Positions 1-64,000 of a DNA stretch of 64,000 nt are shown here, one piece after another; position 1 is the stretch's first letter, and each line of letters starts with the position of its first letter. Made by a program: the position numbers and the translations under genes. Source of the DNA: an uncultured Armatimonadota bacterium (GTDB lineage Bacteria > Armatimonadota > Armatimonadia > Armatimonadales > Armatimonadaceae); NCBI GenBank assembly GCA_903910385.1, contig CAIVZM010000024.1:1-64000 (forward strand). The letters run 5' to 3'. Under the pieces are notes generated by a model that saw only the letters and a program-made list of their open reading frames with translations, did not search any database and was not told the DNA's origin.

Positions 1-103
1 CGATAGGCTCAAAACAATATCTCAAGCTCTGCAATTCAACCAGAATGATGGGCATTATCGTCATCTCACGAATGTGTCCAACTCTATTTCAAGAGAGTAT
101 ATT

Positions 104-709
104 TCATGCGCTCTCTTCCGTAGAATTCTGCATTTTTCGAAACGCATTCGCAGCGACCAGCAAACATAGGCCGCCGGCGAGGGAAGCGATTGTCAGGAGG
201 GTCAGGAATCCTACATAAAATAGGACAAAATAAAAGGTATCCGGTATGATCGAACCCATCGTCAGAAGATAATAGATCAGGGCGATCAGTAGCGCTCCCG
301 ACTGCACGAGAGAAATAATTGCAACTGGGACAATCGATTTGTCCCACCATGTCGGTAGCAGAGCTTCCTGATAAAGACGCGTCTCCGTCTCGACAGGACT
401 TTCATCAATCGAGAGGAATGCGGATGCCATTCGCGCATAACCATTCATGGCGGCAAGTAAACAGACGGTTCCGCCGTAGAGCGTTACCACGAGCGCATAA
501 CCCGCAAGGAGCCAGAGGTCGTTCTCCGCATCTCTCTCAGTCACCCGCGTTGCCGTAAAAAAAGTCCCAACGATGGTCGTTACCAGTAACAATACCCCGG
601 AGACGATCCATACCGTCAGGGCAAAGGAACCAACCGGAGTGAACCATGCCGGCCAACCGTATTTCTCGAGGTAGCTTTTGTTTTCTTCTTTCGCCTTTGT
701 CGATGACAT
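104..709 (-). CDS. Four-helix membrane protein of unknown function
   Basis: This 201-residue inner-membrane protein belongs to no family I recognise. Four hydrophobic stretches lie near residues 20-45, 60-85, 125-150 and 155-185, with a charged N-terminus (TKAKEENKS) and a polar C-terminus. An upstream in-frame ATG at 730 lacks a ribosome-binding site. The ATG at 709 is preceded by AAGGAA about 11 bases away, so I chose 709. The gene stands alone, pointing out of the window, with the terminator of the next gene behind it. Function is unknown. Confidence 0.6.
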   Translation of the reverse strand: MSSTKAKEENKSYLEKYGWPAWFTPVGSFALTVWIVSGVLLLVTTIVGTFFTATRVTERDAENDLWLLAGYALVVTLYGGTVCLLAAMNGYARMASAFLSIDESPVETETRLYQEALLPTWWDKSIVPVAIISLVQSGALLIALIYYLLTMGSIIPDTFYFVLFYVGFLTLLTIASLAGGLCLLVAANAFRKMQNSTEESA

Positions 710-842
710 TGCGGGATCTATTCCTTGCATGATGTGCGCTTATTCTACCCGTGTAATGACTCGGCGGATTGTCCTTATTTTATTAGTGAATTCTCGCGTT
801 TTTCGCTAATCCAGATTTGGCTGAGATTTTTGGGGAAAAGTG

Positions 843-885
843 ACGCCCGAATGCCGTTCCTTAAAGTGAAACGGCATTCGGGCGT
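843..885 (-). terminator. Hairpin terminator after the NMT1-type gene
   Basis: A perfect 16-bp inverted repeat (left arm ACGCCCGAATGCCGTT) encloses an 11-base loop, 31 bases beyond the stop of the minus-strand binding-protein gene. There is only a short T-rich stretch after it, so it may act as a terminator or as an mRNA-stabilising hairpin. Confidence 0.65.
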
Positions 886-915
886 TCTGTGTGGAATAAA
901 GCGAAAGCGGACGGT

Positions 916-1980
916 TCAGGGTTTGGCGTCAGCAATGCGACGCATATCTATATCGGCTGATTTGATATCTTTAGGGATGAAGGAGCGATCAACAATGTCC
1001 GCCGCCAGAATGCGTTTACTCAGGATACCTGTCTCCACTCCCATGTCCGCGATTTTCTGAATTTCTTCATCCGAAGGCGTCAGCATCCGGTAACTGACAC
1101 GATCCGGCGGGCTGGTGAGGACATACTTGATCAAATCTTCCTTTTGCTTGAAGTAGCCTGTGGCGACCTTCGCCGCTTCTGCGCGATGGGTTTCCGCCCA
1201 TTCGCCGCTTTGAGCGATTCCTCTCACCAGTTCGCGCACTTCTTCGGGATGATCTTTGATCAGGTCTTCTGTCACTACCAGAACGCAGGAGATAAAATGT
1301 GGCCAGATGTCCTTAGCGTGATACAGAACGCGACCGGTGCCGTCCAATTCCGCACGTGCGGCATGCGGCTCACCCACGAAATAAGCGTCGATCGCTTTAG
1401 AAGCCAGCGCTCCCGGCATATCCGGGGGTGGCAATTCAACGAATTTGATGTCGGCTGGATTGACTCCCTGATCACGCATCAATTTATTGATGACCAGATA
1501 TTGATTACTGTACTTGCTGGGAATAGCAAATGTCTTGCCTTTCAGATCACTCAAATTTTTGGCAGGATCTTCTTTGCGGATCATTACCGTTGAGCCATCG
1601 CGATGCCCCAGATAGCAAATCTTGACCGGGATTCCCTGTTCACGTAGTTTCATCGCCAGTGGCGCGATCATGAAAGTCGCTTTCAAGCGTCCCGCTTTGA
1701 TGGATTCGGAGACGGTGGGGAAGTCGGTAAACCGTTGCGATGCGAAATGCATCGTCGAACTGGTCTTCGAGGCGAAATCCGTGACCGGACAGGTCAGGTG
1801 ACAGGTAACCGGCAAAAATCCGACGCTTAGCGTCTTTTTCTCGCCGGAAGCGACATTCCCGGAAGGCGAATTTCCGCCTGCCGAAGTTCCTCGGTCACCG
1901 ACTCCATATCGTAAAAAAAACAAAATCCCCAGAACAGCGACCGCACCCAGAGCGATACGGACGGGAAGTGAACGCAACAT
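916..1980 (-). CDS. NMT1/SsuA-type ABC transporter substrate-binding protein
   Basis: This 354-residue periplasmic binding protein is of the nitrate/sulfonate/taurine type (NMT1-like). It would capture a small organic or anionic nutrient and hand it to an ABC permease. An N-terminal hydrophobic anchor (about residues 8-24) is followed by a Ser/Gly-rich linker and the core, with VGFLPVTCHLTCPV at the first strand and a later FVGEPHAARAE segment typical of the family. The TTG at 1998 extends the frame. ATG 1980 has GGAAAG ten bases upstream and is preferred. No permease or ATPase gene lies nearby, so its partners must be elsewhere. The substrate cannot be told from sequence. Confidence 0.8.
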   Translation of the reverse strand: MLRSLPVRIALGAVAVLGILFFLRYGVGDRGTSAGGNSPSGNVASGEKKTLSVGFLPVTCHLTCPVTDFASKTSSTMHFASQRFTDFPTVSESIKAGRLKATFMIAPLAMKLREQGIPVKICYLGHRDGSTVMIRKEDPAKNLSDLKGKTFAIPSKYSNQYLVINKLMRDQGVNPADIKFVELPPPDMPGALASKAIDAYFVGEPHAARAELDGTGRVLYHAKDIWPHFISCVLVVTEDLIKDHPEEVRELVRGIAQSGEWAETHRAEAAKVATGYFKQKEDLIKYVLTSPPDRVSYRMLTPSDEEIQKIADMGVETGILSKRILAADIVDRSFIPKDIKSADIDMRRIADAKP

Positions 1981-2127
1981 AGCGACCCGACTTTCCAAAA
2001 ACGATTTGATATGAGTATATCTTGAATCCCAGAATTCAAAACCCTGCGCTCAAACGTCCGGCATTTTCGTTTCTCGTTGCCTATTGAATCGGGTGAAGCG
2101 GCATGAACAAAATCGTCAAGATAAAGT

Positions 2128-4770
2128 ATGCAAGTGACAAGATCAATATTCTCCTTTAACTTGAACAACTTAAACCCGGTTCTTTTCGTTGTGTTTTTTC
2201 TGTTTGTCAGTCTGATACCCTCTCGTGTGAACGCGCAGGGTGTGGTGACGCCTCCTGCCTTTCTGGATTCCTGGTCTGAGATCAAGGTATGGCTGGAAAG
2301 TCCGCTTCCTCAGGAGCGGATGGCAGATAAGTTCTCGGTTCGGATCGATGGGAGAATAACGCCTATCGCCTCAGTGACCGGTTCGGGCGAACCGGAACGC
2401 GATCGTGTCTTGCCGCAGACTCCGGGGCGGATCATTCTCGCCGGAACCATACAATCCGCACTCGGCGGTAAAGACTGGGATCCCGATGGCGAGGTCACCC
2501 AGATGAAAGAGGAAAAACGGGGCGTCTTCACGCTGACCGTTCTCCTGCCCGGTGGTCGTTACGAGTACAAAATCACTCGCGGCGGTTCCTGGGACGAAAA
2601 TTACGGTCAGGACTTTGTTCGCAACGGCAAAAACCTTGCTCTCACTGTTCCCGTCGGAGGAAAGATCGTCAAATTCTGGATGGATTTTGAGCGGCGTCAA
2701 GTTCTGAATTCGCTCGAAAACCCGGAAGAAGTCATTGCGCCAACGACACTCCCGCCACGACCTGCCGCTCCAAAGATCAACAAATATCGGGTCGCTTCCC
2801 TGACACTGGCGGTTCCGTTGACCCCGGAGCAAATCACTTCCTCTGTGATCGTAATGGACAATCAGGGGAAGACTCGGACAGTCGTCGCTCGTGAAGTGCT
2901 GAGTCAATCTGCGTTTTACTATCCCGGCGCCGATCTCGGCTCCCGCTGGAGTAAAGGGCAGACTTCGTTCAAAGTCTGGTCTCCGGTTTCCACTTCCGCC
3001 CGGTTGCTCTTGTTCACCACCGCAACCGGAGGCAAGCCTCGTGAAGTTCCGATGCGACGTCAATCCGCAGGAGTCTGGTCTGCACTGGTTCCCGGCGATT
3101 TGAACGGGGTGTACTATCAATACGCCTTCGAATCTTACGGCAAACGGCGCATTGCGGCGGACATCAATTGTTATTCCGCCAGCCCGGATTCGCGCCGCTC
3201 ACGGGTGATCGATCTGAAAAGTACAAACCCGCCGGGTTGGTCGCCGCCCGTAGGCAACCGCCCGTATGTAACCGATGCCATCATTTATGAACTCCATGTA
3301 CGCGATTTCACCATTCGCCCGTCGAGCGGAGTCCCGGCGGACAAGCGGGGGAAATATGCCGGTCTTGCGTTCAGGGGCGCCCGCGTTCCCGGAACCAATT
3401 TCCGTACCGGGCTGGACTATCTGACAGGTCTGGGAGTCACAGATATTCATCTGCTGCCGGTGCAGAACTTCCTGACTTCAAGCGCGACGGAGTACACCTG
3501 GGGATATGCGACCAATCTGTTCAATATGCCGGAAGAGTCGTACAGCATGACTCCCAACGACCCGACCGGGGTCATTCGGGAATTCAAGGGAATGGTGAAC
3601 GGTTTTCATGAGGCAGGACTTCGTGTCGTCCTCGATGTCGTTTACAACCATACCTGGCCGCCGAGTGGGGAAGGGTCGGCGTTCTGGCAGACCGTTCCCT
3701 ATTACTATTTCCGAACCAATGATCGGGGTGACCTGCTCAATGAGTCTGGAGTCGGTAACGCTCTCAATGATGACCGTCCGATGGTGCGGAAGTTCGTCCG
3801 CGATAGTCTGCTCTACTGGCTGACCGAATATAAAGTGGACGGTTTCCGATTCGATTTGATGGGGATGTTTCAGCGGGAAAGCGTTCTGGACTGGGCGAAG
3901 GCATTACGTGCGCAACGACCTGATGTGCTTTTGTACGGAGAACCCTGGACGGGAGGTGGACCGATCCGTTTCGGCAAGGGCGATCAACGCGGCGCCGGAG
4001 TCGCTGTTTTCAACGATTACTTTCGGACCGCTTTCCGAGGCGATGCGGATGGCTCACTCCCCGGTTTCGCGATGGGCGGCAAAGTGGACGAAAATGCGCT
4101 CCAGAAAGCAATCACCGGATGGATAGACAGCCCCGGCAAGAAGGATGGATTTACCGATAGCCCGCAGGAAACCATCAATTATGTTTCCGCACATGACAAC
4201 CTGACGCTCTGGGACAAAGTGGTGAAATCTTTGCCGGGCGCATCGTTACAGATTCGAGGTTCCGCCGTTCGTCTTGCCGCCGCCGCAACTCTGCTATCTC
4301 AGGGCATTCCCTTTATTGAAGGAGGAACGCCTATCGGGCGTACGAAGGGCGGAAACCCGAATTCGTATAATGCGGGAGATATTGTCAACGGTTACGATTG
4401 GGCGATTGCGCCGCAATTCGCCGCGATTCGCGACTACTATCAAGGATTGATTCGCCTTCGGAAAGCGCACCCTGTTTTTCGACTGTCCTCAGCGGAGGAG
4501 GTGAGACGGACGCTCCGGTTCTTACCGGCGCGTTCGCTGCCAAAAAATACCATTGCATTCACTCTCACCGGAGTCGCCGATCGTTCGCGAAAGACGTATC
4601 GGGAATATCTGGTGATTTTGCACGGCGGTAATGAATGGCAGGCGTTATCTCTACCTGCCGGGACATGGTCGGTACTGGCGGACTCAATGATTGCGGATGC
4701 GACACCGCACGATACGGTGACCAATTTATTGCGATTACAACCGCTAACCGCTTATGTTTTTGCGCGATAA
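2128..4770 (+). CDS. pulA: Secreted type I pullulanase (GH13)
   Basis: An 880-residue exported glycoside hydrolase that should cleave alpha-1,6 branch points in pullulan, amylopectin or glycogen. A signal peptide covers residues 1-36 (ending VNAQG). Next come an X25-type starch-binding region around 95-185, a CBM48-like beta domain around 270-350, and the GH13 barrel starting near YELHVRDFT (about 387). The catalytic set is visible: the Asp nucleophile in VDGFRFDLMG (about 575), the Glu acid in YGEPWTGG (about 604) and the transition-state Asp in YVSAHDN (about 689). A C-terminal beta domain follows. Length and order fit secreted type I pullulanases. It is divergent from the binding-protein gene and only 35 bases ahead of the next gene. 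Confidence 0.9.
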   Translation: MQVTRSIFSFNLNNLNPVLFVVFFLFVSLIPSRVNAQGVVTPPAFLDSWSEIKVWLESPLPQERMADKFSVRIDGRITPIASVTGSGEPERDRVLPQTPGRIILAGTIQSALGGKDWDPDGEVTQMKEEKRGVFTLTVLLPGGRYEYKITRGGSWDENYGQDFVRNGKNLALTVPVGGKIVKFWMDFERRQVLNSLENPEEVIAPTTLPPRPAAPKINKYRVASLTLAVPLTPEQITSSVIVMDNQGKTRTVVAREVLSQSAFYYPGADLGSRWSKGQTSFKVWSPVSTSARLLLFTTATGGKPREVPMRRQSAGVWSALVPGDLNGVYYQYAFESYGKRRIAADINCYSASPDSRRSRVIDLKSTNPPGWSPPVGNRPYVTDAIIYELHVRDFTIRPSSGVPADKRGKYAGLAFRGARVPGTNFRTGLDYLTGLGVTDIHLLPVQNFLTSSATEYTWGYATNLFNMPEESYSMTPNDPTGVIREFKGMVNGFHEAGLRVVLDVVYNHTWPPSGEGSAFWQTVPYYYFRTNDRGDLLNESGVGNALNDDRPMVRKFVRDSLLYWLTEYKVDGFRFDLMGMFQRESVLDWAKALRAQRPDVLLYGEPWTGGGPIRFGKGDQRGAGVAVFNDYFRTAFRGDADGSLPGFAMGGKVDENALQKAITGWIDSPGKKDGFTDSPQETINYVSAHDNLTLWDKVVKSLPGASLQIRGSAVRLAAAATLLSQGIPFIEGGTPIGRTKGGNPNSYNAGDIVNGYDWAIAPQFAAIRDYYQGLIRLRKAHPVFRLSSAEEVRRTLRFLPARSLPKNTIAFTLTGVADRSRKTYREYLVILHGGNEWQALSLPAGTWSVLADSMIADATPHDTVTNLLRLQPLTAYVFAR

Positions 4771-4805
4771 TCTATGAAGGGACACGATTCGGGTAGTATA
4801 CAATT

Positions 4806-5462
4806 ATGCCAGGTTCGTCCTTTTCTTTACCGCTGTATTTTGACTACGGAGCGACGTTTCTGTGGGCATTGAGCGGTGGATTATACGGGGCGAAGCGAGG
4901 ATACGATGTCGCGGGCATCGCCGCAATCGCTCTGGTATCTTCGCTGGGCGGCGGATTATTGCGTGATGGCGTCTTTTTGCAAAACGGACCACCGGCGATG
5001 ATTATGACGCCAGCCTACCTGATAATCGTATCGTTCGCGACGATTCTGGTGGTAGGATTCGGGAGACGCGTCGATAACTGGATATGGTTAGACTCTGCGG
5101 TGCAAATGGCGGATGCGCTGGGGATCGGTGGGTATGCGGTTGTCGGCGTTTCCAAGGCGTTGGCGCTGAACATTCCGCCCTACGGGGCTGCCCTGATAGG
5201 AATCGTCAATGCGGTCGGCGGAGGAATGCTTCGCGATACCCTCACCGGTGAGGAGCCGCAAATCTTCAAACCGGGAACTCTAATGGCCCTCGCCGCGCTT
5301 GCGGGATGCGTCGCCTACCTCGCCTTAACGCTACTGGCGCGAATGGATGGGCAGTTCGCTGCCTGGATTACCATTGCACTATGTTTTGTTCTACGCGCCG
5401 CTTCGGTCCGATACAAACTGATCACACACGCCGTCCGCGGAGTCTATGAACCGTCCGAATGA
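4806..5462 (+). CDS. UPF0126/TRIC-family cation channel-like membrane protein
   Basis: A 218-residue membrane protein with about seven helices built from two repeats. Each repeat carries the signature Gly-rich turn followed by Arg-Asp: LGGGLLRDGVF in the first half and VGGGMLRDTLTGE in the second. This is the UPF0126 family, related to trimeric intracellular cation channels, some of which conduct potassium. A TATACAAT sequence ends just before the ATG, too close for a normal start site. Together with the 35-base gap this leaves open whether the gene is read through from the pullulanase. Its physiological ion is unknown. Confidence 0.85.
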   Translation: MPGSSFSLPLYFDYGATFLWALSGGLYGAKRGYDVAGIAAIALVSSLGGGLLRDGVFLQNGPPAMIMTPAYLIIVSFATILVVGFGRRVDNWIWLDSAVQMADALGIGGYAVVGVSKALALNIPPYGAALIGIVNAVGGGMLRDTLTGEEPQIFKPGTLMALAALAGCVAYLALTLLARMDGQFAAWITIALCFVLRAASVRYKLITHAVRGVYEPSE

Positions 5463-5502
5463 TACAATGTGACGGTAGTTCAGGGCGCCGCTCGATAGCC
5501 AT

Positions 5503-5508
5503 TAATCT
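5503..5508 (+). promoter_or_regulatory. -10 box (TAATCT), predicted leaderless start
   Basis: TAATCT lies seven bases before the ATG at 5516. This matches the spacing seen at several other genes here and favours 5516 over the ATG at 5459, which overlaps the previous stop codon. Confidence 0.45.
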
Positions 5509-5515
5509 GATAAAA

Positions 5516-6316
5516 ATGAAAAAACACGTCAAAAACGCCGCTATTGTCGTTCTCTTTCTGGCGGTTCTGGGTTATTTCCTCCCCTATGTCTGTGCGGCGT
5601 TCATCTTACTGGGTCTTTACGATGTTCTGCGAAACACACGCCGGGATTCGTCCGTCCTGTTGCAGTATTTTACTGGGAACGGCGTTCTTACATGGGCGCT
5701 TTCTCCCTTCAATACGGTGATGGATATCCTGACCCTGCCTTACCTGAACAAAGGAATCTATACCCTCAGCGATTTGCCCAAGGCATATCAGGATGAAATC
5801 CGGTCTTTGATCGATACGGCATATCAGCAAAAACTGGTTGAGCGATTGGAGCCGCACACAAAAGATAAACCCCGGACGATGATATTCTTCAAATGGTACG
5901 GTTCGAATATCAACACTCCGGTAGATGTGCCGGAATACCACTGCCCTTACAAATATATCCGCACGATTGGCGTGTCCGTCTTCAATCGGCGCGAATCCAC
6001 TTCTCGACATTTCGGACCGATGCGAGCGACTCTGCGAGTCCTTTACAATCTGAACGATATGGAGGATAATTCCGCCTATATCGAGGTCGGTAAGGTAAAA
6101 CAGTACTGGCGCGAGGAAAAGCTCTTCATCTTCGATGATACCTTGCTACATCAGTCGTTCAATGAATCGGACAAGGCGCGTTATTGTCTCTTTGTGGATA
6201 TTCTTCGACCATCGCTGATTCCCCCGCTGATGTCGGGCATCGTGACAGTGATTCGCACGTTCCTGAAGAGCGTCAACTTCATTTTCTATAAAAACTGGGA
6301 AGTCATCAAGAGTTAG
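5516..6316 (+). CDS. LpxO-like aspartyl/asparaginyl beta-hydroxylase-family dioxygenase
   Basis: A 266-residue membrane-anchored enzyme with an N-terminal hydrophobic segment (about residues 8-34) and a C-terminal Asp/Asn beta-hydroxylase domain, which uses iron and 2-oxoglutarate. The fold's landmarks are visible: SRHFGPMRATLRVLYNL holds the first His, and FIFDDTLLHQSFNESDKARY holds the second His and the Arg that binds 2-oxoglutarate. The anchor, the MIFFKWYGS segment and the size resemble LpxO, which hydroxylates lipid A acyl chains. A peptide or other lipid substrate is also possible. An alternative ATG at 5459 overlaps the preceding stop as ATGA and would add 19 residues. Confidence 0.75.
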   Translation: MKKHVKNAAIVVLFLAVLGYFLPYVCAAFILLGLYDVLRNTRRDSSVLLQYFTGNGVLTWALSPFNTVMDILTLPYLNKGIYTLSDLPKAYQDEIRSLIDTAYQQKLVERLEPHTKDKPRTMIFFKWYGSNINTPVDVPEYHCPYKYIRTIGVSVFNRRESTSRHFGPMRATLRVLYNLNDMEDNSAYIEVGKVKQYWREEKLFIFDDTLLHQSFNESDKARYCLFVDILRPSLIPPLMSGIVTVIRTFLKSVNFIFYKNWEVIKS

Positions 6317-6339
6317 GTCTTGATTTTCAACGATTAATT

Positions 6340-7521
6340 ATGGGTATCGAAATACGTAGCCTGAGCGCGGAAGACAGTCATGCGCACAATATCCTGATGA
6401 ATCATGCGTTCGGCAAGGGGCGTGTGGTCGAAGCGCCTGCGGCAGATGCCACACCTGAGGCGAAAAAGGATACATACGGAGTCTTCGACAACGGCAAAAT
6501 TCAGGCTGCCTTGAGCGTCGCCCCTTTTATCGCTCACTGGGGATCGAACCGGACATTGTCCATGGGCGGCATTGCAGGCGTCGCCACCTTCGCTTCGGCG
6601 CGAGGACGCGGATATGCGGAAGCGCTTCTTAAAAAGTCGCTGGAAGTTCAGCGGGATTCCGGTCAGACCATCAGCGCATTAAATCCTTTCTCCTGGAAAT
6701 TTTACGCACGACATGGTTGGGAATGGGTTGGGAAGCGTTATCATGTCAAACTCCCGCTCAGGGAGCTTCCCACATTCCCCGGTGGAAAAGATGTCGTTCC
6801 GGTAACTCAAGACAACGTCAAAGAATTACTGGAACCGGTCTGCACGCGATTCGCCCGCAACTATCGGGGCGTCTTTACGTCGGAAACGCGACGGTGGGAC
6901 TCTACGCTTGATCATAGCGACGGGCGAACGACGCATGTTTACCAATATCCTGGTGATGGTTCCTATCTGCTATGGCGTTATAACGATAATGATGGCAACG
7001 GGGAAGTGAGAGAATTCATCGCGAATTCTCCGGAAGGGTTTCGGGCGCTACTTGGTCTGCTGCATTACTTCGCGCCGCAATGCGAATATGCGACCCTGAC
7101 GCTACCCGCCGATACCCCACTATGGAATCTGTTCTATCACTGGAATGTGGATACAAACGCCCGCCCTGTCTTCATGGGACGCGTTGTGGACTTCGCCGCC
7201 GCATTACGTGAGATCGATGTTCCGCCTTCGGTGGGAGAAGGAAATGTCACTGTCTCCGTCTGGGATGAGCAGGCAGTCTGGAACTCCGGAGTCTGGCGTG
7301 TGACTGTTGCGGATGGAAAGGCGACTGCTTCTCTGATCGTTGGTGAGGCAAGCCCGGATGTTCAGTTAGATATTCGAGCGCTTTCACAGGCTTTCTGGGG
7401 GACGCCATCCCTTGCCGAGATCCGAACCGCTGGTCAGATTACAGTCAGCGATGAGAACGCATACGCGCTTTTATCGCGTCTTCTGCCCGCTTTCCCGGTC
7501 TTTACTCTGGACTTCTTTTAA
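6340..7521 (+). CDS. Eis-like GNAT acetyltransferase with SCP2-type C-terminus
   Basis: A 393-residue acetyltransferase of the Eis (enhanced intracellular survival) type, which transfers acetyl groups to amines such as aminoglycosides or lysines. The first GNAT domain has the acetyl-CoA loop around ASARGRGYAEALLKKSL and the NPFSWKFYARHGWEW segment. A second, degenerate GNAT half follows. A C-terminal sterol-carrier-like domain (about 290-393) ends in PVFTLDFF; in Eis proteins the terminal carboxylate takes part in catalysis. The true acceptor is unknown. The gene is in the same direction as its neighbours and 22 bases before the hydrolase gene. Confidence 0.85.
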   Translation: MGIEIRSLSAEDSHAHNILMNHAFGKGRVVEAPAADATPEAKKDTYGVFDNGKIQAALSVAPFIAHWGSNRTLSMGGIAGVATFASARGRGYAEALLKKSLEVQRDSGQTISALNPFSWKFYARHGWEWVGKRYHVKLPLRELPTFPGGKDVVPVTQDNVKELLEPVCTRFARNYRGVFTSETRRWDSTLDHSDGRTTHVYQYPGDGSYLLWRYNDNDGNGEVREFIANSPEGFRALLGLLHYFAPQCEYATLTLPADTPLWNLFYHWNVDTNARPVFMGRVVDFAAALREIDVPPSVGEGNVTVSVWDEQAVWNSGVWRVTVADGKATASLIVGEASPDVQLDIRALSQAFWGTPSLAEIRTAGQITVSDENAYALLSRLLPAFPVFTLDFF

Positions 7522-7543
7522 GCGGAAAACAGCAGGGATTGTC

Positions 7544-8326
7544 ATGAAGACCGTAGAATACCGACTGAGTATTACACGATACGAGATAGAGGGGATACCT
7601 CTCTATGTCTACGCCCCGCTTGGGAATGACTCTTCTCAGGAGACCATTTCCGAAGTGCTCCCTCTTGTCGTCGTTCTGCACGGACTCAATTCGCGTAAGG
7701 AGAACCAGTTGGCGTTCTCTCTGCGTCTGGTAAATGCAGGGTATCGCGTCTGCACGCTGGATTTACGGGGTCACGGCGAAAGACGTAATGAAGATACTGA
7801 CTTCTTGCGCTTGCACTGGAGCGAACCGCAATTCGCGCCTGCAATCGGTCGGACAATCATCGGAAGCGTTCTCGATATCGTCTCTGTGGTTTCAGAATTG
7901 GGAGTAGACCGTTATTATATCGCTGGACACTCGCTGGGCGGGCACATCGCATTGTTGACAGCGCTCGAAGACCCACGAGCGTCCGCCGTCTGTTGTATCG
8001 GAGGCAGCCTGGATCTTTCCGCGTTGCCGACTGATCCTGATCGTCCTTCCGATGTCGTGGCGCGGTACGACCCGGTTCGACGGGCGGATGCGCTCGCCCG
8101 AAAAAAAGTCCTGCTTCTTCATGGCGTCGATGACGCTACAGTGCCGATTACCGGGGCTTGGCGCCTCTGGAATGCCATGGAAACGTCCGGTAATCTGTCT
8201 CTCCACAGCTTTTTCCGCACGTATCCGGGCATCGGGCATGAACTTGCTCCCGTCCTTATGCAGGACTGTATCGAGTGGCTGCTGGCGCTGAACTCCGATT
8301 CGACGCCGAACTTCGAGACGTTATAA
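7544..8326 (+). CDS. Alpha/beta hydrolase
   Basis: A 260-residue cytoplasmic serine hydrolase of the alpha/beta fold. The triad is visible: Ser in the nucleophile elbow IAGHSLGGH, Asp in LLHGVDDATVP and His in YPGIGHELAP. The oxyanion region is VVLHGLNSRK. The frame is open upstream to 7412 inside the previous gene. The ATG at 7544, preceded by CAGGGA, gives the expected N-terminus. It probably acts as an esterase or dienelactone-hydrolase-like enzyme. The substrate cannot be assigned. Confidence 0.8.
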   Translation: MKTVEYRLSITRYEIEGIPLYVYAPLGNDSSQETISEVLPLVVVLHGLNSRKENQLAFSLRLVNAGYRVCTLDLRGHGERRNEDTDFLRLHWSEPQFAPAIGRTIIGSVLDIVSVVSELGVDRYYIAGHSLGGHIALLTALEDPRASAVCCIGGSLDLSALPTDPDRPSDVVARYDPVRRADALARKKVLLLHGVDDATVPITGAWRLWNAMETSGNLSLHSFFRTYPGIGHELAPVLMQDCIEWLLALNSDSTPNFETL

Positions 8327-8413
8327 AAAATCGATGAGATAACGTCCTGATCTTGTTGTCATCCTGTTTGTCGACCCTTTAAGAAAAATTACCGCCAGAA
8401 ACGACCTGAGACC

Positions 8414-9595
8414 ATGAATCCAACATTACAGAGTTTTCTTCACGAGCAACTGGATACCCTCAAGGCGCAACATCTTTACAAGCCGCTTCTGACCGTCACT
8501 TCCGCGCCGGGCGCTCGGGTGACTGTGGATGGTCGTGAGATGATCAATCTCGCCAGCAATAACTACCTGGGGCTTGCTGGAGATGAACGCCTTCGTGAGT
8601 CGGCCGCAAACGCCGCCCGGCAATTCGGGGCGGGAGCCGGCGCAGTACGCCCGATTATCGGAAATCTGAAATTACACGATGATCTCGAGGATACGCTGGC
8701 GAAGTTCAAAGGGGTCGAAGCGGTGATGGTCTTTCAATCCGGCTTCACCGCAAATGCCGGTACGATACCCACAATCACCGATGCCGACGATGCGATCCTC
8801 TCGGATGAACTCAACCATGCCTCTATCATCGATGGTTGCCGCCTTTCCAAAGCGAAACGAATGGCGTACAAGCATTGCGACATGGACTCACTGGAAGACG
8901 CTCTGAAAGCGACTCAGGAAGCGAAGAAACGCCTTATTATCACCGATGGGGTGTTTTCGATGGATGGCGATATCGCCCCGCTGGATAAAATCTGCGAACT
9001 CGCGGACCGATACAATGCCGCTGTCATGGTGGATGATGCGCATGGCTCTGGCGTAATGGGAAAGAATGGAAGGGGCACTGCCTACCACTTCGGAGTCAAA
9101 GACCGTGTCGATATTCAACTGGGAACGCTTTCCAAAGCGGTAGGTGTGGTCGGGGGCTATATCGCTGGCTCCGCCGCCCTGAAAGATTTCCTGACACAGC
9201 GGGCGCGTCCGTTTCTGTTCAGCACCGGGGTTCCGCCTGCAGTCGCAGCCGCCTGTATCACGGCGATCGAAATCATGGAACGCGACGACTCACTGACCGA
9301 ACGATTATGGGACAATACCCGTTACTGGCAGAATGGCCTGAAATCGCTCGGCTTCGATACCGGTGTCACCCAGACACCGATCACGCCGGTGATCGTCGGC
9401 GATGAAGCCAAAGCGCAGGAATTCCAGAAGGAACTCCGTGCGCGTGATATCCTCGCCCTCGCCATCGTCTTTCCCACCGTCGCACGGGGAAAAGCCCGAA
9501 TCCGATCGATGCCCAACGCCTCGCATAGCAAAGCGGACCTCGACGAAGCCTTGACTGCTTTCGCCGCCGCCGGGAAACAACTGGGACTGATTTAG
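8414..9595 (+). CDS. kbl: Glycine C-acetyltransferase (2-amino-3-ketobutyrate CoA ligase)
   Basis: A 393-residue PLP enzyme of the alpha-oxoamine synthase family. It most likely condenses glycine with acetyl-CoA or runs the reverse step of threonine breakdown. Features include NLASNNYLGLAGD near residue 45, GAGAGAVRPIIGN, the PLP-facing DDAHGSGVMGKNGRG and the Schiff-base Lys in GTLSKAVG (about residue 241). 8-Amino-7-oxononanoate synthase (BioF) is a close relative. The overall pattern suits Kbl better, and no biotin gene or threonine dehydrogenase lies next to it, so the substrate is not fixed by context. Confidence 0.8.
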   Translation: MNPTLQSFLHEQLDTLKAQHLYKPLLTVTSAPGARVTVDGREMINLASNNYLGLAGDERLRESAANAARQFGAGAGAVRPIIGNLKLHDDLEDTLAKFKGVEAVMVFQSGFTANAGTIPTITDADDAILSDELNHASIIDGCRLSKAKRMAYKHCDMDSLEDALKATQEAKKRLIITDGVFSMDGDIAPLDKICELADRYNAAVMVDDAHGSGVMGKNGRGTAYHFGVKDRVDIQLGTLSKAVGVVGGYIAGSAALKDFLTQRARPFLFSTGVPPAVAAACITAIEIMERDDSLTERLWDNTRYWQNGLKSLGFDTGVTQTPITPVIVGDEAKAQEFQKELRARDILALAIVFPTVARGKARIRSMPNASHSKADLDEALTAFAAAGKQLGLI

Positions 9596-9605
9596 TGTGA
9601 AGCGG

Positions 9606-9611
9606 TATAAT
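9606..9611 (+). promoter_or_regulatory. -10 box TATAAT upstream of the 9630 gene pair
   Basis: A perfect TATAAT starts 11 bases after the kbl stop. It would give a short leader that still contains GGAGG at 9618-9622, seven bases before the ATG at 9630. The pair therefore appears to have its own promoter. Confidence 0.55.
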
Positions 9612-9629
9612 CCGCTCGGAGGCGCGGGT

Positions 9630-10238
9630 ATGTCAACGGTAGTGGAGTTCGCTCAGGAAATTACGGCCCCGATGAGCGTCATCGGGAATTGGCTCGACAA
9701 CGCCGAGACGAAAAACCGGGTGGAACGCCTGACGGCGGATTCTCTGACCGACCTCGAAGCCTTCATCTCCAATGATACAGACATTCTCCCGCCGCGTCAG
9801 GCGTGGGAGCGGGCCGATGGCTTCGCGGCGTGGCGGCAGAACTACGCGATTCGCCGCCTGAATCCGCATCTGCGCGAGAACCGCCGCCGCATCGTGGAGG
9901 AGTTGACAGCCGCCTTCCGCGCCTGGTACGACGACAAGACTCTGGATAGGGCGGTTCACAATCTCATTGAGCGTCTGGTCTGGTCGCCGCTGGAAGTCCG
10001 CCTACGCCAACGCGCTGAGGTGCTATTACTCGCCTACGCCGTTCGCTGCCTTGCCCTGATGTGGATAAGCGGGCATTTCGGCGAAGGGTTGGGCGTCGGG
10101 CAGCCGAAGCGGACGGAATCAGGTTGGCTCGTCCCCCTCGTGCGCCGCAAAACGGGCGAACCCGCCGGGACGCTCCCGCTGGACGAACAGGGCGAAATTC
10201 TCGTATCCCCCGCCGCGTTCCGGGAATCGTTGAAGTAA
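9630..10238 (+). CDS. Unknown protein coupled to a C39-like peptidase gene
   Basis: A 202-residue cytoplasmic protein of no family I recognise. Residues 1-135 are mainly predicted helical and rich in Arg and Glu, with an aromatic-rich stretch (AWERADGFAAWRQNY). A Gly-containing segment, GHFGEGLGVGQP, leads into a C-terminal part that looks like beta strands (GWLVPLVRRKTGEP onward). The start at 9630 has a strong GGAGG at seven bases. GTG 9597 is not needed. GC content is visibly higher than in neighbouring genes. Its stop is only five bases before the next gene, so the two are almost certainly co-translated and probably functional partners. Confidence 0.7.
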   Translation: MSTVVEFAQEITAPMSVIGNWLDNAETKNRVERLTADSLTDLEAFISNDTDILPPRQAWERADGFAAWRQNYAIRRLNPHLRENRRRIVEELTAAFRAWYDDKTLDRAVHNLIERLVWSPLEVRLRQRAEVLLLAYAVRCLALMWISGHFGEGLGVGQPKRTESGWLVPLVRRKTGEPAGTLPLDEQGEILVSPAAFRESLK

Positions 10239-10243
10239 CGCCC

Positions 10244-10708
10244 ATGATTGACGATTTCCCCCTCATTCGTCAGTCATCAGGTGAGAACGACTGTCTGCCC
10301 GCCGCCGTCGAAGCGATTTTGCTCTGGAACGGCGTTGCCGAATACTCCCGGACGGAAATCGCGCGAATCTGCCGCATGACCGAGGAAGGCTGCGCGTGGT
10401 ATGACGCGGTGGAGGGGTTGCGTGAACATTTCGACGTAGAAGAATTCCCCGCCTCGGACGCTGATACGCTCATGGATACCCTGTATGACGCGGTGGAAAA
10501 CGACGAGGAACCCGTCGCCGTCCGCATCGCTGTCGCGGATTTTGCGGGCGATATCTACGGTCATGCTGTCGTCGTGGTCGGCTTCGTCAATGAGGAGGAG
10601 ATTCGCTATATGGATCCGCTCCCCGGTCAATGGAGAACCCTCCCCCGCGCCGCCTTCCGTCAACGCTGGCTCCAGGGCGGCGGCTTCGCCCTGATCGTCC
10701 GACCGTAA
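10244..10708 (+). CDS. C39-like (papain-fold) cysteine peptidase-type protein
   Basis: A 154-residue protein with the layout of peptidase C39-like domains. The early Gln/Cys block IRQSSGENDCLPAAVEAIL puts the putative catalytic Cys near residue 17. A central His lies in YGHAVVVVGF, and an Asp/Pro turn follows in RYMDPLPGQW. There is no signal peptide and no fused transporter, unlike bacteriocin-exporting C39 proteins. It starts five bases after the unknown 202-residue gene and shares its GC-rich codon use. It could process a peptide or modify a protein, or act in a toxin or immunity pair with its neighbour. Catalytic activity is inferred from motifs only. Confidence 0.7.
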   Translation: MIDDFPLIRQSSGENDCLPAAVEAILLWNGVAEYSRTEIARICRMTEEGCAWYDAVEGLREHFDVEEFPASDADTLMDTLYDAVENDEEPVAVRIAVADFAGDIYGHAVVVVGFVNEEEIRYMDPLPGQWRTLPRAAFRQRWLQGGGFALIVRP

Positions 10709-10765
10709 CTTCAGATGCAGGGAGTCTTCGCCACCCCTATTACGCCCTAATTCGTGATGGGCATA

Positions 10766-10975
10766 CAGATTCCTCCGTTAGGTGTACTAATCTGGAGGTT
10801 GGGAGCGTTAATCCGGCAGTTGGGTTGTCTAACCTCGCCATTTGGTCAACTAATCTCTCCTGTGGCTTGCCTAATCTGTCTGTCGGGCCTCCTGCCCTCA
10901 CAGGCGAACGTCCTAATCTCCCTGCTGGATACTCTAATCTTGCCGCATGCTCCTCTTACATCACGGTTGAGGCAA
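10766..10975. repeat. Ten degenerate 21-bp tandem units
   Basis: Units begin at 10766, 10787, 10808, 10829, 10850, 10871, 10892, 10913, 10934 and 10955, all exactly 21 bases apart. The shared core is CTAATCT followed by a variable six and then a T/C-GG motif. In one frame the array reads as heptads of the form xxNLxxG. That frame has no convincing start codon or ribosome-binding site, so I treat it as a DNA repeat rather than a gene. It fills most of the 313-base gap after the C39-like gene, and nothing else is seen in that gap. Confidence 0.8.
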
Positions 10976-11021
10976 ATGAATTCCCGGATGGCTAAACTAT
11001 TTTGTTGTTTAACGTTCGTAT

Positions 11022-12501
11022 TCACGTCATTGGGCGAAATCCGCCGAAACCGGACACGGGAAGGCTACGCCTATAAGAGTATAGTTCGAGAATATCCCAT
11101 TTTTTCCATTCATCGAATGTTACATCCATAAGTGCGTATTCGTCCCATTTCTCCACAGGAAGTTTAGGATTCAAATCATGGTGAGCGTAGTGAAAACAAA
11201 GAAAGACGCCCCAATCTTCCTTCTGCAAAGGTAACGACACGGGATGGCGAATATGCCCGTTCATGCTTCGTGCCAACGCAAGGGGAAGTGAGGCAATACT
11301 ATTATCAGCGGGAACCCTAAAACCGTCAGACCATTCAAACACAGCCCAACTGTGCGGTGCTTTGTCAGGCCATCGGTCTTTGAAAGCGGAACCCCAACGT
11401 TGATATCCGCTTGTATTAAAGCATTTGATACCGAGTGCCGTTGCCAATTCCACAGTTGAATTGGTAAAGCCAGCGCATACACATTTTGCAACGTCCATCT
11501 TCAATATTCCCGTTGCTCTATAGTGTCTTTCACGTTCCTCAAGCGGAAGTTGCATATATTGAGGTGTGCCGTGAAACTTTGCCCAATCGTCATCGAAGGA
11601 AAAGTGTGTCCTGAGCCAATCGGAAATCGCCTGTGCTGTAAGTCGCTGTGCGAGAATTACGTTTGGTTTGAAGTCAAGATTTGTGATGACTTCATCCGCC
11701 GTAGCCTTGATACGTCGCGCTAAATCTCGAACCGCTTGCCCCGGCACATGGTCGAGGTCTGATTGAATCATTCTCCACGATATTTTATTCGTCGCATCTA
11801 TCAGGACGGCGTTGGAAACGCCGTATCCCTCATAAGTGTCATTTCTCACGCGGCTGTCCTTCGCGTTTTTCACCGCGAAATCTAGAAGGCGGCACTGATT
11901 CGCAGTAATTGGCGGCATGAAGCCATCTCTGTTATAGACAGGAGGCATTTTAGCAACGAACGCCATGTCGTCCACCATGATGTATCCTCGGTCGGCAGAG
12001 GCAGTGGCGTCCACGATTTCTATGTGCGCTTTCTTGCCCACAAACTCCGATACATCGAAGGAGGCGTCAGTCAGGTTAGGGGTTCCTTTGCCCGTTGCGG
12101 TACGGACTATCTTGCCGTCGACGATCAGGTTCATACACGCCTGATTCGGTGTGGTTGCCCCCGCCTATCTTGAAAATAAGAAAGGGTTTTTCGATAGTGA
12201 ACTCTTTGGAGGTTGCCTTGCCGATGGCGGCTGTGCCTTTCCGGGGATGCAGAGAGCAGAGGAAGCTGCGTCCGGTGAAACCCTTGATTTTGCCGGGGAA
12301 CAGGGCATCGGTGGCGGGAGCGGTTCAGAAGGCGTCGCCTTCGATGGTCCAACCGTCGTAGTTGCCCCCTTCAAAGTCGGCGAAGACTTCGGTTGTCGAG
12401 GCGGCGGTGGGCTTTAGTGCGTCCTGCGTGAAGGCTTTTCCCGTCGTCAGGGCGGTGGGCAGGAGTAGCGCGTTCTGTACAAATTGGCGGCGCGTGGGCA
12501 T
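11022..12501 (-). pseudogene. Broken Tat-exported transglutaminase-like protein
   Basis: The minus strand encodes a protein starting at 12501 with a twin-arginine signal (TRRQFVQNALLLP). A carbohydrate-binding-like segment follows (VFADFEGGNYDGW), and an in-frame TGA at 12325-12327 then replaces codon 59. Reading through, the frame continues in register (APATDALFPGKIKGF, then FTIEKPFLIFKIGGGNHTES) until a one-base shift near 12135. The remaining 370 codons are open. That distal part holds a transglutaminase-like triad: Cys in KCVCAGFTN, His in PHSWAVFEW and Asp in LMDVTFDEW. The distal frame has its own ATG at 12134, which looks fortuitous. Either the gene is decaying or the assembly has two errors. 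Confidence 0.75.
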
Positions 12502-12748
12502 TGTGATATGTCTTTTTCTCGTTAGTCGCTTTTCGTGAATTATACTGCAAATCTTTTCCTTTTCGTGTGGAGGGTGTCAGAGAGGGGGGATATCAATCAC
12601 GATTTCGCTCGTTGTGACAAGGTCGAATTCCGATATAAGCCGTCGCCGTGTCTCCGTCGCAAGCATGACATGAGCGACATTTTAATCTTGGAGCAGGAAA
12701 CGCGCGAGTCTAACGCCAAACCTTAACGGCGGAGGCAAGAAGAGAACC

Positions 12749-13852
12749 ATGCCGAAGTTTCGGTTTGCGATTGTTGGGTGCGGCGTTATTCATGGCACGC
12801 ACATTGATGCGATCAAGGCCCTGCCAGAGGAGGCGGAACTGGTCGCGGTCTGTGACGAAGATGCATCGCGGGCGACGTCCGCAGGGACCAAAAATGGCGT
12901 TCCCGCATTCACGGATTTAGCGACGATGCTGAAGGAAACGGATTTCGATATCCTTTGTGTCTGCGTCCCTTCCGGGCTTCATGCTAAAGTCGGAGTTATG
13001 GGCGCCAACGCCGGGAAGCATATCATCTGCGAAAAGCCGATTGATGTCTCTCTGGAAGCGGCGGATGCCCTGATAGACGCCTGCGCGAAAAACAGTGTTA
13101 AACTGGTCGTTATTTCCCAATCGCGTTATTCGACCGGGATGCGGAAACTCAAGCAGTATCTCGCCGAAGGTAAAATGGGAAATCTGTGTTACGCCGAATC
13201 GGTAACAAAGTGGTACCGGTCGCAGGAGTATTACGATTCGGGTGGCTGGCGCGGAACGTGGGAGCTGGATGGCGGTGGCGCATTGATGAATCAGGGCGTC
13301 CATTATGTCGACCAGTTACTGTACGCCATGGGTCCGGTAAAATCCGTCGCCGCGACCATGGCGACTCGTGCCCATGAACGTATTGAAGTGGAAGATATCG
13401 TCTCCGCGACCATCGAATTCGAAAGCGGCGCTGTAGGAACCCTCCTTGCCGCAACCTGCATGTATCCGGGCTACCGTCAAGGGTTGGAAGTATATGGTAC
13501 AGGAGGGACGGCGCTTATCGAGAACAACCGTATGCGTCATGCCCAATTCACCGATGGTACGGAAAAGCGCGGGATGTTCGGGGTAGAAGCGAAAGAGCCA
13601 GAAATCAAGGATTTCAAGGCGCAGGGTGCAGAAACCGAGGAGAATTCCGGCGGGACGCACGGCGCCAGTGACCCGACCGCAATCGAACTCAACGGTCATG
13701 TCGAGCATTTCAAAGACCTGATCGGAGCGATCGCCGAGAATCGGGATACCTTTATGAACGGCAAAGAAGCGCGGAACGCTCTGGAATTGATTCTGGCGGT
13801 CTATCAGTCCGCTCGTTCCGGTCAAAGAGTTTACCTTCCACTGTCTGAATAA
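12749..13852 (+). CDS. Gfo/Idh/MocA family oxidoreductase
   Basis: A 367-residue NAD(P)-dependent oxidoreductase. The Rossmann fingerprint is IVGCGVIHGTH at residue 8. The family's EKPIDVS motif follows near residue 95, with CEKP giving the Lys that contacts substrate and cofactor. The C-terminal half is the usual open beta-sheet domain, with GGALMNQGVHYVDQLLY carrying the conserved His. Such enzymes oxidise or reduce sugar or inositol derivatives. The substrate is not predictable here. A GGAGG lies about 13 bases before the ATG. The gene is divergent from the broken transglutaminase-like gene across 247 bases, in which I see no other gene. Confidence 0.85.
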   Translation: MPKFRFAIVGCGVIHGTHIDAIKALPEEAELVAVCDEDASRATSAGTKNGVPAFTDLATMLKETDFDILCVCVPSGLHAKVGVMGANAGKHIICEKPIDVSLEAADALIDACAKNSVKLVVISQSRYSTGMRKLKQYLAEGKMGNLCYAESVTKWYRSQEYYDSGGWRGTWELDGGGALMNQGVHYVDQLLYAMGPVKSVAATMATRAHERIEVEDIVSATIEFESGAVGTLLAATCMYPGYRQGLEVYGTGGTALIENNRMRHAQFTDGTEKRGMFGVEAKEPEIKDFKAQGAETEENSGGTHGASDPTAIELNGHVEHFKDLIGAIAENRDTFMNGKEARNALELILAVYQSARSGQRVYLPLSE

Positions 13853-13994
13853 ACTGCTGGGTCAGGTTATGTCACATCAGATGGTTGATCATGTTTATGG
13901 TAACAATTATTTATAGTTTTGTGATCGGTTCCTATTACCGCTGAAACTTTATGACTAAATCATTGTCGTAAACAATGAGGCGAAAGGCAGGGCA

Positions 13995-16049
13995 ATGTCA
14001 CGCAACCTTAAGAATCTTACCAGAAAATATATGAGCCATTTTGTGCAAAAACTCTTGGGGGGACTTTCAATAGCCTCCTTGATGGTTGTCGGGTTGTCTT
14101 CCAACCCGGCTATGGCGCAAACGATATACGCGAGCAATCTTCGCGGGCAATACGATATTTTTTCCGGAAAGAACAATAAAGGTCCCTACGTTCTTTCGTG
14201 GAATCAGGTGGTCGTTGACCGTGATAATCCCGTGGAAGTGGTCATCGATAGTCGCACGTTGAAACCGGAAGAGTTCAATGTCGATAAAGGAAAAGGGATT
14301 CTCAATTTTACCGCCAGCGTTACGGATAAGAACGTTGTGCGTATCCACTACTCCTATGACCCACAAAAATCGCGACGGAATGCGGGAATCGCATCGTCGC
14401 CGATTACGTTGCCGCTGGCGAATCTGGGTGTCACCGAAGTGAGCGTTATCGCATTGCCGAACAATGGTTCTGCGCGTACCGCTGCGGAGACGCCGCTGGT
14501 CTTCAATCTGGGAAGTTCACGAAAACTGCTGGGCGGCAATTTTTCGACGAAATTCAATTTCGCCGGGGCGAACAGTTACGGTCAGCAAACGGATTATTCC
14601 TTTGGCAATGATCGTAACGGTTTCAATGCGTCGTACTACAAGACGGCGAAACATTTTGCCAGCACGGTTGGAAAAGGCGTAGGCATGGGGGACGCCGCAT
14701 CGCGTCTGGCTCTTGGCGCCCGGTTAGCTCCGGCGAAGTGGCTCGGTATGAATTATTCCTTCTCTGACACGGAGGATGTTGTCAGTAAGGCGGATCGCAA
14801 ACAACAGGTCTACGCCATTCGCGCTGGAGGCGTTCAGGGCGGTCCTTTGCTGAATTATTTGCGTACGGAGGACGATATCACGGATGCAAATAAGCGAACT
14901 ACGGAAGTCAATACGGACAAGCTGGACCTGAGTGCACGTTTGACAAAAACGACCAATATCACCGCTTCGGGAGTTCAGACCATCACCGATGCCCCCACTT
15001 CAAAGGGTGACACTACCGTGCGTGATGCCACCGTTACAGTTGCGTCCGCCAGCGCTAAAGGCTCGTCGGGGACTCTCACGTTAAATGTGGGAGGTAAAGA
15101 ATCGTACACCTCGCAAGAAGCGAAGCAGAATGTCGCTATCCGCCTGCAACCCGTTCCCGCCATCAGCGTTACCGCCGAGAAGAATGAAGGTAAAGTAACT
15201 ACTTCGGCGGCGGATGGACTGAAGGCGAGCGAAACTACCGTAGTTACGGAAAAGCAAAATCTCTCTGTGCGTGTGTCACCTGCTCCTGTCTTTTCTGTCG
15301 CTGCGGAGCAGAATGAAGGAAAAGTCACTACTGTTAAGGGAGATGGTAAGAAGACAAGCGAATCTACCGTTGTTACCCAAAAGGCGACGGCGGAGTTGCT
15401 ACCGCTTCCTTTGACCAAAGTGACTACCTCTTTGACATCCGTTTCTGTCAATGATGTCAAAGTTTCATCGACCGCTTTTGACGCCTCAATCGGTCAGGGC
15501 AAACGTATCGAGATCGCTACGGGTATGACCAACCGTTCGACCGAAATTTCCGGCGCTTCTGCGCTGGACACGACCCGTGCACGTTTCGCCCTTCGACCCA
15601 TGAATAATTTCACGGTGACAGGCGGTGTCATCTGGAACCCGGAAGAAAATAATGTCGTGCGTCAGGCGGTAAAGCAGGAAGTGGGCGTTCAAACGCGCCT
15701 CGGCGCACTGGAACTGGGTACCGCTTATGCCATGACGGTGCTCAACGGTTCCGCATCCGCCATCGGCGATTCTGCGCCGCAGTATGGCGAAGTGAATGTC
15801 AATGTTGGTCTACGTCTGGATAAGACCCTGCGCCTGGACGGGAACTATAAAGATTCTCTGCGCTATAGCGGCGCCAATTCCTCCGCTCAAGCGCCACGTT
15901 ATCTGCGTGTCTACGGACTCGGTCTTTCTCGCAATGTCGGTCCGAACTTCAACTGGTCGCTTATGGGACAGGTTTCTGATGATCGTAACCGCCCGATCAA
16001 TCTGAATACGGACTATAAAGCGGAAGCGAAGATGGGCGTCAAATTTTAG
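13995..16049 (+). CDS. Outer-membrane beta-barrel-like protein with internal repeats
   Basis: A 684-residue exported protein. A long signal peptide covers residues 1-41 (cleavage near AMAQT). After a beta-rich N-terminal domain, the sequence alternates short polar and hydrophobic strands to the end. It finishes in AEAKMGVKF, the terminal-Phe pattern that outer-membrane barrels use for BAM recognition. A 43-residue unit is repeated around residues 380-465, each copy containing NEGKVTT and TVVT. This protein is the best evidence in the window for a diderm envelope. No transport partner is nearby, so its role (porin-like, structural or secretion-related) is unknown. A purine-rich stretch precedes the ATG. 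Confidence 0.7.
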   Translation: MSRNLKNLTRKYMSHFVQKLLGGLSIASLMVVGLSSNPAMAQTIYASNLRGQYDIFSGKNNKGPYVLSWNQVVVDRDNPVEVVIDSRTLKPEEFNVDKGKGILNFTASVTDKNVVRIHYSYDPQKSRRNAGIASSPITLPLANLGVTEVSVIALPNNGSARTAAETPLVFNLGSSRKLLGGNFSTKFNFAGANSYGQQTDYSFGNDRNGFNASYYKTAKHFASTVGKGVGMGDAASRLALGARLAPAKWLGMNYSFSDTEDVVSKADRKQQVYAIRAGGVQGGPLLNYLRTEDDITDANKRTTEVNTDKLDLSARLTKTTNITASGVQTITDAPTSKGDTTVRDATVTVASASAKGSSGTLTLNVGGKESYTSQEAKQNVAIRLQPVPAISVTAEKNEGKVTTSAADGLKASETTVVTEKQNLSVRVSPAPVFSVAAEQNEGKVTTVKGDGKKTSESTVVTQKATAELLPLPLTKVTTSLTSVSVNDVKVSSTAFDASIGQGKRIEIATGMTNRSTEISGASALDTTRARFALRPMNNFTVTGGVIWNPEENNVVRQAVKQEVGVQTRLGALELGTAYAMTVLNGSASAIGDSAPQYGEVNVNVGLRLDKTLRLDGNYKDSLRYSGANSSAQAPRYLRVYGLGLSRNVGPNFNWSLMGQVSDDRNRPINLNTDYKAEAKMGVKF
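15135..15395 (+). repeat. Two 129-bp in-frame repeats within the barrel gene
   Basis: GAATGAAGG occurs at 15182 and again at 15311. The flanking coding sequence is similar over about 43 codons per copy, giving two tandem protein repeats in the strand region of the barrel. Confidence 0.55.
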
Positions 16050-16113
16050 ACGTGAGGCGAAGGACGCCGCTTTTCGTTGTGATTGCAAGTCTATGGTTCT
16101 CCTCGTGACAGGA

Positions 16114-16119
16114 TACAAT
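16114..16119 (+). promoter_or_regulatory. -10 box TACAAT, predicted leaderless start
   Basis: TACAAT is followed by five bases and then the ATG at 16125. This also fixes the start of the cobalamin-binding-type gene, whose frame is open upstream to 16083. Confidence 0.55.
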
Positions 16120-16124
16120 TAGCC

Positions 16125-17108
16125 ATGCGAATTGTATCCCTGTCGCCATCCGCTACTGAAATTCTTTGCGCTCTGGGTCTTGAGTCCTCGCTGGTCGGCG
16201 TATCCCATGAATGCGATTGGCCGATCTCCGTTCGTGATCTGCCTCGATTAACCCGAAGTCTGCTTCCAGAAACGCAAATCGATGAAGACGGGGAAATCCT
16301 TGAACTGTCTGCACTGGAAATAGACAATGCTGTCCGGGAGGCGGTCGCTTCAGGCGAGTCACTGTTTACGATCGACATCGAGTTGTTACGTGAGTTAAAA
16401 CCCGACCTGCTGGTGACACAGGGATTATGCAATGTTTGCGCTGTTCATCACAAGACAGCTCTCATTGCTTCTGAAGCGCTGGATAAAGCGGCGGGAGCGA
16501 TGGTTCTGGACCTCTCTCCGACGACGCTTGCTGAGGTACTGGAAACGTTTCGTCAGATAGGAACTGCGACTCAGCGTGATGCGGAAGCTGAATCGCTGAT
16601 CGCAAAGACACAGAATCGGTGGGATGCCGTCCGCGAAAAAACGCAGACAATCGGCGAATTACCTCGGACGTTGCTTCTGGAATGGCCGGAACCCTCATTC
16701 AGCGCTGGACACTGGAATCCGGAATTGTTACAGATTGCGGGTGGGATGCTGGCTCCCTGGGATATTGTGGGTAAGCCTTCTCGAGTACTGGATTGGACTG
16801 AGGTTCTGGAGTTCAATCCTGAGTATATTGTGCTGATCGCCTGTGGCTTCGATGCCTACCGTTCCCTCGATGAAGCATGGCCGCTGTCCGAGTTGCCCGG
16901 TTGGTACGATTTGCCTGCGGTTCGCAATGGGGACTGTTACGCGGCGGACGGGAACGCTTTCTTCAATCGTCCCGGTCCGAGATTGGCGGACTCGGCGGAG
17001 ATTCTGGCTACCATTCTACGTCCCGAAGTCTTCATGGATATGTTGCCGCCGTACTCGGTGCAGCGTTTTCCGGACGAAATGCTGGTAAGAATAGAAGACA
17101 CGACATAA
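16125..17108 (+). CDS. BtuF-like cobalamin-binding protein without signal peptide
   Basis: A 327-residue protein of the iron-siderophore/vitamin B12 periplasmic-binding superfamily. It opens directly with the first strand of the binding domain, MRIVSLSPSATEILCALG, so it has no export signal. LLVTQGLCNVCAVH and WPISVRDLPR are typical of the soluble cobalamin-binding subgroup. Such proteins are found in many genomes without a nearby B12 importer and may act in the cytoplasm. The start is fixed by TACAAT five bases before the ATG. A second, shorter member of the superfamily follows after 22 bases. Ligand identity is inferred from family only. Confidence 0.75.
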   Translation: MRIVSLSPSATEILCALGLESSLVGVSHECDWPISVRDLPRLTRSLLPETQIDEDGEILELSALEIDNAVREAVASGESLFTIDIELLRELKPDLLVTQGLCNVCAVHHKTALIASEALDKAAGAMVLDLSPTTLAEVLETFRQIGTATQRDAEAESLIAKTQNRWDAVREKTQTIGELPRTLLLEWPEPSFSAGHWNPELLQIAGGMLAPWDIVGKPSRVLDWTEVLEFNPEYIVLIACGFDAYRSLDEAWPLSELPGWYDLPAVRNGDCYAADGNAFFNRPGPRLADSAEILATILRPEVFMDMLPPYSVQRFPDEMLVRIEDTT

Positions 17109-17130
17109 GGATCGCATTCGGAATACTACT

Positions 17131-17931
17131 ATGGTTATTGTAGATGATCTTGGGCGCAAGGTAGAGTTACCTCAACCCGTTCGAAGTATCGTTTCGCTCG
17201 CTCCTGCGATCTCCGAGAACTTATTCGCTATGGGAGCCAGTAGCGTACTGGTAGGCGTTTCTACAGCGGATGATTACCCGCTCTCGGTGCAAGAATTGCC
17301 CCCCGTAGGCGATTTTGGTAAGCCTTCTTATGAACGCATTCGCTCACTGAAACCTGATCTCGTTATGGTCGAGATAGCCGATATCGATCTTGCAACGATC
17401 CAGAATGCAGAGAGACGTCTGGATATCCCGGTTTTCGTGCAGAGTTCAAAGAAATACGACGATGTCACCCGGCATCTGAACCAACTGGGCGACATCACCG
17501 GGATTCGCGGAAAAGCGTTGGGGACTTCAATTCAGAAAATGGAATCCGCGAAGAAGGAGGCCGCGCGTATTGCTGCTGGCAGGAAACAGCTCCCTTCAGT
17601 ATTTATCGAGGTGAGCAGGTCTCCCCTCTGGACTGCTGGTCCCGGATCGTTTCTGGAAGATCTCATACGACTTGCCGGGGGAGTCAATATCGTCAAAAGC
17701 GGTCGCCCCTTTTTGCCCTATTCCCGTGAGGCGTTACTGAGCGCCCAACCTGACATTTATATTGTAGCATCAAATGATCCTGTTCGGGCGAATGTGAAAC
17801 TGACGCCGCCGCTTGATCGCATTCCGGCAGCGCGGAGTGGCAAAGTGATTGCATTGCCCGCAGATTATCTGTTTCGCCCTACCCCCCGTCTCGCGGAGGG
17901 GTTGGTTCTTTTGGCCCGAGCGCTAAGGTAA
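17131..17931 (+). CDS. Second BtuF/FecB-like binding protein, also lacking a signal peptide
   Basis: A 266-residue binding protein of the same superfamily. It begins VIVDDLGRKVELPQPVRSIVSLAP, which is the usual mature N-terminus of exported B12 or siderophore binders. The leader peptide is missing: the bases before ATG 17131 encode no signal sequence in frame. SFLEDLIRLAGGVNIV and the C-terminal FRPTPRLAEGLVLLARAL are conserved elements. It sits 22 bases after the first BtuF-like gene, suggesting co-transcription. Either both act in the cytosol or this copy has lost its export signal. No permease or ATPase gene is present. Confidence 0.75.
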   Translation: MVIVDDLGRKVELPQPVRSIVSLAPAISENLFAMGASSVLVGVSTADDYPLSVQELPPVGDFGKPSYERIRSLKPDLVMVEIADIDLATIQNAERRLDIPVFVQSSKKYDDVTRHLNQLGDITGIRGKALGTSIQKMESAKKEAARIAAGRKQLPSVFIEVSRSPLWTAGPGSFLEDLIRLAGGVNIVKSGRPFLPYSREALLSAQPDIYIVASNDPVRANVKLTPPLDRIPAARSGKVIALPADYLFRPTPRLAEGLVLLARALR

Positions 17932-18025
17932 AAGGCGGTGTTATCCTCTTCTATCCGGTACCGAGAGCATGAGACGATTTCGGGCAGGCACTGGACAAAG
18001 TGTTCCGGGTTCCCTCTCATGGTAC

Positions 18026-18031
18026 TATAAT
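18026..18031 (+). promoter_or_regulatory. -10 box TATAAT upstream of cysE
   Basis: A perfect TATAAT lies 20 bases before the ATG at 18052 and would give a leader of roughly a dozen bases. I see no clear Shine-Dalgarno sequence in it. Confidence 0.5.
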
Positions 18032-18051
18032 CACGCCCGTATAGGTCGTTT

Positions 18052-18804
18052 ATGATTCGATTCCGCGAAGATATAGAGAATGTATTCCGCAAAGATCCGG
18101 CGGCGCGGAGCGTCTTTGAGGCTCTGACCTATGCTGGGGTGTGGGCGATCTGGTCGCATCGCGTTTCTCACTGTTTGTGGAATCACCGGATGAAATATCT
18201 CGCGCGTGCGCTATCGCAGTGGACACGCTTTACCACCGGGATCGAAATTCATCCTGGAGCGCAGATTGGGCGCCGTTTCTTCATAGACCATGGGATGGGG
18301 GTTGTCATCGGGGAAACCGCCGAAATTGGCGACGATGTTCTGATGTACCATCAGGTAACCCTCGGTGGAACATCGCTGGAGAAAACAAAACGCCATCCGA
18401 CCATTGGCAACAATGTTTTGATCGGCATGGGCGCAAAAGTGATCGGGCCGATCATACTGGGGGATAACGTTCGTGTGGGGGCAAATGCCGTCGTCACCAA
18501 AGATGTCCCCGCTAATTCCACGGTGGTCGGCGTTCCCGCGAAGGTGGTGAAGCGTGACGGCAAATATGTCAATGTAAGTCCAAGCGCGCCGACCAAAGCG
18601 GCCCCGGCAGTGATGGACTCGGCGTTGAATGCCAGTGACCCACAGGAGGAAACGCTTCGACGCCTCCTGGAAGAACTGGAAGCATTGCGTCGTAGAATCG
18701 CCACACTGGAATCGGAAAATGGAAACGCTTTGGGGTCTACATCCCCGGCGACCAATGGCGCAAGCGGCGAATGGGACATCCATGATATTGATGCCGTCGC
18801 CTGA
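18052..18804 (+). CDS. cysE: Serine O-acetyltransferase
   Basis: A 250-residue enzyme that acetylates serine with acetyl-CoA, the first committed step of cysteine synthesis. The N-terminal helical part is followed by a left-handed beta-helix of hexapeptide repeats. It carries [41 protein letters not shown] and [20 protein letters not shown], all standard CysE landmarks with the catalytic His residues. The C-terminal 65 residues form an unusual tail with a short coiled coil ([21 protein letters not shown]) and a polar end. The gene stands alone between the BtuF-like pair and the VanW-family gene. Confidence 0.92.
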
Positions 18805-18947
18805 TTTCGGATGTTTTTGTGATCATGAGCCAGAAATGCTCACAATTTGGTAATAATAAAGCCATAACGCTCAAGTGAGGAATCCTTCCCTGTGTTGAGA
18901 TCGTCCTTTATGAGTAACCATTTGTATTTTGCAATCCTGGAAAGTTT

Positions 18948-18953
18948 TATATT
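18948..18953 (+). promoter_or_regulatory. -10 box TATATT, predicted leaderless GTG start
   Basis: TATATT is followed by five bases and a GTG at 18959. This supports 18959 as the start of the VanW-family gene instead of the in-frame TTG at 18929. Confidence 0.5.
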
Positions 18954-18958
18954 CATCC

Positions 18959-20323
18959 GTGTCACTTACTGAATCTTCCCAAACCATATCGGAACAGATA
19001 AAACAACGACGGTTGAGGGGCGCCGGAATCTGGCGTCTGGCGCTCCTCTGTGGAGCTACTCTCATCATATTGCTGTCGGCATTCGCGGCGATGCGGGTCT
19101 CGGCTGCGCGTAGCCTTCCGGAGGGAGAAAAAATTGTTCCCGGAGTCAAGGTCGCGGACATCTCTGTCGGCGGTTTGAGCGAGTCGGAAGCGATGGAGAA
19201 AGTGCGCACCTGGGCAAAAGGGCGGATGCAGAAGCCGGTAACTCTTATTGCGCCTGTATCCAACCGCAAGTGGAATCTGACACTGGGGGAGTGTGGCGGT
19301 CGTTTCGATTCCGCAGCGGCGGTTCAGGAAGCATTGACTGTCGGACGCGGGGAGACCATCTGGGAGCAGCTGACGCTGGCGGATAGTCCTCGAAATAAAG
19401 TGATAACTCCCAAATTCGCACTGGATGAGAATCAGTTGGAGAAGCGGCTTCGGGAAATAGACCGCAAGGTACGGGTTCCTGCGCGGAATGTCCGGATTCG
19501 GTTGAGTGGGGGAGTAGTAAAGATTCTGGCCTCCGAACGAAATGGAATTCGAGTGGATATCCCGTCAACAAAATCGGCTTTGTTGAACGGCGACCCGCAA
19601 AATCTGCGCGATGGCGGAACAGCAAAACTGGTTATCAGTGAAGAGAAGCCACAGATTACAACCACTGATGTAAGGAAAATCGACACGTTGCTGGCATCGT
19701 ACCGCACGGACTATAGTTCTTCTATTCCCGGACGAAAACATAATGTCGAAATGGCAATCGATCGTCTGAATGCCGCACTTATAGCCGATGGAGATGTATT
19801 TTCCTACAATGACCAAATCGGTGAGCGCACGGAAAGCGAGGGGTGGCAGAACGCCAAAATGTACAAGGACGGAACCGTAGTCGATGGCATGGGCGCGGGA
19901 ATCTGTCAAGTATCTTCGACACTTTATAATGTGGCGCTCCGCGCCGATTTGCCCATAGTGGAACGCGCTCCCCATTCGTTACCAGTACATTATGTTCCTC
20001 CGGGTCGCGATGCGACCGTCGTCTATGGCGCGACGGATTTTCGCTTTCGCAATACTACCGGCGGTCCGATCTATATATCTTCTTCTCGGGATAGCGGCGA
20101 TGTCGTTATCGGAATCTGGGGCAAGAAACCCACAAATCCCCGGCGCGTTCGCCTGATCACCGCTTCTCTGGAAAACTTGCCGGACGGCGGGTATCGGTCA
20201 AAGACTTATAAAGAAGTTACGGATAGTCAGGGGCGCGTCCGTCGGGAATTCCTTTCCACTGATACGTATCATGCGCCAAAGCCCACACCGGAAAGCGACG
20301 GAAAGCCCATGATACGCCGGTAA
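18959..20323 (+). CDS. VanW-family membrane-anchored protein
   Basis: A 454-residue protein with a cytoplasmic N-terminus, one membrane helix (about residues 25-45) and an external region. A peptidoglycan-binding-type (YoaR-like) domain lies around 60-250. It is followed by the VanW domain with GDVFSYNDQIGERT and the invariant GAGICQVSSTLYNVAL. VanW proteins occur with vancomycin-resistance clusters and in many cell-wall contexts, but their biochemical role is not established. The last 60 residues form a G5-like beta segment (YKEVTDSQGRVRREF). The GTG at 18959 is chosen because a -10 box lies five bases before it. No van genes are nearby. Confidence 0.85.
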   Translation: MSLTESSQTISEQIKQRRLRGAGIWRLALLCGATLIILLSAFAAMRVSAARSLPEGEKIVPGVKVADISVGGLSESEAMEKVRTWAKGRMQKPVTLIAPVSNRKWNLTLGECGGRFDSAAAVQEALTVGRGETIWEQLTLADSPRNKVITPKFALDENQLEKRLREIDRKVRVPARNVRIRLSGGVVKILASERNGIRVDIPSTKSALLNGDPQNLRDGGTAKLVISEEKPQITTTDVRKIDTLLASYRTDYSSSIPGRKHNVEMAIDRLNAALIADGDVFSYNDQIGERTESEGWQNAKMYKDGTVVDGMGAGICQVSSTLYNVALRADLPIVERAPHSLPVHYVPPGRDATVVYGATDFRFRNTTGGPIYISSSRDSGDVVIGIWGKKPTNPRRVRLITASLENLPDGGYRSKTYKEVTDSQGRVRREFLSTDTYHAPKPTPESDGKPMIRR

Positions 20324-20426
20324 ATCCGGTATGCGCGTATTTAAAGCAATCTCAAGCCCAGCTGGTAAAAGACATTTCTGAAGATTCGGTGCAATGCTCG
20401 CTTGCGCGTTTTCCAGTACAAAGCGG

Positions 20427-20432
20427 TAAAAT
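20427..20432 (+). promoter_or_regulatory. -10 box TAAAAT, predicted leaderless start of nadA
   Basis: TAAAAT is followed by six bases and the ATG at 20439. TTGCGC at 20402-20407 lies 19 bases upstream as a possible -35. Confidence 0.55.
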
Positions 20433-20438
20433 AGACTT

Positions 20439-21488
<1,050 letters not shown>

Positions 21489-21540
21489 CATCCCGCCTTT
21501 TGCTCTTGCTGAATCCGTTGTATTGCGTCATCGGGTGGAA

Positions 21541-22656
21541 TTAAGGGGCGACTTGAGCTATCGTTTGTGGTTTCACTCGTCGGGCGGGATTGGCAGGGTC
21601 TCGCATGACGATATAGCCGGATTTCCGATATTCCCATTCCGCGCCTTTGTAAGTCTCGGTCAGTGAGTCCAGCGCTTCTCCCAGAGTGATGTTCCGTAAA
21701 TCGACATTCGCTCGTTCAGAAGTAGATAGGGCGACATCGGCGACGAAAGGGAATTTATACTGTTGATGGAGCAACCGCATAACCCGGGAAAGGGTGACTC
21801 CCCGCGCTTGAAGATTCACTTTGATCTGCAACTGCGGCTTTTGACGCGCCTGTTTGAGCGGGATTTCTTCTTTGACCGGCGCATACGCCAGCCGTTGGTT
21901 TTCCGCTCCTACTCCAGATTTACTGTCCGATTTCCCCTTCTGGTAGTCATTGAAAGACCATGCCATGGTTCCCCAGTCCGGTAAATAGAGTGTAACGAAA
22001 AACTCGGCGAACTTTCCCGGATGATATATTTTTAACTGAAATTTGCTTTGATTCAGTTGGCTCAGAGGGAATGGGTTATCATCCCCCTTTTGCAAATCCG
22101 CCTGATTGACAGTATCGGCCATTTTTCGCACGGCATCATACATTGATGCTGGCAGAGCTGTAATGGGAAATGACTGCCCTTGCGAAAGGCTTTGTTGCAT
22201 TTCTTGTGGAAGGTCGTCGTACCCCTTGATGAAGGGCATGCCGGATTGAAAGCGCTTTTCTTCGAATTCATTTCTGGGTAAATAGATGCTAAATTCATGA
22301 AGCGAAGTCAAGAGGGCATAGGCGCCCTTTTCGTCCTTTTCCCAACGCAATAGCCATAAGGCGGCGACGGCGTCCATTGCGGCGGCTACAGTGCTGGCTC
22401 CACCTATAACAATTCCGGTTCTGTTGAACTCCGTTGCTGAAGAATAGAGACGAACCCTGGACGCTTGATAGACAATGGGAAATAGTCGAGTAAGGTACAT
22501 TTGCCTGTCGGGTTGAGTCAACAAAGCCGATAAGCGTTTATCTGAGGTAAGTAGTGAGCGTGCGCTTTCCGCTTGCGCTGAGGCGGGTTTTACAGGAATT
22601 AAGGTGAGTACAACTTCGATGACAATAGCCAGAAAGACGGCAAGAGGATATTTCAT
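21541..22656 (-). CDS. Secreted protein with a C-terminal STN-like domain
   Basis: A 371-residue exported protein. A signal peptide ends near PASAQA (residue 28). The central 220 residues match nothing I recognise. The C-terminal region from about residue 280 (GVTLSRVMRLLHQQYKFPFV, VDLRNITLGEALDSL, then GYIVMRDP) has the secretin/TonB short N-terminal (STN) fold seen at the front of secretins and TonB receptors. Here it sits at the end of a protein with no barrel. It may be a periplasmic adaptor or lineage-specific assembly factor. No secretion operon is nearby. Confidence 0.6.
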   Translation of the reverse strand: MKYPLAVFLAIVIEVVLTLIPVKPASAQAESARSLLTSDKRLSALLTQPDRQMYLTRLFPIVYQASRVRLYSSATEFNRTGIVIGGASTVAAAMDAVAALWLLRWEKDEKGAYALLTSLHEFSIYLPRNEFEEKRFQSGMPFIKGYDDLPQEMQQSLSQGQSFPITALPASMYDAVRKMADTVNQADLQKGDDNPFPLSQLNQSKFQLKIYHPGKFAEFFVTLYLPDWGTMAWSFNDYQKGKSDSKSGVGAENQRLAYAPVKEEIPLKQARQKPQLQIKVNLQARGVTLSRVMRLLHQQYKFPFVADVALSTSERANVDLRNITLGEALDSLTETYKGAEWEYRKSGYIVMRDPANPARRVKPQTIAQVAP

Positions 22657-22760
22657 GGTTAATCTCTAAGCAACTATGCTTGTTCAATAAAGAAAGAATG
22701 ATTTCACAATAGAATTCGATTATATGGGACGGCAGTCAACCGTCCCAAATTAAAACATTG

Positions 22761-23174
22761 TCAAATCGGGTTCGTGATTGATGTCTTAGGGTCGTAGACG
22801 ATAGGTTCACGAGAACCACCTCCCGGATCAGCAACATAAATGTCCAGACGGTAAGCAGGACTGGGATTAAACTGCTTACTACTGGCATCACTGGCAGGGG
22901 AAACACTATAGAAACGAGGGGGGAATACGTCACTTCCGTAAGTTTGGCTACTGGAGTACCATACGGCACATTTGGCAACACCTTGGAATCCTGATGTAGA
23001 CCAGGTCATGTTGTAGTCCCAGGTGACCGTATCACCCATGTAATACCCGTTTATCGGACTATACTTTTTTGTCGCCTTGAAAGTAGTGATAGTACACTGT
23101 GCGGCGTAGGATGTAGACCACATCACCAAAAATGCATAAATGGTTCCTATGCAAGGTAAAGCAAAACGCATCAT
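22761..23174 (-). CDS. Small secreted protein, unknown function
   Basis: A 137-residue protein with a signal peptide (MMRFALPCIGTIYAFLVM, cleavage near SYAAQ). The mature part has two Cys (QCTIT and AKCAVWY) that could form a disulfide, and many aromatic and Ser/Thr residues, suggesting a small beta-sandwich. Two adjacent ATGs (23174 and 23171) are possible starts. GGGAAA precedes them. A run of ten G (C on the coding strand) lies 17-27 bases upstream. The family is not recognised. Confidence 0.55.
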   Translation of the reverse strand: MMRFALPCIGTIYAFLVMWSTSYAAQCTITTFKATKKYSPINGYYMGDTVTWDYNMTWSTSGFQGVAKCAVWYSSSQTYGSDVFPPRFYSVSPASDASSKQFNPSPAYRLDIYVADPGGGSREPIVYDPKTSITNPI

Positions 23175-23191
23175 TTTCCCAACACTATTGT

Positions 23192-23201
23192 GGGGGGGGG
23201 G
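23192..23201 (-). repeat. Ten-base homopolymer upstream of a secreted-protein gene
   Basis: Ten consecutive G on the plus strand lie directly before a CACAAT sequence and the start of the 22761-23174 gene, in what would be the promoter spacer on the minus strand. Such runs can change length by slippage. Confidence 0.6.
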
Positions 23202-23261
23202 AGAAAACATTGATTAAACTCCTTTACGAGGTTATAGATGGCATTATCTCAAGACCAACAG

Positions 23262-23297
23262 GTTGTAGACAATCTGTGTCCAACCTATGTCTATAAC
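23262..23297. repeat. Imperfect inverted repeat in a 248-base gap
   Basis: GTTGTAGACA and TGTCTATAAC form 10-base arms (nine pairs) around a 16-base loop. The gap 23211-23458 is AT-rich and holds no gene that I can see. The repeat could be an operator or part of a transcript end. Confidence 0.35.
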
Positions 23298-23411
23298 ATA
23301 AAGCACCTTTTGATGTTTGTCAAGCGGTGTTCATAAATTAATGTTTGAAAATGATTTTGTAGATAATCAGTATGTAGGCTCTATCGTTCTAACAACATAA
23401 TGGAACAATTC

Positions 23412-23433
23412 CGGGCACATAAAAATGCGCCCG
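23412..23433 (-). terminator. Possible terminator after the 23459 gene
   Basis: CGGGC-CAT and ATG-GCCCG arms with one internal mismatch lie 26 bases beyond the stop of the minus-strand membrane-protein gene. The U-tract is weak. Confidence 0.35.
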
Positions 23434-23458
23434 AAAGAGTTTTAAAGGTAAAGCGGAA

Positions 23459-23857
23459 TCAACGGAAGGAGTTGCGCACATCCGGGCGGGTGATGTAGTA
23501 GAAGATCAGACCGGGGATGATCAGACCGAAGATCGCCCAGAAATTGCCGTTGAGCAATCCCATAACCGGGTTGATCAGCGAAAAAGCGGCGCTTATCGCC
23601 GCTAGGAGCCACGCCCATTTCTGACGACCGAACAAACCAAAACCGACGATAATCTGGACGACTCCGGTAATCATGCCCAGTAACCCGCCTCCGAACGCGC
23701 TGCCGCCCCAAGCGCGGATCGTGGACTCCATAGACAGAAGTCCGCCTAACCAACCGACTCCGCCGACCCCTGCCATGATCATTCCCCAAAGAATGCCCCA
23801 GAGACCCGATAAAATCGATAGTATCGCTAACACGATCATGCCAATTGGTAATGCCAT
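23459..23857 (-). CDS. Small four-helix membrane protein
   Basis: A 132-residue Gly-rich membrane protein with about four hydrophobic helices (residues 5-30, 55-75, 80-100, 105-122) and a short charged C-terminus (RPDVRNSFR). The third helix region has FGRQKWAWLLAAISAAFSL, a pattern common in small integral membrane proteins of unknown role. AAAGG lies about eight bases before the ATG. It stands alone, and no function can be suggested. Confidence 0.55.
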   Translation of the reverse strand: MALPIGMIVLAILSILSGLWGILWGMIMAGVGGVGWLGGLLSMESTIRAWGGSAFGGGLLGMITGVVQIIVGFGLFGRQKWAWLLAAISAAFSLINPVMGLLNGNFWAIFGLIIPGLIFYYITRPDVRNSFR

Positions 23858-24118
23858 AGTTATGCCTTTCTATTGGGCGCAATCGCGCCTGCTACACCAC
23901 CAATTCCACATGGAATTTGGCAAATCCTTTAAAAGCAAACCTACGCTATGGCAACACTATCAATGGGAAACACCGATTGAAACGGCGGTTTCACAGTGCT
24001 AATACCAGGGAATCGTAACGGTCAGAAAGAGAGAGACCCTACCGTTTCCGAATGTGGAACCATGAGATCAGTGTAGGATTTACTCTAAAAAGAAAATAGC
24101 GATTGAAGAGAGGCAAGA

Positions 24119-24850
24119 ATGTGCGGTCGGTTTACACAACAGCAGGATTCGACGTCGATTGTCGAACGATTTGCAGTCAGCGGCGTTATATTTGATGCGG
24201 TTCCTCGTTACAATATCGCGCCCACGCAACCGGTATCAGCGATCCTGGCGGAAGCGGACACCGGAGAACGTTTTCTGGATATGTTGCGATGGGGACTGGT
24301 TCCGTTCTGGGCGAAGGATATCGCCATCGGGAATAAGATGATCAATGCCCGCGCAGAAACCGTGGCGGAAAAACCCTCCTTTCGGACGCCGTTCAAGCGT
24401 CGACGCTGCCTGATTCCTACCGACGGCTTTTACGAATGGGATAAAAAAGGAGGAACCCGCCAACCCTATCACTTCCGCCGAAAGGATGGCGAACTCTTCG
24501 GATTTGCCGGTCTTTGGGATGAATGGACTGCGCCCGATGGCTCTCCGCTCCGCACCTGCACGATCCTGACGACAACCGCAAATCCTGTCGTCGCGCCGTA
24601 CCATGACCGGATGCCTGTCATATTGACATCGCCGGACGTGGAGTCCTTCTGGCTGGATCCATCGATCACGGAACCGGTAGCGCTCGAACCTCTTCTGGTT
24701 CCCTATCCCCCGGAATGGATGGAGGCGATTCCCGTCTCTAAGCGCGTCAATTCCCCGGTCAATGAAGATTCCGACCTGGTGACGAATATTCGTAACAGCA
24801 TCTCAACTATTCCGCAAAGGCATAGCAATGAATTTCCAGCGCACAGGTAA
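24119..24850 (+). CDS. SRAP-domain protein (HMCES/YedK family)
   Basis: A 243-residue protein of the SOS-response-associated peptidase family. These proteins shield abasic sites in single-stranded DNA by forming a thiazolidine crosslink through Cys2. Visible landmarks are Met-Cys2-Gly-Arg-Phe at the N-terminus, NARAETV, the Glu in GFYEWDKKG and the His in APYHDRMPVIL, which form the active site. Start choice is secure because Cys must be residue 2 after Met removal. GAGAGG lies upstream. The 24001-24118 leader contains short hairpins but no clear SOS box. Confidence 0.92.
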   Translation: MCGRFTQQQDSTSIVERFAVSGVIFDAVPRYNIAPTQPVSAILAEADTGERFLDMLRWGLVPFWAKDIAIGNKMINARAETVAEKPSFRTPFKRRRCLIPTDGFYEWDKKGGTRQPYHFRRKDGELFGFAGLWDEWTAPDGSPLRTCTILTTTANPVVAPYHDRMPVILTSPDVESFWLDPSITEPVALEPLLVPYPPEWMEAIPVSKRVNSPVNEDSDLVTNIRNSISTIPQRHSNEFPAHR

Positions 24851-24888
24851 CTTTCACCGGTTTCGAGGTGTCCATTTTCTGTACTGAC

Positions 24889-25362
24889 ATGGAAACTATT
24901 GAACTGAATCCTGAATTAGAACGTGGGTTGCAACAATCCTTCCTCCTGCTCATTCGCAAGCAATTCGATGAAGCATCCGAGATGCTGGAAGCGTTAAACG
25001 CAACCTATCCGAACAATGCCGATATCATCGCGCTTCGTGAAAAGGTAGCCAAGGCGGAACGCGAGTGGCGAGTGGAGATCGACCGGGCGCACTGGGGCGG
25101 TTTGTTCCGAATTCCTCCCCAGGCCATGTTGATTACCGGGTTGGCATTGTTCTTGATCGGCGGTACGGGATTAATTCATGCGATCCCGGTGTTCCAGCGG
25201 GACGGTTGGAACGGCGTCGTTGAATCGCGAGGGAAGTCTGGATATGTCTCGCGCTATGCCATGAAGGATTGGCTCTGGTACAACGGTCTTGCTGGGGCAT
25301 TCGGCGTGGTCGCTATCGGCGCCGCCGCATACGCCGGAGTCTCATGGCGAGATTTCGAATAA
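24889..25362 (+). CDS. TPR-like protein with two membrane helices
   Basis: A 157-residue protein. The first 60 residues resemble one tetratricopeptide pair (LLIRKQFDEASEMLEALN, then YPNNADIIALREKV). Two membrane helices follow, near residues 78-98 and 128-148, separated by an external loop. The in-frame GTG at 24868 would add seven residues. The ATG at 24889 is preferred because the extension is not TPR-like. It follows the SRAP gene in the same direction. The role is unknown, and a membrane-anchored adaptor is one possibility. Confidence 0.55.
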   Translation: METIELNPELERGLQQSFLLLIRKQFDEASEMLEALNATYPNNADIIALREKVAKAEREWRVEIDRAHWGGLFRIPPQAMLITGLALFLIGGTGLIHAIPVFQRDGWNGVVESRGKSGYVSRYAMKDWLWYNGLAGAFGVVAIGAAAYAGVSWRDFE

Positions 25363-25414
25363 GCTCCTTACCGCTCTCGATGACTGTACATTCAATCCAC
25401 TGGTGACTTCATAG

Positions 25415-25447
25415 CGAAAGCCCCGGAGGGAATCTCCGGGGCTTTCG
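25415..25447. terminator. Bidirectional terminator between convergent genes
   Basis: A perfect 14-bp stem, CGAAAGCCCCGGAG, with a 5-base loop lies between the ends of the 24889 gene (plus) and the 25483 gene (minus). The AAAG/CTTT ends suit termination in both directions. Confidence 0.8.
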
Positions 25448-25482
25448 TATCAATCCCATGTATACCTGTCGTTCACATCTGT

Positions 25483-26817
25483 TCAATACAGGTTTAATCC
25501 CGCCACAATGTCCCCTCTGCTTTCGAGACGTACATGATATCTCTGGGGGGAGTCCTGTTTGATAGCATCCCCGTTCGCTTCGCGGAGGTTGATGATTTCC
25601 TGTCCGTCGTTATCGACGCCATCGGGACCGATGCTATAGGCATACGATTTTTCATTGTCAAACCGGTAACGCATCGGTATCGCGCCATTACTGCTGAAAG
25701 GATCGACCGGGACTTGCACCAGGTATTTCTCTGTTATCAGCGTATCCAGATTGGCGGGGAATGCGCCGTGATCCGCTTTGTACGCTCGCAATGCCAGAGT
25801 GACGGTGAGAAGTCGCATTAGCGCCTGATCGACATCGTCTTTCCATCCTGCCTGAGAAAATACCGGTATCAAAGTTGTGGAAATCAGGTCATCGGGCAGG
25901 GTAGGAAGCGTGTCACGAAGAGCGTAAGGTTTCTTGTAGAGTTCGATGATTTGATCCATGTAGGCGTTATAGCGGGATATGATGGAGCGTTTCGGGTAAC
26001 GGAACAGAAACATTTGCTGATTCACACGAAGAACCCAATCGGCGGGAAGCGAAGGTTGGTTATCCTCCGAATCCGCTATCTGGTCGGTATGTGTCAGTTC
26101 CCAAACGGATTTCGGATCGTTGAAAAGCTGAGGTAGGGAGATTTGCGCCTCACTCTTTTCATTTGTGAAGATGTCGGACAAGGGAACTTTCTTCTTCATG
26201 AGTTCCTCCATCTTTTGCGTTCCCAATTTCAGCGATTGGCTATCCCATTGATCTATACGTTTCCAGATTTGTTTGCGACCAATCGCCTCACAGGCGAAAC
26301 CGACCAGAAGCTCGATAATCGATCCGCCATTGGGCATCTGGATACCAACTTGAATAGCATCGATATAGGAGTTGATCGCGCCGGTTTTGTCTCCCATTTC
26401 GAATCGTACTTCGCCTTCATCTGAGAACTGACGCGCCAGCGCCCGGAATTTCGCCCAGGAACGATTGACCTCAATGTTATCCTGACGGGGAGCCAGATAT
26501 TGTTGCGTCAGGGCAAATCGCGCCAATTGCAACCCTTCTGCGTTCTCCGCTAATGCCGCCTGACGTTCGGCGAGGGGAGGAAGCTTTTGGCGCTGATCTA
26601 TCGTCGTTGAACCGTGAATATCACGCAGTTTCGGAAACGCTTTTAAATAAGAATCGTAGGCGTTCGGCGAAGGGATAATGCGCTCCGGCAAATGAACCGG
26701 CGCATCTACATTGGAATAGTATATTCTTCCAGCCAATGCTCCGGCTATCGCGCATCCCGTTATTAGACCGAGTCGTTGTGTGATAAATCGCATTGTTCTG
26801 TTCTCACGTGAGCTCAT
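25483..26817 (-). CDS. Membrane-anchored protein with pseudopilin-like C-terminus
   Basis: A 444-residue protein with one N-terminal helix (about residues 12-32) and a large external part. The first 300 residues are helical and match nothing I recognise (the ALTQQYLAPRQ and EVRFEMGDKTGAINSY segment suggests a helical repeat). The C-terminal region resembles the end of GspG-type pseudopilins: LALRAYKADHGAFPANLDTL followed by PVDPFSSNG and YSIGPDGVDNDGQE. ATG 26817 has AGGAA eight bases upstream. ATG 26793 is an alternative. It is divergent from the propeller gene. A cell-surface or secretion-linked role is a guess. Confidence 0.55.
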   Translation of the reverse strand: MSSRENRTMRFITQRLGLITGCAIAGALAGRIYYSNVDAPVHLPERIIPSPNAYDSYLKAFPKLRDIHGSTTIDQRQKLPPLAERQAALAENAEGLQLARFALTQQYLAPRQDNIEVNRSWAKFRALARQFSDEGEVRFEMGDKTGAINSYIDAIQVGIQMPNGGSIIELLVGFACEAIGRKQIWKRIDQWDSQSLKLGTQKMEELMKKKVPLSDIFTNEKSEAQISLPQLFNDPKSVWELTHTDQIADSEDNQPSLPADWVLRVNQQMFLFRYPKRSIISRYNAYMDQIIELYKKPYALRDTLPTLPDDLISTTLIPVFSQAGWKDDVDQALMRLLTVTLALRAYKADHGAFPANLDTLITEKYLVQVPVDPFSSNGAIPMRYRFDNEKSYAYSIGPDGVDNDGQEIINLREANGDAIKQDSPQRYHVRLESRGDIVAGLNLY

Positions 26818-26889
26818 GGAGCATTCCTGCGTTGATTGTTCTGTGCCTGTGCGTTATGATTAATAGTGTATTTAAGGAGAAACCGTCGC

Positions 26890-28095
26890 TTGCTCCCAAA
26901 TTCGATAATCATAAGACGTTCAACCGCCTTCATCCGTTACGCTTTGCCTTGCCTATTTTGTGCGTGGTTCATTGCCCTATTGCCGCGAACTGTATTGGCG
27001 CAAGCCCCGATCATCGTAGAAACTACCGGACAGTCGAAACCGACAACCATTACTGCTACCAAACCAAAGCCGAACCCATTGCCTCCGCCCAAACCGGCGG
27101 AGCCGCGTTTCGTCCCGCCGCGAATGCTCTGGAAAACGCTGGTGCAACCTGTTGAGGGTGGGACTATCTACAACGGGGACGCTCTCTATCTCGGAGGTGG
27201 AACAAGCCTTTATAAACTGGATAGTGATGGTCGAACACAGTGGACTGTACAGGTCGGCGAGCAACGTTCGACAGCGGCATTTGATGATCGCAGAGTGTTT
27301 TTTGGCAATGAGAAGGGGATTCTTTACGCGTTTACGCAACGCTCCGGGACACCCCTGTGGCAATTCGCGTCGGAATCCGGCGCCGCGATTCAGAATCCTC
27401 CTGCCGTTGGTGCAGGTCATGTTTTTGTGGAATGCCTGGATAACAATATCTATGCGTTGAATGCCGGAAACGGGCAACTGGTGTGGAAATACACCCGGGC
27501 GGATGGCGCAATGGGATATTCCGCTCCTATTTACGACGATAAAGCTGTTTATGTTGCGGGTGAGACGACGCTTTATAAACTGGACGCTATCACTGGTAAA
27601 GAACTCTGGAAAGCGTACGTTGGCGGTAAATCGCTCTCGACTCCTGCTTTGACGGATACCATGGTGATCGTCGGTGGTGACGGAACCGGAGTTACCGCTT
27701 TCGCACGCGATTCCGGCAAAGTTATCTGGAATTTCAGCGGAAAAATCGATAACGACGGGTTTGGTGCTCCATTGGTTGTAGCGAATCGCGTCTATGTCGG
27801 AACCTATCAGCGGAATCTTTATGCGCTGGATACATTGAATGGAGCCCCGAGGTGGACAGGGAAACTTACCGGTTCCTCGCTGACCCGCCCGACACTGGAC
27901 GCTCGTCGCAACATTCTATATCTCACCTGCCTGACCTACCGGGGAGAGCCTTCCGCCGTGGGATTTTCTACTGTAACGGGGCGTCGTGTCTGGGACTACA
28001 GTCTCGATGTGGTCACTGGCGCTCCTCTGGTCGTCGGTGATCGCCTGTATATCGGTTCCACTAATGGATACCTATATGCCTTCAGTCTGAAGTAG
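26890..28095 (+). CDS. Secreted PQQ-type beta-propeller protein
   Basis: A 401-residue exported protein with a signal peptide ending near TVLAQA, a Pro/Lys-rich linker (PKPNPLPPPKPAEP) and an eight-bladed propeller with repeated units of the type LYKLDAITGKELW. These resemble BamB and PQQ-dehydrogenase-like domains. It lacks dehydrogenase catalytic residues, so it is likely a scaffold or sensor rather than an enzyme. A strong AAGGAGA nine bases before TTG 26890 argues for that start. GTG 26866 would add eight residues. It is divergent from the 25483 gene. Confidence 0.7.
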   Translation: MLPNSIIIRRSTAFIRYALPCLFCAWFIALLPRTVLAQAPIIVETTGQSKPTTITATKPKPNPLPPPKPAEPRFVPPRMLWKTLVQPVEGGTIYNGDALYLGGGTSLYKLDSDGRTQWTVQVGEQRSTAAFDDRRVFFGNEKGILYAFTQRSGTPLWQFASESGAAIQNPPAVGAGHVFVECLDNNIYALNAGNGQLVWKYTRADGAMGYSAPIYDDKAVYVAGETTLYKLDAITGKELWKAYVGGKSLSTPALTDTMVIVGGDGTGVTAFARDSGKVIWNFSGKIDNDGFGAPLVVANRVYVGTYQRNLYALDTLNGAPRWTGKLTGSSLTRPTLDARRNILYLTCLTYRGEPSAVGFSTVTGRRVWDYSLDVVTGAPLVVGDRLYIGSTNGYLYAFSLK

Positions 28096-28123
28096 GTTCG
28101 AGCGCTGATCCGCCTATTCCTTG

Positions 28124-28129
28124 TAAAAT
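28124..28129 (+). promoter_or_regulatory. -10 box TAAAAT upstream of the MFS gene
   Basis: TAAAAT is followed by seven bases and an ATG at 28137 that opens a frame of only seven codons. The MFS gene starts 119 bases further on, so this is probably its promoter with a longer leader. Confidence 0.4.
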
Positions 28130-28255
28130 AGGACTTATGACACAAACCAGAATTGTTTAAAACCGCTATACTCAATCACAATATACGTTGGCGCTTGGGC
28201 GGGCTGACGTTGTTTTAACGACGTTTTGGGGATTGTGCCCGGAGATGGTAAGAAG

Positions 28256-29584
28256 ATGACGCATGGAACAGCAGGAGACTTTCCCGCCGAAGCGATGGCG
28301 CGGCGGAAGATGACCACCGGCGAGATGATTACACTCTCGTTGCTCTGGTTTCCGATGAATATGTTCTGGACAGCCATGCTGACCTACATTTTGCCCAAAA
28401 GGGTTGAACAACTGGTCGGTGGCGAGGTCAAGGGCGAGTATCTGGGCTATATCTCGATTGCCGGAGCCGTCGCTTCCACCCTGATTCAACTGGCAATCGC
28501 TCCGGTCTCGGACGCTTGCGCTTCGAAATGGGGGAGACGCCGCCCGTTCATATTCTGGGGTATGATCCTCAATTTGCTGGCAGGATTCGGGTTTGCGCTG
28601 ACCGGACAGTTTCCTGTCCTTCTTCTCTGCTACTTCGGGATTCAGATCGCACAGAACGCCGCTTCCGCGCCGTATCAGGCGTTGCTTCCCGATAATATCC
28701 ATCCTTCGCAACAGGGAATCTCCTCGGCATATATGGGTGGCGCCTTGCTGGTCGGGCAGTTGTGCGGCGCATTGATTCTGATTGCCGGGGGAAAACTTGG
28801 CATTCCGGGAATGCTGTATATTATGCTTGCCCTGATGCTTCTGGCGGCGCTCATTGTCGTCTGGCGCGTTCCTGACCGCCCTGCGACGCCCAAGGAGCAA
28901 AAGCCCCTGAGCGAATCGCTGTCCAGCGCCTTCCACCTGAATCTGCGTGAGTATCCAGACTTTGCCCGCCTCATGGGTTCGCGCTTTTTCATCAACCTCT
29001 GCTATAACACTATCACCGCATATTTGCTTTACTACATTCAGGACACTCTGGGACTCGGGGAGAATCAACCGTTCATGCTGTTTGGGACTCCGTCGCCGTT
29101 GAACGGTTCCGGCGGTTTCCTGAACCTTCTCTTACTAACGGCGACCCTCGCCGGGCTTGTTGGAACAGTTGGGGCGGGATATGGACTAAAAAAGTTCACG
29201 ATGAAGCAGATGGTCTATATCTCCTGCGGTATGCTGGCTGTCGCGGCGTTGGTATTTTCTACCACCAGCGGTCCGAGCGCTGCGCTGATCATGGGGTTTC
29301 TTTTCGGAGCGGGTTGGGGAGTGTTTCAAGCCGTAGACTGGGCGCTGGCGGTCAACCTGTTACCGCCCGGTGGCGCGGCGCGTTACATGGCGATCTGGCA
29401 CCTCTGTCTGATTCTGCCTCAGGTAATCGCGCCCATGTTCGGCAAACTCTGGGACTCTATCAATAAAGCGCAAGGCAATGGTTACGGATGGCGCATGGCT
29501 TTTCTGGTGACTGTGGTCTACCTGTTCATAGGTGTATTCATCATCCGGAAGGTCTGCGAACGGCCGACATATTCAGATATTTAG
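28256..29584 (+). CDS. MFS sugar-type transporter (SLC45-like)
   Basis: A 442-residue inner-membrane carrier with about twelve helices. The loop between helices 2 and 3 carries DACASKWGRRRPFIFWG, the RxGRRRP-type signature of the sucrose/glycoside-proton symporter branch. QALLPDNIHPSQQGISSAYMG in the next loop also suits that branch. The later GWGVFQAVDWALAVNLLPP segment matches it too. ATG 28256 is chosen over a TTG 30 bases upstream because GGAG and AAGAAG lie before it. It could import glucosides released by extracellular enzymes such as the pullulanase, but that link is inference. Confidence 0.8.
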   Translation: MTHGTAGDFPAEAMARRKMTTGEMITLSLLWFPMNMFWTAMLTYILPKRVEQLVGGEVKGEYLGYISIAGAVASTLIQLAIAPVSDACASKWGRRRPFIFWGMILNLLAGFGFALTGQFPVLLLCYFGIQIAQNAASAPYQALLPDNIHPSQQGISSAYMGGALLVGQLCGALILIAGGKLGIPGMLYIMLALMLLAALIVVWRVPDRPATPKEQKPLSESLSSAFHLNLREYPDFARLMGSRFFINLCYNTITAYLLYYIQDTLGLGENQPFMLFGTPSPLNGSGGFLNLLLLTATLAGLVGTVGAGYGLKKFTMKQMVYISCGMLAVAALVFSTTSGPSAALIMGFLFGAGWGVFQAVDWALAVNLLPPGGAARYMAIWHLCLILPQVIAPMFGKLWDSINKAQGNGYGWRMAFLVTVVYLFIGVFIIRKVCERPTYSDI

Positions 29585-29768
29585 AATGTTCCCATCTGTT
29601 TGCAAACATGAACGATCATCTGGGCTTCTCCGACAGAGTGAAAGCCGGTCTGGACAGATCGAAATGGTTAAGCTGACGAACCGGCACGAATCACAGATTC
29701 TAAAGGGTAGTGCAATCTTCGGTATTCCGGACATACCGCAACGTTATCGGGCAGTGGATTTTGCCTGT

Positions 29769-30449
29769 TTAGCCCCGAATCCCGCTGACGATAACATGAA
29801 TCTCTCCGATAGGTGCGATGTTCAGTTCAGCGAGTCCAGCTACTTGCAGTTGGTCGGCGATTTCCTCCGGTGTGAAGGCGGCGCACAGGGAATTGTAGAA
29901 ATCGCGGCGTAACACTTCGGGTTCGCCACCGGACAGTTCGTTCATGATCCGGTGTGCGTCCCTCGCACTGTCAGGTCGACGCAAATCAGCCACAAAAACA
30001 TGAGAACCGGGACGGGCGTAAGTTTTGACGGTTTCCCACAGGACTTGCGGCTCATGCAGGTGATGGAGTAGACTGTGACTCATCACGAGATCATATGGCA
30101 AATCGGGTATCTCAGCGCCAGGAATAATACCCTCAACGAATGATACCCGGTGGGAAAGATAGGGATCCGAGTTTGCAACGCCTTGCGCCAGATGAAGCAT
30201 CGCGGAGGAACCGTCCACGCCGACGAACCGGGCGTTTGGTAAAGCGCGGGCGAAACGAAATAGCACATCACCCGAACCGCAACCTAGGTCAAGTACGTTC
30301 CCCGTCAGTACAAAATTGGGGAATGTTTCTTGAAAAATAACTACCCGCCGTCCGTGAGGCGTTGAAAAGTCAGCATTGTGATAAGCGAGCGCCTGTTCTG
30401 GCTCGTCCATCAATTCAGGTTCGACAATGCGTTCCAACAGTATTACCAA
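29769..30449 (-). CDS. Class I SAM-dependent methyltransferase
   Basis: A 226-residue methyltransferase with the Rossmann-type motif I VLDLGCGSGDVLFRFA, the acidic strand end FVGVDGSSAM and motif IV LPYDLVMSHSLLHHLHEP. The N-terminal block RIVEPELMDEPEQALAYH precedes the core. The start is uncertain: TTG 30449 is the longest option, while a TTG 12 bases later and ATG 30410 are also possible. The substrate is unknown. The 184 bases between this gene and the MFS gene, and the 294 bases before the next gene, show no other feature. Confidence 0.75.
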   Translation of the reverse strand: MVILLERIVEPELMDEPEQALAYHNADFSTPHGRRVVIFQETFPNFVLTGNVLDLGCGSGDVLFRFARALPNARFVGVDGSSAMLHLAQGVANSDPYLSHRVSFVEGIIPGAEIPDLPYDLVMSHSLLHHLHEPQVLWETVKTYARPGSHVFVADLRRPDSARDAHRIMNELSGGEPEVLRRDFYNSLCAAFTPEEIADQLQVAGLAELNIAPIGEIHVIVSGIRG

Positions 30450-30743
30450 TCTGGAGATTTATTGCATTCTGAAGTATATCAGTAGCGCGTCAATGTAACC
30501 ATACCACAGACATTGGGGCAAAAAAGCGAAAGAAGTCAATCCTTTTGTTTCCCAATCCCATTTCGTCACTTGACGAGAATCAGAGAGTCTTCACGCCGAA
30601 GGGATAAAAAAACGGTGGCGAAACCTTGAGCGAATCACTCGCCAAGGGAGATACTGAGGATATAAGTTTTGGGTGACATGGGGACAATATCGTTTCGTCT
30701 TGATGGAAGATACTAAAATGACTCGCATTCTCACAGGTTAAAT

Positions 30744-32321
30744 CTACGAGATGGAACTCCGCAACACCTTACCTGTCCGTGAGCCTGTTCCCGAGCCGTT
30801 CGCCCAGGCGAGCGATCCGGATACGAAGACGGAATGGACGCCGTGAGCGTAGGCGTGCGGTGCGGCGAAGGTCGCAACGTCCTCGATGCTCCCTGCTGCA
30901 AACAGGGCGATATCTGCATGGAAGCCGGGAGCGAGACATCCTCGGTCCGTCCAGCGAAGACGTTGCGCGGGAAGACCGGTCATGCGCCGGATCGCTTCCG
31001 GTAATGTCAGGACGCCTTTTTCCCGCACATAGCGCGAAAGGACGCGAGCGAACGTGCCGTATGTCCGGGGATGCGGTCGCTCGACAGATAATGGACCATC
31101 AATAGTCGAAACGACGGCATCGGAACCGATCATAACATGTGGATTTCGCATGACGTATTCCACATCCTGTTCCGATAGTGCGAAATAAGCGGCGGACACC
31201 CAACCTTCGCCCTCGGAGAGCAGATCCAACACCCAGTTTTGCGGCGATCTTCCCGCCGATTGCGCAAGATAAGCTATCGAATGCCCCTGGTATTCCCGAT
31301 GTGATGCGCAGTTGGCGATTTCCACTGCGGACCAATCGACTGATGGCATCTCCGTCAAAACCAGCGCTCGTGTCTGAGGGTCATGCAGGCGTTCCGCAAT
31401 GGCTTGAGGGGTTCCGCCAACCGCCCACGGCGGCAGGGCGATGGTCGCCAGCCCCGTTTGAAAAGCCGTATAGGGATATTGATCTAGTAACACATCCACC
31501 CCTCGCGCCCGGGCGTCGTCGGCCAGCTTCAAGGTACGGATCACCTTACCCCAGTTTTCGGGCTTTTCCGCCTTGTGATGCGAAAGTTGGAGCGGTATTC
31601 CGGCTCCTTCCGCAATCGCGATAGCCTCCGCCACCGATTCTTCCAGAGTGTCACCCTCAGACCGCAGATGGGTGGCATAAAACCCGCCCGCCTCCGCCGC
31701 TACCTTTGCCAGCGCCGTCAATTCCTCAACATTGGCATACATACCCGGCACATATTCCAACCCGGTCGAAAGCCCTAGTGCGCCCGCCTTCATCGCATCT
31801 TCCAGTTCGCGTTGCAGAGCCGCAAGTTGCGCTGGATCGGGCAGATTCTGTGAGAGACCCATGACGCGCTTGCGTAACGTCCCATGCCCGGCGAGAGTCG
31901 CTACATGAATGGCGATTCCGGAATCCTCCACCCGCTTCAAAAAACCATCGAGGGTATTCCAGGTGAGCGAGATATTTCCACGTTCCAGACTGCGTCGTTC
32001 CAGGGCGAAAACGTCGTCCGTTTTTGCCAGTCCAAGGGAGAAGCCACAGTTGCCAACCACTTCCGCCGTCACGCCCTGCGCCAGAGACGATTCCATTCCC
32101 GGCGTAAAGAGCACGGAAAGATCGGAATGCGTATGAATATCGATGAAGCCCGGAGTGACGATCAACCCTGTCGCATCGACGATGGTCGCACCCGTTGAGG
32201 CGTTCAGGTCTCCTATAGCCGCGATTTTCCCATTGAGGATTCCGATATCAGCGGAGATGGGTTCAGCGCCCGTCCCATCAATAACAGTTCCGAAACGGAT
32301 AATCGTATCAAAGGCGTTCAT
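30744..32321 (-). CDS. N-acyl-D-amino-acid deacylase
   Basis: A 525-residue amidohydrolase-superfamily enzyme that releases D-amino acids from N-acyl derivatives. The metal-binding DIHTHSD carries His63 and His65. The bridging Cys of D-aminoacylases lies in VVGNCGFS (about 92). Further His are in THLRSEGD and LSHHKAEKPENWG, and the catalytic Asp is in VMIGSDAVV. Length and order fit the family. TACAAT lies six bases before the ATG on the minus strand. The gene is divergent from the EamA carrier through a symmetric 39-base region, so the two may be regulated together. Confidence 0.9.
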   Translation of the reverse strand: MNAFDTIIRFGTVIDGTGAEPISADIGILNGKIAAIGDLNASTGATIVDATGLIVTPGFIDIHTHSDLSVLFTPGMESSLAQGVTAEVVGNCGFSLGLAKTDDVFALERRSLERGNISLTWNTLDGFLKRVEDSGIAIHVATLAGHGTLRKRVMGLSQNLPDPAQLAALQRELEDAMKAGALGLSTGLEYVPGMYANVEELTALAKVAAEAGGFYATHLRSEGDTLEESVAEAIAIAEGAGIPLQLSHHKAEKPENWGKVIRTLKLADDARARGVDVLLDQYPYTAFQTGLATIALPPWAVGGTPQAIAERLHDPQTRALVLTEMPSVDWSAVEIANCASHREYQGHSIAYLAQSAGRSPQNWVLDLLSEGEGWVSAAYFALSEQDVEYVMRNPHVMIGSDAVVSTIDGPLSVERPHPRTYGTFARVLSRYVREKGVLTLPEAIRRMTGLPAQRLRWTDRGCLAPGFHADIALFAAGSIEDVATFAAPHAYAHGVHSVFVSGSLAWANGSGTGSRTGKVLRSSIS

Positions 32322-32327
32322 TCTGGT

Positions 32328-32333
32328 ATTGTA
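32328..32333 (-). promoter_or_regulatory. -10 box TACAAT (minus), predicted leaderless start of the deacylase gene
   Basis: On the minus strand TACAAT is followed by six bases and the ATG at 32321. It mirrors the plus-strand -10 box at 32349. Confidence 0.55.
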
Positions 32334-32348
32334 TCCTGCATTAACGGG

Positions 32349-32354
32349 TACAAT
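32349..32354 (+). promoter_or_regulatory. -10 box TACAAT (plus), predicted leaderless start of the EamA-like gene
   Basis: TACAAT is followed by six bases and the ATG at 32361. Confidence 0.55.
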
Positions 32355-32360
32355 ACCGCT

Positions 32361-33302
32361 ATGTCCGTGATGAATCTGCCGCTTGATGCTTTGTTTTTCG
32401 CGTTGCTGGCGGCTCTGGCGTTCGCTGCTTTGGATCTGGCGCAGAAGTGGTCTGCACGGTATGCAGTGGCGACTCCCGCTGCATTTCTGGCGTTGCGATT
32501 AACAGCGGCGGCGATACTTTCCCCCTTGCTACTCCTGATTCCGGGGGCGCTCACGGGACGCCATATTGTTGAAGAACCCCTTGCCGGTTTGATCGCGATC
32601 AACTTGCTTGCGAACGCTCTCTACCTGATTTCCGTGTACCGGGCGGACATTTCCACCATCGGATCGCTATGGCCGTTGAAGAACGCCTATTTGCCATTGC
32701 TCCTTTTTGTGTTACCCCCTCATGTCGTCTTCCCATGGAAAGCGTATGCACTTATACTGGCGGCGACATTCGGCGCCGTACTAATTGCTTGGAACGACCG
32801 TCTACAGCTTCGCGCTTTTAAAGAGAAGCCCGTCCTTCTGATGATTTTCGTGACGATTCCGCTGTTTGCACTCTCTGATTACTTCCTGAACGAAGCGGTA
32901 AAAACGATGGGAAGCCCTCTTGCGACCGTAATTACTGCCTTGGCTCTTTTTGTTCTAGGCGTTCCCATGGTCATCGCGCATGAACCCTCGCGAAAAATCA
33001 TACGGGAAAGTATCCAGAATGGACGTGGCATCATCGGCGCGGGACTGACGGGATTGTTTCTGGTTATCGGCGTCGTCTTTATCGGTGAGGCTTTCAAGAG
33101 AGGTTCTGTGAATCCGGCGGGGCTGGCTCTGGTCAATGTGTATGCGATGCTCTCCGGTGTCATATTGCTCATCGTGAACGCTTTGCGTTCCGGTTGGTTG
33201 GAACAGCAATCACGCGGAGTCTACGCATTACGCTTTACGGGAGCAATTTTACTCATTGCCGCCGCCGCCGGTTTACGTCAAATCGAGATGAACCTGAAAT
33301 AG
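32361..33302 (+). CDS. EamA/DMT-like transporter
   Basis: A 313-residue inner-membrane protein with ten hydrophobic helices in two five-helix halves, as in the drug/metabolite transporter superfamily. The first half includes ALDLAQKWSARYA and SVYRADISTIGSLWPLKN. The second half includes a Gly-rich helix, IIGAGLTGLFLVIGVVFIG. It is divergent from the D-aminoacylase gene with 39 bases between starts, so export or import of an amino-acid-like product is a reasonable guess but not shown. Confidence 0.75.
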   Translation: MSVMNLPLDALFFALLAALAFAALDLAQKWSARYAVATPAAFLALRLTAAAILSPLLLLIPGALTGRHIVEEPLAGLIAINLLANALYLISVYRADISTIGSLWPLKNAYLPLLLFVLPPHVVFPWKAYALILAATFGAVLIAWNDRLQLRAFKEKPVLLMIFVTIPLFALSDYFLNEAVKTMGSPLATVITALALFVLGVPMVIAHEPSRKIIRESIQNGRGIIGAGLTGLFLVIGVVFIGEAFKRGSVNPAGLALVNVYAMLSGVILLIVNALRSGWLEQQSRGVYALRFTGAILLIAAAAGLRQIEMNLK

Positions 33303-33365
33303 AGATATTGAATCCGTTGTCGATTGTGATCATGCTGGAGTGATACTGGTGGTTTGTTGGGACAA

Positions 33366-34322
33366 ATGAAAATGAACTGGCTTGAGCGTTTGAATCTTCT
33401 GCCGGGACGCATTTCTCTGAATAACACTGTCGAAAACGCTTCCTGCGCCACGTTGACGGTCTATAACTGGGCATATGACGCTCACCTCACCGATAACTAT
33501 CCTCACCGGCATACCTATTATGAGATATGTCTGGTCGGTGAATATGGCAGTGGCATCTTTTCAGTGGAGAACAAGCCGTTTGAGATACAACCTGGCGACC
33601 TGTTTCTCGCCCGTCCGGGCGTCATGCATCAGATTACCAATTTGCAACCGGAATTGATGGAACTGTACTGGGTATGCTTTTCTATTGAAAGCGCATCGGC
33701 TGGCGGTACTGCTGGCTCCCTGACGGGCAGATTCGCCGAAGCGTCCGATATTCTGGTCGTTCCCGATGGAGGGGATATTCTGGGACATATCTGGCGGTCG
33801 TTACGCGCATCCGCATCCGCTCCCGCGTATGGGACAAATAAGGACGCTTTATTGACTTCTCTGGTTACCGCTTTACTACTGGGTATACTGGAAGCCGGTT
33901 CCGGCCCCCTGACACCCTTGCCCGGCGCCGGGGCGCCCTCGAATGCAGGAGCCAACACGGCGCGCAATGCTGTCCGATTTATCCATGATAATTTAAGCTC
34001 TGAGCTCAGGATATCCGTCATCGCGGACGAAGTCGGCGTATCTCCGCGTCACCTGTCGCGTCTGCTTTGCTCCTTCACCGGAGTTCCGCCTGCAGAATAT
34101 ATCGAAATGGCGCGTATGGATCGGGCGCGAACGTTACTTTTGCGTACAGATGACGCCATCAAACATATCGCTTCACTGGTCGGATATTCGGATGTCCATC
34201 ACTTCACGAGGGTCTTCGCAAGACGGGTAGGTTGCCCGCCTGGCGTTTACCGACGGACGCTGGGCGCTGCGGACCAGAGCGCTCGTGGCAGTAATATACA
34301 AAGGCCCGGCGCGTTAGTGTAA
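33366..34322 (+). CDS. AraC-family regulator with cupin N-terminus
   Basis: A 318-residue transcription factor. The N-terminal cupin sensor (PHRHTYYEICLV, then PFEIQPGDLFLARPGVMHQ) is followed by a flexible Gly/Pro-rich linker. The C-terminal double helix-turn-helix lies around residues 205-305 (ISVIADEVGVSPRHLSRLL and IKHIASLVGYSDVHHFTRVF). ATG 33366 is preferred over upstream TTG codons; ATG 33372 is possible. It lies 60 bases before the PhyH-like gene in the same direction, and regulation of that gene is likely. The inducer is unknown. Confidence 0.88.
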   Translation: MKMNWLERLNLLPGRISLNNTVENASCATLTVYNWAYDAHLTDNYPHRHTYYEICLVGEYGSGIFSVENKPFEIQPGDLFLARPGVMHQITNLQPELMELYWVCFSIESASAGGTAGSLTGRFAEASDILVVPDGGDILGHIWRSLRASASAPAYGTNKDALLTSLVTALLLGILEAGSGPLTPLPGAGAPSNAGANTARNAVRFIHDNLSSELRISVIADEVGVSPRHLSRLLCSFTGVPPAEYIEMARMDRARTLLLRTDDAIKHIASLVGYSDVHHFTRVFARRVGCPPGVYRRTLGAADQSARGSNIQRPGALV

Positions 34323-34345
34323 AGACAATGTTCCCGCATGGAAGT

Positions 34346-34351
34346 TATAAT
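34346..34351 (+). promoter_or_regulatory. -10 box TATAAT upstream of the PhyH-like gene
   Basis: A perfect TATAAT lies 31 bases before the ATG at 34383. The resulting leader contains GGGAG. The gene can therefore be transcribed separately from the AraC gene. Confidence 0.5.
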
Positions 34352-34382
34352 CTTTCCATTAACGTAGGGAGCGAGAGATGGA

Positions 34383-35258
34383 ATGGGACTGACCGAAGAA
34401 CAAAAATCTTTTTACCAGGAAAATGGCTTTGTACATGTTAAGGGCCTGTTAACGCCGGAAGAAGCGGAGAGATACTGTGCGGAAACGCAAGCGTTGATCG
34501 TGCGCTTGCAGGAAATACGCAATGTCGATGCAACGTGGGGAAGCGCCAGAGATATTGCCGGGGGCGTGGTCACACGGTTGCATCACTGTCATGATGTGCA
34601 ATTTTATTCCGCTGCATTCGCGCAACTAATCGTGGATGATCGCTTGACCTCGGTCGCTGCCGATATCATCGGTCCCAACGTGCAATTACACCACACGAAA
34701 GCCTTTATCAAGCCTCCGGAGAAGGGCTCGCCATTTCCGCTTCATCAAGACGCCCCCTTCTTTCCGCATGAACGTCACTCCATGATTGCAGTCATCATCC
34801 ACTTCGATGACGCCCCGTTAGAGAAGGGGTGTGTAAGAGTGGTTCCCGGCAGTCATAAGAATGGCATTTTGCCGCATTTGCCCTCGGGCGGTTGGCATCT
34901 TGATCCGCAGGAGTATCCGCTCGATTCCTCTACAGCATTACCAGCAAAGGCGGGGGACGCACTGTTCTTCTCTTACCTGACCATACACGGTTCCGGATTG
35001 AATGTCAGCAATGATTCCCGCACCACGCTTCTCGTCCAGATGCGTGATCCTACCGACCCGCCAAGCATACAGACGCACGAATCAGCAGGGCAGGGGATGA
35101 TGCTGCGAGGAATTGATCCTTCTTGCCGTACTACTGTGCCAATTTCCGATGATCCGAAGAATATCCCCGCCATGATGGGAGGCGGTATCGCAATGGGTGG
35201 TTCAATGACGCCGATAACGATGGGGGGAGCTATGAGCATGGGCGGAGACTCGAAGTAA
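34383..35258 (+). CDS. Phytanoyl-CoA dioxygenase (PhyH)-family protein with Met/Gly tail
   Basis: A 291-residue iron/2-oxoglutarate oxygenase. The metal ligands are visible as His and Asp in FPLHQDAPFF and the distal His in TIHGSGLNVSNDSRTTLL, where the Arg binds 2-oxoglutarate. Family members hydroxylate lipids, sugars or small metabolites, and the substrate is not predictable here. The last 40 residues form an odd tail made of Met-Gly-Gly repeats (MMGGGIAMGG, then ITMGGAMSMGG), absent from ordinary PhyH proteins. The start has GGGAG upstream. It pairs with the preceding AraC regulator. Confidence 0.82.
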   Translation: MGLTEEQKSFYQENGFVHVKGLLTPEEAERYCAETQALIVRLQEIRNVDATWGSARDIAGGVVTRLHHCHDVQFYSAAFAQLIVDDRLTSVAADIIGPNVQLHHTKAFIKPPEKGSPFPLHQDAPFFPHERHSMIAVIIHFDDAPLEKGCVRVVPGSHKNGILPHLPSGGWHLDPQEYPLDSSTALPAKAGDALFFSYLTIHGSGLNVSNDSRTTLLVQMRDPTDPPSIQTHESAGQGMMLRGIDPSCRTTVPISDDPKNIPAMMGGGIAMGGSMTPITMGGAMSMGGDSK

Positions 35259-35273
35259 CGATCCTTACCAGAG

Positions 35274-35315
35274 CGAAGAGGTTCGGGAAATCAAAACTAT
35301 ACCCCGAACCCTCGC
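35274..35315. terminator. Hairpin between convergent genes
   Basis: GGTTCGGG and CCCGAACC pair across a 15-base loop, with partial pairing of the flanking GCGA and CTCGC. It lies between the ends of the PhyH-like gene and the methyltransferase-like gene. Confidence 0.5.
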
Positions 35316-35321
35316 CTATAA

Positions 35322-36092
35322 TTAACTCGAAGAATCGGAATGACGGGCGTAGAGACCGATGTTCTGCCCCTTGAAATTCAAGCGGAATGGCTCGATTATG
35401 AATCCCTTGGACTTGGCATAATCCGCGAGGCATTGGAGCCAGTGAACGCCCTGATCCGGACGGAGCGGTTCGTCGATGATGCAACAGGGTAGCAGGATAA
35501 CATCCTTCCGGTAGTTCTTTGCCGCGTCGATAATCTGAATATTGCAACCGTGGGCGTGCATCGCTACCAGTAAATCGAAATCCTGCGCCATCTCAGGTGC
35601 GAATGGCAGATTACGGCGTGGGACGCTTTCACTTTCCGCAATACGCACCTGTCGGTCAGCGACGAAGTCCTTATATTTTGTCGGCAAAGATTGTGCGAAA
35701 GGATCGATTGTAGTCGCCTCCCATCCGCTCTGAATGAGGAGGTACGCCAGCAATCCTTTGCCGCCGCCGATGTCCGCCACTCGACAGGGCGCTGTATGCT
35801 CGGTGATCCACTCTCGCAACAATTGGAAACGAAATTTCTTCAGTTTCGTCAGCGGAGGCCGAACGCCGGATTGCCTCCAGGTCAGTCGTGCAAAATCCGT
35901 TGATGACGACAGGATAGCTTCACTCACTGGCGCGTGGTCATGCGCATGAGGTGATTTCGCTTCTTCGTCGTCTTCATCCTGATTTTCAACGGCAGTGCGC
36001 TCTGTGTACGGTCGATCCGGGCATGTCGTAGTTTGTGCGACGACGGTGGCGAAGAGCGTTTGCTTGCGAATTCTGTCTTTGCGTTTACTCAT
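35322..36092 (-). CDS. Methyltransferase-domain protein
   Basis: A 256-residue protein with a basic N-terminus (MSKRKDRIRKQ) and an acidic, His-containing linker (ENQDEDDEEAKSPHAHDHAP). A Rossmann-type methyltransferase core follows, with motif I CRVADIGGGKGLLAYLL and an Asp-ended strand ATTIDPFAQ. DFDLLVAMHAHGCN forms the motif IV region, and two Cys occur in LLPCCIID. The frame stays open upstream through the tRNA-Tyr locus, which is meaningless. ATG 36092 is the sensible start, with TAGAAT ten bases before it. An RNA or protein substrate is possible. No family is assigned. Confidence 0.7.
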   Translation of the reverse strand: MSKRKDRIRKQTLFATVVAQTTTCPDRPYTERTAVENQDEDDEEAKSPHAHDHAPVSEAILSSSTDFARLTWRQSGVRPPLTKLKKFRFQLLREWITEHTAPCRVADIGGGKGLLAYLLIQSGWEATTIDPFAQSLPTKYKDFVADRQVRIAESESVPRRNLPFAPEMAQDFDLLVAMHAHGCNIQIIDAAKNYRKDVILLPCCIIDEPLRPDQGVHWLQCLADYAKSKGFIIEPFRLNFKGQNIGLYARHSDSSS

Positions 36093-36192
36093 AGGAATTC
36101 TTATTCTATCGCTTGCCGCACCGTAAAAGATATGATACTGTACTCTCCGTGATGCTTCTGGACAGAGCGTCGCCTCAATAAAATGAGTGTTT

Positions 36193-36275
36193 GGGCAGGT
36201 GTCCGAGTGGCTAAAGGAGGCGGTCTGTAAAATCGTCGGGGCAACCCTACACAAGTTCGAATCTTGTCCTGCCCA
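36193..36275 (+). tRNA. tRNA-Tyr (anticodon GTA)
   Basis: The acceptor arms GGGCAGG and CCTGCCC pair, the anticodon arm GCGGT-CTGTAAA-ATCGT shows GTA, and the T arm is ACAAG-TTCGAAT-CTTGT. A long variable arm, as in bacterial tRNA-Tyr, is present. The discriminator is A and the 3' CCA is not encoded, so CCA must be added by the nucleotidyltransferase. Confidence 0.93.
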
Positions 36276-36281
36276 TAAGCG

Positions 36282-36317
36282 AAAACCGCGCCGTGCAATT
36301 TGCACGGCGCGGTTTTT
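36282..36317. terminator. Terminator after tRNA-Tyr, shared with gyrA
   Basis: AAAACCGCGCCGTGC and its complement form a long GC-rich stem ending in five T. The A-rich and T-rich flanks make it work in both directions, ending the tRNA transcript and facing the end of gyrA. Confidence 0.85.
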
Positions 36318-36349
36318 GTTTGAGTCGTGAGCTATACTGCCAGATATGG

Positions 36350-38950
36350 TTATTCGGCTTCTTCTTCCGCCTTTTTAGTGGCGTCCAGATATTCGGCGCT
36401 TTTGACACGATCATTGTCGGCAAGCTCGATCAATTTGACGCCTTGCGTGGAACGTGTCGTGGTCTGTCGAACTTCCGCTACCTTCATCCGGATACCGATG
36501 CCCTGCTCAGTGACGATCACCAGGCGCAGATCATTGATCTTTGAGGACTCCAGAACGCAAGCCTGAATCAGGGATCCGGTCTTCTCCGTGATATCCATGG
36601 TCTTGATGCCCTTGCCGCCACGAGACTGCAATCGGTACTCGCTCATGGGGGTTCGTTTACCGTAACCATTTTCACTGACGACCAGAAGCTCAGACTTCTC
36701 CGGGACGATATCCGCCGTCACAATACGATCCTGAGGGCCATCCAGAGTCATGCCACGAACGCCTCCCGCCGCCCGTCCACGACTGGGAACGTCCTCTTCA
36801 TGGAACTGAATCGCCATGCCCTTGACAGAAGTCAATATGACTTTCATCGAGCCATCGGTATGTTTGACCCATCCCAGTCGGTCGCTGGGCTCCAGATCGA
36901 AGGTGATTAACCCGTTGGCGCGAAGGTTGACATACTCCTCGATCTTGGTACGCTTGATTTCGCCTTTTGCTGTCACCATCAGCAGAAATCCCGTCGCTGT
37001 CCGCAGATCACGAATGGGAATCGTCGCAGTGATACGCTCGTCGCTCTGAATCTGGATCAGGTTGACAATCGCCGTACCCATTGCGGTGCGCGATGTTTGC
37101 GGCACATCATAAGCTTTGAGTCGGTATACTCTGCCACGATCTGTGAAGAACAGTATATAGTCGTGTGTGGACGCCCGGAAGATATGCTCGATATTATCTT
37201 CTTCCTTGGTCTTCCCGGCTATTCTGCCCTTGCCTCCCCGGTGTTGCGAAGGGAACTGATCCATCGCCATGCGCTTGATATAGCCATCGCGAGTGACGGT
37301 CAGCAACATCTCTTCGTTGGCGATCAGGTCCTCAATATTGATTTCCTCCGCCTCAGTGGGAATGATGCGCGTGCGTCGTTCGTCGCCGTATTTGTCCTTG
37401 AGATACTTCAAGTCCGCTTTGACCAGCGCATCGACCCGGCGCGGATCGGAGAGGATATCATCCAGGCGACCGATTTCCTTAAGGAGGTCTCGGTACTCAC
37501 CTTCGATCTTGTCCTGTTCCAACGCCGTCAGTTGCCGGAGTTGCATGTTCAGGATCGCTTCGACCTGCAGACCGGAAAAGGAGAATCGCTCAATCAGTCG
37601 TGTTCTTGCCTGTTCCGTGCTGGAGGATGCTCGAATGATCTGAATCACCTCATCCAGAAACTGGACTGCAATCTGTAGCCCTTCCAGAATGTGCGCGCGC
37701 GCCTTCGCCCGGTTGAGTTCGTAGCGGGTTCGTCGTGTGATGACAATACGACGGTGGTCTAGATACTCCTGAAGCAGTCCTTTAATGGAAAGTGTCTTCG
37801 GGCCGCGTCCGCCATCGACCAGCGAAAGCATAATGACGCCGAAATTAAGACGTAATTGCGTATGCTTCAGCAAGTAGTTGAGCACTTTTTGCGGAATTAC
37901 ATCACGGCGCAGTTCGATGACGACGCGCATCCCATTACGGTCAGAGAAGTCATTGAGTGCGGTTATGCCGTCGACTTTCTTCTCTTTGACCAGTTCCGCG
38001 ATATCTTCGATAAGCTTCTTCTTGATCACCTGGTAAGGAAGTTCGGTAACGATGATCGCGTTCTTGCCGCCGTCCATCGGTTCTATGCTGGTCTTCGCCT
38101 GCATAGTAATACTACCGCGCCCGGTCTCGTAGGCGGAGCGTATTCCCTTGCTGCCCAGAATGAGTCCGGAGGTCGGGAAATCTGGGCCGGGCAGAAACTG
38201 CATCAACTGTTCCACGGTCGCTTCCGAGTGATCCAGCAAGTAATTCGCAGCATCACAGACTTCCGTCAGATTATGCGGTGGCAGGTTGGTCGCCATGCCG
38301 ACGGCGATACCGGAACCGCCGTTACAGATCAGGTTAGGAAATTTTCCGGGAAGGACACTGGGTTGCGTTCGTTCGTTATCGAAGGTAGGCTCGAAATCAA
38401 CCGTATTCTTTTCGATATCTTCCAGCATCTCGACGGCGAGCGCCGTCATACGCGCTTCCGTATAGCGGTAGGCGGCGGGTGGGTCATCGTCGATACTGCC
38501 GAAGTTTCCCTGACCATCCACCAGAGGATAGCGGAGGGAGAAGGGTTGTGCCATACGCACCATGGTCAGGTAGATCGCCTGATCTCCGTGCGGGTGATAG
38601 TTACCAATAGTCTCCCCGACGATCTTCGCCGACTTGAGGTGCCGGTTCGCCGGCGTCAAATTGAGATCTCTCATCGCATAGAGAATGCGACGCTGAACCG
38701 GCTTGAGGCCATCTCGCACGTCCGGCAAAGCGCGGGAGACAATAGTCGACATCGCATAGCCCAGATACGAGTTCCGCATTTCCTCGGAAATCTCGATTTT
38801 GGGACCATCGTAATCATCGCCGGGTCTACCTCCGCGACCGCCAACGCCGTCTACAGGTGGAATAGGCGGTTCCAATCCGTCATTACTGGCAGGTATTTCT
38901 GCATCGCTGGCAGGTATTTCCGCTTCGGGGAGGGTGGGGTCGTTAATCAT
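36350..38950 (-). CDS. gyrA: DNA gyrase subunit A
   Basis: An 866-residue type IIA topoisomerase subunit that cuts and rejoins DNA during supercoiling with GyrB. The active Tyr is residue 163 in YRYTEARM. The C-terminal beta-pinwheel carries a GyrA-box variant, QHRGGKG, and a later RGGKG repeat. An unusual acidic, Pro-rich N-terminal extension of about 45 residues contains a repeated AEIPAS unit. In the quinolone pocket, [10 protein letters not shown] has Gln at the Ser83 position and Leu at the Asp87 position of E. coli. GGAG lies nine bases before the ATG. gyrB is not in the window. Confidence 0.96.
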
Positions 38951-39078
38951 TCAAAGTTGCTCCATTACAGGCGCATGGAAGTAGCATACGGATTGTGATG
39001 GAGACGGATTGCGCCGACATCGACCATGTATCCAACGCTATGAAATTCCGGCGCACAAAGCGACAGGCGGCAAGAGAA

Positions 39079-39117
39079 GCGGCGGGGCGTTTACTCCTGT
39101 AACCGCCGCCCCGCCGC
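39079..39117. repeat. GC-rich inverted repeat upstream of gyrA
   Basis: GCGGCGGGGCG and CGCCCCGCCGC form a perfect 11-bp stem around a 17-base loop, about 130 bases upstream of the gyrA start. It could be a leader hairpin, a REP-like element or a supercoiling-sensitive structure. Confidence 0.6.
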
Positions 39118-39358
39118 CCGTCGTAGACTATCAATATTTTACAGGATTTATCGCTTCGCGTCAACTTAACCCAGCGATTATCGCCTCATTCAAGATACTG
39201 CGCCGTTCAGAATAAAGGCGGAAAGAGGGCGCATCTCGTGCTTAACGTCTCTCAATGCAGTTGATCCGGACACAATGTGTCACCCACTCCGGTGAGCATA
39301 ACCGCCTGATTCTAACTCGTTCACTGGTTGCGTAATGCGTTCAGGAGGGATTTTGCTG

Positions 39359-39364
39359 TAGAAT
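39359..39364 (+). promoter_or_regulatory. -10 box TAGAAT, predicted leaderless start
   Basis: TAGAAT is followed by five bases and the ATG at 39370. Confidence 0.5.
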
Positions 39365-39369
39365 AAAAC

Positions 39370-40272
39370 ATGAAAATTCCTCCGGTTCTCGTGCCTCTCC
39401 TTATGGCGGCGCTATTATGCCTTTCTGGTCTGACTTCTTCAGCGTGGGCGCAAGAAGCCCCTCCCCCCGTTTCCTGGGATGAATTAAAGGAGCGGTACGC
39501 GAACTATGGTAAAAGTCCCATGGTAACGGAGGTTGCGCAGACCGACGCGGAATTTAGACTTTCCCATATCTCGTTCGCAAATGCGAAGGGGGATACGGTG
39601 ACGGGACTTTTGCTTCTTCCAAAAAAGGAAGGTAGATATCCGGTTGCGCTGCTGTTGCACGGCTACAACAGCGACAAAGAGTCGATGGTAAAGTTTTTTG
39701 GTCGTCCGCTGGCGACTAAGGGAATCGCCTGCCTTGCTCTGGATGCATTTCAGCATGGCGAACGAAAGAAAGAATCGGGGGATGGTTCGGGAGGCTCTGC
39801 GTTTCTGGCGATATTACGCAATACGATTCCCGATTGGCGGCAGGCCATAGATTATCTTTCGACCCGCAAAGATATGGATCTGAAACGCTTGTCTGTCTTC
39901 GGGTACAGCATGGGTTCGATGATGGGCAGTATCCTCAGTGCGGTGGACGAACGAATCAAGGCGGCGGCGTTTTGCGTTGGAGGCGATTTTACCGCGCCGA
40001 TGGTTTCAAAAGTTCCGCCTGCGGTGCGTCTCGATGTCGCCGCCGCCTCTCCGAGCCTGTTTATCAGTCACATCAGTCCACGTCCCGTTCTTCTGCTGAA
40101 TGCCCTGAACGATAAGACTATCGCCAAGGAGATGGCGCAACGCTTACAGGACGCGGCTAAAGAACCGAAAACGATTTTATGGGTCGATGGAGGACATATC
40201 ATCAGCCCAACAGATGCGGAAAAAGCGCGAGCGTGGCTGATTTCTTACCTGCTGAATACCACGTCGAAATAA
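39370..40272 (+). CDS. Secreted alpha/beta hydrolase
   Basis: A 300-residue exported hydrolase. The signal peptide ends near SSAWAQEA (about residue 28). The triad is visible: Ser in FGYSMGSMMG, Asp in LNALNDKTIA and His in VDGGHIISP. PVALLLHGYNSDKE forms the oxyanion region. It resembles dienelactone-hydrolase or acyl-esterase families that act outside the cytoplasm. The start is supported by the -10 box five bases upstream. The substrate is unknown, and no partner genes are adjacent. Confidence 0.82.
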   Translation: MKIPPVLVPLLMAALLCLSGLTSSAWAQEAPPPVSWDELKERYANYGKSPMVTEVAQTDAEFRLSHISFANAKGDTVTGLLLLPKKEGRYPVALLLHGYNSDKESMVKFFGRPLATKGIACLALDAFQHGERKKESGDGSGGSAFLAILRNTIPDWRQAIDYLSTRKDMDLKRLSVFGYSMGSMMGSILSAVDERIKAAAFCVGGDFTAPMVSKVPPAVRLDVAAASPSLFISHISPRPVLLLNALNDKTIAKEMAQRLQDAAKEPKTILWVDGGHIISPTDAEKARAWLISYLLNTTSK

Positions 40273-40326
40273 AACGAAACGGGTAGGAGAATCGTCCACG
40301 GAAAGGCGAAACAGTAAGTGTCGCTC

Positions 40327-40356
40327 GTTGCTTGCTGATAGGTTGCTTGCTGATAG
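40327..40356. repeat. Two perfect 15-bp tandem copies
   Basis: GTTGCTTGCTGATAG occurs twice in immediate succession, downstream of the hydrolase gene and ahead of the cyclophilin gene. Confidence 0.85.
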
Positions 40357-40447
40357 AAGGAAGCGAAATATTGACGCCTCCCCGACGCGGTGGGTAGAAT
40401 GAGTTCGAGACGAACCGTTAAAATTCGTCGTCATTAACTGTAAGACT

Positions 40448-41011
40448 ATGAAATTGATGATATTCGCTGCACTAATGGCAGCATTTTGTTTGAATCTCGT
40501 TTACGCTGGTTCGGCTCATGCCCAGACCCATCAGCCACCATCCACCGCAGAAGTGTTCAAGTTACACGGGTCACACCCTATTGCCATTGTCGAGACTTCC
40601 AAAGGCGTCATCAAATTCAGGATGTACCCTGACGAAGCTCCGGTCACTGTGGCGAATTTCGTTAAACTGGCGCAAAGCGGATTTTATAGTAACCTGATTT
40701 TCCACAGAGTCGAACCGGGCTTTGTGATTCAGGGAGGCGATCCGCAAGGAGATGGAAGCGGAGGGCCGGGCTATTCCATTCAGGATGAACAGAACAAACT
40801 GTTGCGCCATAACCGGGGCGCAGTCGCAATGGCGAAATCGTCCGCGCCCAACTCTGCGGGTTCACAGTGGTACATCTGTATCAACCAGCCTGCACCGCAT
40901 CTCGATGGGGGCTATACCGTCTTTGGGCAGGTGATTTCTGGTCAACTGGTAGCGGAAAAAATTGCAGTGGGAGACAAAATAAAAAAAGTCACCATCAAGT
41001 ATTCCCGATAA
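40448..41011 (+). CDS. Secreted cyclophilin-type peptidyl-prolyl isomerase
   Basis: A 187-residue exported PPIase that speeds cis-trans isomerisation of prolyl bonds during folding outside the cytoplasm. The signal peptide ends near SAHAQT (residue 26). The cyclophilin core has FHRVEPGFVIQGGDPQGDGS with the catalytic Arg, AVAMAKSSAPNSAGSQWYI and YTVFGQVISG. It is of the short bacterial type. It stands alone between the repeat pair and the acylphosphatase gene. Confidence 0.92.
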   Translation: MKLMIFAALMAAFCLNLVYAGSAHAQTHQPPSTAEVFKLHGSHPIAIVETSKGVIKFRMYPDEAPVTVANFVKLAQSGFYSNLIFHRVEPGFVIQGGDPQGDGSGGPGYSIQDEQNKLLRHNRGAVAMAKSSAPNSAGSQWYICINQPAPHLDGGYTVFGQVISGQLVAEKIAVGDKIKKVTIKYSR

Positions 41012-41047
41012 TTCAGTTTGCCCGCTACTGCAGATTCCGTCCTCTGC

Positions 41048-41067
41048 GACGCTTAACGGAAAGCGTC
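41048..41067 (+). terminator. Possible terminator hairpin after the cyclophilin gene
   Basis: GACGCTT and AAGCGTC pair around a six-base loop, 36 bases after the stop. No T-run follows, so function is uncertain. Confidence 0.35.
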
Positions 41068-41122
41068 AAAACATTGAAAATTCTGGTTTTACGGTCTTGG
41101 TAAGACCTCGAAGGAGTGGAAT

Positions 41123-41413
41123 ATGGAAACCGTTGTCCGACTTCGCGCACTGGTGCGCGGTAATGTTCAGGGTGTTGGCTATCGTTACTGGGCGCATCAT
41201 ACTGCTAACCGACTGGGTAGCGTTAAGGGGTATGTGAGGAATTTACCGGATGGCGCGGTTGAAGTGGAAGCGGAGTCCAATGACAAGACCGTACTTCAAG
41301 CGCTTTTCCATGAACTTCATGTTGGTCCGACAGCCGCTCAGGTGACTGCTGTCGAGGCGAACTGGGAAGAGGAAGTGCCTTCCCGAATGACCGGCTCATT
41401 CCGGATTGCCTGA
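41123..41413 (+). CDS. acyP: Acylphosphatase
   Basis: A 96-residue enzyme that hydrolyses carboxyl-phosphate bonds such as those in acetyl phosphate and carbamoyl phosphate. The phosphate-binding loop GNVQGVGYRYW holds the catalytic Arg, and GYVRNLPDGAVEVEAE holds the catalytic Asn. Length is normal for the family. AAGGAG lies before the ATG. Single gene. Confidence 0.95.
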   Translation: METVVRLRALVRGNVQGVGYRYWAHHTANRLGSVKGYVRNLPDGAVEVEAESNDKTVLQALFHELHVGPTAAQVTAVEANWEEEVPSRMTGSFRIA

Positions 41414-41452
41414 TTTCGTAGTTGGCGTTAGCGAACCGCAGAATGAAAAGAA

Positions 41453-41524
41453 TGGGCCCTACAGGATTCGAACCTGTAACCAGGGAATTATGAGTTCCAC
41501 GCTCTGCCATTGAGCTAAGGGCCC
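41453..41524 (-). tRNA. tRNA with CAT anticodon (Met or Ile2)
   Basis: On the minus strand the acceptor GGGCCCT pairs with AGGGCCC, the D arm is GCTC-GAGC, the anticodon loop is CTCATAA and the T arm is ACAGG-TTCGAAT-CCTGT. Discriminator A; CCA is not encoded. CAT may be elongator Met or, after lysidine modification, Ile2. The CCCTTAGCTC beginning resembles Ile2, but this is not decisive. The first anticodon-stem pair is a T-C mismatch. Confidence 0.9.
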
Positions 41525-41617
41525 GATTACGAAGCGAACAAATTGTAACACGCCCGTCGATGACGGGCAAGAAAGTGAGATGGACGAGACGGGAACGACT
41601 TGTCCGGTGAAAATTGT

Positions 41618-42232
41618 ATGGCTCCTGATGGAAAAGGTCGGTTGCTGCTGGTGCGGCACACGGAATCAGTCTGGAATAAGTTGAATGTCTTTACGGGCTG
41701 GGTGGATGTCGAATTGTCCGAAGCCGGCAAGGCTCATGCGCTGGAAGTCGGACAGAGCGTCAAGGGTAGGTTCGAGGTGGACAAGGCGTATACCTCGGGT
41801 TTGATCCGTGCGCAACAGACTTTAGACCTTGTCATGCAAGGAGCGGGAATCACAGGAATACCTGTCGTTCAGGACTGGCATCTCAATGAGCGCTTCTATG
41901 GCAACTGGCAGGGAAAGAACAAAGCGCAAATGGCGACGAAATACGGCGATGAAGCGATTCATGCCGTACGTCGGGGATACGCTGCACGGCCTCCGGGCGG
42001 AGAATCGCTGGAAGATACGACGGAGCGAGTCATGGAATACTTTGATGAGATAATCGAACCGGAACTTGCGGAAGGTAAGACCATTCTGATCGCAGCGCAC
42101 GGAAATAGCCTCCGCGCTCTGACCAAAAAGCTGGAAAATCTGAGTGAGGCCGAAGTTCCGAAGGTGGAGATCGCTAACGGAGAACTCCGCATCTACCGTT
42201 TTGACGGAGCCAATAGTTACGTCCGGGAGTAA
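41618..42232 (+). CDS. gpmA: 2,3-bisphosphoglycerate-dependent phosphoglycerate mutase
   Basis: A 204-residue glycolytic enzyme that interconverts 3- and 2-phosphoglycerate through a phosphohistidine. The N-terminal VRHTESVWN holds the phosphorylated His (usually RHGES; here Thr replaces Gly). LNERFYGNWQGKNKAQMATKYG is the substrate-binding signature, and AAHGNSLRAL holds the second His. It is slightly shorter than the E. coli enzyme. TTG 41600 extends the frame, but ATG 41618 is preferred. The last codons and stop lie inside a 35-bp tandem duplication. Confidence 0.9.
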   Translation: MAPDGKGRLLLVRHTESVWNKLNVFTGWVDVELSEAGKAHALEVGQSVKGRFEVDKAYTSGLIRAQQTLDLVMQGAGITGIPVVQDWHLNERFYGNWQGKNKAQMATKYGDEAIHAVRRGYAARPPGGESLEDTTERVMEYFDEIIEPELAEGKTILIAAHGNSLRALTKKLENLSEAEVPKVEIANGELRIYRFDGANSYVRE

Positions 42233-42281
42233 TGCTCCCCATTCTAAATAGCTATGTCCGGGAGTAACGCTCCCCATTCCA
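42212..42281 (+). repeat. 35-bp tandem duplication over the gpmA stop codon
   Basis: Two copies begin at 42212 and 42247 and share GTCCGGGAGTAA followed by GCTCCCCATTC. The second copy repeats the last codons of gpmA and its stop outside the gene. Confidence 0.8.
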
Positions 42282-42283
42282 TC

Positions 42284-42317
42284 GGGCAAAGGATAAAGTG
42301 ATCTTTATCCTTTGCCC
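42284..42317 (+). terminator. Hairpin after gpmA
   Basis: A perfect 15-bp stem (GGGCAAAGGATAAAG) with a four-base loop lies 52 bases after the gpmA stop and 40 bases before the next ATG. There is no T-run, but the stem is strong. Confidence 0.6.
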
Positions 42318-42356
42318 CGGCATTGAAAAATTAACTTCATTTTCTGGGAGCGAACG

Positions 42357-44264
42357 ATGACGTTCCGTGCGATGATTCTCGGCTTCGCCGGGGCGGTATT
42401 GATTTCTTTACTTCAGATGGTCACCAAAATTCGGCCGAACAATGTCGTTCTGCCGTTCGGGAGTGTGACTACCATTCTCCCCGGAATCGTTTTTCTGCTT
42501 TTCCTGCTGGCCCTGATCAATGTAGCGCTGAAACGCTGGCGTCCGCAAAGCGCCTTGCGTTCCGGCGAAATGGCAGTGATCTACGGCATCTCGACCGTAG
42601 CGGCGAGTATTGCAGCGCAGGACGAAGCGCAATATCTCTTCCCGATGTACGCCTACTTCTTCCGGGCGAGTCAGGATGAACGAGCAGGCCCTTTCAGGCA
42701 ATTCGTTCCGGGTTGGATGATTCCTCAGGATCCGGCAGTGATAGAACCGCTGTACTCTGGGCATACTACGTTCTGGACTGTGGAGCGTGTGACCGCCTGG
42801 GCAATCCCGTTCCTCTGCTGGATGGCATGGCTGACCGCTCTGGGAGCCACTCTATGGGCATGGAACGCGATCTTGCGCCGTCGATGGGTGGAACATGACA
42901 AATTGTCCTTTCCTGCCATCCAGTTACCTCTGGAAATGTGCAAAAATGCCGGTTTCGGCGGTTTAGCGGGAGGAAAACTCTTTTGGCTTGGATTCGCCGT
43001 TGCGGCGCTGGTGGAATCGCTGAATGCGCTGAACGCCATCTCGCCCAACATCCCTTCGGTGGGACTGGACTTCTCCGCTACCCCATTGCTGGACTCGTTG
43101 CCCTCTCCCTGGAAAGCGCTATCGCCGATGTACCTGACATGGGCGACTTTGCACCTTGGAGTGTGCTACCTGATACCCTCCGATATTCTGTTCAGTTCCT
43201 GGGCTTTCTTTCTTCTTAGAAAAGCGCTGGAGGTTTTCGGATATGCACAGGGATGGCGTGAACTGGGCTGGGACGCACGCGGCTTCCCTTATACACGGGC
43301 GCAGTCTGCGGGAGCATGGGCGGTTCTCTTTTTCCTCTTGATATGGGCGGAGCGCAAGCGCCTGATGTCCGCTCTGGATGCTGCCCTTTCCCGTCGCCCT
43401 CTCACCGGTCTGGAGGATGAAGCGACCAGTGACCGCATCGCCGGCCGTGTCCTGATCATCGGCACGGTATTCCTGATCGGATGGAGCGTGATGAGCGGTA
43501 TGTCTCTTGCCATCGCTATCGCCTTCTATGCCTTCTTTTTTCTCCTGAATGTCACAATGACGCGGATATATGCACAGGTTGGTCCGCCCATTCTGGAGCT
43601 TTACTATCTGGATCCTCAGCAAACATTCACAACGGTATTTGGGACTCTTGGGCAATCTCCCGGTCCGTTGACGCAATTTTCCCTGATGTACTGGATCAAT
43701 CGTGACCATCGCGGACAATTAATGGGGCACCAACTGGCTTCCCTAAAAATTGCACAGGAAACCGGAGTTTCGCTACGACGATTTGGACCGGTGTTACTGT
43801 TCGCGTTCATCGTGGGCGCTGCTACCTGTCTGATCACGTACTTACACTGGGCGTACCGGGTGGGGGAAGATAATTTCGTTTCGGGCGGATGGCGAGAATC
43901 CGGGGCTCCGACGGCGATAGGGCGTATCCGGGAATGGGTGTATGCAGCCAAAGGTCCGGACTGGTTGCAAATTTCTTTCATCGGCGTCGGCGCCGCCGTT
44001 ACCTACGGTTTGGCGCGACTGGCATTCGTATTCCCAGGATTCCCGTTGCATCCTATTGGTTACGCTCTCTCGGTATGTTTCGCTGTAGAATACAACTGGC
44101 CCGCCTTTATGATGATGTGGATCATCAAAACGCTGTTGCTGCGGTACGGTGGATTGTCGCTCTATTTACGATTTGTACCCGTAGCGCTCGGCCTGACTCT
44201 GGGGGGATTCGTTGTGCCGATTCTCTGGGGTTTGGTAGCGTATCTTGGGGCATGGTACACATGA
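42357..44264 (+). CDS. Large DUF6785-like polytopic membrane protein
   Basis: A 635-residue inner-membrane protein with roughly fourteen hydrophobic segments. Loops contain conserved-looking motifs such as GEMAVIYGISTVAAS near residue 71, WVEHDKLSFPAIQLPLEM near 180 and RIYAQVGPPILELYY near 405. Layout and length agree with the DUF6785/DUF6784 proteins known from planctomycetes and Armatimonadota, which resemble oligopeptide (OPT-type) transporters. Family assignment is from memory. GGGAG lies six bases before the ATG. No soluble partner gene is next to it. The substrate is unknown. Confidence 0.6.
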   Translation: MTFRAMILGFAGAVLISLLQMVTKIRPNNVVLPFGSVTTILPGIVFLLFLLALINVALKRWRPQSALRSGEMAVIYGISTVAASIAAQDEAQYLFPMYAYFFRASQDERAGPFRQFVPGWMIPQDPAVIEPLYSGHTTFWTVERVTAWAIPFLCWMAWLTALGATLWAWNAILRRRWVEHDKLSFPAIQLPLEMCKNAGFGGLAGGKLFWLGFAVAALVESLNALNAISPNIPSVGLDFSATPLLDSLPSPWKALSPMYLTWATLHLGVCYLIPSDILFSSWAFFLLRKALEVFGYAQGWRELGWDARGFPYTRAQSAGAWAVLFFLLIWAERKRLMSALDAALSRRPLTGLEDEATSDRIAGRVLIIGTVFLIGWSVMSGMSLAIAIAFYAFFFLLNVTMTRIYAQVGPPILELYYLDPQQTFTTVFGTLGQSPGPLTQFSLMYWINRDHRGQLMGHQLASLKIAQETGVSLRRFGPVLLFAFIVGAATCLITYLHWAYRVGEDNFVSGGWRESGAPTAIGRIREWVYAAKGPDWLQISFIGVGAAVTYGLARLAFVFPGFPLHPIGYALSVCFAVEYNWPAFMMMWIIKTLLLRYGGLSLYLRFVPVALGLTLGGFVVPILWGLVAYLGAWYT

Positions 44265-44421
44265 GCATCCGAAATTCCCGGCGTCACGAGGTAAATTCCA
44301 CTTAATCTGGCATAATGCCGAGTCAGTATGATTACCGTGTGTGTTTGCAAGGATGCGATACACTGTAAAGGAACGCCCCGTTTTGTCGATCTGAATGAGG
44401 GCGCAGGAGGAAAGTGGTTTC

Positions 44422-45624
44422 GTGAAACGCGCGGACATACTGGGAAAACGCTGGTTTGACCTTATTCATAAACGTTCCCTGATCTATAATACTTGCTGGG
44501 AAGACCCGCGCTGTGATCGGCAAGCACTTCAACTCTCGCCGGACGATAACCTTGTCGTTATTACCTCGGCGGGATGCAATGCGCTCGATTATGTGCTCGC
44601 TGGCGCAGGCACGGTCAATACCGTTGACATGAACCCTCGGCAGAACGCCCTACTGGAACTCAAAATCGCCGGTATACGTCACCTGCCCTTTACGACGTTT
44701 TTTGAAATGTTCGGACGCGGCAGAGTTCGCAATCACCGGGAAATCTATGAGACATATCTCCGAGCCGATTTAACTCCCTTCGCAAAAACGTTCTGGGACA
44801 AGCGCATTGAGTATTTCAAGTTGCGGCCTCGTGGGAAGACTTTCTACTATCATGGATCCTGTGGCTTCTTCGCTCGCGCCTTTCACAATTATGCCGCGGC
44901 GTCTCCAGATTTCCGTCGTGGGTTAAGAGACGCTCTGGAAGCGGAAACTCTGGAACAACAGAGGGCGATCTACTTTTCCCGACTGCGCCCCTGGAAGGGC
45001 GTCAAATTTGCACACTGGATTGCCAGCCGAGACGCAACCCTGGCGCTTCTGGGCGTTCCTCCGGCGCAACGCCGACTTGTGGAAGCGGACTACCCCGGCG
45101 GCATTGCACAGTTCATCATGGATCAGGTGGAAGAAGTATTTACCGAACTGCCACTTTCTGATAACTACTTCTGGCGCGTCTATTTGAGCGGTTCCTACAC
45201 CCAGGATTGTTGCCCTGAATATCTCCGGCGCGACAATTTTGAGCGATTGAAAGCAGGATTGTGGAAAAATATCACGATCACTACCGGTTCAATAACAGAA
45301 TTTTTGCAGAAGCAGGAAAGACCCATTACGCGCTTTGTCCTTCTGGATCATATGGACTGGCTGGCGAATCATCGTCCGGAAGCGCTCGAAGAGGAATGGC
45401 AAGCGATTATCTCCAGCGCTGCGCCGAATGCCCGTATGATCTGGCGGAGCGGGGCGCCACGCGTCGATTTTGTTGACCCGATTGTGGTGAATGTCAACGG
45501 TAAAAAGTCGAAAGTCGGCGACCTGTTGACCTACGATCACGACCTCGCAGCCCGGCTCCATCCTTTAGACCGTGTACACACCTATGGTTGTCTCTATGTC
45601 GCTCAGTTGACAGGAAAGAATTGA
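44422..45624 (+). CDS. btaA: S-adenosylmethionine:diacylglycerol 3-amino-3-carboxypropyltransferase
   Basis: A 400-residue enzyme that transfers the aminocarboxypropyl group of SAM to diacylglycerol, the first step of betaine-lipid (DGTS) synthesis at the membrane. RSLIYNTCWEDPRCDRQAL and ITSAGCNALDYVLAGAGTV are typical of BtaA, as are VDMNPRQNALLELK and the C-terminal DRVHTYGCLYVAQL. GTG 44422 has AGGAGG about eleven bases upstream. ATG 44395 would add nine residues. btaB follows after 107 bases, completing the pathway. Confidence 0.9.
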   Translation: MKRADILGKRWFDLIHKRSLIYNTCWEDPRCDRQALQLSPDDNLVVITSAGCNALDYVLAGAGTVNTVDMNPRQNALLELKIAGIRHLPFTTFFEMFGRGRVRNHREIYETYLRADLTPFAKTFWDKRIEYFKLRPRGKTFYYHGSCGFFARAFHNYAAASPDFRRGLRDALEAETLEQQRAIYFSRLRPWKGVKFAHWIASRDATLALLGVPPAQRRLVEADYPGGIAQFIMDQVEEVFTELPLSDNYFWRVYLSGSYTQDCCPEYLRRDNFERLKAGLWKNITITTGSITEFLQKQERPITRFVLLDHMDWLANHRPEALEEEWQAIISSAAPNARMIWRSGAPRVDFVDPIVVNVNGKKSKVGDLLTYDHDLAARLHPLDRVHTYGCLYVAQLTGKN

Positions 45625-45731
45625 GCGGACGCCGCTCAATCAGGTCCTCCAGCATATTCGAGGAAAAGTCTGAAGAACTTTCCTACTTCTACTCCTGAGG
45701 TCGCACATCGACCATTCATCACTCGGAAATT

Positions 45732-46517
45732 ATGTCCCTGACCAACGACCTGAAAATACTCTACCGGATCGCGTTCCACCCGATACGCGGCGGGACTCAT
45801 AAAGAAAGGCTCGAAAGCTTTTATAAAGAGCAGGCGGAAGGCTATGATGCATTTCGCGCCCGACTCTTGCACGGCAGAGAGGAAATGTTTACCCGTTTAC
45901 CGTTCCTTCCGGACACTCGCTGGGCGGATTTCGGTTCGGGAACGGGCATCAACCTCGCGCTGGCGGGAGACCGCGCCCGAACCCTGAAACGGATTTACCT
46001 TATCGACCTTTCTCCGTCACTGCTGGCGCAGGCGCAGAAGCGGATTCAGGGTGACGGATGGTCAAATGCCCGTACCGTTGAAGCGGATGCAACCACCGTC
46101 AAACTGCCCGACGTGACAGAAGAGGAAACGACTCCGCTGGATATCGCATCCTTTTCGTATTCCCTGACCATGATCCCCGATTGGTTCGCCGCTATTGATC
46201 GAGCGTATGACCTCTTAAAACCGGGTGGGACGATTGGGGTAGCTGATTTCTATGTTTCACGTAAGCATGCCGAAGAAGGCATGAAGCGCCATTCCTCCGG
46301 GGCCCGTTCCTTCTGGCGTTACTGGTTTGATCAGGACAATATCTACCCGTCACCGGATCATTTACCATACCTGCGCCGAAAGTTCGAAACCGTCTATCTG
46401 TACGAAGGACGAGGAACCGTTCCCTATCTTCCGGGGGCGCGTATTCCCTACTACACTTTCATCGGGCGGAAACCGGCAGACGATATTGCACGAACATCAC
46501 AAATCGACAATTCCTGA
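45732..46517 (+). CDS. btaB: Diacylglyceryl-homoserine N-methyltransferase
   Basis: A 261-residue SAM methyltransferase that adds three methyl groups to diacylglyceryl-homoserine to give DGTS. Motif I is WADFGSGTGINLALAG, followed by the acidic strand YLIDLSPSLL. Then come SFSYSLTMIPDWFAAID and the family's C-terminal block, FWRYWFDQDNIYPSPDHLPY with VPYLPGARIPYYTFIGRK. It lies directly after btaA. Together the genes predict betaine lipids, which can replace phospholipids when phosphate is scarce. No Pho-box-like sequence was recognised. Confidence 0.9.
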   Translation: MSLTNDLKILYRIAFHPIRGGTHKERLESFYKEQAEGYDAFRARLLHGREEMFTRLPFLPDTRWADFGSGTGINLALAGDRARTLKRIYLIDLSPSLLAQAQKRIQGDGWSNARTVEADATTVKLPDVTEEETTPLDIASFSYSLTMIPDWFAAIDRAYDLLKPGGTIGVADFYVSRKHAEEGMKRHSSGARSFWRYWFDQDNIYPSPDHLPYLRRKFETVYLYEGRGTVPYLPGARIPYYTFIGRKPADDIARTSQIDNS

Positions 46518-46570
46518 CGGTTCGTGACCAGAAATGCCGTTTTGTCAGAGCTCCTCACGAAACATTTATT

Positions 46571-47686
46571 TCAGTCGGATTGAGGATGACTCGATAATTT
46601 GTATACCTGCACTCCTATAGCATAACCGATCAGTCCCTTAGGCGATTTGAGCAAGCGTATTTTATTGACCGCCATTCCCATCGGCGTTTTCGTCCAGCTT
46701 TTGCCTCCATCCACCGTTTGATAGCCTGTCTGCATCCCGCCGACCCAGCCCGTGCATTCATCGGCGAAGGCGATACCGAACTCTCGACAGGAGAAATCAT
46801 CCGTTAGTTCTATCTCGTACCAGGATGACCCACCGTCCACGGTTTTAGCGACAAAACGCTTGGTGACTCTCTTATCGGGGTTGTAAGATTGCACGGTGAC
46901 ATAACCCACTTTATCGCTGGGAAAAGAGCACTTCCAGGTCAGTTCATACGGACGCTCCGACTGATAGACTTTATCCCATGTCTTTCCGCCATCTGTCGTA
47001 GACAGGATCAGTGCGTTGGATTTATCCACTGCCGCATCGCTTGCGGCGCAAAGTATTCCTTGCTTTGGCGTGAAAAAATGTACATCGAGAACCATACCGC
47101 AGACGGATTGAATATCCTTTGATTGCCAGGATTTACCGCCGTCCTCCGAGCGCAGGAAGATGGTTGGCCCGCCGACGCGCCCTGCGGCATGAATGGTGAC
47201 ACGATAATCCAATTTTCCTGCGTTGATGAAAGGCGTTCGTAAAATGTCGATTGAACACAGCCCTTTTGCGACCGGACCGACAATGTTCGTCACCGCTTTC
47301 CATGATCTTCCACCATCGGTAGTCTCGTAAAGCGGAGTCTCATCCGTCACCGCCGGGAAATAATCTGTCCCAATATTCCCGGCGAATCCGTGCAGTTCAT
47401 CTACAAAACCGATACATCGAAAATAAGTCCCTGGCTTTTCAAAAATCTTTTCCCATGTCTTCCCACCGTCCGAGGTGACGTAGATTTTCCCTGCCCCGTT
47501 CACATACCATCCCTTTTCCGGGTTGATAAAGAAGATATCATCCTGTTTGCCACGATACGGATCTGTTTTCAACAAGGACCACTCATAACCGGGCGGATTC
47601 TCTCTTCTGACGAAATTTGACGGACGGGCAGGGGCAGTGTCAGCAAAAACCGGTATCGCAAAGGCAATCAAATTTGTTAGTGTCAT
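46571..47686 (-). CDS. Secreted BNR/YCF48-type beta-propeller protein
   Basis: A 371-residue exported protein with a short signal peptide (cleavage near VFADTA). It is built from repeated Asp-box units of the form TSDGGKTW, TTDGGRSW, SEDGGKSW, STDGGKTW, VDGGSSW and VDGGKSW, as in sialidase-like and YCF48-type propellers. It lacks sialidase catalytic residues, so a binding or assembly role is more likely. Its ATG overlaps the stop of the regulator gene upstream (TAATG), so the two are translationally coupled. That links it to the ABC-M1 locus. Confidence 0.75.
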   Translation of the reverse strand: MTLTNLIAFAIPVFADTAPARPSNFVRRENPPGYEWSLLKTDPYRGKQDDIFFINPEKGWYVNGAGKIYVTSDGGKTWEKIFEKPGTYFRCIGFVDELHGFAGNIGTDYFPAVTDETPLYETTDGGRSWKAVTNIVGPVAKGLCSIDILRTPFINAGKLDYRVTIHAAGRVGGPTIFLRSEDGGKSWQSKDIQSVCGMVLDVHFFTPKQGILCAASDAAVDKSNALILSTTDGGKTWDKVYQSERPYELTWKCSFPSDKVGYVTVQSYNPDKRVTKRFVAKTVDGGSSWYEIELTDDFSCREFGIAFADECTGWVGGMQTGYQTVDGGKSWTKTPMGMAVNKIRLLKSPKGLIGYAIGVQVYKLSSHPQSD

Positions 47687-48297
47687 TACTGGTTCCCTTC
47701 AGGTAATGGTATTTCGATCTCATCTAAATCTGGTTCGGAGATATCCGTATCTGGCGCGGCAAAGTAAGCGATAAACCGGCGTTCATACTCCGGTGAGGGC
47801 TTGCGCCCCGTTTTCTGAACGTACTCCTGCATAGTTTTTCGTAACGCCATCGATTCTTCTCTGGTTAAAAGCAATGATTTTACCAGCAGCGATATCGCGC
47901 CTTCTTCGGGCGGCATCGGGTAGTCCCGAACATATCTGCCAAATGTCGCCTGCACGATGCTGGTCAGAGCGCCGACCAACCCGATAATTTGATCTGCGGT
48001 CAACTCCTCGCGATTGACATAAGACTGCGTCTCAATAAGCGAAAACTGTCGTTCCGTGACTCCATGCACTTTGCGTTCCGCAACAACGCGTATCATTCCC
48101 GTATCCAGCAAAATGTTGATATGTCGGTAAACAGTTCCCAGAGGAATTTCTGGCATTTGCCGAGCGACGGATTGCGGCGTCAGCGCACGCTCGCTCAGGG
48201 CGACGATGATACGTGCGCGAACCGGATGAAGTATCGCCTGCGCTCGGGTCAACGTTTTTCGGGTCTTATTTCTCAACTGGGTCGGGTTATCTGTCAC
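47686..48297 (-). CDS. ArsR-type winged-helix repressor
   Basis: A 203-residue transcription factor. The N-terminal winged helix (residues 15-90) has AILHPVRARIIVALS, then TPQSVARQMPEIPLGTVYRH as the recognition region and a wing around VHGVTERQFSL. A helical C-terminal half (95-190) may bind ligand or dimerise. The GTG start at 48297 lies six bases after a TAAAAT -10 box, which is flanked by a perfect palindrome. This suggests autorepression. It is divergent from the ABC-M1 genes and coupled to the BNR-protein gene, so it probably controls both arms. Confidence 0.8.
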   Translation of the reverse strand: MTDNPTQLRNKTRKTLTRAQAILHPVRARIIVALSERALTPQSVARQMPEIPLGTVYRHINILLDTGMIRVVAERKVHGVTERQFSLIETQSYVNREELTADQIIGLVGALTSIVQATFGRYVRDYPMPPEEGAISLLVKSLLLTREESMALRKTMQEYVQKTGRKPSPEYERRFIAYFAAPDTDISEPDLDEIEIPLPEGNQ

Positions 48298-48303
48298 GAC
48301 AGT

Positions 48304-48309
48304 ATTTTA
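48304..48309 (-). promoter_or_regulatory. -10 box TAAAAT (minus), predicted leaderless GTG start
   Basis: On the minus strand TAAAAT is followed by six bases and the GTG at 48297. The operator palindrome begins at its upstream edge. Confidence 0.55.
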
Positions 48310-48326
48310 TTCACAAATTTGTGAAT
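48309..48326. promoter_or_regulatory. Perfect 18-bp palindromic operator
   Basis: ATTCACAAATTTGTGAAT reads the same on both strands and abuts the regulator's -10 box. It is the expected kind of site for a dimeric ArsR-type repressor. Confidence 0.75.
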
Positions 48327-48372
48327 AGTCAAGTGCAACTTTCTTTTTCGAGAAGCGTCCCTATTTCGTATT

Positions 48373-48390
48373 ATTCACAAATTTGAAAAT
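48373..48390. promoter_or_regulatory. Second, imperfect operator copy
   Basis: ATTCACAAATTTGAAAAT keeps the left half of the palindrome and has two changes in the right half. It lies 64 bases from the first copy, on the ABC-gene side of the divergent region, so one dimer at each site could control both directions. Confidence 0.65.
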
Positions 48391-48413
48391 GGAGGTTGGG
48401 GCGATAAGTATCT

Positions 48414-48491
48414 ATGTCGAATTTTGAGGCGAAATCGGGGCATCAAACAGGTACAACGTCTGCCGATAGTCCTTACATTTCTCTGGCATAG
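48414..48491 (+). CDS. Possible 25-residue upstream ORF
   Basis: A short frame (MSNFEAKSGHQTG, ending before a TAG) starts after GATAAGTATCT and ends 14 bases before the ABC ATPase gene. No ribosome-binding site or family resemblance is seen. It may be a leader peptide or chance. Confidence 0.2.
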   Translation: MSNFEAKSGHQTGTTSADSPYISLA

Positions 48492-48505
48492 AGGTCGCCC
48501 GGATT

Positions 48506-49399
48506 ATGGAACTTCGAATCGAAAATCTCACCAAGACATACCCGAACGGCGTTCGCGCTCTCAATGGTATTTCGTTGACGATCAAGCGCGGGTTGTTCGG
48601 TCTGCTCGGACCAAATGGTGCGGGGAAATCCTCTTTGATGCGCACCATCGCCACGTTGCAAGACCCGGATCAGGGTGGGGTCTATTTTGGCGATATCGAT
48701 GTACAACGCGATAAGGAAGCAATGCGTGCGCAACTTGGATATCTGCCCCAGGAATTCGGATTTTATCCCACGCTTTCGGCGGAAGCGACATTGGATCATT
48801 TTGCTGCTTTAAAAGGTGTCATCAATGCTAAAGAGCGCCGGGAGCGTGTGCAATCTCTCCTTTCACAGGTGAATTTGTACGAAGCGCGAAAGAAAAATGT
48901 CGGAGGATTCTCCGGAGGAATGAAGCAGCGACTCGGCATCGCTGTCGCTCTGATTGGAAATCCGCAGTTGATCATTGTCGACGAACCGACCGCCGGACTC
49001 GATCCCACGGAGCGGCATCGTTTCCTCAACCTCCTGTCCGAAGTAGGGGAGAATGTTATTGTCATTCTTTCCACACATATTGTGGAAGATGTCCGCGAGT
49101 TATGCGAGCGAATGGCGATTATCGCACAGGGCAGAGTCGTCGCGGAAGGCGGCCCAGAGGAGGTAATCGCCGCCGTGAACGGTAGAATCTGGAAACGCAC
49201 TTTCGAAAAAAGCGAATTGGCGGAAGCTCAAAAACGCTATCGTGTGGTCTCCACGCGATTGATGGCAGGGAAGCCGGTTCTATTTATCTACAGCGAAGGT
49301 TCTCCGGACGATGGCTTCACTCCGGTCAACGCCGACCTTGAGGACGCCTACTTCTTCTATACAGGGCGACCGGCGGCAGGAAGCGAGGTTACTCAGTGA
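48506..49399 (+). CDS. ABC transporter ATP-binding protein
   Basis: A 297-residue ATPase of the ABC-2 type. Walker A is LLGPNGAGKSS (about residue 35), the Q-loop is YLPQEFGFYP, the signature is GGFSGGMKQRLGIA, and Walker B is LIIVDEPTAGLD. The switch His is in LSTHIVEDV. A C-terminal extension of about 80 residues, found in ABC-2 ATPases, ends in a TQ overlapping the next gene. The stop codon overlaps the following GTG by four bases (GTGA), so it is coupled with the permease-peptidase fusion, its certain partner. Confidence 0.92.
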   Translation: MELRIENLTKTYPNGVRALNGISLTIKRGLFGLLGPNGAGKSSLMRTIATLQDPDQGGVYFGDIDVQRDKEAMRAQLGYLPQEFGFYPTLSAEATLDHFAALKGVINAKERRERVQSLLSQVNLYEARKKNVGGFSGGMKQRLGIAVALIGNPQLIIVDEPTAGLDPTERHRFLNLLSEVGENVIVILSTHIVEDVRELCERMAIIAQGRVVAEGGPEEVIAAVNGRIWKRTFEKSELAEAQKRYRVVSTRLMAGKPVLFIYSEGSPDDGFTPVNADLEDAYFFYTGRPAAGSEVTQ

Positions 49400-52300
49400 A
49401 AGAAATCATACTGTTCGAACTGCGATTTCGTTTAAGGCAACCTTCGACTTATATCTTTGCGGCTGTTCTGTTTACCCTCGGACTGCTGTTCGTCTCGACC
49501 GATGTCATCCAGATCGGCGGCGGCAGTGGGCGGATTATGGGTAATGCCCCTTATGTCATTGTCGTCGCGGGTAATATATTGACCCTTCTCGGAGCGATTA
49601 TCGCTTCTTCCCTGATGGGAACAGCGATTTATCGCGATTTTGAAGCGAACGCGCACGAACTTTTCTTCACGACGCGATTGACCAAACGGGATTACTTTAT
49701 TGGTCGGTTTATCGGCGCATTCATCGTGACTCTGGCAGTATTTTCGTTCATCCCGCTCGGATTTCTGGCAGGGATCGTTGCGCCCTGGGCGGACAAGACA
49801 AACTTCGGGCCGTTTCGTGCGGAGTCCTACCTCACGTATCTTGGCGCCTTTATGATTCCGAATCTGTTTTTGCTCGGGACATTATTCTTTGTCTTCGGCG
49901 CATTGACCCGGAGTTTGCTGGCAATATATGTACAGGGGATTATCGTACTGGTCGGATATTTGATGGCGCAAGGTCTACTCTCCAGCCTGGAAAACAAAAA
50001 TCTTGCCGCCTATCTGGATCCTCTGGGAATCGGTGCGACCGCTCTGACGACTCGCTACTGGACCCTGGCGGAAAAGAATACGAACCTCCTGCCGATGACG
50101 GGACCGCTTCTGTATAACCGTCTGCTCTGGACGGGAATCACCGTGGGCGTTTTCGTTCTGGGGTATCGGTTATTCGAGTTTTCCAAATTCGCGCTGGCGT
50201 TGCCAAAAGTGAGGCGTTCTCAAACGGGGCAATCGTCAGGCGCCGCTTCCGCCGAGGGCGCCGCGCTGACGTTGATTTCGCTCTCCGGTCCGAACGATTT
50301 CGGTAACCGTCGAGACGCAAGCGCAGGCGAAGCCTTTATACGCTTGACGCGATTTTACTTTCGTGAGATCGTCCGTGGTGTTCCTTTCCTCGCCATTACC
50401 TTGATGGGAATCATGTTGCTTCTCGTCAACGCATGGCAGGCGGACAATGTGTTCGATACGCCGGTCTATCCTGTAACAAGAGTAATGATGCAGACCGTTG
50501 CAGGGTCCTTCGGTCTCTTTCTGTTAATTCTGATTACCTTTTACGCCGGGGAACTGACCTGGCGCGAACGCACATTGCGTCTGGATCAGGTGACGGACGC
50601 TTTGCCTGTCCCTACGACGGTGAGCATCCTGTCTAAAGTGACGGCAATGCTGCTAATGCTGCTGGCTCTCAATGGGGTTTTGATTCTAACGGGTATAGGC
50701 GTTCAAGCGGTAAAGGGGTATTTTCAGTTTGAGATACCTCTCTATCTGGCGTATTTTCTGGCTTACATCTTTCCGAATCTGGTGGTATTGACGTTAACGG
50801 CGTTCTTCTTGCACGCCGTAATCAACAACAAGTTCATAGGGCATACCGTTTTGATCCTGTTGTTTATTTCGTCGCAGACGCTACCGCTCCTGAAACTGGA
50901 CCGACATTTGTATCGATTTGGCAGCGTCCCGAATTTAACCTATTCAGACATGAACGGGTTCGGACCTTTCGTGGCGCAATCGTTCTGGTTCGGGTTGTAC
51001 TGGTTCGCCGTCAGCATCGTTCTTCTGACCCTTGCCGTGAAACTATGGGTACGTGGAAAGGACGATTCTCTGGTATCGCGATGGCGTAAAGGTCAAATGG
51101 GGCGCGCCGTGACCGGTATTGCCGGAGCGGCTTCCCTGACTGCAATTGGAGTGGGAGGATTCATTCTTTACAACACGGATGTCCTCAATGAATACATTCC
51201 TCAGAAAGAATCTCTGAAACGGCAGGCGGACTACGAGCGAACCTACAAACAGAACTGGTCTAAAAAGCCTATGCCGCGCATCATTGCCGTCAAAATGGAT
51301 GTCGATATGCATCCTGAAGTTCGCGAATACATGGCAAAGGGGACATATCGACTCAAAAACAAAACATCAGGACCGATTACAGAGATCGCCCTACAATTAT
51401 CAGACCCCAGACAGACAGTCAAGGAACTTAAATTCGGCATCTCTGCGACTCCGGACATCAAGGATCAGAAGACCGGATTCCGGACTTACAGGTTAGCGCG
51501 TCCAATGCAACCCGACGAGGAAACGACTCTCGACTTTACCGTAGGTTTCGACAAAAAAGGCTTCCTGAATGAGGGGATGGAAGTATCTATCGCGGCTAAC
51601 GGCTCCTTTATCACCATGCCCGGTCCTGCGATTGGTTACCAGCCTCAGGGTGAAATAGCCGAAGAGGACGAACGGAAAAAGCAGGGTTTGCCACCGCGCC
51701 CGCGAATGCCGCCGGTCACCGATCTTGTCGCGCGTGGGAATACTTATATCGGCAATGACGCTGACTGGATCGATTTTGAGGCGGTAGTACGTACTGCGCC
51801 GGATCAAATCGCTATCGCGCCAGGCTATTTGCAAAGAGAATGGTCGGAAAACGGTCGCCGTTGCTTCTCGTACAAAATGGATGCGCCTATTCGGAACTTT
51901 TACTCGTTCCTCTCCGCCCGTTATGCGGTTAAGAAAGATCAATGGGTTGGTAGGAACGGTAACAAAGTGGCGCTGGAAATCTATTACCACCCGGCGCACG
52001 CGTACAATCTCGACCGAATGATGGCGGGAATGAAGGCGGCATTGAGCTATTGTTCTGAAAACTACACGCCGTACCAGTTCCGGCAGTTAAGGATTCTGGA
52101 GTTTCCCGCTTATCAGCAATTCGCCCAGTCATTCCCGAACACGGTTCCGTATTCGGAGAGCATCGGCTTCATTGCAAAAGTCAGTGACGATGCCGAAGAT
52201 ATCGACTATCCATTCTATGTGACCGCGCATGAGACCGCCCATCAGTGGTGGGCGCATCAGGTTCTTGGCGGCAATGTAGAAGGGGCGACTATGCTTTCCG

Positions 52301-53046
52301 AATCGCTCGCTGAGTATACGGCGTTGAAGATTCTGGAGAAAAAGTATGGACCCGACCGGATCCGTCGCTTCCTGCGTTATGATCTAGACCGCTATCTGCG
52401 AGGGCGGGGCGGTGAGAAGGAAGGCGAAAACCCGCTGGTCAAAGTTCAGAATCAGCAGTATATACATTATCCTAAGGGAGCTTTGGTCTTCTACGCGCTT
52501 GCCGACCGTATCGGCGACGAAAAACTGAACGCCGCGCTTTCAGGGTTCGCAAAGGAGAAAGGATTCCAGCAACCGCCCTATACGACCGCACCGGAATTGA
52601 TGACGTATCTACGCGCCGCCGCACCGCCGTACGAACAGGACTTCCTGACGGATCTGTTCGAGAAGATTACGGTTTACGATTTACGCGCCACCACAGCGGA
52701 ATCGGAAAAACTGGCTAACGGCAAGTATCGCGTGAAAGTGACGGTCTCAACCACCAAGAGCCATGCAGATAGTTCCGGCAAGGAATCCTCCGCCTCGTTG
52801 AACGATATTTTCGATATCGGCGTCTTCGCAAAACTGGACAAACCTGCCCGTGATAAGGACGCTCTGGGCAAGCCGCTTCACTTTGAACGGGTACGTCTGA
52901 CGGAAGGAGCAAAGACATTCACGTTCGATGTCGATGCGGAACCGGAAAAAGCAGGGATTGATCCTTATAACAAACTCATTGATCGTATTCCTTCGGACAA
53001 TACGATACGGGTGACAACTGGTAGTCAGATCACTGCTAAACCGTAA
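49396..53046 (+). CDS. ABC-2 permease fused to M1-type metallopeptidase
   Basis: A 1216-residue protein. Residues 1-600 form two ABC-2 permease-like blocks of about six helices each, with a long loop between them. The C-terminal 600 residues form an extracytoplasmic M1 aminopeptidase-like domain. The zinc site is HETAHQWWAHQ (His945, His949), with the third ligand Glu in TMLSESLAEYTALKIL. The usual exopeptidase GAMEN loop is replaced by AQSFPNTVPYSESIGF, so specificity probably differs from classical aminopeptidase N. Such fusions are known, chiefly in Bacteroidota. The protein may couple export of a substrate to peptide cleavage at the cell surface. Confidence 0.85.
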   Translation: MKEIILFELRFRLRQPSTYIFAAVLFTLGLLFVSTDVIQIGGGSGRIMGNAPYVIVVAGNILTLLGAIIASSLMGTAIYRDFEANAHELFFTTRLTKRDYFIGRFIGAFIVTLAVFSFIPLGFLAGIVAPWADKTNFGPFRAESYLTYLGAFMIPNLFLLGTLFFVFGALTRSLLAIYVQGIIVLVGYLMAQGLLSSLENKNLAAYLDPLGIGATALTTRYWTLAEKNTNLLPMTGPLLYNRLLWTGITVGVFVLGYRLFEFSKFALALPKVRRSQTGQSSGAASAEGAALTLISLSGPNDFGNRRDASAGEAFIRLTRFYFREIVRGVPFLAITLMGIMLLLVNAWQADNVFDTPVYPVTRVMMQTVAGSFGLFLLILITFYAGELTWRERTLRLDQVTDALPVPTTVSILSKVTAMLLMLLALNGVLILTGIGVQAVKGYFQFEIPLYLAYFLAYIFPNLVVLTLTAFFLHAVINNKFIGHTVLILLFISSQTLPLLKLDRHLYRFGSVPNLTYSDMNGFGPFVAQSFWFGLYWFAVSIVLLTLAVKLWVRGKDDSLVSRWRKGQMGRAVTGIAGAASLTAIGVGGFILYNTDVLNEYIPQKESLKRQADYERTYKQNWSKKPMPRIIAVKMDVDMHPEVREYMAKGTYRLKNKTSGPITEIALQLSDPRQTVKELKFGISATPDIKDQKTGFRTYRLARPMQPDEETTLDFTVGFDKKGFLNEGMEVSIAANGSFITMPGPAIGYQPQGEIAEEDERKKQGLPPRPRMPPVTDLVARGNTYIGNDADWIDFEAVVRTAPDQIAIAPGYLQREWSENGRRCFSYKMDAPIRNFYSFLSARYAVKKDQWVGRNGNKVALEIYYHPAHAYNLDRMMAGMKAALSYCSENYTPYQFRQLRILEFPAYQQFAQSFPNTVPYSESIGFIAKVSDDAEDIDYPFYVTAHETAHQWWAHQVLGGNVEGATMLSESLAEYTALKILEKKYGPDRIRRFLRYDLDRYLRGRGGEKEGENPLVKVQNQQYIHYPKGALVFYALADRIGDEKLNAALSGFAKEKGFQQPPYTTAPELMTYLRAAAPPYEQDFLTDLFEKITVYDLRATTAESEKLANGKYRVKVTVSTTKSHADSSGKESSASLNDIFDIGVFAKLDKPARDKDALGKPLHFERVRLTEGAKTFTFDVDAEPEKAGIDPYNKLIDRIPSDNTIRVTTGSQITAKP

Positions 53047-53065
53047 CTGTTTCTGTCCGCTGACA

Positions 53066-53104
53066 ACGGGTCATTCTATTCTCTGTGAGAGTAGGATGAC
53101 CCGT
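53066..53104. terminator. Bidirectional terminator after the fusion gene
   Basis: An 18-bp stem beginning ACGGGTCATTCTA, with a few G-T pairs and a three-base loop, sits between the convergent fusion gene and SGNH hydrolase gene. Confidence 0.7.
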
Positions 53105-53112
53105 TTCCTGGC

Positions 53113-53766
53113 TCAGGAAAACCATTGGTATAGTTCTTTTGCCGCGAGACGGTGTCCGGCGGCATTAGGGTGGTTTCCCTGCGACATCAACTCCGACAAA
53201 GGCGTCCCGGCTTTTACCGCTGCCTTGAAGGCGATAAGGCTGTCCGACAAACCCACGCCAAACCGGTCTGCGAGTTCGAGCACCTGGGTCGCCTGCTGGT
53301 TCAGCGGTTTGTCCGTGTCCTCCAAAATCTCCGCTTGATCCGGCGTTGGTGTCATCAAGATGAGACGAATATCCCGCTTCTGCGCTTCGATGATCATCTT
53401 CGACCAGGCGGAATAGGCGCGCGGCAGTCCAATACCTCGATCATTCAACGAATAATCAATGGTCACTACATCCGGTCTCAATCGGAGCACATCTCGTTCG
53501 AAACGCTCTGAACCGGATTCACTGTTTTCACCACCGATAGCGGTGACAATCACATTTATAACCGCATGGGGAAATCGACGGGCAAGTTCCACTCGCAGGA
53601 GGTGCGGGTATGACTCTAATGAGCGAACCTCTGGGGTACGGAAATACCCTGCCGGAACGCTGTGACCATGACAAACAACGGTGACAATACGATTGGCTGG
53701 CCAATTCTTGCGGCATTCCGCAGTCAAGACAGAAAGATAATTACGTGGGTCCGCTATCATATACAT
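53113..53766 (-). CDS. SGNH/GDSL-type hydrolase
   Basis: A 217-residue esterase-like protein. Block I is CHGHSVPAG (GHS in place of GDS), block II is AIGGENSESG with the oxyanion Gly, block III is DYSLNDRG with the Asn, and block V is GNHPNAAGH with the Asp/His pair shifted to Asn-His. No signal peptide is seen. ATG 53766 and a second ATG at 53760 follow TAAAAT closely; the second would suit a leaderless start. It may deacetylate sugars or esters. The substrate is unknown. Confidence 0.75.
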   Translation of the reverse strand: MYMIADPRNYLSVLTAECRKNWPANRIVTVVCHGHSVPAGYFRTPEVRSLESYPHLLRVELARRFPHAVINVIVTAIGGENSESGSERFERDVLRLRPDVVTIDYSLNDRGIGLPRAYSAWSKMIIEAQKRDIRLILMTPTPDQAEILEDTDKPLNQQATQVLELADRFGVGLSDSLIAFKAAVKAGTPLSELMSQGNHPNAAGHRLAAKELYQWFS

Positions 53767-53828
53767 GACATTTTACACCAATCAGGAATATTGTTGTTAA
53801 TTCATTACCGATACAATGAAGTGACGCC

Positions 53829-54350
53829 ATGAAAATCATTCGATGTACAAAGGCAAGACATGCTGAGCCCATTTTAGAGATTTTGAATGAAGCCATCCTG
53901 AATACAACAGCCCTCTACGACTATAAACCTCGCACCATGGAGATCATGATGCAATGGTTTGACGCCAGAGAACTTTATGGTTATCCGATCATCGGAATCG
54001 AAACAGATGGGGGAGAATTGATGGGTTTCGGTTCCTACGGGCAATTCCGTGACCGCCCCGCCTATAAGTATAGCGCTGAGCATTCGCTGTATGTCGATAC
54101 GCGATTTCGGGGCAGAGGGGTTGGCAAGACACTGCTACAGGAAATTATCATCGCCGCGACGGCACAGGATTATCATACTCTCATCGCTGGAATCGATTCC
54201 GAGAACTTTGTAAGCATAACGTTGCACGAAAGGGTAGGATTTACCAGTTGTGGCAAAATTCAACACGCCGGATTCAAATTTGGCAGGTGGTTGGATCTGG
54301 TTTTTTATCAGTTGCTATTGCCCACGCCTTTGTATCCACGGGAAGCATAG
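53829..54350 (+). CDS. GNAT acetyltransferase, phosphinothricin-acetyltransferase-like
   Basis: A 173-residue acetyltransferase of the Pat/Bar type. AEPILEILNEAILNTTALYDY is the family's N-terminal block. AEHSLYVDTRFRGRGVGKTL forms the acetyl-CoA loop, and the block SENFVSITLHERVGF follows. Members acetylate phosphinothricin, methionine sulfone or similar amines. The natural substrate here is unknown. TACAAT lies 11 bases before the ATG. Single gene. Confidence 0.87.
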   Translation: MKIIRCTKARHAEPILEILNEAILNTTALYDYKPRTMEIMMQWFDARELYGYPIIGIETDGGELMGFGSYGQFRDRPAYKYSAEHSLYVDTRFRGRGVGKTLLQEIIIAATAQDYHTLIAGIDSENFVSITLHERVGFTSCGKIQHAGFKFGRWLDLVFYQLLLPTPLYPREA

Positions 54351-54502
54351 GATATTTAGATGCTATACCTTCAAACCGTTGACCGAGGAGTAACTACAGC
54401 TTTGACATAACCCTGCAGGCATAGGGTAAGTTCACATTTTTATTGTGTATATAAATCACTGGACTGTATAGAGATCGACTCGAATTCCCAAAGTCCCCAT
54501 TG

Positions 54503-54538
54503 AAATAGAATTTTTGAGCTTATATAGCAATTCTATTT
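54503..54538. repeat. 10-bp inverted repeat overlapping a TTGACA box
   Basis: AAATAGAATT and AATTCTATTT enclose a 16-base loop, and the right arm runs into TTGACA. It could be an operator or the terminator-like end of the GNAT transcript. Confidence 0.45.
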
Positions 54539-54728
54539 GACATTTGATGCAATAATGTGGTATTCAATCAGAGATACGGCGAAATACTTTTGCATCAACA
54601 CAACCTGTCTTGTGGCAATGCCAACTTTACAGACGTATCACCGCTTCGTTGCAGAAGATGTTGCCTTGTGAATCTGTTCAAAGAAGACTTGGATGTAAAC
54701 GCGGTGTGGTTTTTCTTGAAAGGCTTCC

Positions 54729-54734
54729 TATAAT
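54729..54734 (+). promoter_or_regulatory. -10 box TATAAT with SD-type leader
   Basis: TATAAT lies 17 bases before the ATG at 54752. Between them is GGGAAGGAAAAG, a good ribosome-binding site. Confidence 0.55.
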
Positions 54735-54751
54735 AGGGAAGGAAAAGTGAT

Positions 54752-55975
54752 ATGCGAATCCCATCAATCGTCCTGACGCGACCCGCTCTCACCGGGCGCG
54801 CTTTTATCGTCTCGACAGTGACATTACTGTTACTGTCTGCGCAATCCTCAGTCGTTAGAGCGCAAACCTATTTTGATACGTCTGGAGTGACCATCGGAAC
54901 TACTTCTGGCGATGCTATTATTGGTCAGAATACGACGAATCCAATCACTGTTTATGGCAATAACAGTACCAATATTGGTTTATACGCCTATGTATACAAT
55001 AACGCCACCTTCAATATCAGTGGCGGTGTTGTCAATGGAGTCACCAACACCAAGAATAACAGTAATCTCGTAATGTCCGGCGGACTATTGAAAGATGATC
55101 TGTACACGGACGATGACAGTTCGGCGACCATTACCGGAGGTTCGGTAAAAGGGAACGTCATTACCAGTAATTCCAGTTCATTGACTCTGAGCGGCGGTAT
55201 CTTTAGTAAATCGCTTGCTGTATACGATGATAGTATTGCGAACGTCAACGGCGGAACAATCACTCAATACGCTATTTTGGATACCAACGGCGTTCTCAAC
55301 CAAACAGGCGGTAATATTATCAAAGGAGTCGAGACCTATACGAACAGCGCCTTCAATCTGTCCGGCGGAACGGTTTCAAACTACATCCAAACGTCGGATT
55401 CTAGCTCCTTTGTCTTCAACAGCGGTATCGTTAAAGCTGAAATAACCGCTTTTTCGATGAGTTCCATTCTCATCAACGGCGGAACGGTGACTGCGAACCT
55501 TTTTACCGCTGATACCAGTTCCCTTCGCATGACCGGAGGAACCGCAAACAGTCTGCAGTCGTTCAATTCCAGCTTTGTCAGCTTTGTAGGTGGGACATTG
55601 AAGGGCGACCTTTTCACCTCGGATACCAGTGTGGTAAATATCAGCGGAGGCAAGATTAAGGGGAGTCTTTGGGTGAATGGCGGTTCTCTGTCTCTATTCG
55701 GCGGGGATTTGATGACACAACTGGTAAACTCGAACTTTGTTGACGGTGGACTGTCGTATTCACAATACACTCTGTCTGGCGTATTGCAGGACGGGACCAG
55801 CGTTGCGGGTAAGAATCTCTACTTGCTGAATCCGTCAAGTGGCGGAACAGGTAGCCTCGCTCTGGTGAATGCGCCGGAACCAACTCCACTGGCGCTTCTG
55901 GGATGTGGTCTGGTAGTCGCCCTGTTGTCTTCACGCGGAGCGTTTGGACAAATTGCACGACGATTCAATCGCTGA
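54752..55975 (+). CDS. PEP-CTERM protein with Ser/Thr/Asn-rich beta-solenoid repeats
   Basis: A 407-residue exported protein. A signal peptide ends near SVVRAQ (residue 37). The body consists of some twelve short repeats centred on SGG or NGG (for example NISGGVVNG, VMSGGLLKD, LSGGTVSNY), which predict a beta-helix as in adhesins. The C-terminus has the sorting signal APEPTPLALLGCG followed by a hydrophobic helix and a basic tail. Exosortase would process it. The exosortase gene is not in the window. GC content is lower than in its neighbours. It is probably a surface or extracellular-matrix protein. Confidence 0.85.
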   Translation: MRIPSIVLTRPALTGRAFIVSTVTLLLLSAQSSVVRAQTYFDTSGVTIGTTSGDAIIGQNTTNPITVYGNNSTNIGLYAYVYNNATFNISGGVVNGVTNTKNNSNLVMSGGLLKDDLYTDDDSSATITGGSVKGNVITSNSSSLTLSGGIFSKSLAVYDDSIANVNGGTITQYAILDTNGVLNQTGGNIIKGVETYTNSAFNLSGGTVSNYIQTSDSSSFVFNSGIVKAEITAFSMSSILINGGTVTANLFTADTSSLRMTGGTANSLQSFNSSFVSFVGGTLKGDLFTSDTSVVNISGGKIKGSLWVNGGSLSLFGGDLMTQLVNSNFVDGGLSYSQYTLSGVLQDGTSVAGKNLYLLNPSSGGTGSLALVNAPEPTPLALLGCGLVVALLSSRGAFGQIARRFNR

Positions 55976-56000
55976 TTGCTCTTTACAAAGTCAGTTCATG

Positions 56001-56040
56001 AAACAAAACGACCTGTCCCAATGGACAGGTCGTTTTGTTT
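56001..56040 (+). terminator. Strong terminator after the PEP-CTERM gene
   Basis: A perfect 18-bp stem, AAACAAAACGACCTGTCC, with a four-base CAAT loop ends in TTTTGTTT. It is the clearest intrinsic terminator in the window. The 231 bases after it hold no visible gene. Confidence 0.9.
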
Positions 56041-56271
56041 TTGGGGTTTCGGCGCACTGCTGGTTCCAGGCTTTGACGCAGGAGAGTCAAAATACCGAAT
56101 TTCCCATGGAAAATCGGATTTTTTGAATACATCTGGTCCATCTCGGAACTTCTGGTACATCGGTATTTGTTTCCCACCTGTACGATCAGAAGTAACCCTC
56201 ATGCCTGAGAAAAATTCAAAACGATCCTTTCCGCCGTGTCGCCAACGTCGGATTAGCAAAGTCTGACGCAT

Positions 56272-57198
56272 ATGACTTTCAAATTGCAAGTAGAGCAAGA
56301 CTCTGTTTCCGCTCCTGCCGTCTTTCCGGAAACGATAGAAGCCCACTATCGTTACAATTCTGGCACACAGATGCTCATTCGCGAATGTAAGCCCGGAGCG
56401 ATTTCACTTGGTCACGGTCATCGCGAGCATGTCCTGATCTGTCGATGGGGTCGAAGCGAATCCTTGGCTGAAAGACGAAACGCTGAACCTATATATTCCG
56501 CTCTACGTTCCGATGGGCGATTGTATGAATCGCGTCATCTTCCCGTTCCTTCGGTAACGTTTATCCCGGCGCAGAATCCCTTTGCATGGGAATGGTCCTT
56601 CCGTTCGAATTCGATTCACCTGTTGCTCGATCCAAAAACGCTGGAAGCTATCGATCCAGAACTCTTTGTTCCTAACAGCGAAGACATGCTGTTGCAATTT
56701 TACCGAACCGACCCTTTTGTCGTTGCGCTGATGGAGCGCCTTCGCGACGAGCTTGCGGGTTCTGGTTATGGTTCTTCGCTGGCGACTGATAGCGTAATCA
56801 ATCTACTGGGCATTCATCTCCTGAGGAAATACTGCAAGACGCCCCTGGTGAAAATTACTACTCCGTGCGGACTATCGGCAACGCGGAAACCATTAGTCCT
56901 CGATTTGATCGAAGAACGCCTGACGGACAATATTCGACTGGAAGAACTGGCGGCTGTGGCGGGCATCTCACAATTTCATTTTGCACGGCAATTCAAAGCG
57001 TCCGTGGGCGTTTCACCACATGAGTACCAGTTGAGAAGGCGTATCGAACGTGCGCGAAATTTGTTGTTGGCTTCCTCTGAGCCGACGCAGACGGAAATCG
57101 CGCATTCGTTGGGCTTCTCCGATGAAAGTCATTTTCGAAAACACTTCAAACGCATCGTCGGGGTAACGCCCGGTCAATTCCGCAGCCAGTCAAGATAA
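56272..57198 (+). CDS. AraC-family transcriptional regulator
   Basis: A 308-residue regulator. The N-terminal 190 residues form a sensor domain unlike the cupin of the other AraC protein here. The C-terminal double helix-turn-helix (about 205-305) has IRLEELAAVAGISQFHFARQ and EIAHSLGFSDESHFRKHFKR, ending VGVTPGQFR. No obvious -10 box or SD precedes ATG 56272. It is followed, after 167 bases, by the propeller gene in the same direction, which is a possible target. Confidence 0.88.
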   Translation: MTFKLQVEQDSVSAPAVFPETIEAHYRYNSGTQMLIRECKPGAISLGHGHREHVLICRWGRSESLAERRNAEPIYSALRSDGRLYESRHLPVPSVTFIPAQNPFAWEWSFRSNSIHLLLDPKTLEAIDPELFVPNSEDMLLQFYRTDPFVVALMERLRDELAGSGYGSSLATDSVINLLGIHLLRKYCKTPLVKITTPCGLSATRKPLVLDLIEERLTDNIRLEELAAVAGISQFHFARQFKASVGVSPHEYQLRRRIERARNLLLASSEPTQTEIAHSLGFSDESHFRKHFKRIVGVTPGQFRSQSR

Positions 57199-57365
57199 AA
57201 ATGTCGGGCTAAAGTAGCAAGTTCGTACTGAAAGTCGGCAATTACATTCCTTCTATCTCGTTTCAGCGAATATAGAATTGCATTGCGGCTGAGGGAAGGA
57301 CTTTCCTGAAAAGTTCAGCGCCGACCCTGCATCCGTGAATCCCCCTCTTGAGGAGACCGATCACT

Positions 57366-58463
57366 ATGATCCACACACGACGAAACGCGCTTAAAGTAGG
57401 CAGCGCAATTTTTGCTATCCTGACAACGGTAGGTTCTGCGCTTTCCACGAAAACGGCGAACGCTCAGGCAGGAGCCGTTTTTACCACCACCAATACTGCG
57501 ACCAATAGCGTCCGTATGTTCCTGCGCAGCGCCAATGGCGCACTGACCGCAGGCGCTGAGTATGCAACGGGCGGAACAGGCGGCGGGGGCGGTCTTGGAA
57601 GTCAGGGAGCCGTGATTTTATCGACGGACAACAAATGGCTTTTCGCAGTCAATGCCGTCAGCAGCGATATTTCGGTCTTTTCCGTGCAACCGAACGGTAT
57701 CACTCTTACAGGGCGATACCCATCGGGAGGTAGCCGACCGATCAGTCTCTCTATCTCGGGAAACCTTCTTTATGTGGTGAATGCCGGCATTCCCAACAAC
57801 ATTACCGGATTTACGGTTTCCGCGAACGGCGTCCTGACGGCGATTCCGAACTCCACGCAGCCCCTGAGTGCGAATAACGCGAATCCGGGGCAGATTGGCT
57901 TCGATCCCTTCGGTGCTTTGCTCGCCGTTACCGAGAAGGGGACGAACATGATCAGCATCTTTGCGGTCAACGCCCAGGGCGCCGCCAGTCCCCGTGTCAG
58001 CGGTCAATCTATCGGTAGCACCCCCTTTGGTTTCGGGTTCGACTGGCTCGGACGTCTGTATGTTTCCGAAGCGGCAAGCGCCAGCGTCTCGTCCTACTAT
58101 ATTTCTTCGTTCGGCATACTTCCGATCAGCGCCATCGTTGGAACTCTTCAGGCGGCTCCGTGCTGGGTTGCGGTCAGCAAAGGCGGAAATCGACTGTGGA
58201 CGGGCAATGCCGGAGCGAGTCGAAGCGTTTCCGCTTTCAGCATCGCAAAGAACGGCACAATCAATCTGATCGAATCGGTGGCGGCTGGCGGATTACAGGG
58301 AACCACGGACCTGGCGATTGATGCCAGCAACCGCTATCTCTATGCTCTGGAAAATACGGGCGGAGCAGTTCGCGGCTTCCGTATCCTGCCAGATGGTCGG
58401 CTTGAATTGATCGGTTCCGTGGGCTCCTTTGGCGCTGGCTTCACGGGACTTGCGGCTTACTAA
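57366..58463 (+). CDS. Secreted lactonase-family beta-propeller protein
   Basis: A 365-residue exported protein. The signal peptide has a basic start (MIHTRRNALKVG) and cleavage near TANAQA. The mature part is a seven-bladed propeller of the 6-phosphogluconolactonase (YkgB/Lactonase) type, with repeats such as NKWLFAVNAVSSDISVFSV and NRYLYALENTGGAVRGFRI. Export argues against the pentose-phosphate role. A strong GAGGAGA lies before ATG 57366, so the upstream TTG 57348 is rejected. Its function may be adhesion or lactone hydrolysis outside the cell. Confidence 0.78.
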   Translation: MIHTRRNALKVGSAIFAILTTVGSALSTKTANAQAGAVFTTTNTATNSVRMFLRSANGALTAGAEYATGGTGGGGGLGSQGAVILSTDNKWLFAVNAVSSDISVFSVQPNGITLTGRYPSGGSRPISLSISGNLLYVVNAGIPNNITGFTVSANGVLTAIPNSTQPLSANNANPGQIGFDPFGALLAVTEKGTNMISIFAVNAQGAASPRVSGQSIGSTPFGFGFDWLGRLYVSEAASASVSSYYISSFGILPISAIVGTLQAAPCWVAVSKGGNRLWTGNAGASRSVSAFSIAKNGTINLIESVAAGGLQGTTDLAIDASNRYLYALENTGGAVRGFRILPDGRLELIGSVGSFGAGFTGLAAY

Positions 58464-58511
58464 ACCCCCTCTCGCTGCGGAATGCAGAGATTCACATCAT
58501 CGATCCTTGCG

Positions 58512-58538
58512 CCGGGAGAGATACTTAATTTCTCCCGG
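58512..58538 (+). terminator. Hairpin between the propeller and PEP-CTERM genes
   Basis: CCGGGAGA and TCTCCCGG pair around an 11-base loop, 48 bases after the propeller stop and 45 bases before the next start. Either a weak terminator or a leader hairpin. Confidence 0.45.
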
Positions 58539-58583
58539 ACGGACATAAACGGAATATTTCATTTCGTTCAGGAGTTTTTATCC

Positions 58584-59141
58584 ATGCACAAAAGAATGAG
58601 CGCCGGTATCGCGCTACTTTCCCTGAGCGTTCTGACGCTCACCACATCTCCCGCCACTGCACAAATCATTACCAATGGAGGATTTGAGACAGGCGATTTT
58701 ACCGGATGGACGCAAACCGGAAATTTCGGTTTCACCTTTGTGGATGGTGACCCCAACACGGACCTGCACGCCGCCTGGCTGGGAGCGTTTGGGACACAAG
58801 GTTATCTCGAACAGGACATAGTCACAACGCCGGGTCAATACTACCAACTGGGTTTCTTCCTGAATAACTTCGGGCAACCCAACTCCTTCGAAGCGGCGAT
58901 TGACAACCTTACCACTTTTTCTGTGGTAGATATGCCGGATCAACCCTATGCTCCGTACACGATCGGCTTTACGGCGACGAACGCTTCCACTAATATCAAG
59001 TTTGGATTCTACAACAATACGGATTATTTCCATCTGGACGATGTATCCGTAACAGCAGTTCCGGAACCAGGCGTTCTTGCCTTTGGAGCGCTGGTGGGTG
59101 TTTCCCTCCTGGGGCTTATCCTGCGACGACGCAGACTTTAA
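58584..59141 (+). CDS. Small PEP-CTERM protein
   Basis: A 185-residue exported protein. The signal peptide ends near SPATAQ (residue 27). The mature part begins ITNGGFETGDFTGWTQTGN, a common start of carbohydrate-binding-like beta-sandwich domains. DYFHLDDVSV is the usual last strand of that domain. The C-terminus has VPEPGVLAFGALV, a hydrophobic helix and RRRRL, a classic PEP-CTERM sorting signal. AGGAG lies before ATG 58584; the frame open to 58482 is not used. It is probably a surface or extracellular polysaccharide-associated protein. Confidence 0.88.
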   Translation: MHKRMSAGIALLSLSVLTLTTSPATAQIITNGGFETGDFTGWTQTGNFGFTFVDGDPNTDLHAAWLGAFGTQGYLEQDIVTTPGQYYQLGFFLNNFGQPNSFEAAIDNLTTFSVVDMPDQPYAPYTIGFTATNASTNIKFGFYNNTDYFHLDDVSVTAVPEPGVLAFGALVGVSLLGLILRRRRL

Positions 59142-59156
59142 TAGAAAACTTACCTG

Positions 59157-59191
59157 GGCGCGTTCCATTCCATGGCGGAAAAGAACGCGCC
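59157..59191. terminator. Terminator between convergent genes
   Basis: GGCGCGTTC and GAACGCGCC pair perfectly across a 17-base loop, between the ends of the PEP-CTERM gene and the DUF4832-like gene. Confidence 0.65.
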
Positions 59192-59217
59192 TATCTTCTC
59201 ACTTCTTTCTGAGGCAA

Positions 59218-60597
59218 CTATCCGCTGATTTCCATTTCGCCCAGTCGATAGCGCTTCTCTCCATCATCATTATCCAGAGGTAAGTTATACAGCGGGACGC
59301 TTTCCCGGTTCGCTACCGAGAAGTAGATGGCATATTTTCCCGGCTTTACGCGCGGCATCGAGGCGGGAATCGGGTAATCCCGAACTTCGGCGCGATCCGC
59401 AGTACTGCCGGGCGGCAATTCCTTGAGATTCTCCTTCGTTCCTACGCCGGACCAGATAATTTTGTCCCCATCCTTGATGGTAATAGCGGGAAATCCGCCC
59501 CGGTAACAGGGCGCGACTCCGGCATTGCGAAGCCGGACGGCGAAGTTGAATTCCTGACCCGGCGCAATCGCATCCGGCCATTGACCTTGAAGAATCTGCA
59601 ATCGATAGCCAATTCTTTGGTTGATACGGTCAACTAGGCTTTTATTACCCTTCAAATCTTTACCGTCCCCGTTGAGAAATTCATCCGGGAACCAGTGAAT
59701 CCTCATCTGGCTTGCATGAAATCGTTCCATGGCACGGTAGAGTTCGCTCCCATCGCCCCACCACCCCTTATTCACGGCATCGCCGTAGTGATGGTGTTCC
59801 AACAGAATCGGACGTTCCCTCCAGACCGGATCAGCATACCTCGCAGCAGGCTCGAAATTACGATGGTTGACGGCAATAGACCAGTCAGCGATACCGAATC
59901 CAAGACGTTTGACGGTGTCCATCACTCTTGCAGGATCGGAGGCGGTAGAAATGAAGTCGTCGTTGACATGAAGTGGGGTATCTGGAAAATGCCTTCGATA
60001 CATTTCCAGATGGCGTATTTTGACATCGGTCGGAATCGGAGGGAATTCGCCCGAAGGAACCCAGAAATGCCCCTCGCCCCAGGTTCCAAGTGATCCAACC
60101 TCCACAAACGCGACATATGGCTTCCCGTTGTAACGCCGCCCCGCCTCTTTGAGAAACGAATCGAACTCCTGCATAAAGACCGGGTCGTCCCAGTTCGGGA
60201 CGAAATGCTTGTTGCCGGAGTATTCTCTGCCTTTCGCTCCTTTGTCTCGAAGCCAGACAGGAGTGGAGGGAGGTGTTCCTGCGGTACTGAACACAATCCA
60301 GTTGAAGCCTACCTGCTTCCCTGCAGCGATCCATTTCTGAGCTATTTTATCCGTGTAATCCCAATTGTATTTCCCCTCCTGAGGCTCTACGCGACCCCAA
60401 CCGATACGAAAAGATACGCCATTACAACCGGGGAACCAGTTGAGTGTATCTCCATCCTTCAATCGAACGCCAAATCCGGTATCAACGTTATCCGTGTAAT
60501 AGGCGAGAAACCATCCCATTCCCGGGTTATTAAGGACTTTGCCGTTATCTTTCGGCTTAACAATCATGCGCGATAATCTTTCATACGATCGCGACAT
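59218..60597 (-). CDS. DUF4832-type glycosidase-like protein
   Basis: A 459-residue protein. The N-terminal two thirds look like a TIM barrel of the GH42/DUF4832 kind: VLNNPGMGWFLAYYTDN at the start, SFRIGWGRVEPQEGKYNWDY, and FVEVGSLGTWGEGHF with a candidate catalytic Glu. The last 120 residues form a beta-sandwich DUF4832 domain (FNFAVRLRNAGVAPCYRGG). No signal peptide is evident. The start is uncertain among TTG 60618, ATG 60597 and ATG 60567. It may hydrolyse or bind glycans. Activity is not established for the family. Confidence 0.72.
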   Translation of the reverse strand: MSRSYERLSRMIVKPKDNGKVLNNPGMGWFLAYYTDNVDTGFGVRLKDGDTLNWFPGCNGVSFRIGWGRVEPQEGKYNWDYTDKIAQKWIAAGKQVGFNWIVFSTAGTPPSTPVWLRDKGAKGREYSGNKHFVPNWDDPVFMQEFDSFLKEAGRRYNGKPYVAFVEVGSLGTWGEGHFWVPSGEFPPIPTDVKIRHLEMYRRHFPDTPLHVNDDFISTASDPARVMDTVKRLGFGIADWSIAVNHRNFEPAARYADPVWRERPILLEHHHYGDAVNKGWWGDGSELYRAMERFHASQMRIHWFPDEFLNGDGKDLKGNKSLVDRINQRIGYRLQILQGQWPDAIAPGQEFNFAVRLRNAGVAPCYRGGFPAITIKDGDKIIWSGVGTKENLKELPPGSTADRAEVRDYPIPASMPRVKPGKYAIYFSVANRESVPLYNLPLDNDDGEKRYRLGEMEISG

Positions 60598-60745
60598 AGA
60601 GGACACGCCGCTGATCAAGAGCCTACTTTTGATTATACGTCAGATAGAATGAGGATATAGCTTCCTCCAAACACTGTTACAGGGAACCGATTTTCAGAAG
60701 CGCGATTCCTTTGATAAACAGGGAGTAAAACACATCCAATGTCTG

Positions 60746-60751
60746 TAACAT
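60746..60751 (+). promoter_or_regulatory. -10 box TAACAT, predicted leaderless start
   Basis: TAACAT is followed by seven bases and the ATG at 60759. Confidence 0.4.
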
Positions 60752-60758
60752 AAATGTC

Positions 60759-61403
60759 ATGGATAAAATAGAAACTGCCGGATCCAACCTTTCAGAGAGT
60801 CAGTTGCGTCGGTGGCTGATTCATGAGGATGTTTATCTGAGTCGTACCACTCGCGAGTGGCTCAAAAATACCGACCCAGAAATATCTACCGGAATGCTGT
60901 CGGATGTCGCCCGAGACGCCGAACTGGAAAGCGCTCACCCGATTGCGCTTTTACTGCGAGGCTTTGTTCTGGCTGGCTTTTCGCCTTCCATGGCGATTCT
61001 TGGCGGCAGCGTCTATGACCGCAAGGCGGGAATTCGTGCTGCCATACTGCTGGGTCGTATGGGAGATATCCGGGCGCTCGCGCCCCTCATGCGTCTCTGG
61101 ACGGATAAATCCTCTATCAAGAGCAAATATCACAATGATATAGAGTCAATACTGACCCGGTTGCTGGCGGAATCGGAACAGGATGAGCTAAGACCACATT
61201 TTGATTCGATCGAGGATTTAATTCGACGAATCTGGAAAGCGCATTCCAGTAGTGATTTATCGCCGGAGCAAACGGTATTGATCATCGCTGGACTCGATGC
61301 CATTGGAAAGGTGACAGTTTCTGGCGCAGGCAACTTGAAGGAAGTGATAAAGACATCACCGACAACAAAACCAAATCGTCTCCGAGTACAGCAGTCTCTC
61401 TGA
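60759..61403 (+). CDS. Helical-repeat protein of unknown function
   Basis: A 214-residue, mostly helical cytoplasmic protein. SVYDRKAGIRAAILLGRMGDIRALAPLMRLW resembles one HEAT-type repeat, and the rest is predicted helical without clear repeats. No catalytic motif is seen. A -10 box lies seven bases before the ATG. The stop codon is the first base triplet of a 14-bp tandem repeat. It is followed, after 100 bases, by the dus gene. Confidence 0.55.
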   Translation: MDKIETAGSNLSESQLRRWLIHEDVYLSRTTREWLKNTDPEISTGMLSDVARDAELESAHPIALLLRGFVLAGFSPSMAILGGSVYDRKAGIRAAILLGRMGDIRALAPLMRLWTDKSSIKSKYHNDIESILTRLLAESEQDELRPHFDSIEDLIRRIWKAHSSSDLSPEQTVLIIAGLDAIGKVTVSGAGNLKEVIKTSPTTKPNRLRVQQSL

Positions 61404-61456
61404 AGGTTGCTATATGATGGTTGCTATATGATGGTTGCTATATGAAGGTTGCTATA
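61401..61456. repeat. Four 14-bp tandem units at a gene end
   Basis: Units TGAAGGTTGCTATA, TGATGGTTGCTATA (twice) and TGAAGGTTGCTATA start at 61401, 61415, 61429 and 61443. The first TGA is the stop codon of the preceding gene. Each unit offers a further TGA in some frame. Confidence 0.9.
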
Positions 61457-61490
61457 TCAGGTGGTAAAACCCCGAAATTGAAATCTGCGC

Positions 61491-61496
61491 TATACT
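61491..61496 (+). promoter_or_regulatory. -10 box TATACT, predicted leaderless start of dus
   Basis: TATACT is followed by seven bases and the ATG at 61504. Confidence 0.5.
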
Positions 61497-61503
61497 ATGT
61501 CCG

Positions 61504-62619
61504 ATGATTTTACCGGATGTTCCTGCTGTTATCCTTGCGCCAATGGAGGGCTTGACAGACGCTCCAATGCGAGAAGTACAGGGCGAGATCGGGGCGTTCG
61601 ATTTTTCTGTTGCGGAATTCATACGGATCAGTAACAGTATCCCTTCCAGAACCGCTTTCTTTCATGCCCTGCCTGAGTTGAGGCGAGATAGCAGGACGAA
61701 AAGCGGTCTGCCGGTGTATGTGCAGTTACTGGGAGGTCACCCGGGCAGATTGGCGGAATCAGCAGTAGTGGCGGTGAGATCGGGCGCAAAAGTGATCGAT
61801 ATCAATTTCGGCTGTCCCGCTCCGCTGGTTAATAATCATGATGGAGGAGCATCGCTACTCAAGCATCCGAAACGGATAAAGGAGATCGTCGCGGCTATTC
61901 GCGATGCAGTCCCCCATGAAATTCCGGTATCCGCTAAACTGCGATTGGGTTGGGACTCCATAGATGCTATCCACGAGAATGCGACAATGGCTGCGGAAGG
62001 GGGAGCGTCCTGGCTGACAATCCATGCACGCACACGCGAACAGGTCTATCGCCCGCCCGTATTCTGGGAACCGGTCAGACTGGTGCGAGAGCGCTTGAAT
62101 ATACCCGTTGTCGCTAACGGAGATTTGTGGACGATGGCGGACTTTCGCCGTTGTCAAGAGGTGACCGGTTGCATTCACTTCATGCTCGGTAGAAGCGCTC
62201 TGGCAAATCCGGCATTGTCTCATCACATTGCCGCAGCGTTGAAGATCGCAGTCCCGCACCGAATAACCCCTCTGGATGCCAGTAAGGAAGATTTTGATTG
62301 GCGACCTTATCTTCGCCGCCTGATCGCACATACGCCGGTATCTTCGCCGAGGGTTGCACGGTATCTGACCGGGCGCTTGAAGCAATGGATGAAGATCGCG
62401 TATTTGCGCGGAAACTGTCCCGCATTTGAGGCAGTAAAGAGCGCTGATTCTCTGGAGGATATATTCTCCGCTCTTAGACGCTCAGATGACGAACCTTACG
62501 AGAAGTTTTCCTTCGAGGGAGTGGAGGAAAATCAGAGCGAAGTTGGACGCGTATCACTTTCTTCACAGACAAATGATTTCTCCCTTGCCTCATGCCTTCA
62601 AGCTTCAGTTGGTGCATAA
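61504..62619 (+). CDS. dus: tRNA-dihydrouridine synthase
   Basis: A 371-residue FMN enzyme that reduces uridines in tRNA D-loops. The barrel begins ILAPMEGLTDAPMRE. The catalytic Cys lies in DINFGCPAPLVNNHDGGAS (about residue 103). KLRLGWDS, WLTIHARTREQVYRP (with His) and VVANGDLWTM are conserved. The helical C-terminal domain is followed by a polar tail of about 30 residues. The NNHDGG segment differs from the NGSGGG of DusA/B/C, so I do not assign a subfamily. The substrate uridine position is unknown. Confidence 0.9.
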   Translation: MILPDVPAVILAPMEGLTDAPMREVQGEIGAFDFSVAEFIRISNSIPSRTAFFHALPELRRDSRTKSGLPVYVQLLGGHPGRLAESAVVAVRSGAKVIDINFGCPAPLVNNHDGGASLLKHPKRIKEIVAAIRDAVPHEIPVSAKLRLGWDSIDAIHENATMAAEGGASWLTIHARTREQVYRPPVFWEPVRLVRERLNIPVVANGDLWTMADFRRCQEVTGCIHFMLGRSALANPALSHHIAAALKIAVPHRITPLDASKEDFDWRPYLRRLIAHTPVSSPRVARYLTGRLKQWMKIAYLRGNCPAFEAVKSADSLEDIFSALRRSDDEPYEKFSFEGVEENQSEVGRVSLSSQTNDFSLASCLQASVGA

Positions 62620-62764
62620 TCGCAAAGGGAAACAGGATAGGGACACAGAATCGCATATCTCCGAAGTGGCATATGTTGCACTTAAGTATCAAGCCGACAC
62701 TATAGAATTTAAACGATTCAAAAATATGCAGGAACGCGCTGTCCGCGCAGGAAGTATGGTCGCT

Positions 62765-63574
62765 ATGCGAATCCAAATCGGCTATGACATTGTAATTCGG
62801 CAGAACCAACCGAACCCAACCGTTCTCATGCTTCATACGCGACCGGATATCGCTCTGGCATTGATCAAGCCGGATGATATCAATCTAGACCCTGAGGTTG
62901 CGACAGCGGAGTACGTCGACGTTTTCGGGAATCGTTGCGTGCGCCTGATGGCTCCTGCAGGATTACTGCGACTTTCGACGCTCACGGAAGTGGAAGATAA
63001 CGGTCAACCCGATCCGGTATATCCCAATGCGCGCCAACTTCCGATTGAGGAACTTCCAGCGGAATGTTTGCAATTTCTGCTACCGAGCCGTTACTGTGAA
63101 GTGGATCTGTTAACCGGCTTCGCATGGGAAAGGTTCGGTCATACTCCACCCGGTTGGGAGAGAGCGCAGGCGATTTCCGATTTTGTTCACAGGCATGTTA
63201 CTTTTGGATACGCCTATGCTCGACCCACTAAAACAGCAGTGGATGTTCTCAATGAAGGGAATGGCGTGTGCCGGGATTACCAGCATCTTGCCATTACTCT
63301 CACACGCGCATTGGGTATTCCTACCCGCTATGCTACCGGCTATCTTGGAGATATTCGAGTGACTCCCGTTCCGGGCGAGATGGATTTTTCCGCCTGGTAT
63401 CAGGTATATCTGAATGGTCAGTGGCATGATTTCGATGCGCGCTTCAATACGCCACGCATCGGAAGAACATTACAGGCTGTAGGCCGCGACGCCGCCGATG
63501 TTGCATTGATAACCACCTTTGGAGCGCATACTCTGGAGAAATTTAAAGTTATCTGTCACGAGATTGTCGACTAG
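62765..63574 (+). CDS. Transglutaminase-like family protein
   Basis: A 269-residue protein. The N-terminal beta domain (MRIQIGYDIVIRQNQPNPTV) is the usual start of the bacterial transglutaminase-like family. The core has the triad Cys in NEGNGVCRDYQHLAIT, His in FSAWYQVYLNGQWHDFD and a following Asp in DARFNTPRIGR. Members act as cysteine proteases or peptide-crosslinking enzymes. The frame is open from 62486 inside the dus gene, but AGGAAG ten bases before ATG 62765 and the family pattern fix the start. Unlike the broken gene at 11022-12501, this copy is intact. Confidence 0.87.
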   Translation: MRIQIGYDIVIRQNQPNPTVLMLHTRPDIALALIKPDDINLDPEVATAEYVDVFGNRCVRLMAPAGLLRLSTLTEVEDNGQPDPVYPNARQLPIEELPAECLQFLLPSRYCEVDLLTGFAWERFGHTPPGWERAQAISDFVHRHVTFGYAYARPTKTAVDVLNEGNGVCRDYQHLAITLTRALGIPTRYATGYLGDIRVTPVPGEMDFSAWYQVYLNGQWHDFDARFNTPRIGRTLQAVGRDAADVALITTFGAHTLEKFKVICHEIVD

Positions 63575-63699
63575 ATTCCCCTGTTTCGTTGATTTCTAAC
63601 GACAAATTTAACGGTATAGTAGGATAAGAAAGCGACTCCCGTTCAGTAAAATCGGGGGTAAGCTTGAAGACAGGCGGCGCCGCCTGTATGGAGGAAAAA

Positions 63700-63927
63700 A
63701 TGGATACATATCAAGCGGAATTCCGCTCACCAGAAATCGAGTGTGACGGTTGCGCCCGTTCTATCAAGATGGCGATTGGTCGAATGACCGGAGTTGCGAC
63801 GGTCACTGTGAACGTTCCTGCGAAAACGATTGCAATCGGATATTCCGATCCTGCAACGGAAGAGCAACTGGTCGCGACTCTGGACAATATCGGGTTTCCG
63901 ATTGAGGAAGCCGTCGCTGTCAAATGA
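63700..63927 (+). CDS. Heavy-metal-associated (CopZ-like) domain protein
   Basis: A 75-residue metal chaperone-type protein. The ferredoxin-like HMA fold has its metal loop at IECDGCARSIKMAI, with the CxxC pair, and a C-terminal IGFPIEEA typical of copper chaperones. GGAGG five bases before ATG 63700 fixes the start; ATG 63688 would add four residues. The usual Met before the first Cys (MTCxxC) is replaced by Glu, which may alter metal choice. No P-type ATPase is next to it in the window. Confidence 0.88.
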   Translation: MDTYQAEFRSPEIECDGCARSIKMAIGRMTGVATVTVNVPAKTIAIGYSDPATEEQLVATLDNIGFPIEEAVAVK

Positions 63928-63958
63928 TTCGCCAATACCATCTTCTGAATCAGTGGCA

Positions 63959-63992
63959 GAACAGGACGAGGCGTCAGCGTCCCGTCCTGTTC
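63959..63992 (+). terminator. Terminator after the HMA gene
   Basis: GAACAGGACG and CGTCCTGTTC pair around a 14-base loop, 31 bases after the stop codon. Confidence 0.65.
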
Positions 63993-64000
63993 TAGTCTGC

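What the first reader, a model, noticed from the sequence alone, without database searches (positions are those of the whole stretch)
9630..10708. Coupled pair: unknown protein plus C39-like cysteine peptidase in a GC-rich patch
The two genes are five bases apart, share unusually GC-rich codons and have their own TATAAT and GGAGG. The second has Cys, His and Asp in C39-like positions but no signal peptide or transporter. The first is unrecognised. Small coupled pairs of an unknown protein and a papain-fold enzyme are a typical layout for toxin/antidote, effector/immunity or peptide-processing systems. This is the strongest candidate here for an undescribed two-gene system.
Basis: partly seen in the sequence, partly recalled or inferred. 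Interest (0 to 1): 0.6.

Follow-up and report, generated by a model that had tools for sequence, protein, structure and literature searches.

The report
Two-gene cysteine-protease and partner module
A small cytosolic cysteine protease is encoded directly behind a partner protein whose end domain accompanies this protease in two bacterial phyla; it looks like an undescribed poison-and-antidote style gene pair, but no toxicity has been shown.

Summary
The pair is real: A (9630-10238, 202 aa) and B (10244-10708, 154 aa) are five bases apart and have the highest GC3 among the window's larger ORFs. B has a C39-peptidase fold (model pLDDT 91; PDB matches 3erv, PCAT1, ComA), with Gln10, Cys17, His107 and Asp124 invariant in its close family. 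A matches no library, but its last 75 residues are a domain ('P') that sits beside B-type peptidases elsewhere in Armatimonadota and in Candidatus Poribacteria, including loci held out of both profiles. The rest of the partner varies: AbrB-like strands in the nearest relatives, about 125 mostly helical residues here. In a tree, 15 of 16 P-linked B proteins group together. The pair lies in a 3.15-kb segment between two genes that are adjacent in three same-family genomes. Copies are patchy, often several per genome, frequently decayed: seven loci have intact P with broken B, one has P alone, none has intact B without P. Best explanation: a mobile protease-antidote (toxin-antitoxin-like) module in which P restrains B. 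Conservation and catalytic machinery are shown; toxicity, inhibition and target are inferred. Rivals: A is B's regulatory substrate, or B is a non-toxic processing/transfer enzyme.

The parts
9606..9622 (+). TATAAT (9606-9611) and GGAGG (9618-9622) ahead of A; no good -35 box
   Evidence: sequence; promoter scan
9630..10238 (+). gene A, 202 aa partner protein
   Evidence: no hit above a curated cut-off in Pfam or NCBIfam and none in PHROGs or PADLOC
9630..10010 (+). variable N-terminal part of A, mostly helical, low-confidence model; similar only to the orphan in G008
10011..10235 (+). conserved P domain of A (helix, strands, helix), shared with the partners of B in other genomes
   Evidence: profile A5: 80.9 bits in the window; alignment; model pLDDT about 80-94
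10244..10708 (+). gene B, 154 aa C39-fold cysteine peptidase, no visible signal peptide
10271..10273 (+). Gln10 codon (candidate oxyanion-hole Gln)
   Evidence: invariant
10292..10294 (+). Cys17 codon (candidate nucleophile)
   Evidence: invariant
10562..10564 (+). His107 codon
   Evidence: invariant
10613..10615 (+). Asp124 codon
   Evidence: invariant
9596..12748 (.). segment between the aminotransferase-family gene (8414-9595) and the Gfo/Idh/MocA oxidoreductase (12749-13852), which are adjacent in G011, G012 and G013; it holds A and B

Best explanation
A-B is a horizontally moving, toxin-antitoxin-like protease-antidote module. Gene A comes first and is translated ahead of B by coupling. 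Its conserved C-terminal P domain binds B and keeps the C39-fold cysteine protease inactive; its variable N-terminal part (AbrB-like in sister loci, helical here) would provide dimerisation, DNA-binding autoregulation, sensing or instability. When A is lost or degraded, B would cut one or a few cellular proteins and slow growth. Shown: conserved pairing, modular partner, C39 fold and catalytic residues, insertion relative to kin, asymmetric decay. Inferred: binding, inhibition, toxicity, target, autoregulation.
For: P is next to B in every locus of the B group, in two phyla, including held-out loci L090, L126, L127, L128, L130, L131, L132 and L136. P-linked B proteins group in a tree, 15 of 16. 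Catalytic Q/C/H/D invariant and fold C39. Decay is asymmetric: 13 intact pairs, 7 P intact with B broken, 1 P alone, 0 B intact without P, 2 both broken. Two to four copies in several genomes and patchy occurrence. Empty site in three same-family genomes and deviating GC3. Partner is first and coupled, with an AbrB/MazE-like N-terminus in four relatives. A papain-like protease with a neighbouring inhibitor that cleaves GyrB and ParE is known: Cpe1-Cpi1 (PMC12136450).
Against: No toxicity, binding or inhibition data. P resembles no known antitoxin; the AbrB likeness is weak statistically (best MazE E=0.019). In L050 the order is reversed, with B first. Counts are small, partly from related loci, and MAG frameshifts may inflate decay. 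No PADLOC match.
Confidence: 0.48

Rival explanations
1. Regulated-proteolysis switch: A is the substrate or cofactor of B. B cleaves A, for instance separating the N-terminal effector or DNA-binding part from P, and so changes regulation; B is not harmful.
For: The partner is modular, with AbrB-like N-termini in some relatives; C39 domains are site-specific processing peptidases, as in PCAT1 and ComA.
Against: No conserved cleavage-site motif such as Gly-Gly is apparent between the N-terminal part and P in the alignments. Several partners have almost no separate N-terminal domain. Broken-B loci that keep P would have no obvious use for it.
Confidence: 0.22
2. B is a non-toxic processing or acyl-transfer enzyme of a small metabolic or peptide pathway, and P is its structural cofactor.
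For: Papain-fold relatives include non-proteases: CtaG and phytochelatin synthase are among the fold matches.
Against: Flanking genes differ from locus to locus and include unrelated housekeeping genes; no shared pathway is seen. Sequence-profile matches go to C39 peptidases first.
Confidence: 0.15
3. Secreted effector-immunity pair used against other cells, with A as the immunity protein.
For: Fold matches include a papain-like toxin/immunity pair (9l5u) and a CDI toxin (8ssm). A Tox-PL-C39 class is described in PMC3482391.
Against: B is stand-alone with no delivery domain or visible signal peptide. In most Cpe1 loci the immunity gene follows the toxin (PMC12136450); here the partner gene comes first.
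Confidence: 0.08

Closest known systems
C39 peptidases (ComA and PCAT1 peptidase domains; Pfam PF03412/PF13529)
   Same: Fold, catalytic Gln/Cys/His/Asp pattern and sequence profile
   Different: B is a stand-alone cytosolic protein without ABC transporter or double-glycine substrate nearby, and has the P partner
Cpe1-Cpi1 papain-like protease toxin and immunity protein (PMC12136450)
   Same: Small papain-fold protease with a neighbouring small partner gene
   Different: Cpe1 is tied to T6SS/CDI delivery and its immunity gene usually follows; here no delivery part, partner first, partner has a conserved domain with swapped N-termini
Type II toxin-antitoxin modules with AbrB/MazE-type antitoxins (PMC2701414)
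   Same: Two small coupled genes, partner first, modular partner with AbrB-like N-terminus in relatives, patchy and multi-copy
   Different: No C39/papain toxin is found by the term search of that survey; toxicity untested
Staphopain-staphostatin
   Same: Papain-fold protease with a dedicated small protein inhibitor encoded beside it; staphopain is among the fold matches
   Different: Staphopain is a secreted enzyme with a propeptide (own knowledge); no evidence that P has the staphostatin fold
PepSY domains
   Same: Predicted helix-plus-strands layout and a last strand like 'vDaeTGevl'
   Different: Similarity is not significant enough for membership (Pfam E=0.068 in one member; hhalign probability 5%)

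Membership tests
C39-like peptidase (B) | C39/papain fold | tested here: met
   model pLDDT 90.9; PDB matches E to 2e-7; family profile finds PCAT1 at 4e-13
C39-like peptidase (B) | Gln, Cys, His, Asp catalytic residues | tested here: met
   Q10, C17, H107, D124 invariant in nine relatives
C39-like peptidase (B) | Pfam curated cut-off | tested here: inconclusive
   window B 23.4 bits against 24; relatives L008, L010 and L011 pass
C39-like peptidase (B) | proteolytic activity | not testable with these tools
   needs purified enzyme
Bacteriocin ABC exporter peptidase | fusion to ABC transporter and a double-glycine leader substrate | tested here: not met
   B is 154 aa, a single C39 domain; no transporter among the scanned neighbours
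Type II toxin-antitoxin system | two adjacent coupled small genes conserved as a unit | tested here: met
Type II toxin-antitoxin system | DNA-binding domain on the partner | tested here: inconclusive
   AbrB/MazE-like strands in four relatives, best E=0.019; profile of that part hits only weak PDB matches; none recognised in window A
Type II toxin-antitoxin system | toxin inhibits growth, partner neutralises it | not testable with these tools
   only indirect: no intact B found without P
PepSY domain (P) | significant profile match | tested here: not met
   Pfam E=0.068 in one member; hhalign probability 5%, P-value 0.008, shuffled controls up to 0.9%
AbrB/MazE swapped-hairpin (partner N-terminus) | significant profile match in window A | tested here: not met
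   no such match in A; only weak match in L009
Polymorphic toxin / effector-immunity | delivery domain or secretion signal on the toxin | tested here: not met
   B is a single domain starting MIDDFPLIRQ

The most novel reading that the evidence does not exclude
A new class of intracellular toxin-antitoxin (or abortive-infection) module whose toxin is a C39-fold cysteine protease and whose antidote is a new small inhibitor domain, P, combined with interchangeable sensing or DNA-binding ends. Release of the protease by degradation of, or sensing through, the variable end would make it a proteolytic stress or anti-phage switch.
Probability: 0.35. Interest if true: 0.75.

Novelty: new variant of a known kind. 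Interest (0 to 1): 0.5.

Why it matters
Cytosolic toxin-antitoxin modules are mostly nucleases, translation blockers or modifying enzymes (own knowledge). A recurring one with a C39-fold protease and a dedicated inhibitor would add a proteolytic class and a new protease-inhibitor domain. It gives a compact two-gene test object from poorly studied phyla: one Cys mutant and one co-expression would decide the main question.

Tried and rejected
A single-protein pattern scan of genome contigs with B found no relatives. An apparent A homologue in G254 is a different frame of unrelated genes. C39 proteins in viral contigs L067 and L068 have no P partner. tblastn with relatives' B found nothing in plasmids or phages. 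The P alignment was too diverse for a pattern scan. Fold search with A gave no significant match, and the P profile hit no PDB sequence. Lower-scoring C39_2 hits in both phyla, including lipoprotein-like L133, have no P neighbour and were set aside as ordinary. UreF (E=0.12) and Cas10/Csm1 (E=0.19) matches of A are noise. Literature searches found no described C39-AbrB or C39 toxin-antitoxin pair, in an open-access library only.

Full report
Observation. Genes A (9630-10238) and B (10244-10708) lie on the + strand with five bases between them. They have the highest GC3 among the larger ORFs of the window (0.762 and 0.708 against 0.566 +/- 0.039). TATAAT and GGAGG precede A; B has no visible ribosome-binding site of its own and no convincing -35 box exists for the pair. 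Both genes are single copy in the genome, which belongs to Armatimonadota, judged by the record titles of the same-phylum relatives.

B. Pfam C39_2 scores 23.4 bits against a cut-off of 24; relatives L008, L010 and L011 pass curated C39 cut-offs. Gln10, Cys17, His107 and Asp124 are invariant in nine relatives. The AlphaFold2 model (pLDDT 90.9, pTM 0.88) matches 3erv, PCAT1, ComA, staphopain and a papain-like toxin/immunity pair. The family profile finds PCAT1 at 4e-13 by sequence alone. B is therefore very probably an active cysteine peptidase, or a closely related acyl-transfer enzyme, in the cytosol.

A. No library recognises it above a cut-off. Its last 75 residues form a domain, P, predicted with pLDDT of about 80-94 as a long helix, strands and a helix. 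Its first ~125 residues are poorly predicted, mostly helical, and resemble only a protein in G008. P is faintly PepSY-like, but membership is not established.

Pairing. The four closest B relatives, found by B similarity alone, all have an adjacent or overlapping upstream gene with P but with AbrB-like strands in place of A's N-terminus. A B profile then found further strong members, and each had P beside it; in L050 P is downstream. A P profile searched against 291 Armatimonadota genomes returned, as its strongest hits, the same loci plus G055 (in neither profile) and an orphan in G008. In the phylum of the Candidatus Poribacteria hit (85 genomes), strong B hits in G291, G305, G307 and G309, and degraded ones in G296 and G313, carry P next to B. 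A maximum-likelihood tree of 50 C39 domains puts 15 of 16 P-linked proteins in one group (89/77) and the window with the AbrB-type pairs (95/91); L050 lies elsewhere. The window's own branch is long, so its exact place is unsure.

Mobility and decay. The upstream gene (8414-9595; 73-77% identical in kin) is followed about 27 bases later by an orthologue of the window's 12749-13852 oxidoreductase in G011, G012 and G013, so 9596-12748 is an insertion in the window's lineage or a loss in theirs. Elsewhere the pair lies between carA-like and carB-like genes (L013), within a glutamate-synthase-like cluster (L127) and beside PIN-like genes (L015, L128); these neighbour names are by-eye identifications. 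Several genomes hold two to four copies. Of 23 loci examined, 13 pairs are intact, 7 have intact P and broken B (L054, L090, L091, L129, L130, L132, L136), 1 has P alone (G008), 2 are broken in both (L051, L135), and none has intact B with missing or broken P. If breaks fell evenly per residue, eight of eight on B would have a chance of about 1% (0.56^8, own arithmetic), but relatedness and MAG errors weaken this.

Mechanism. Partner translated first, coupled expression, a modular partner, mobile and patchy distribution, and loss of the enzyme before the partner are what a toxin-antitoxin-like protease-antidote module would leave. P would bind and restrain B; free B would cut cellular protein(s). 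Cpe1, a papain-like protease that cuts GyrB and ParE and has a neighbouring inhibitor (PMC12136450), shows that such chemistry can be toxic. Binding, inhibition, toxicity and target are inferences. Main rivals are A as B's regulatory substrate, B as a non-toxic transfer or processing enzyme, and a secreted effector-immunity pair, which the lack of any delivery part makes unlikely.

Known or new. B is a member of the C39 fold family by tested criteria. The two-gene unit is not recognised in Pfam, NCBIfam, PADLOC or PHROGs, and no paper found describes it. I rate it a new variant of a known kind. Sampling covered two phyla; how far the pair extends beyond them is unknown.

Noticed in passing
window 10760-10960: Degenerate 21-bp-period repeat just downstream of B (autocorrelation 0.54 at 21 and 0.47 at 42; shuffles at most 0.39), with CTAATCT at 10787, 10850, 10871, 10913 and 10934 and nowhere else in the window. 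Tandem Repeats Finder misses it.
   Followed up: partly
window 11022-12500, minus strand: A transglutaminase-core-like gene (Pfam E=0.016) whose upstream part, starting MPTRRQFVQNALLLP with a twin-arginine-like leader, lies in another frame with a stop inside, so the gene looks broken. It shares the segment with A and B.
   Followed up: partly
L016 (G008:C2) 7580-8251, minus strand: An orphan relative of A (about 31% identical, including the helical N-terminus) in a same-family genome, with no B in the 16 kb read around it.
   Followed up: yes
L050 2213-3219 and L091 150-660, minus strand: A second arrangement: B first, then a P protein with a different C-terminal tail, in a separate B lineage; L091 keeps P with only a remnant of B.
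   Followed up: partly
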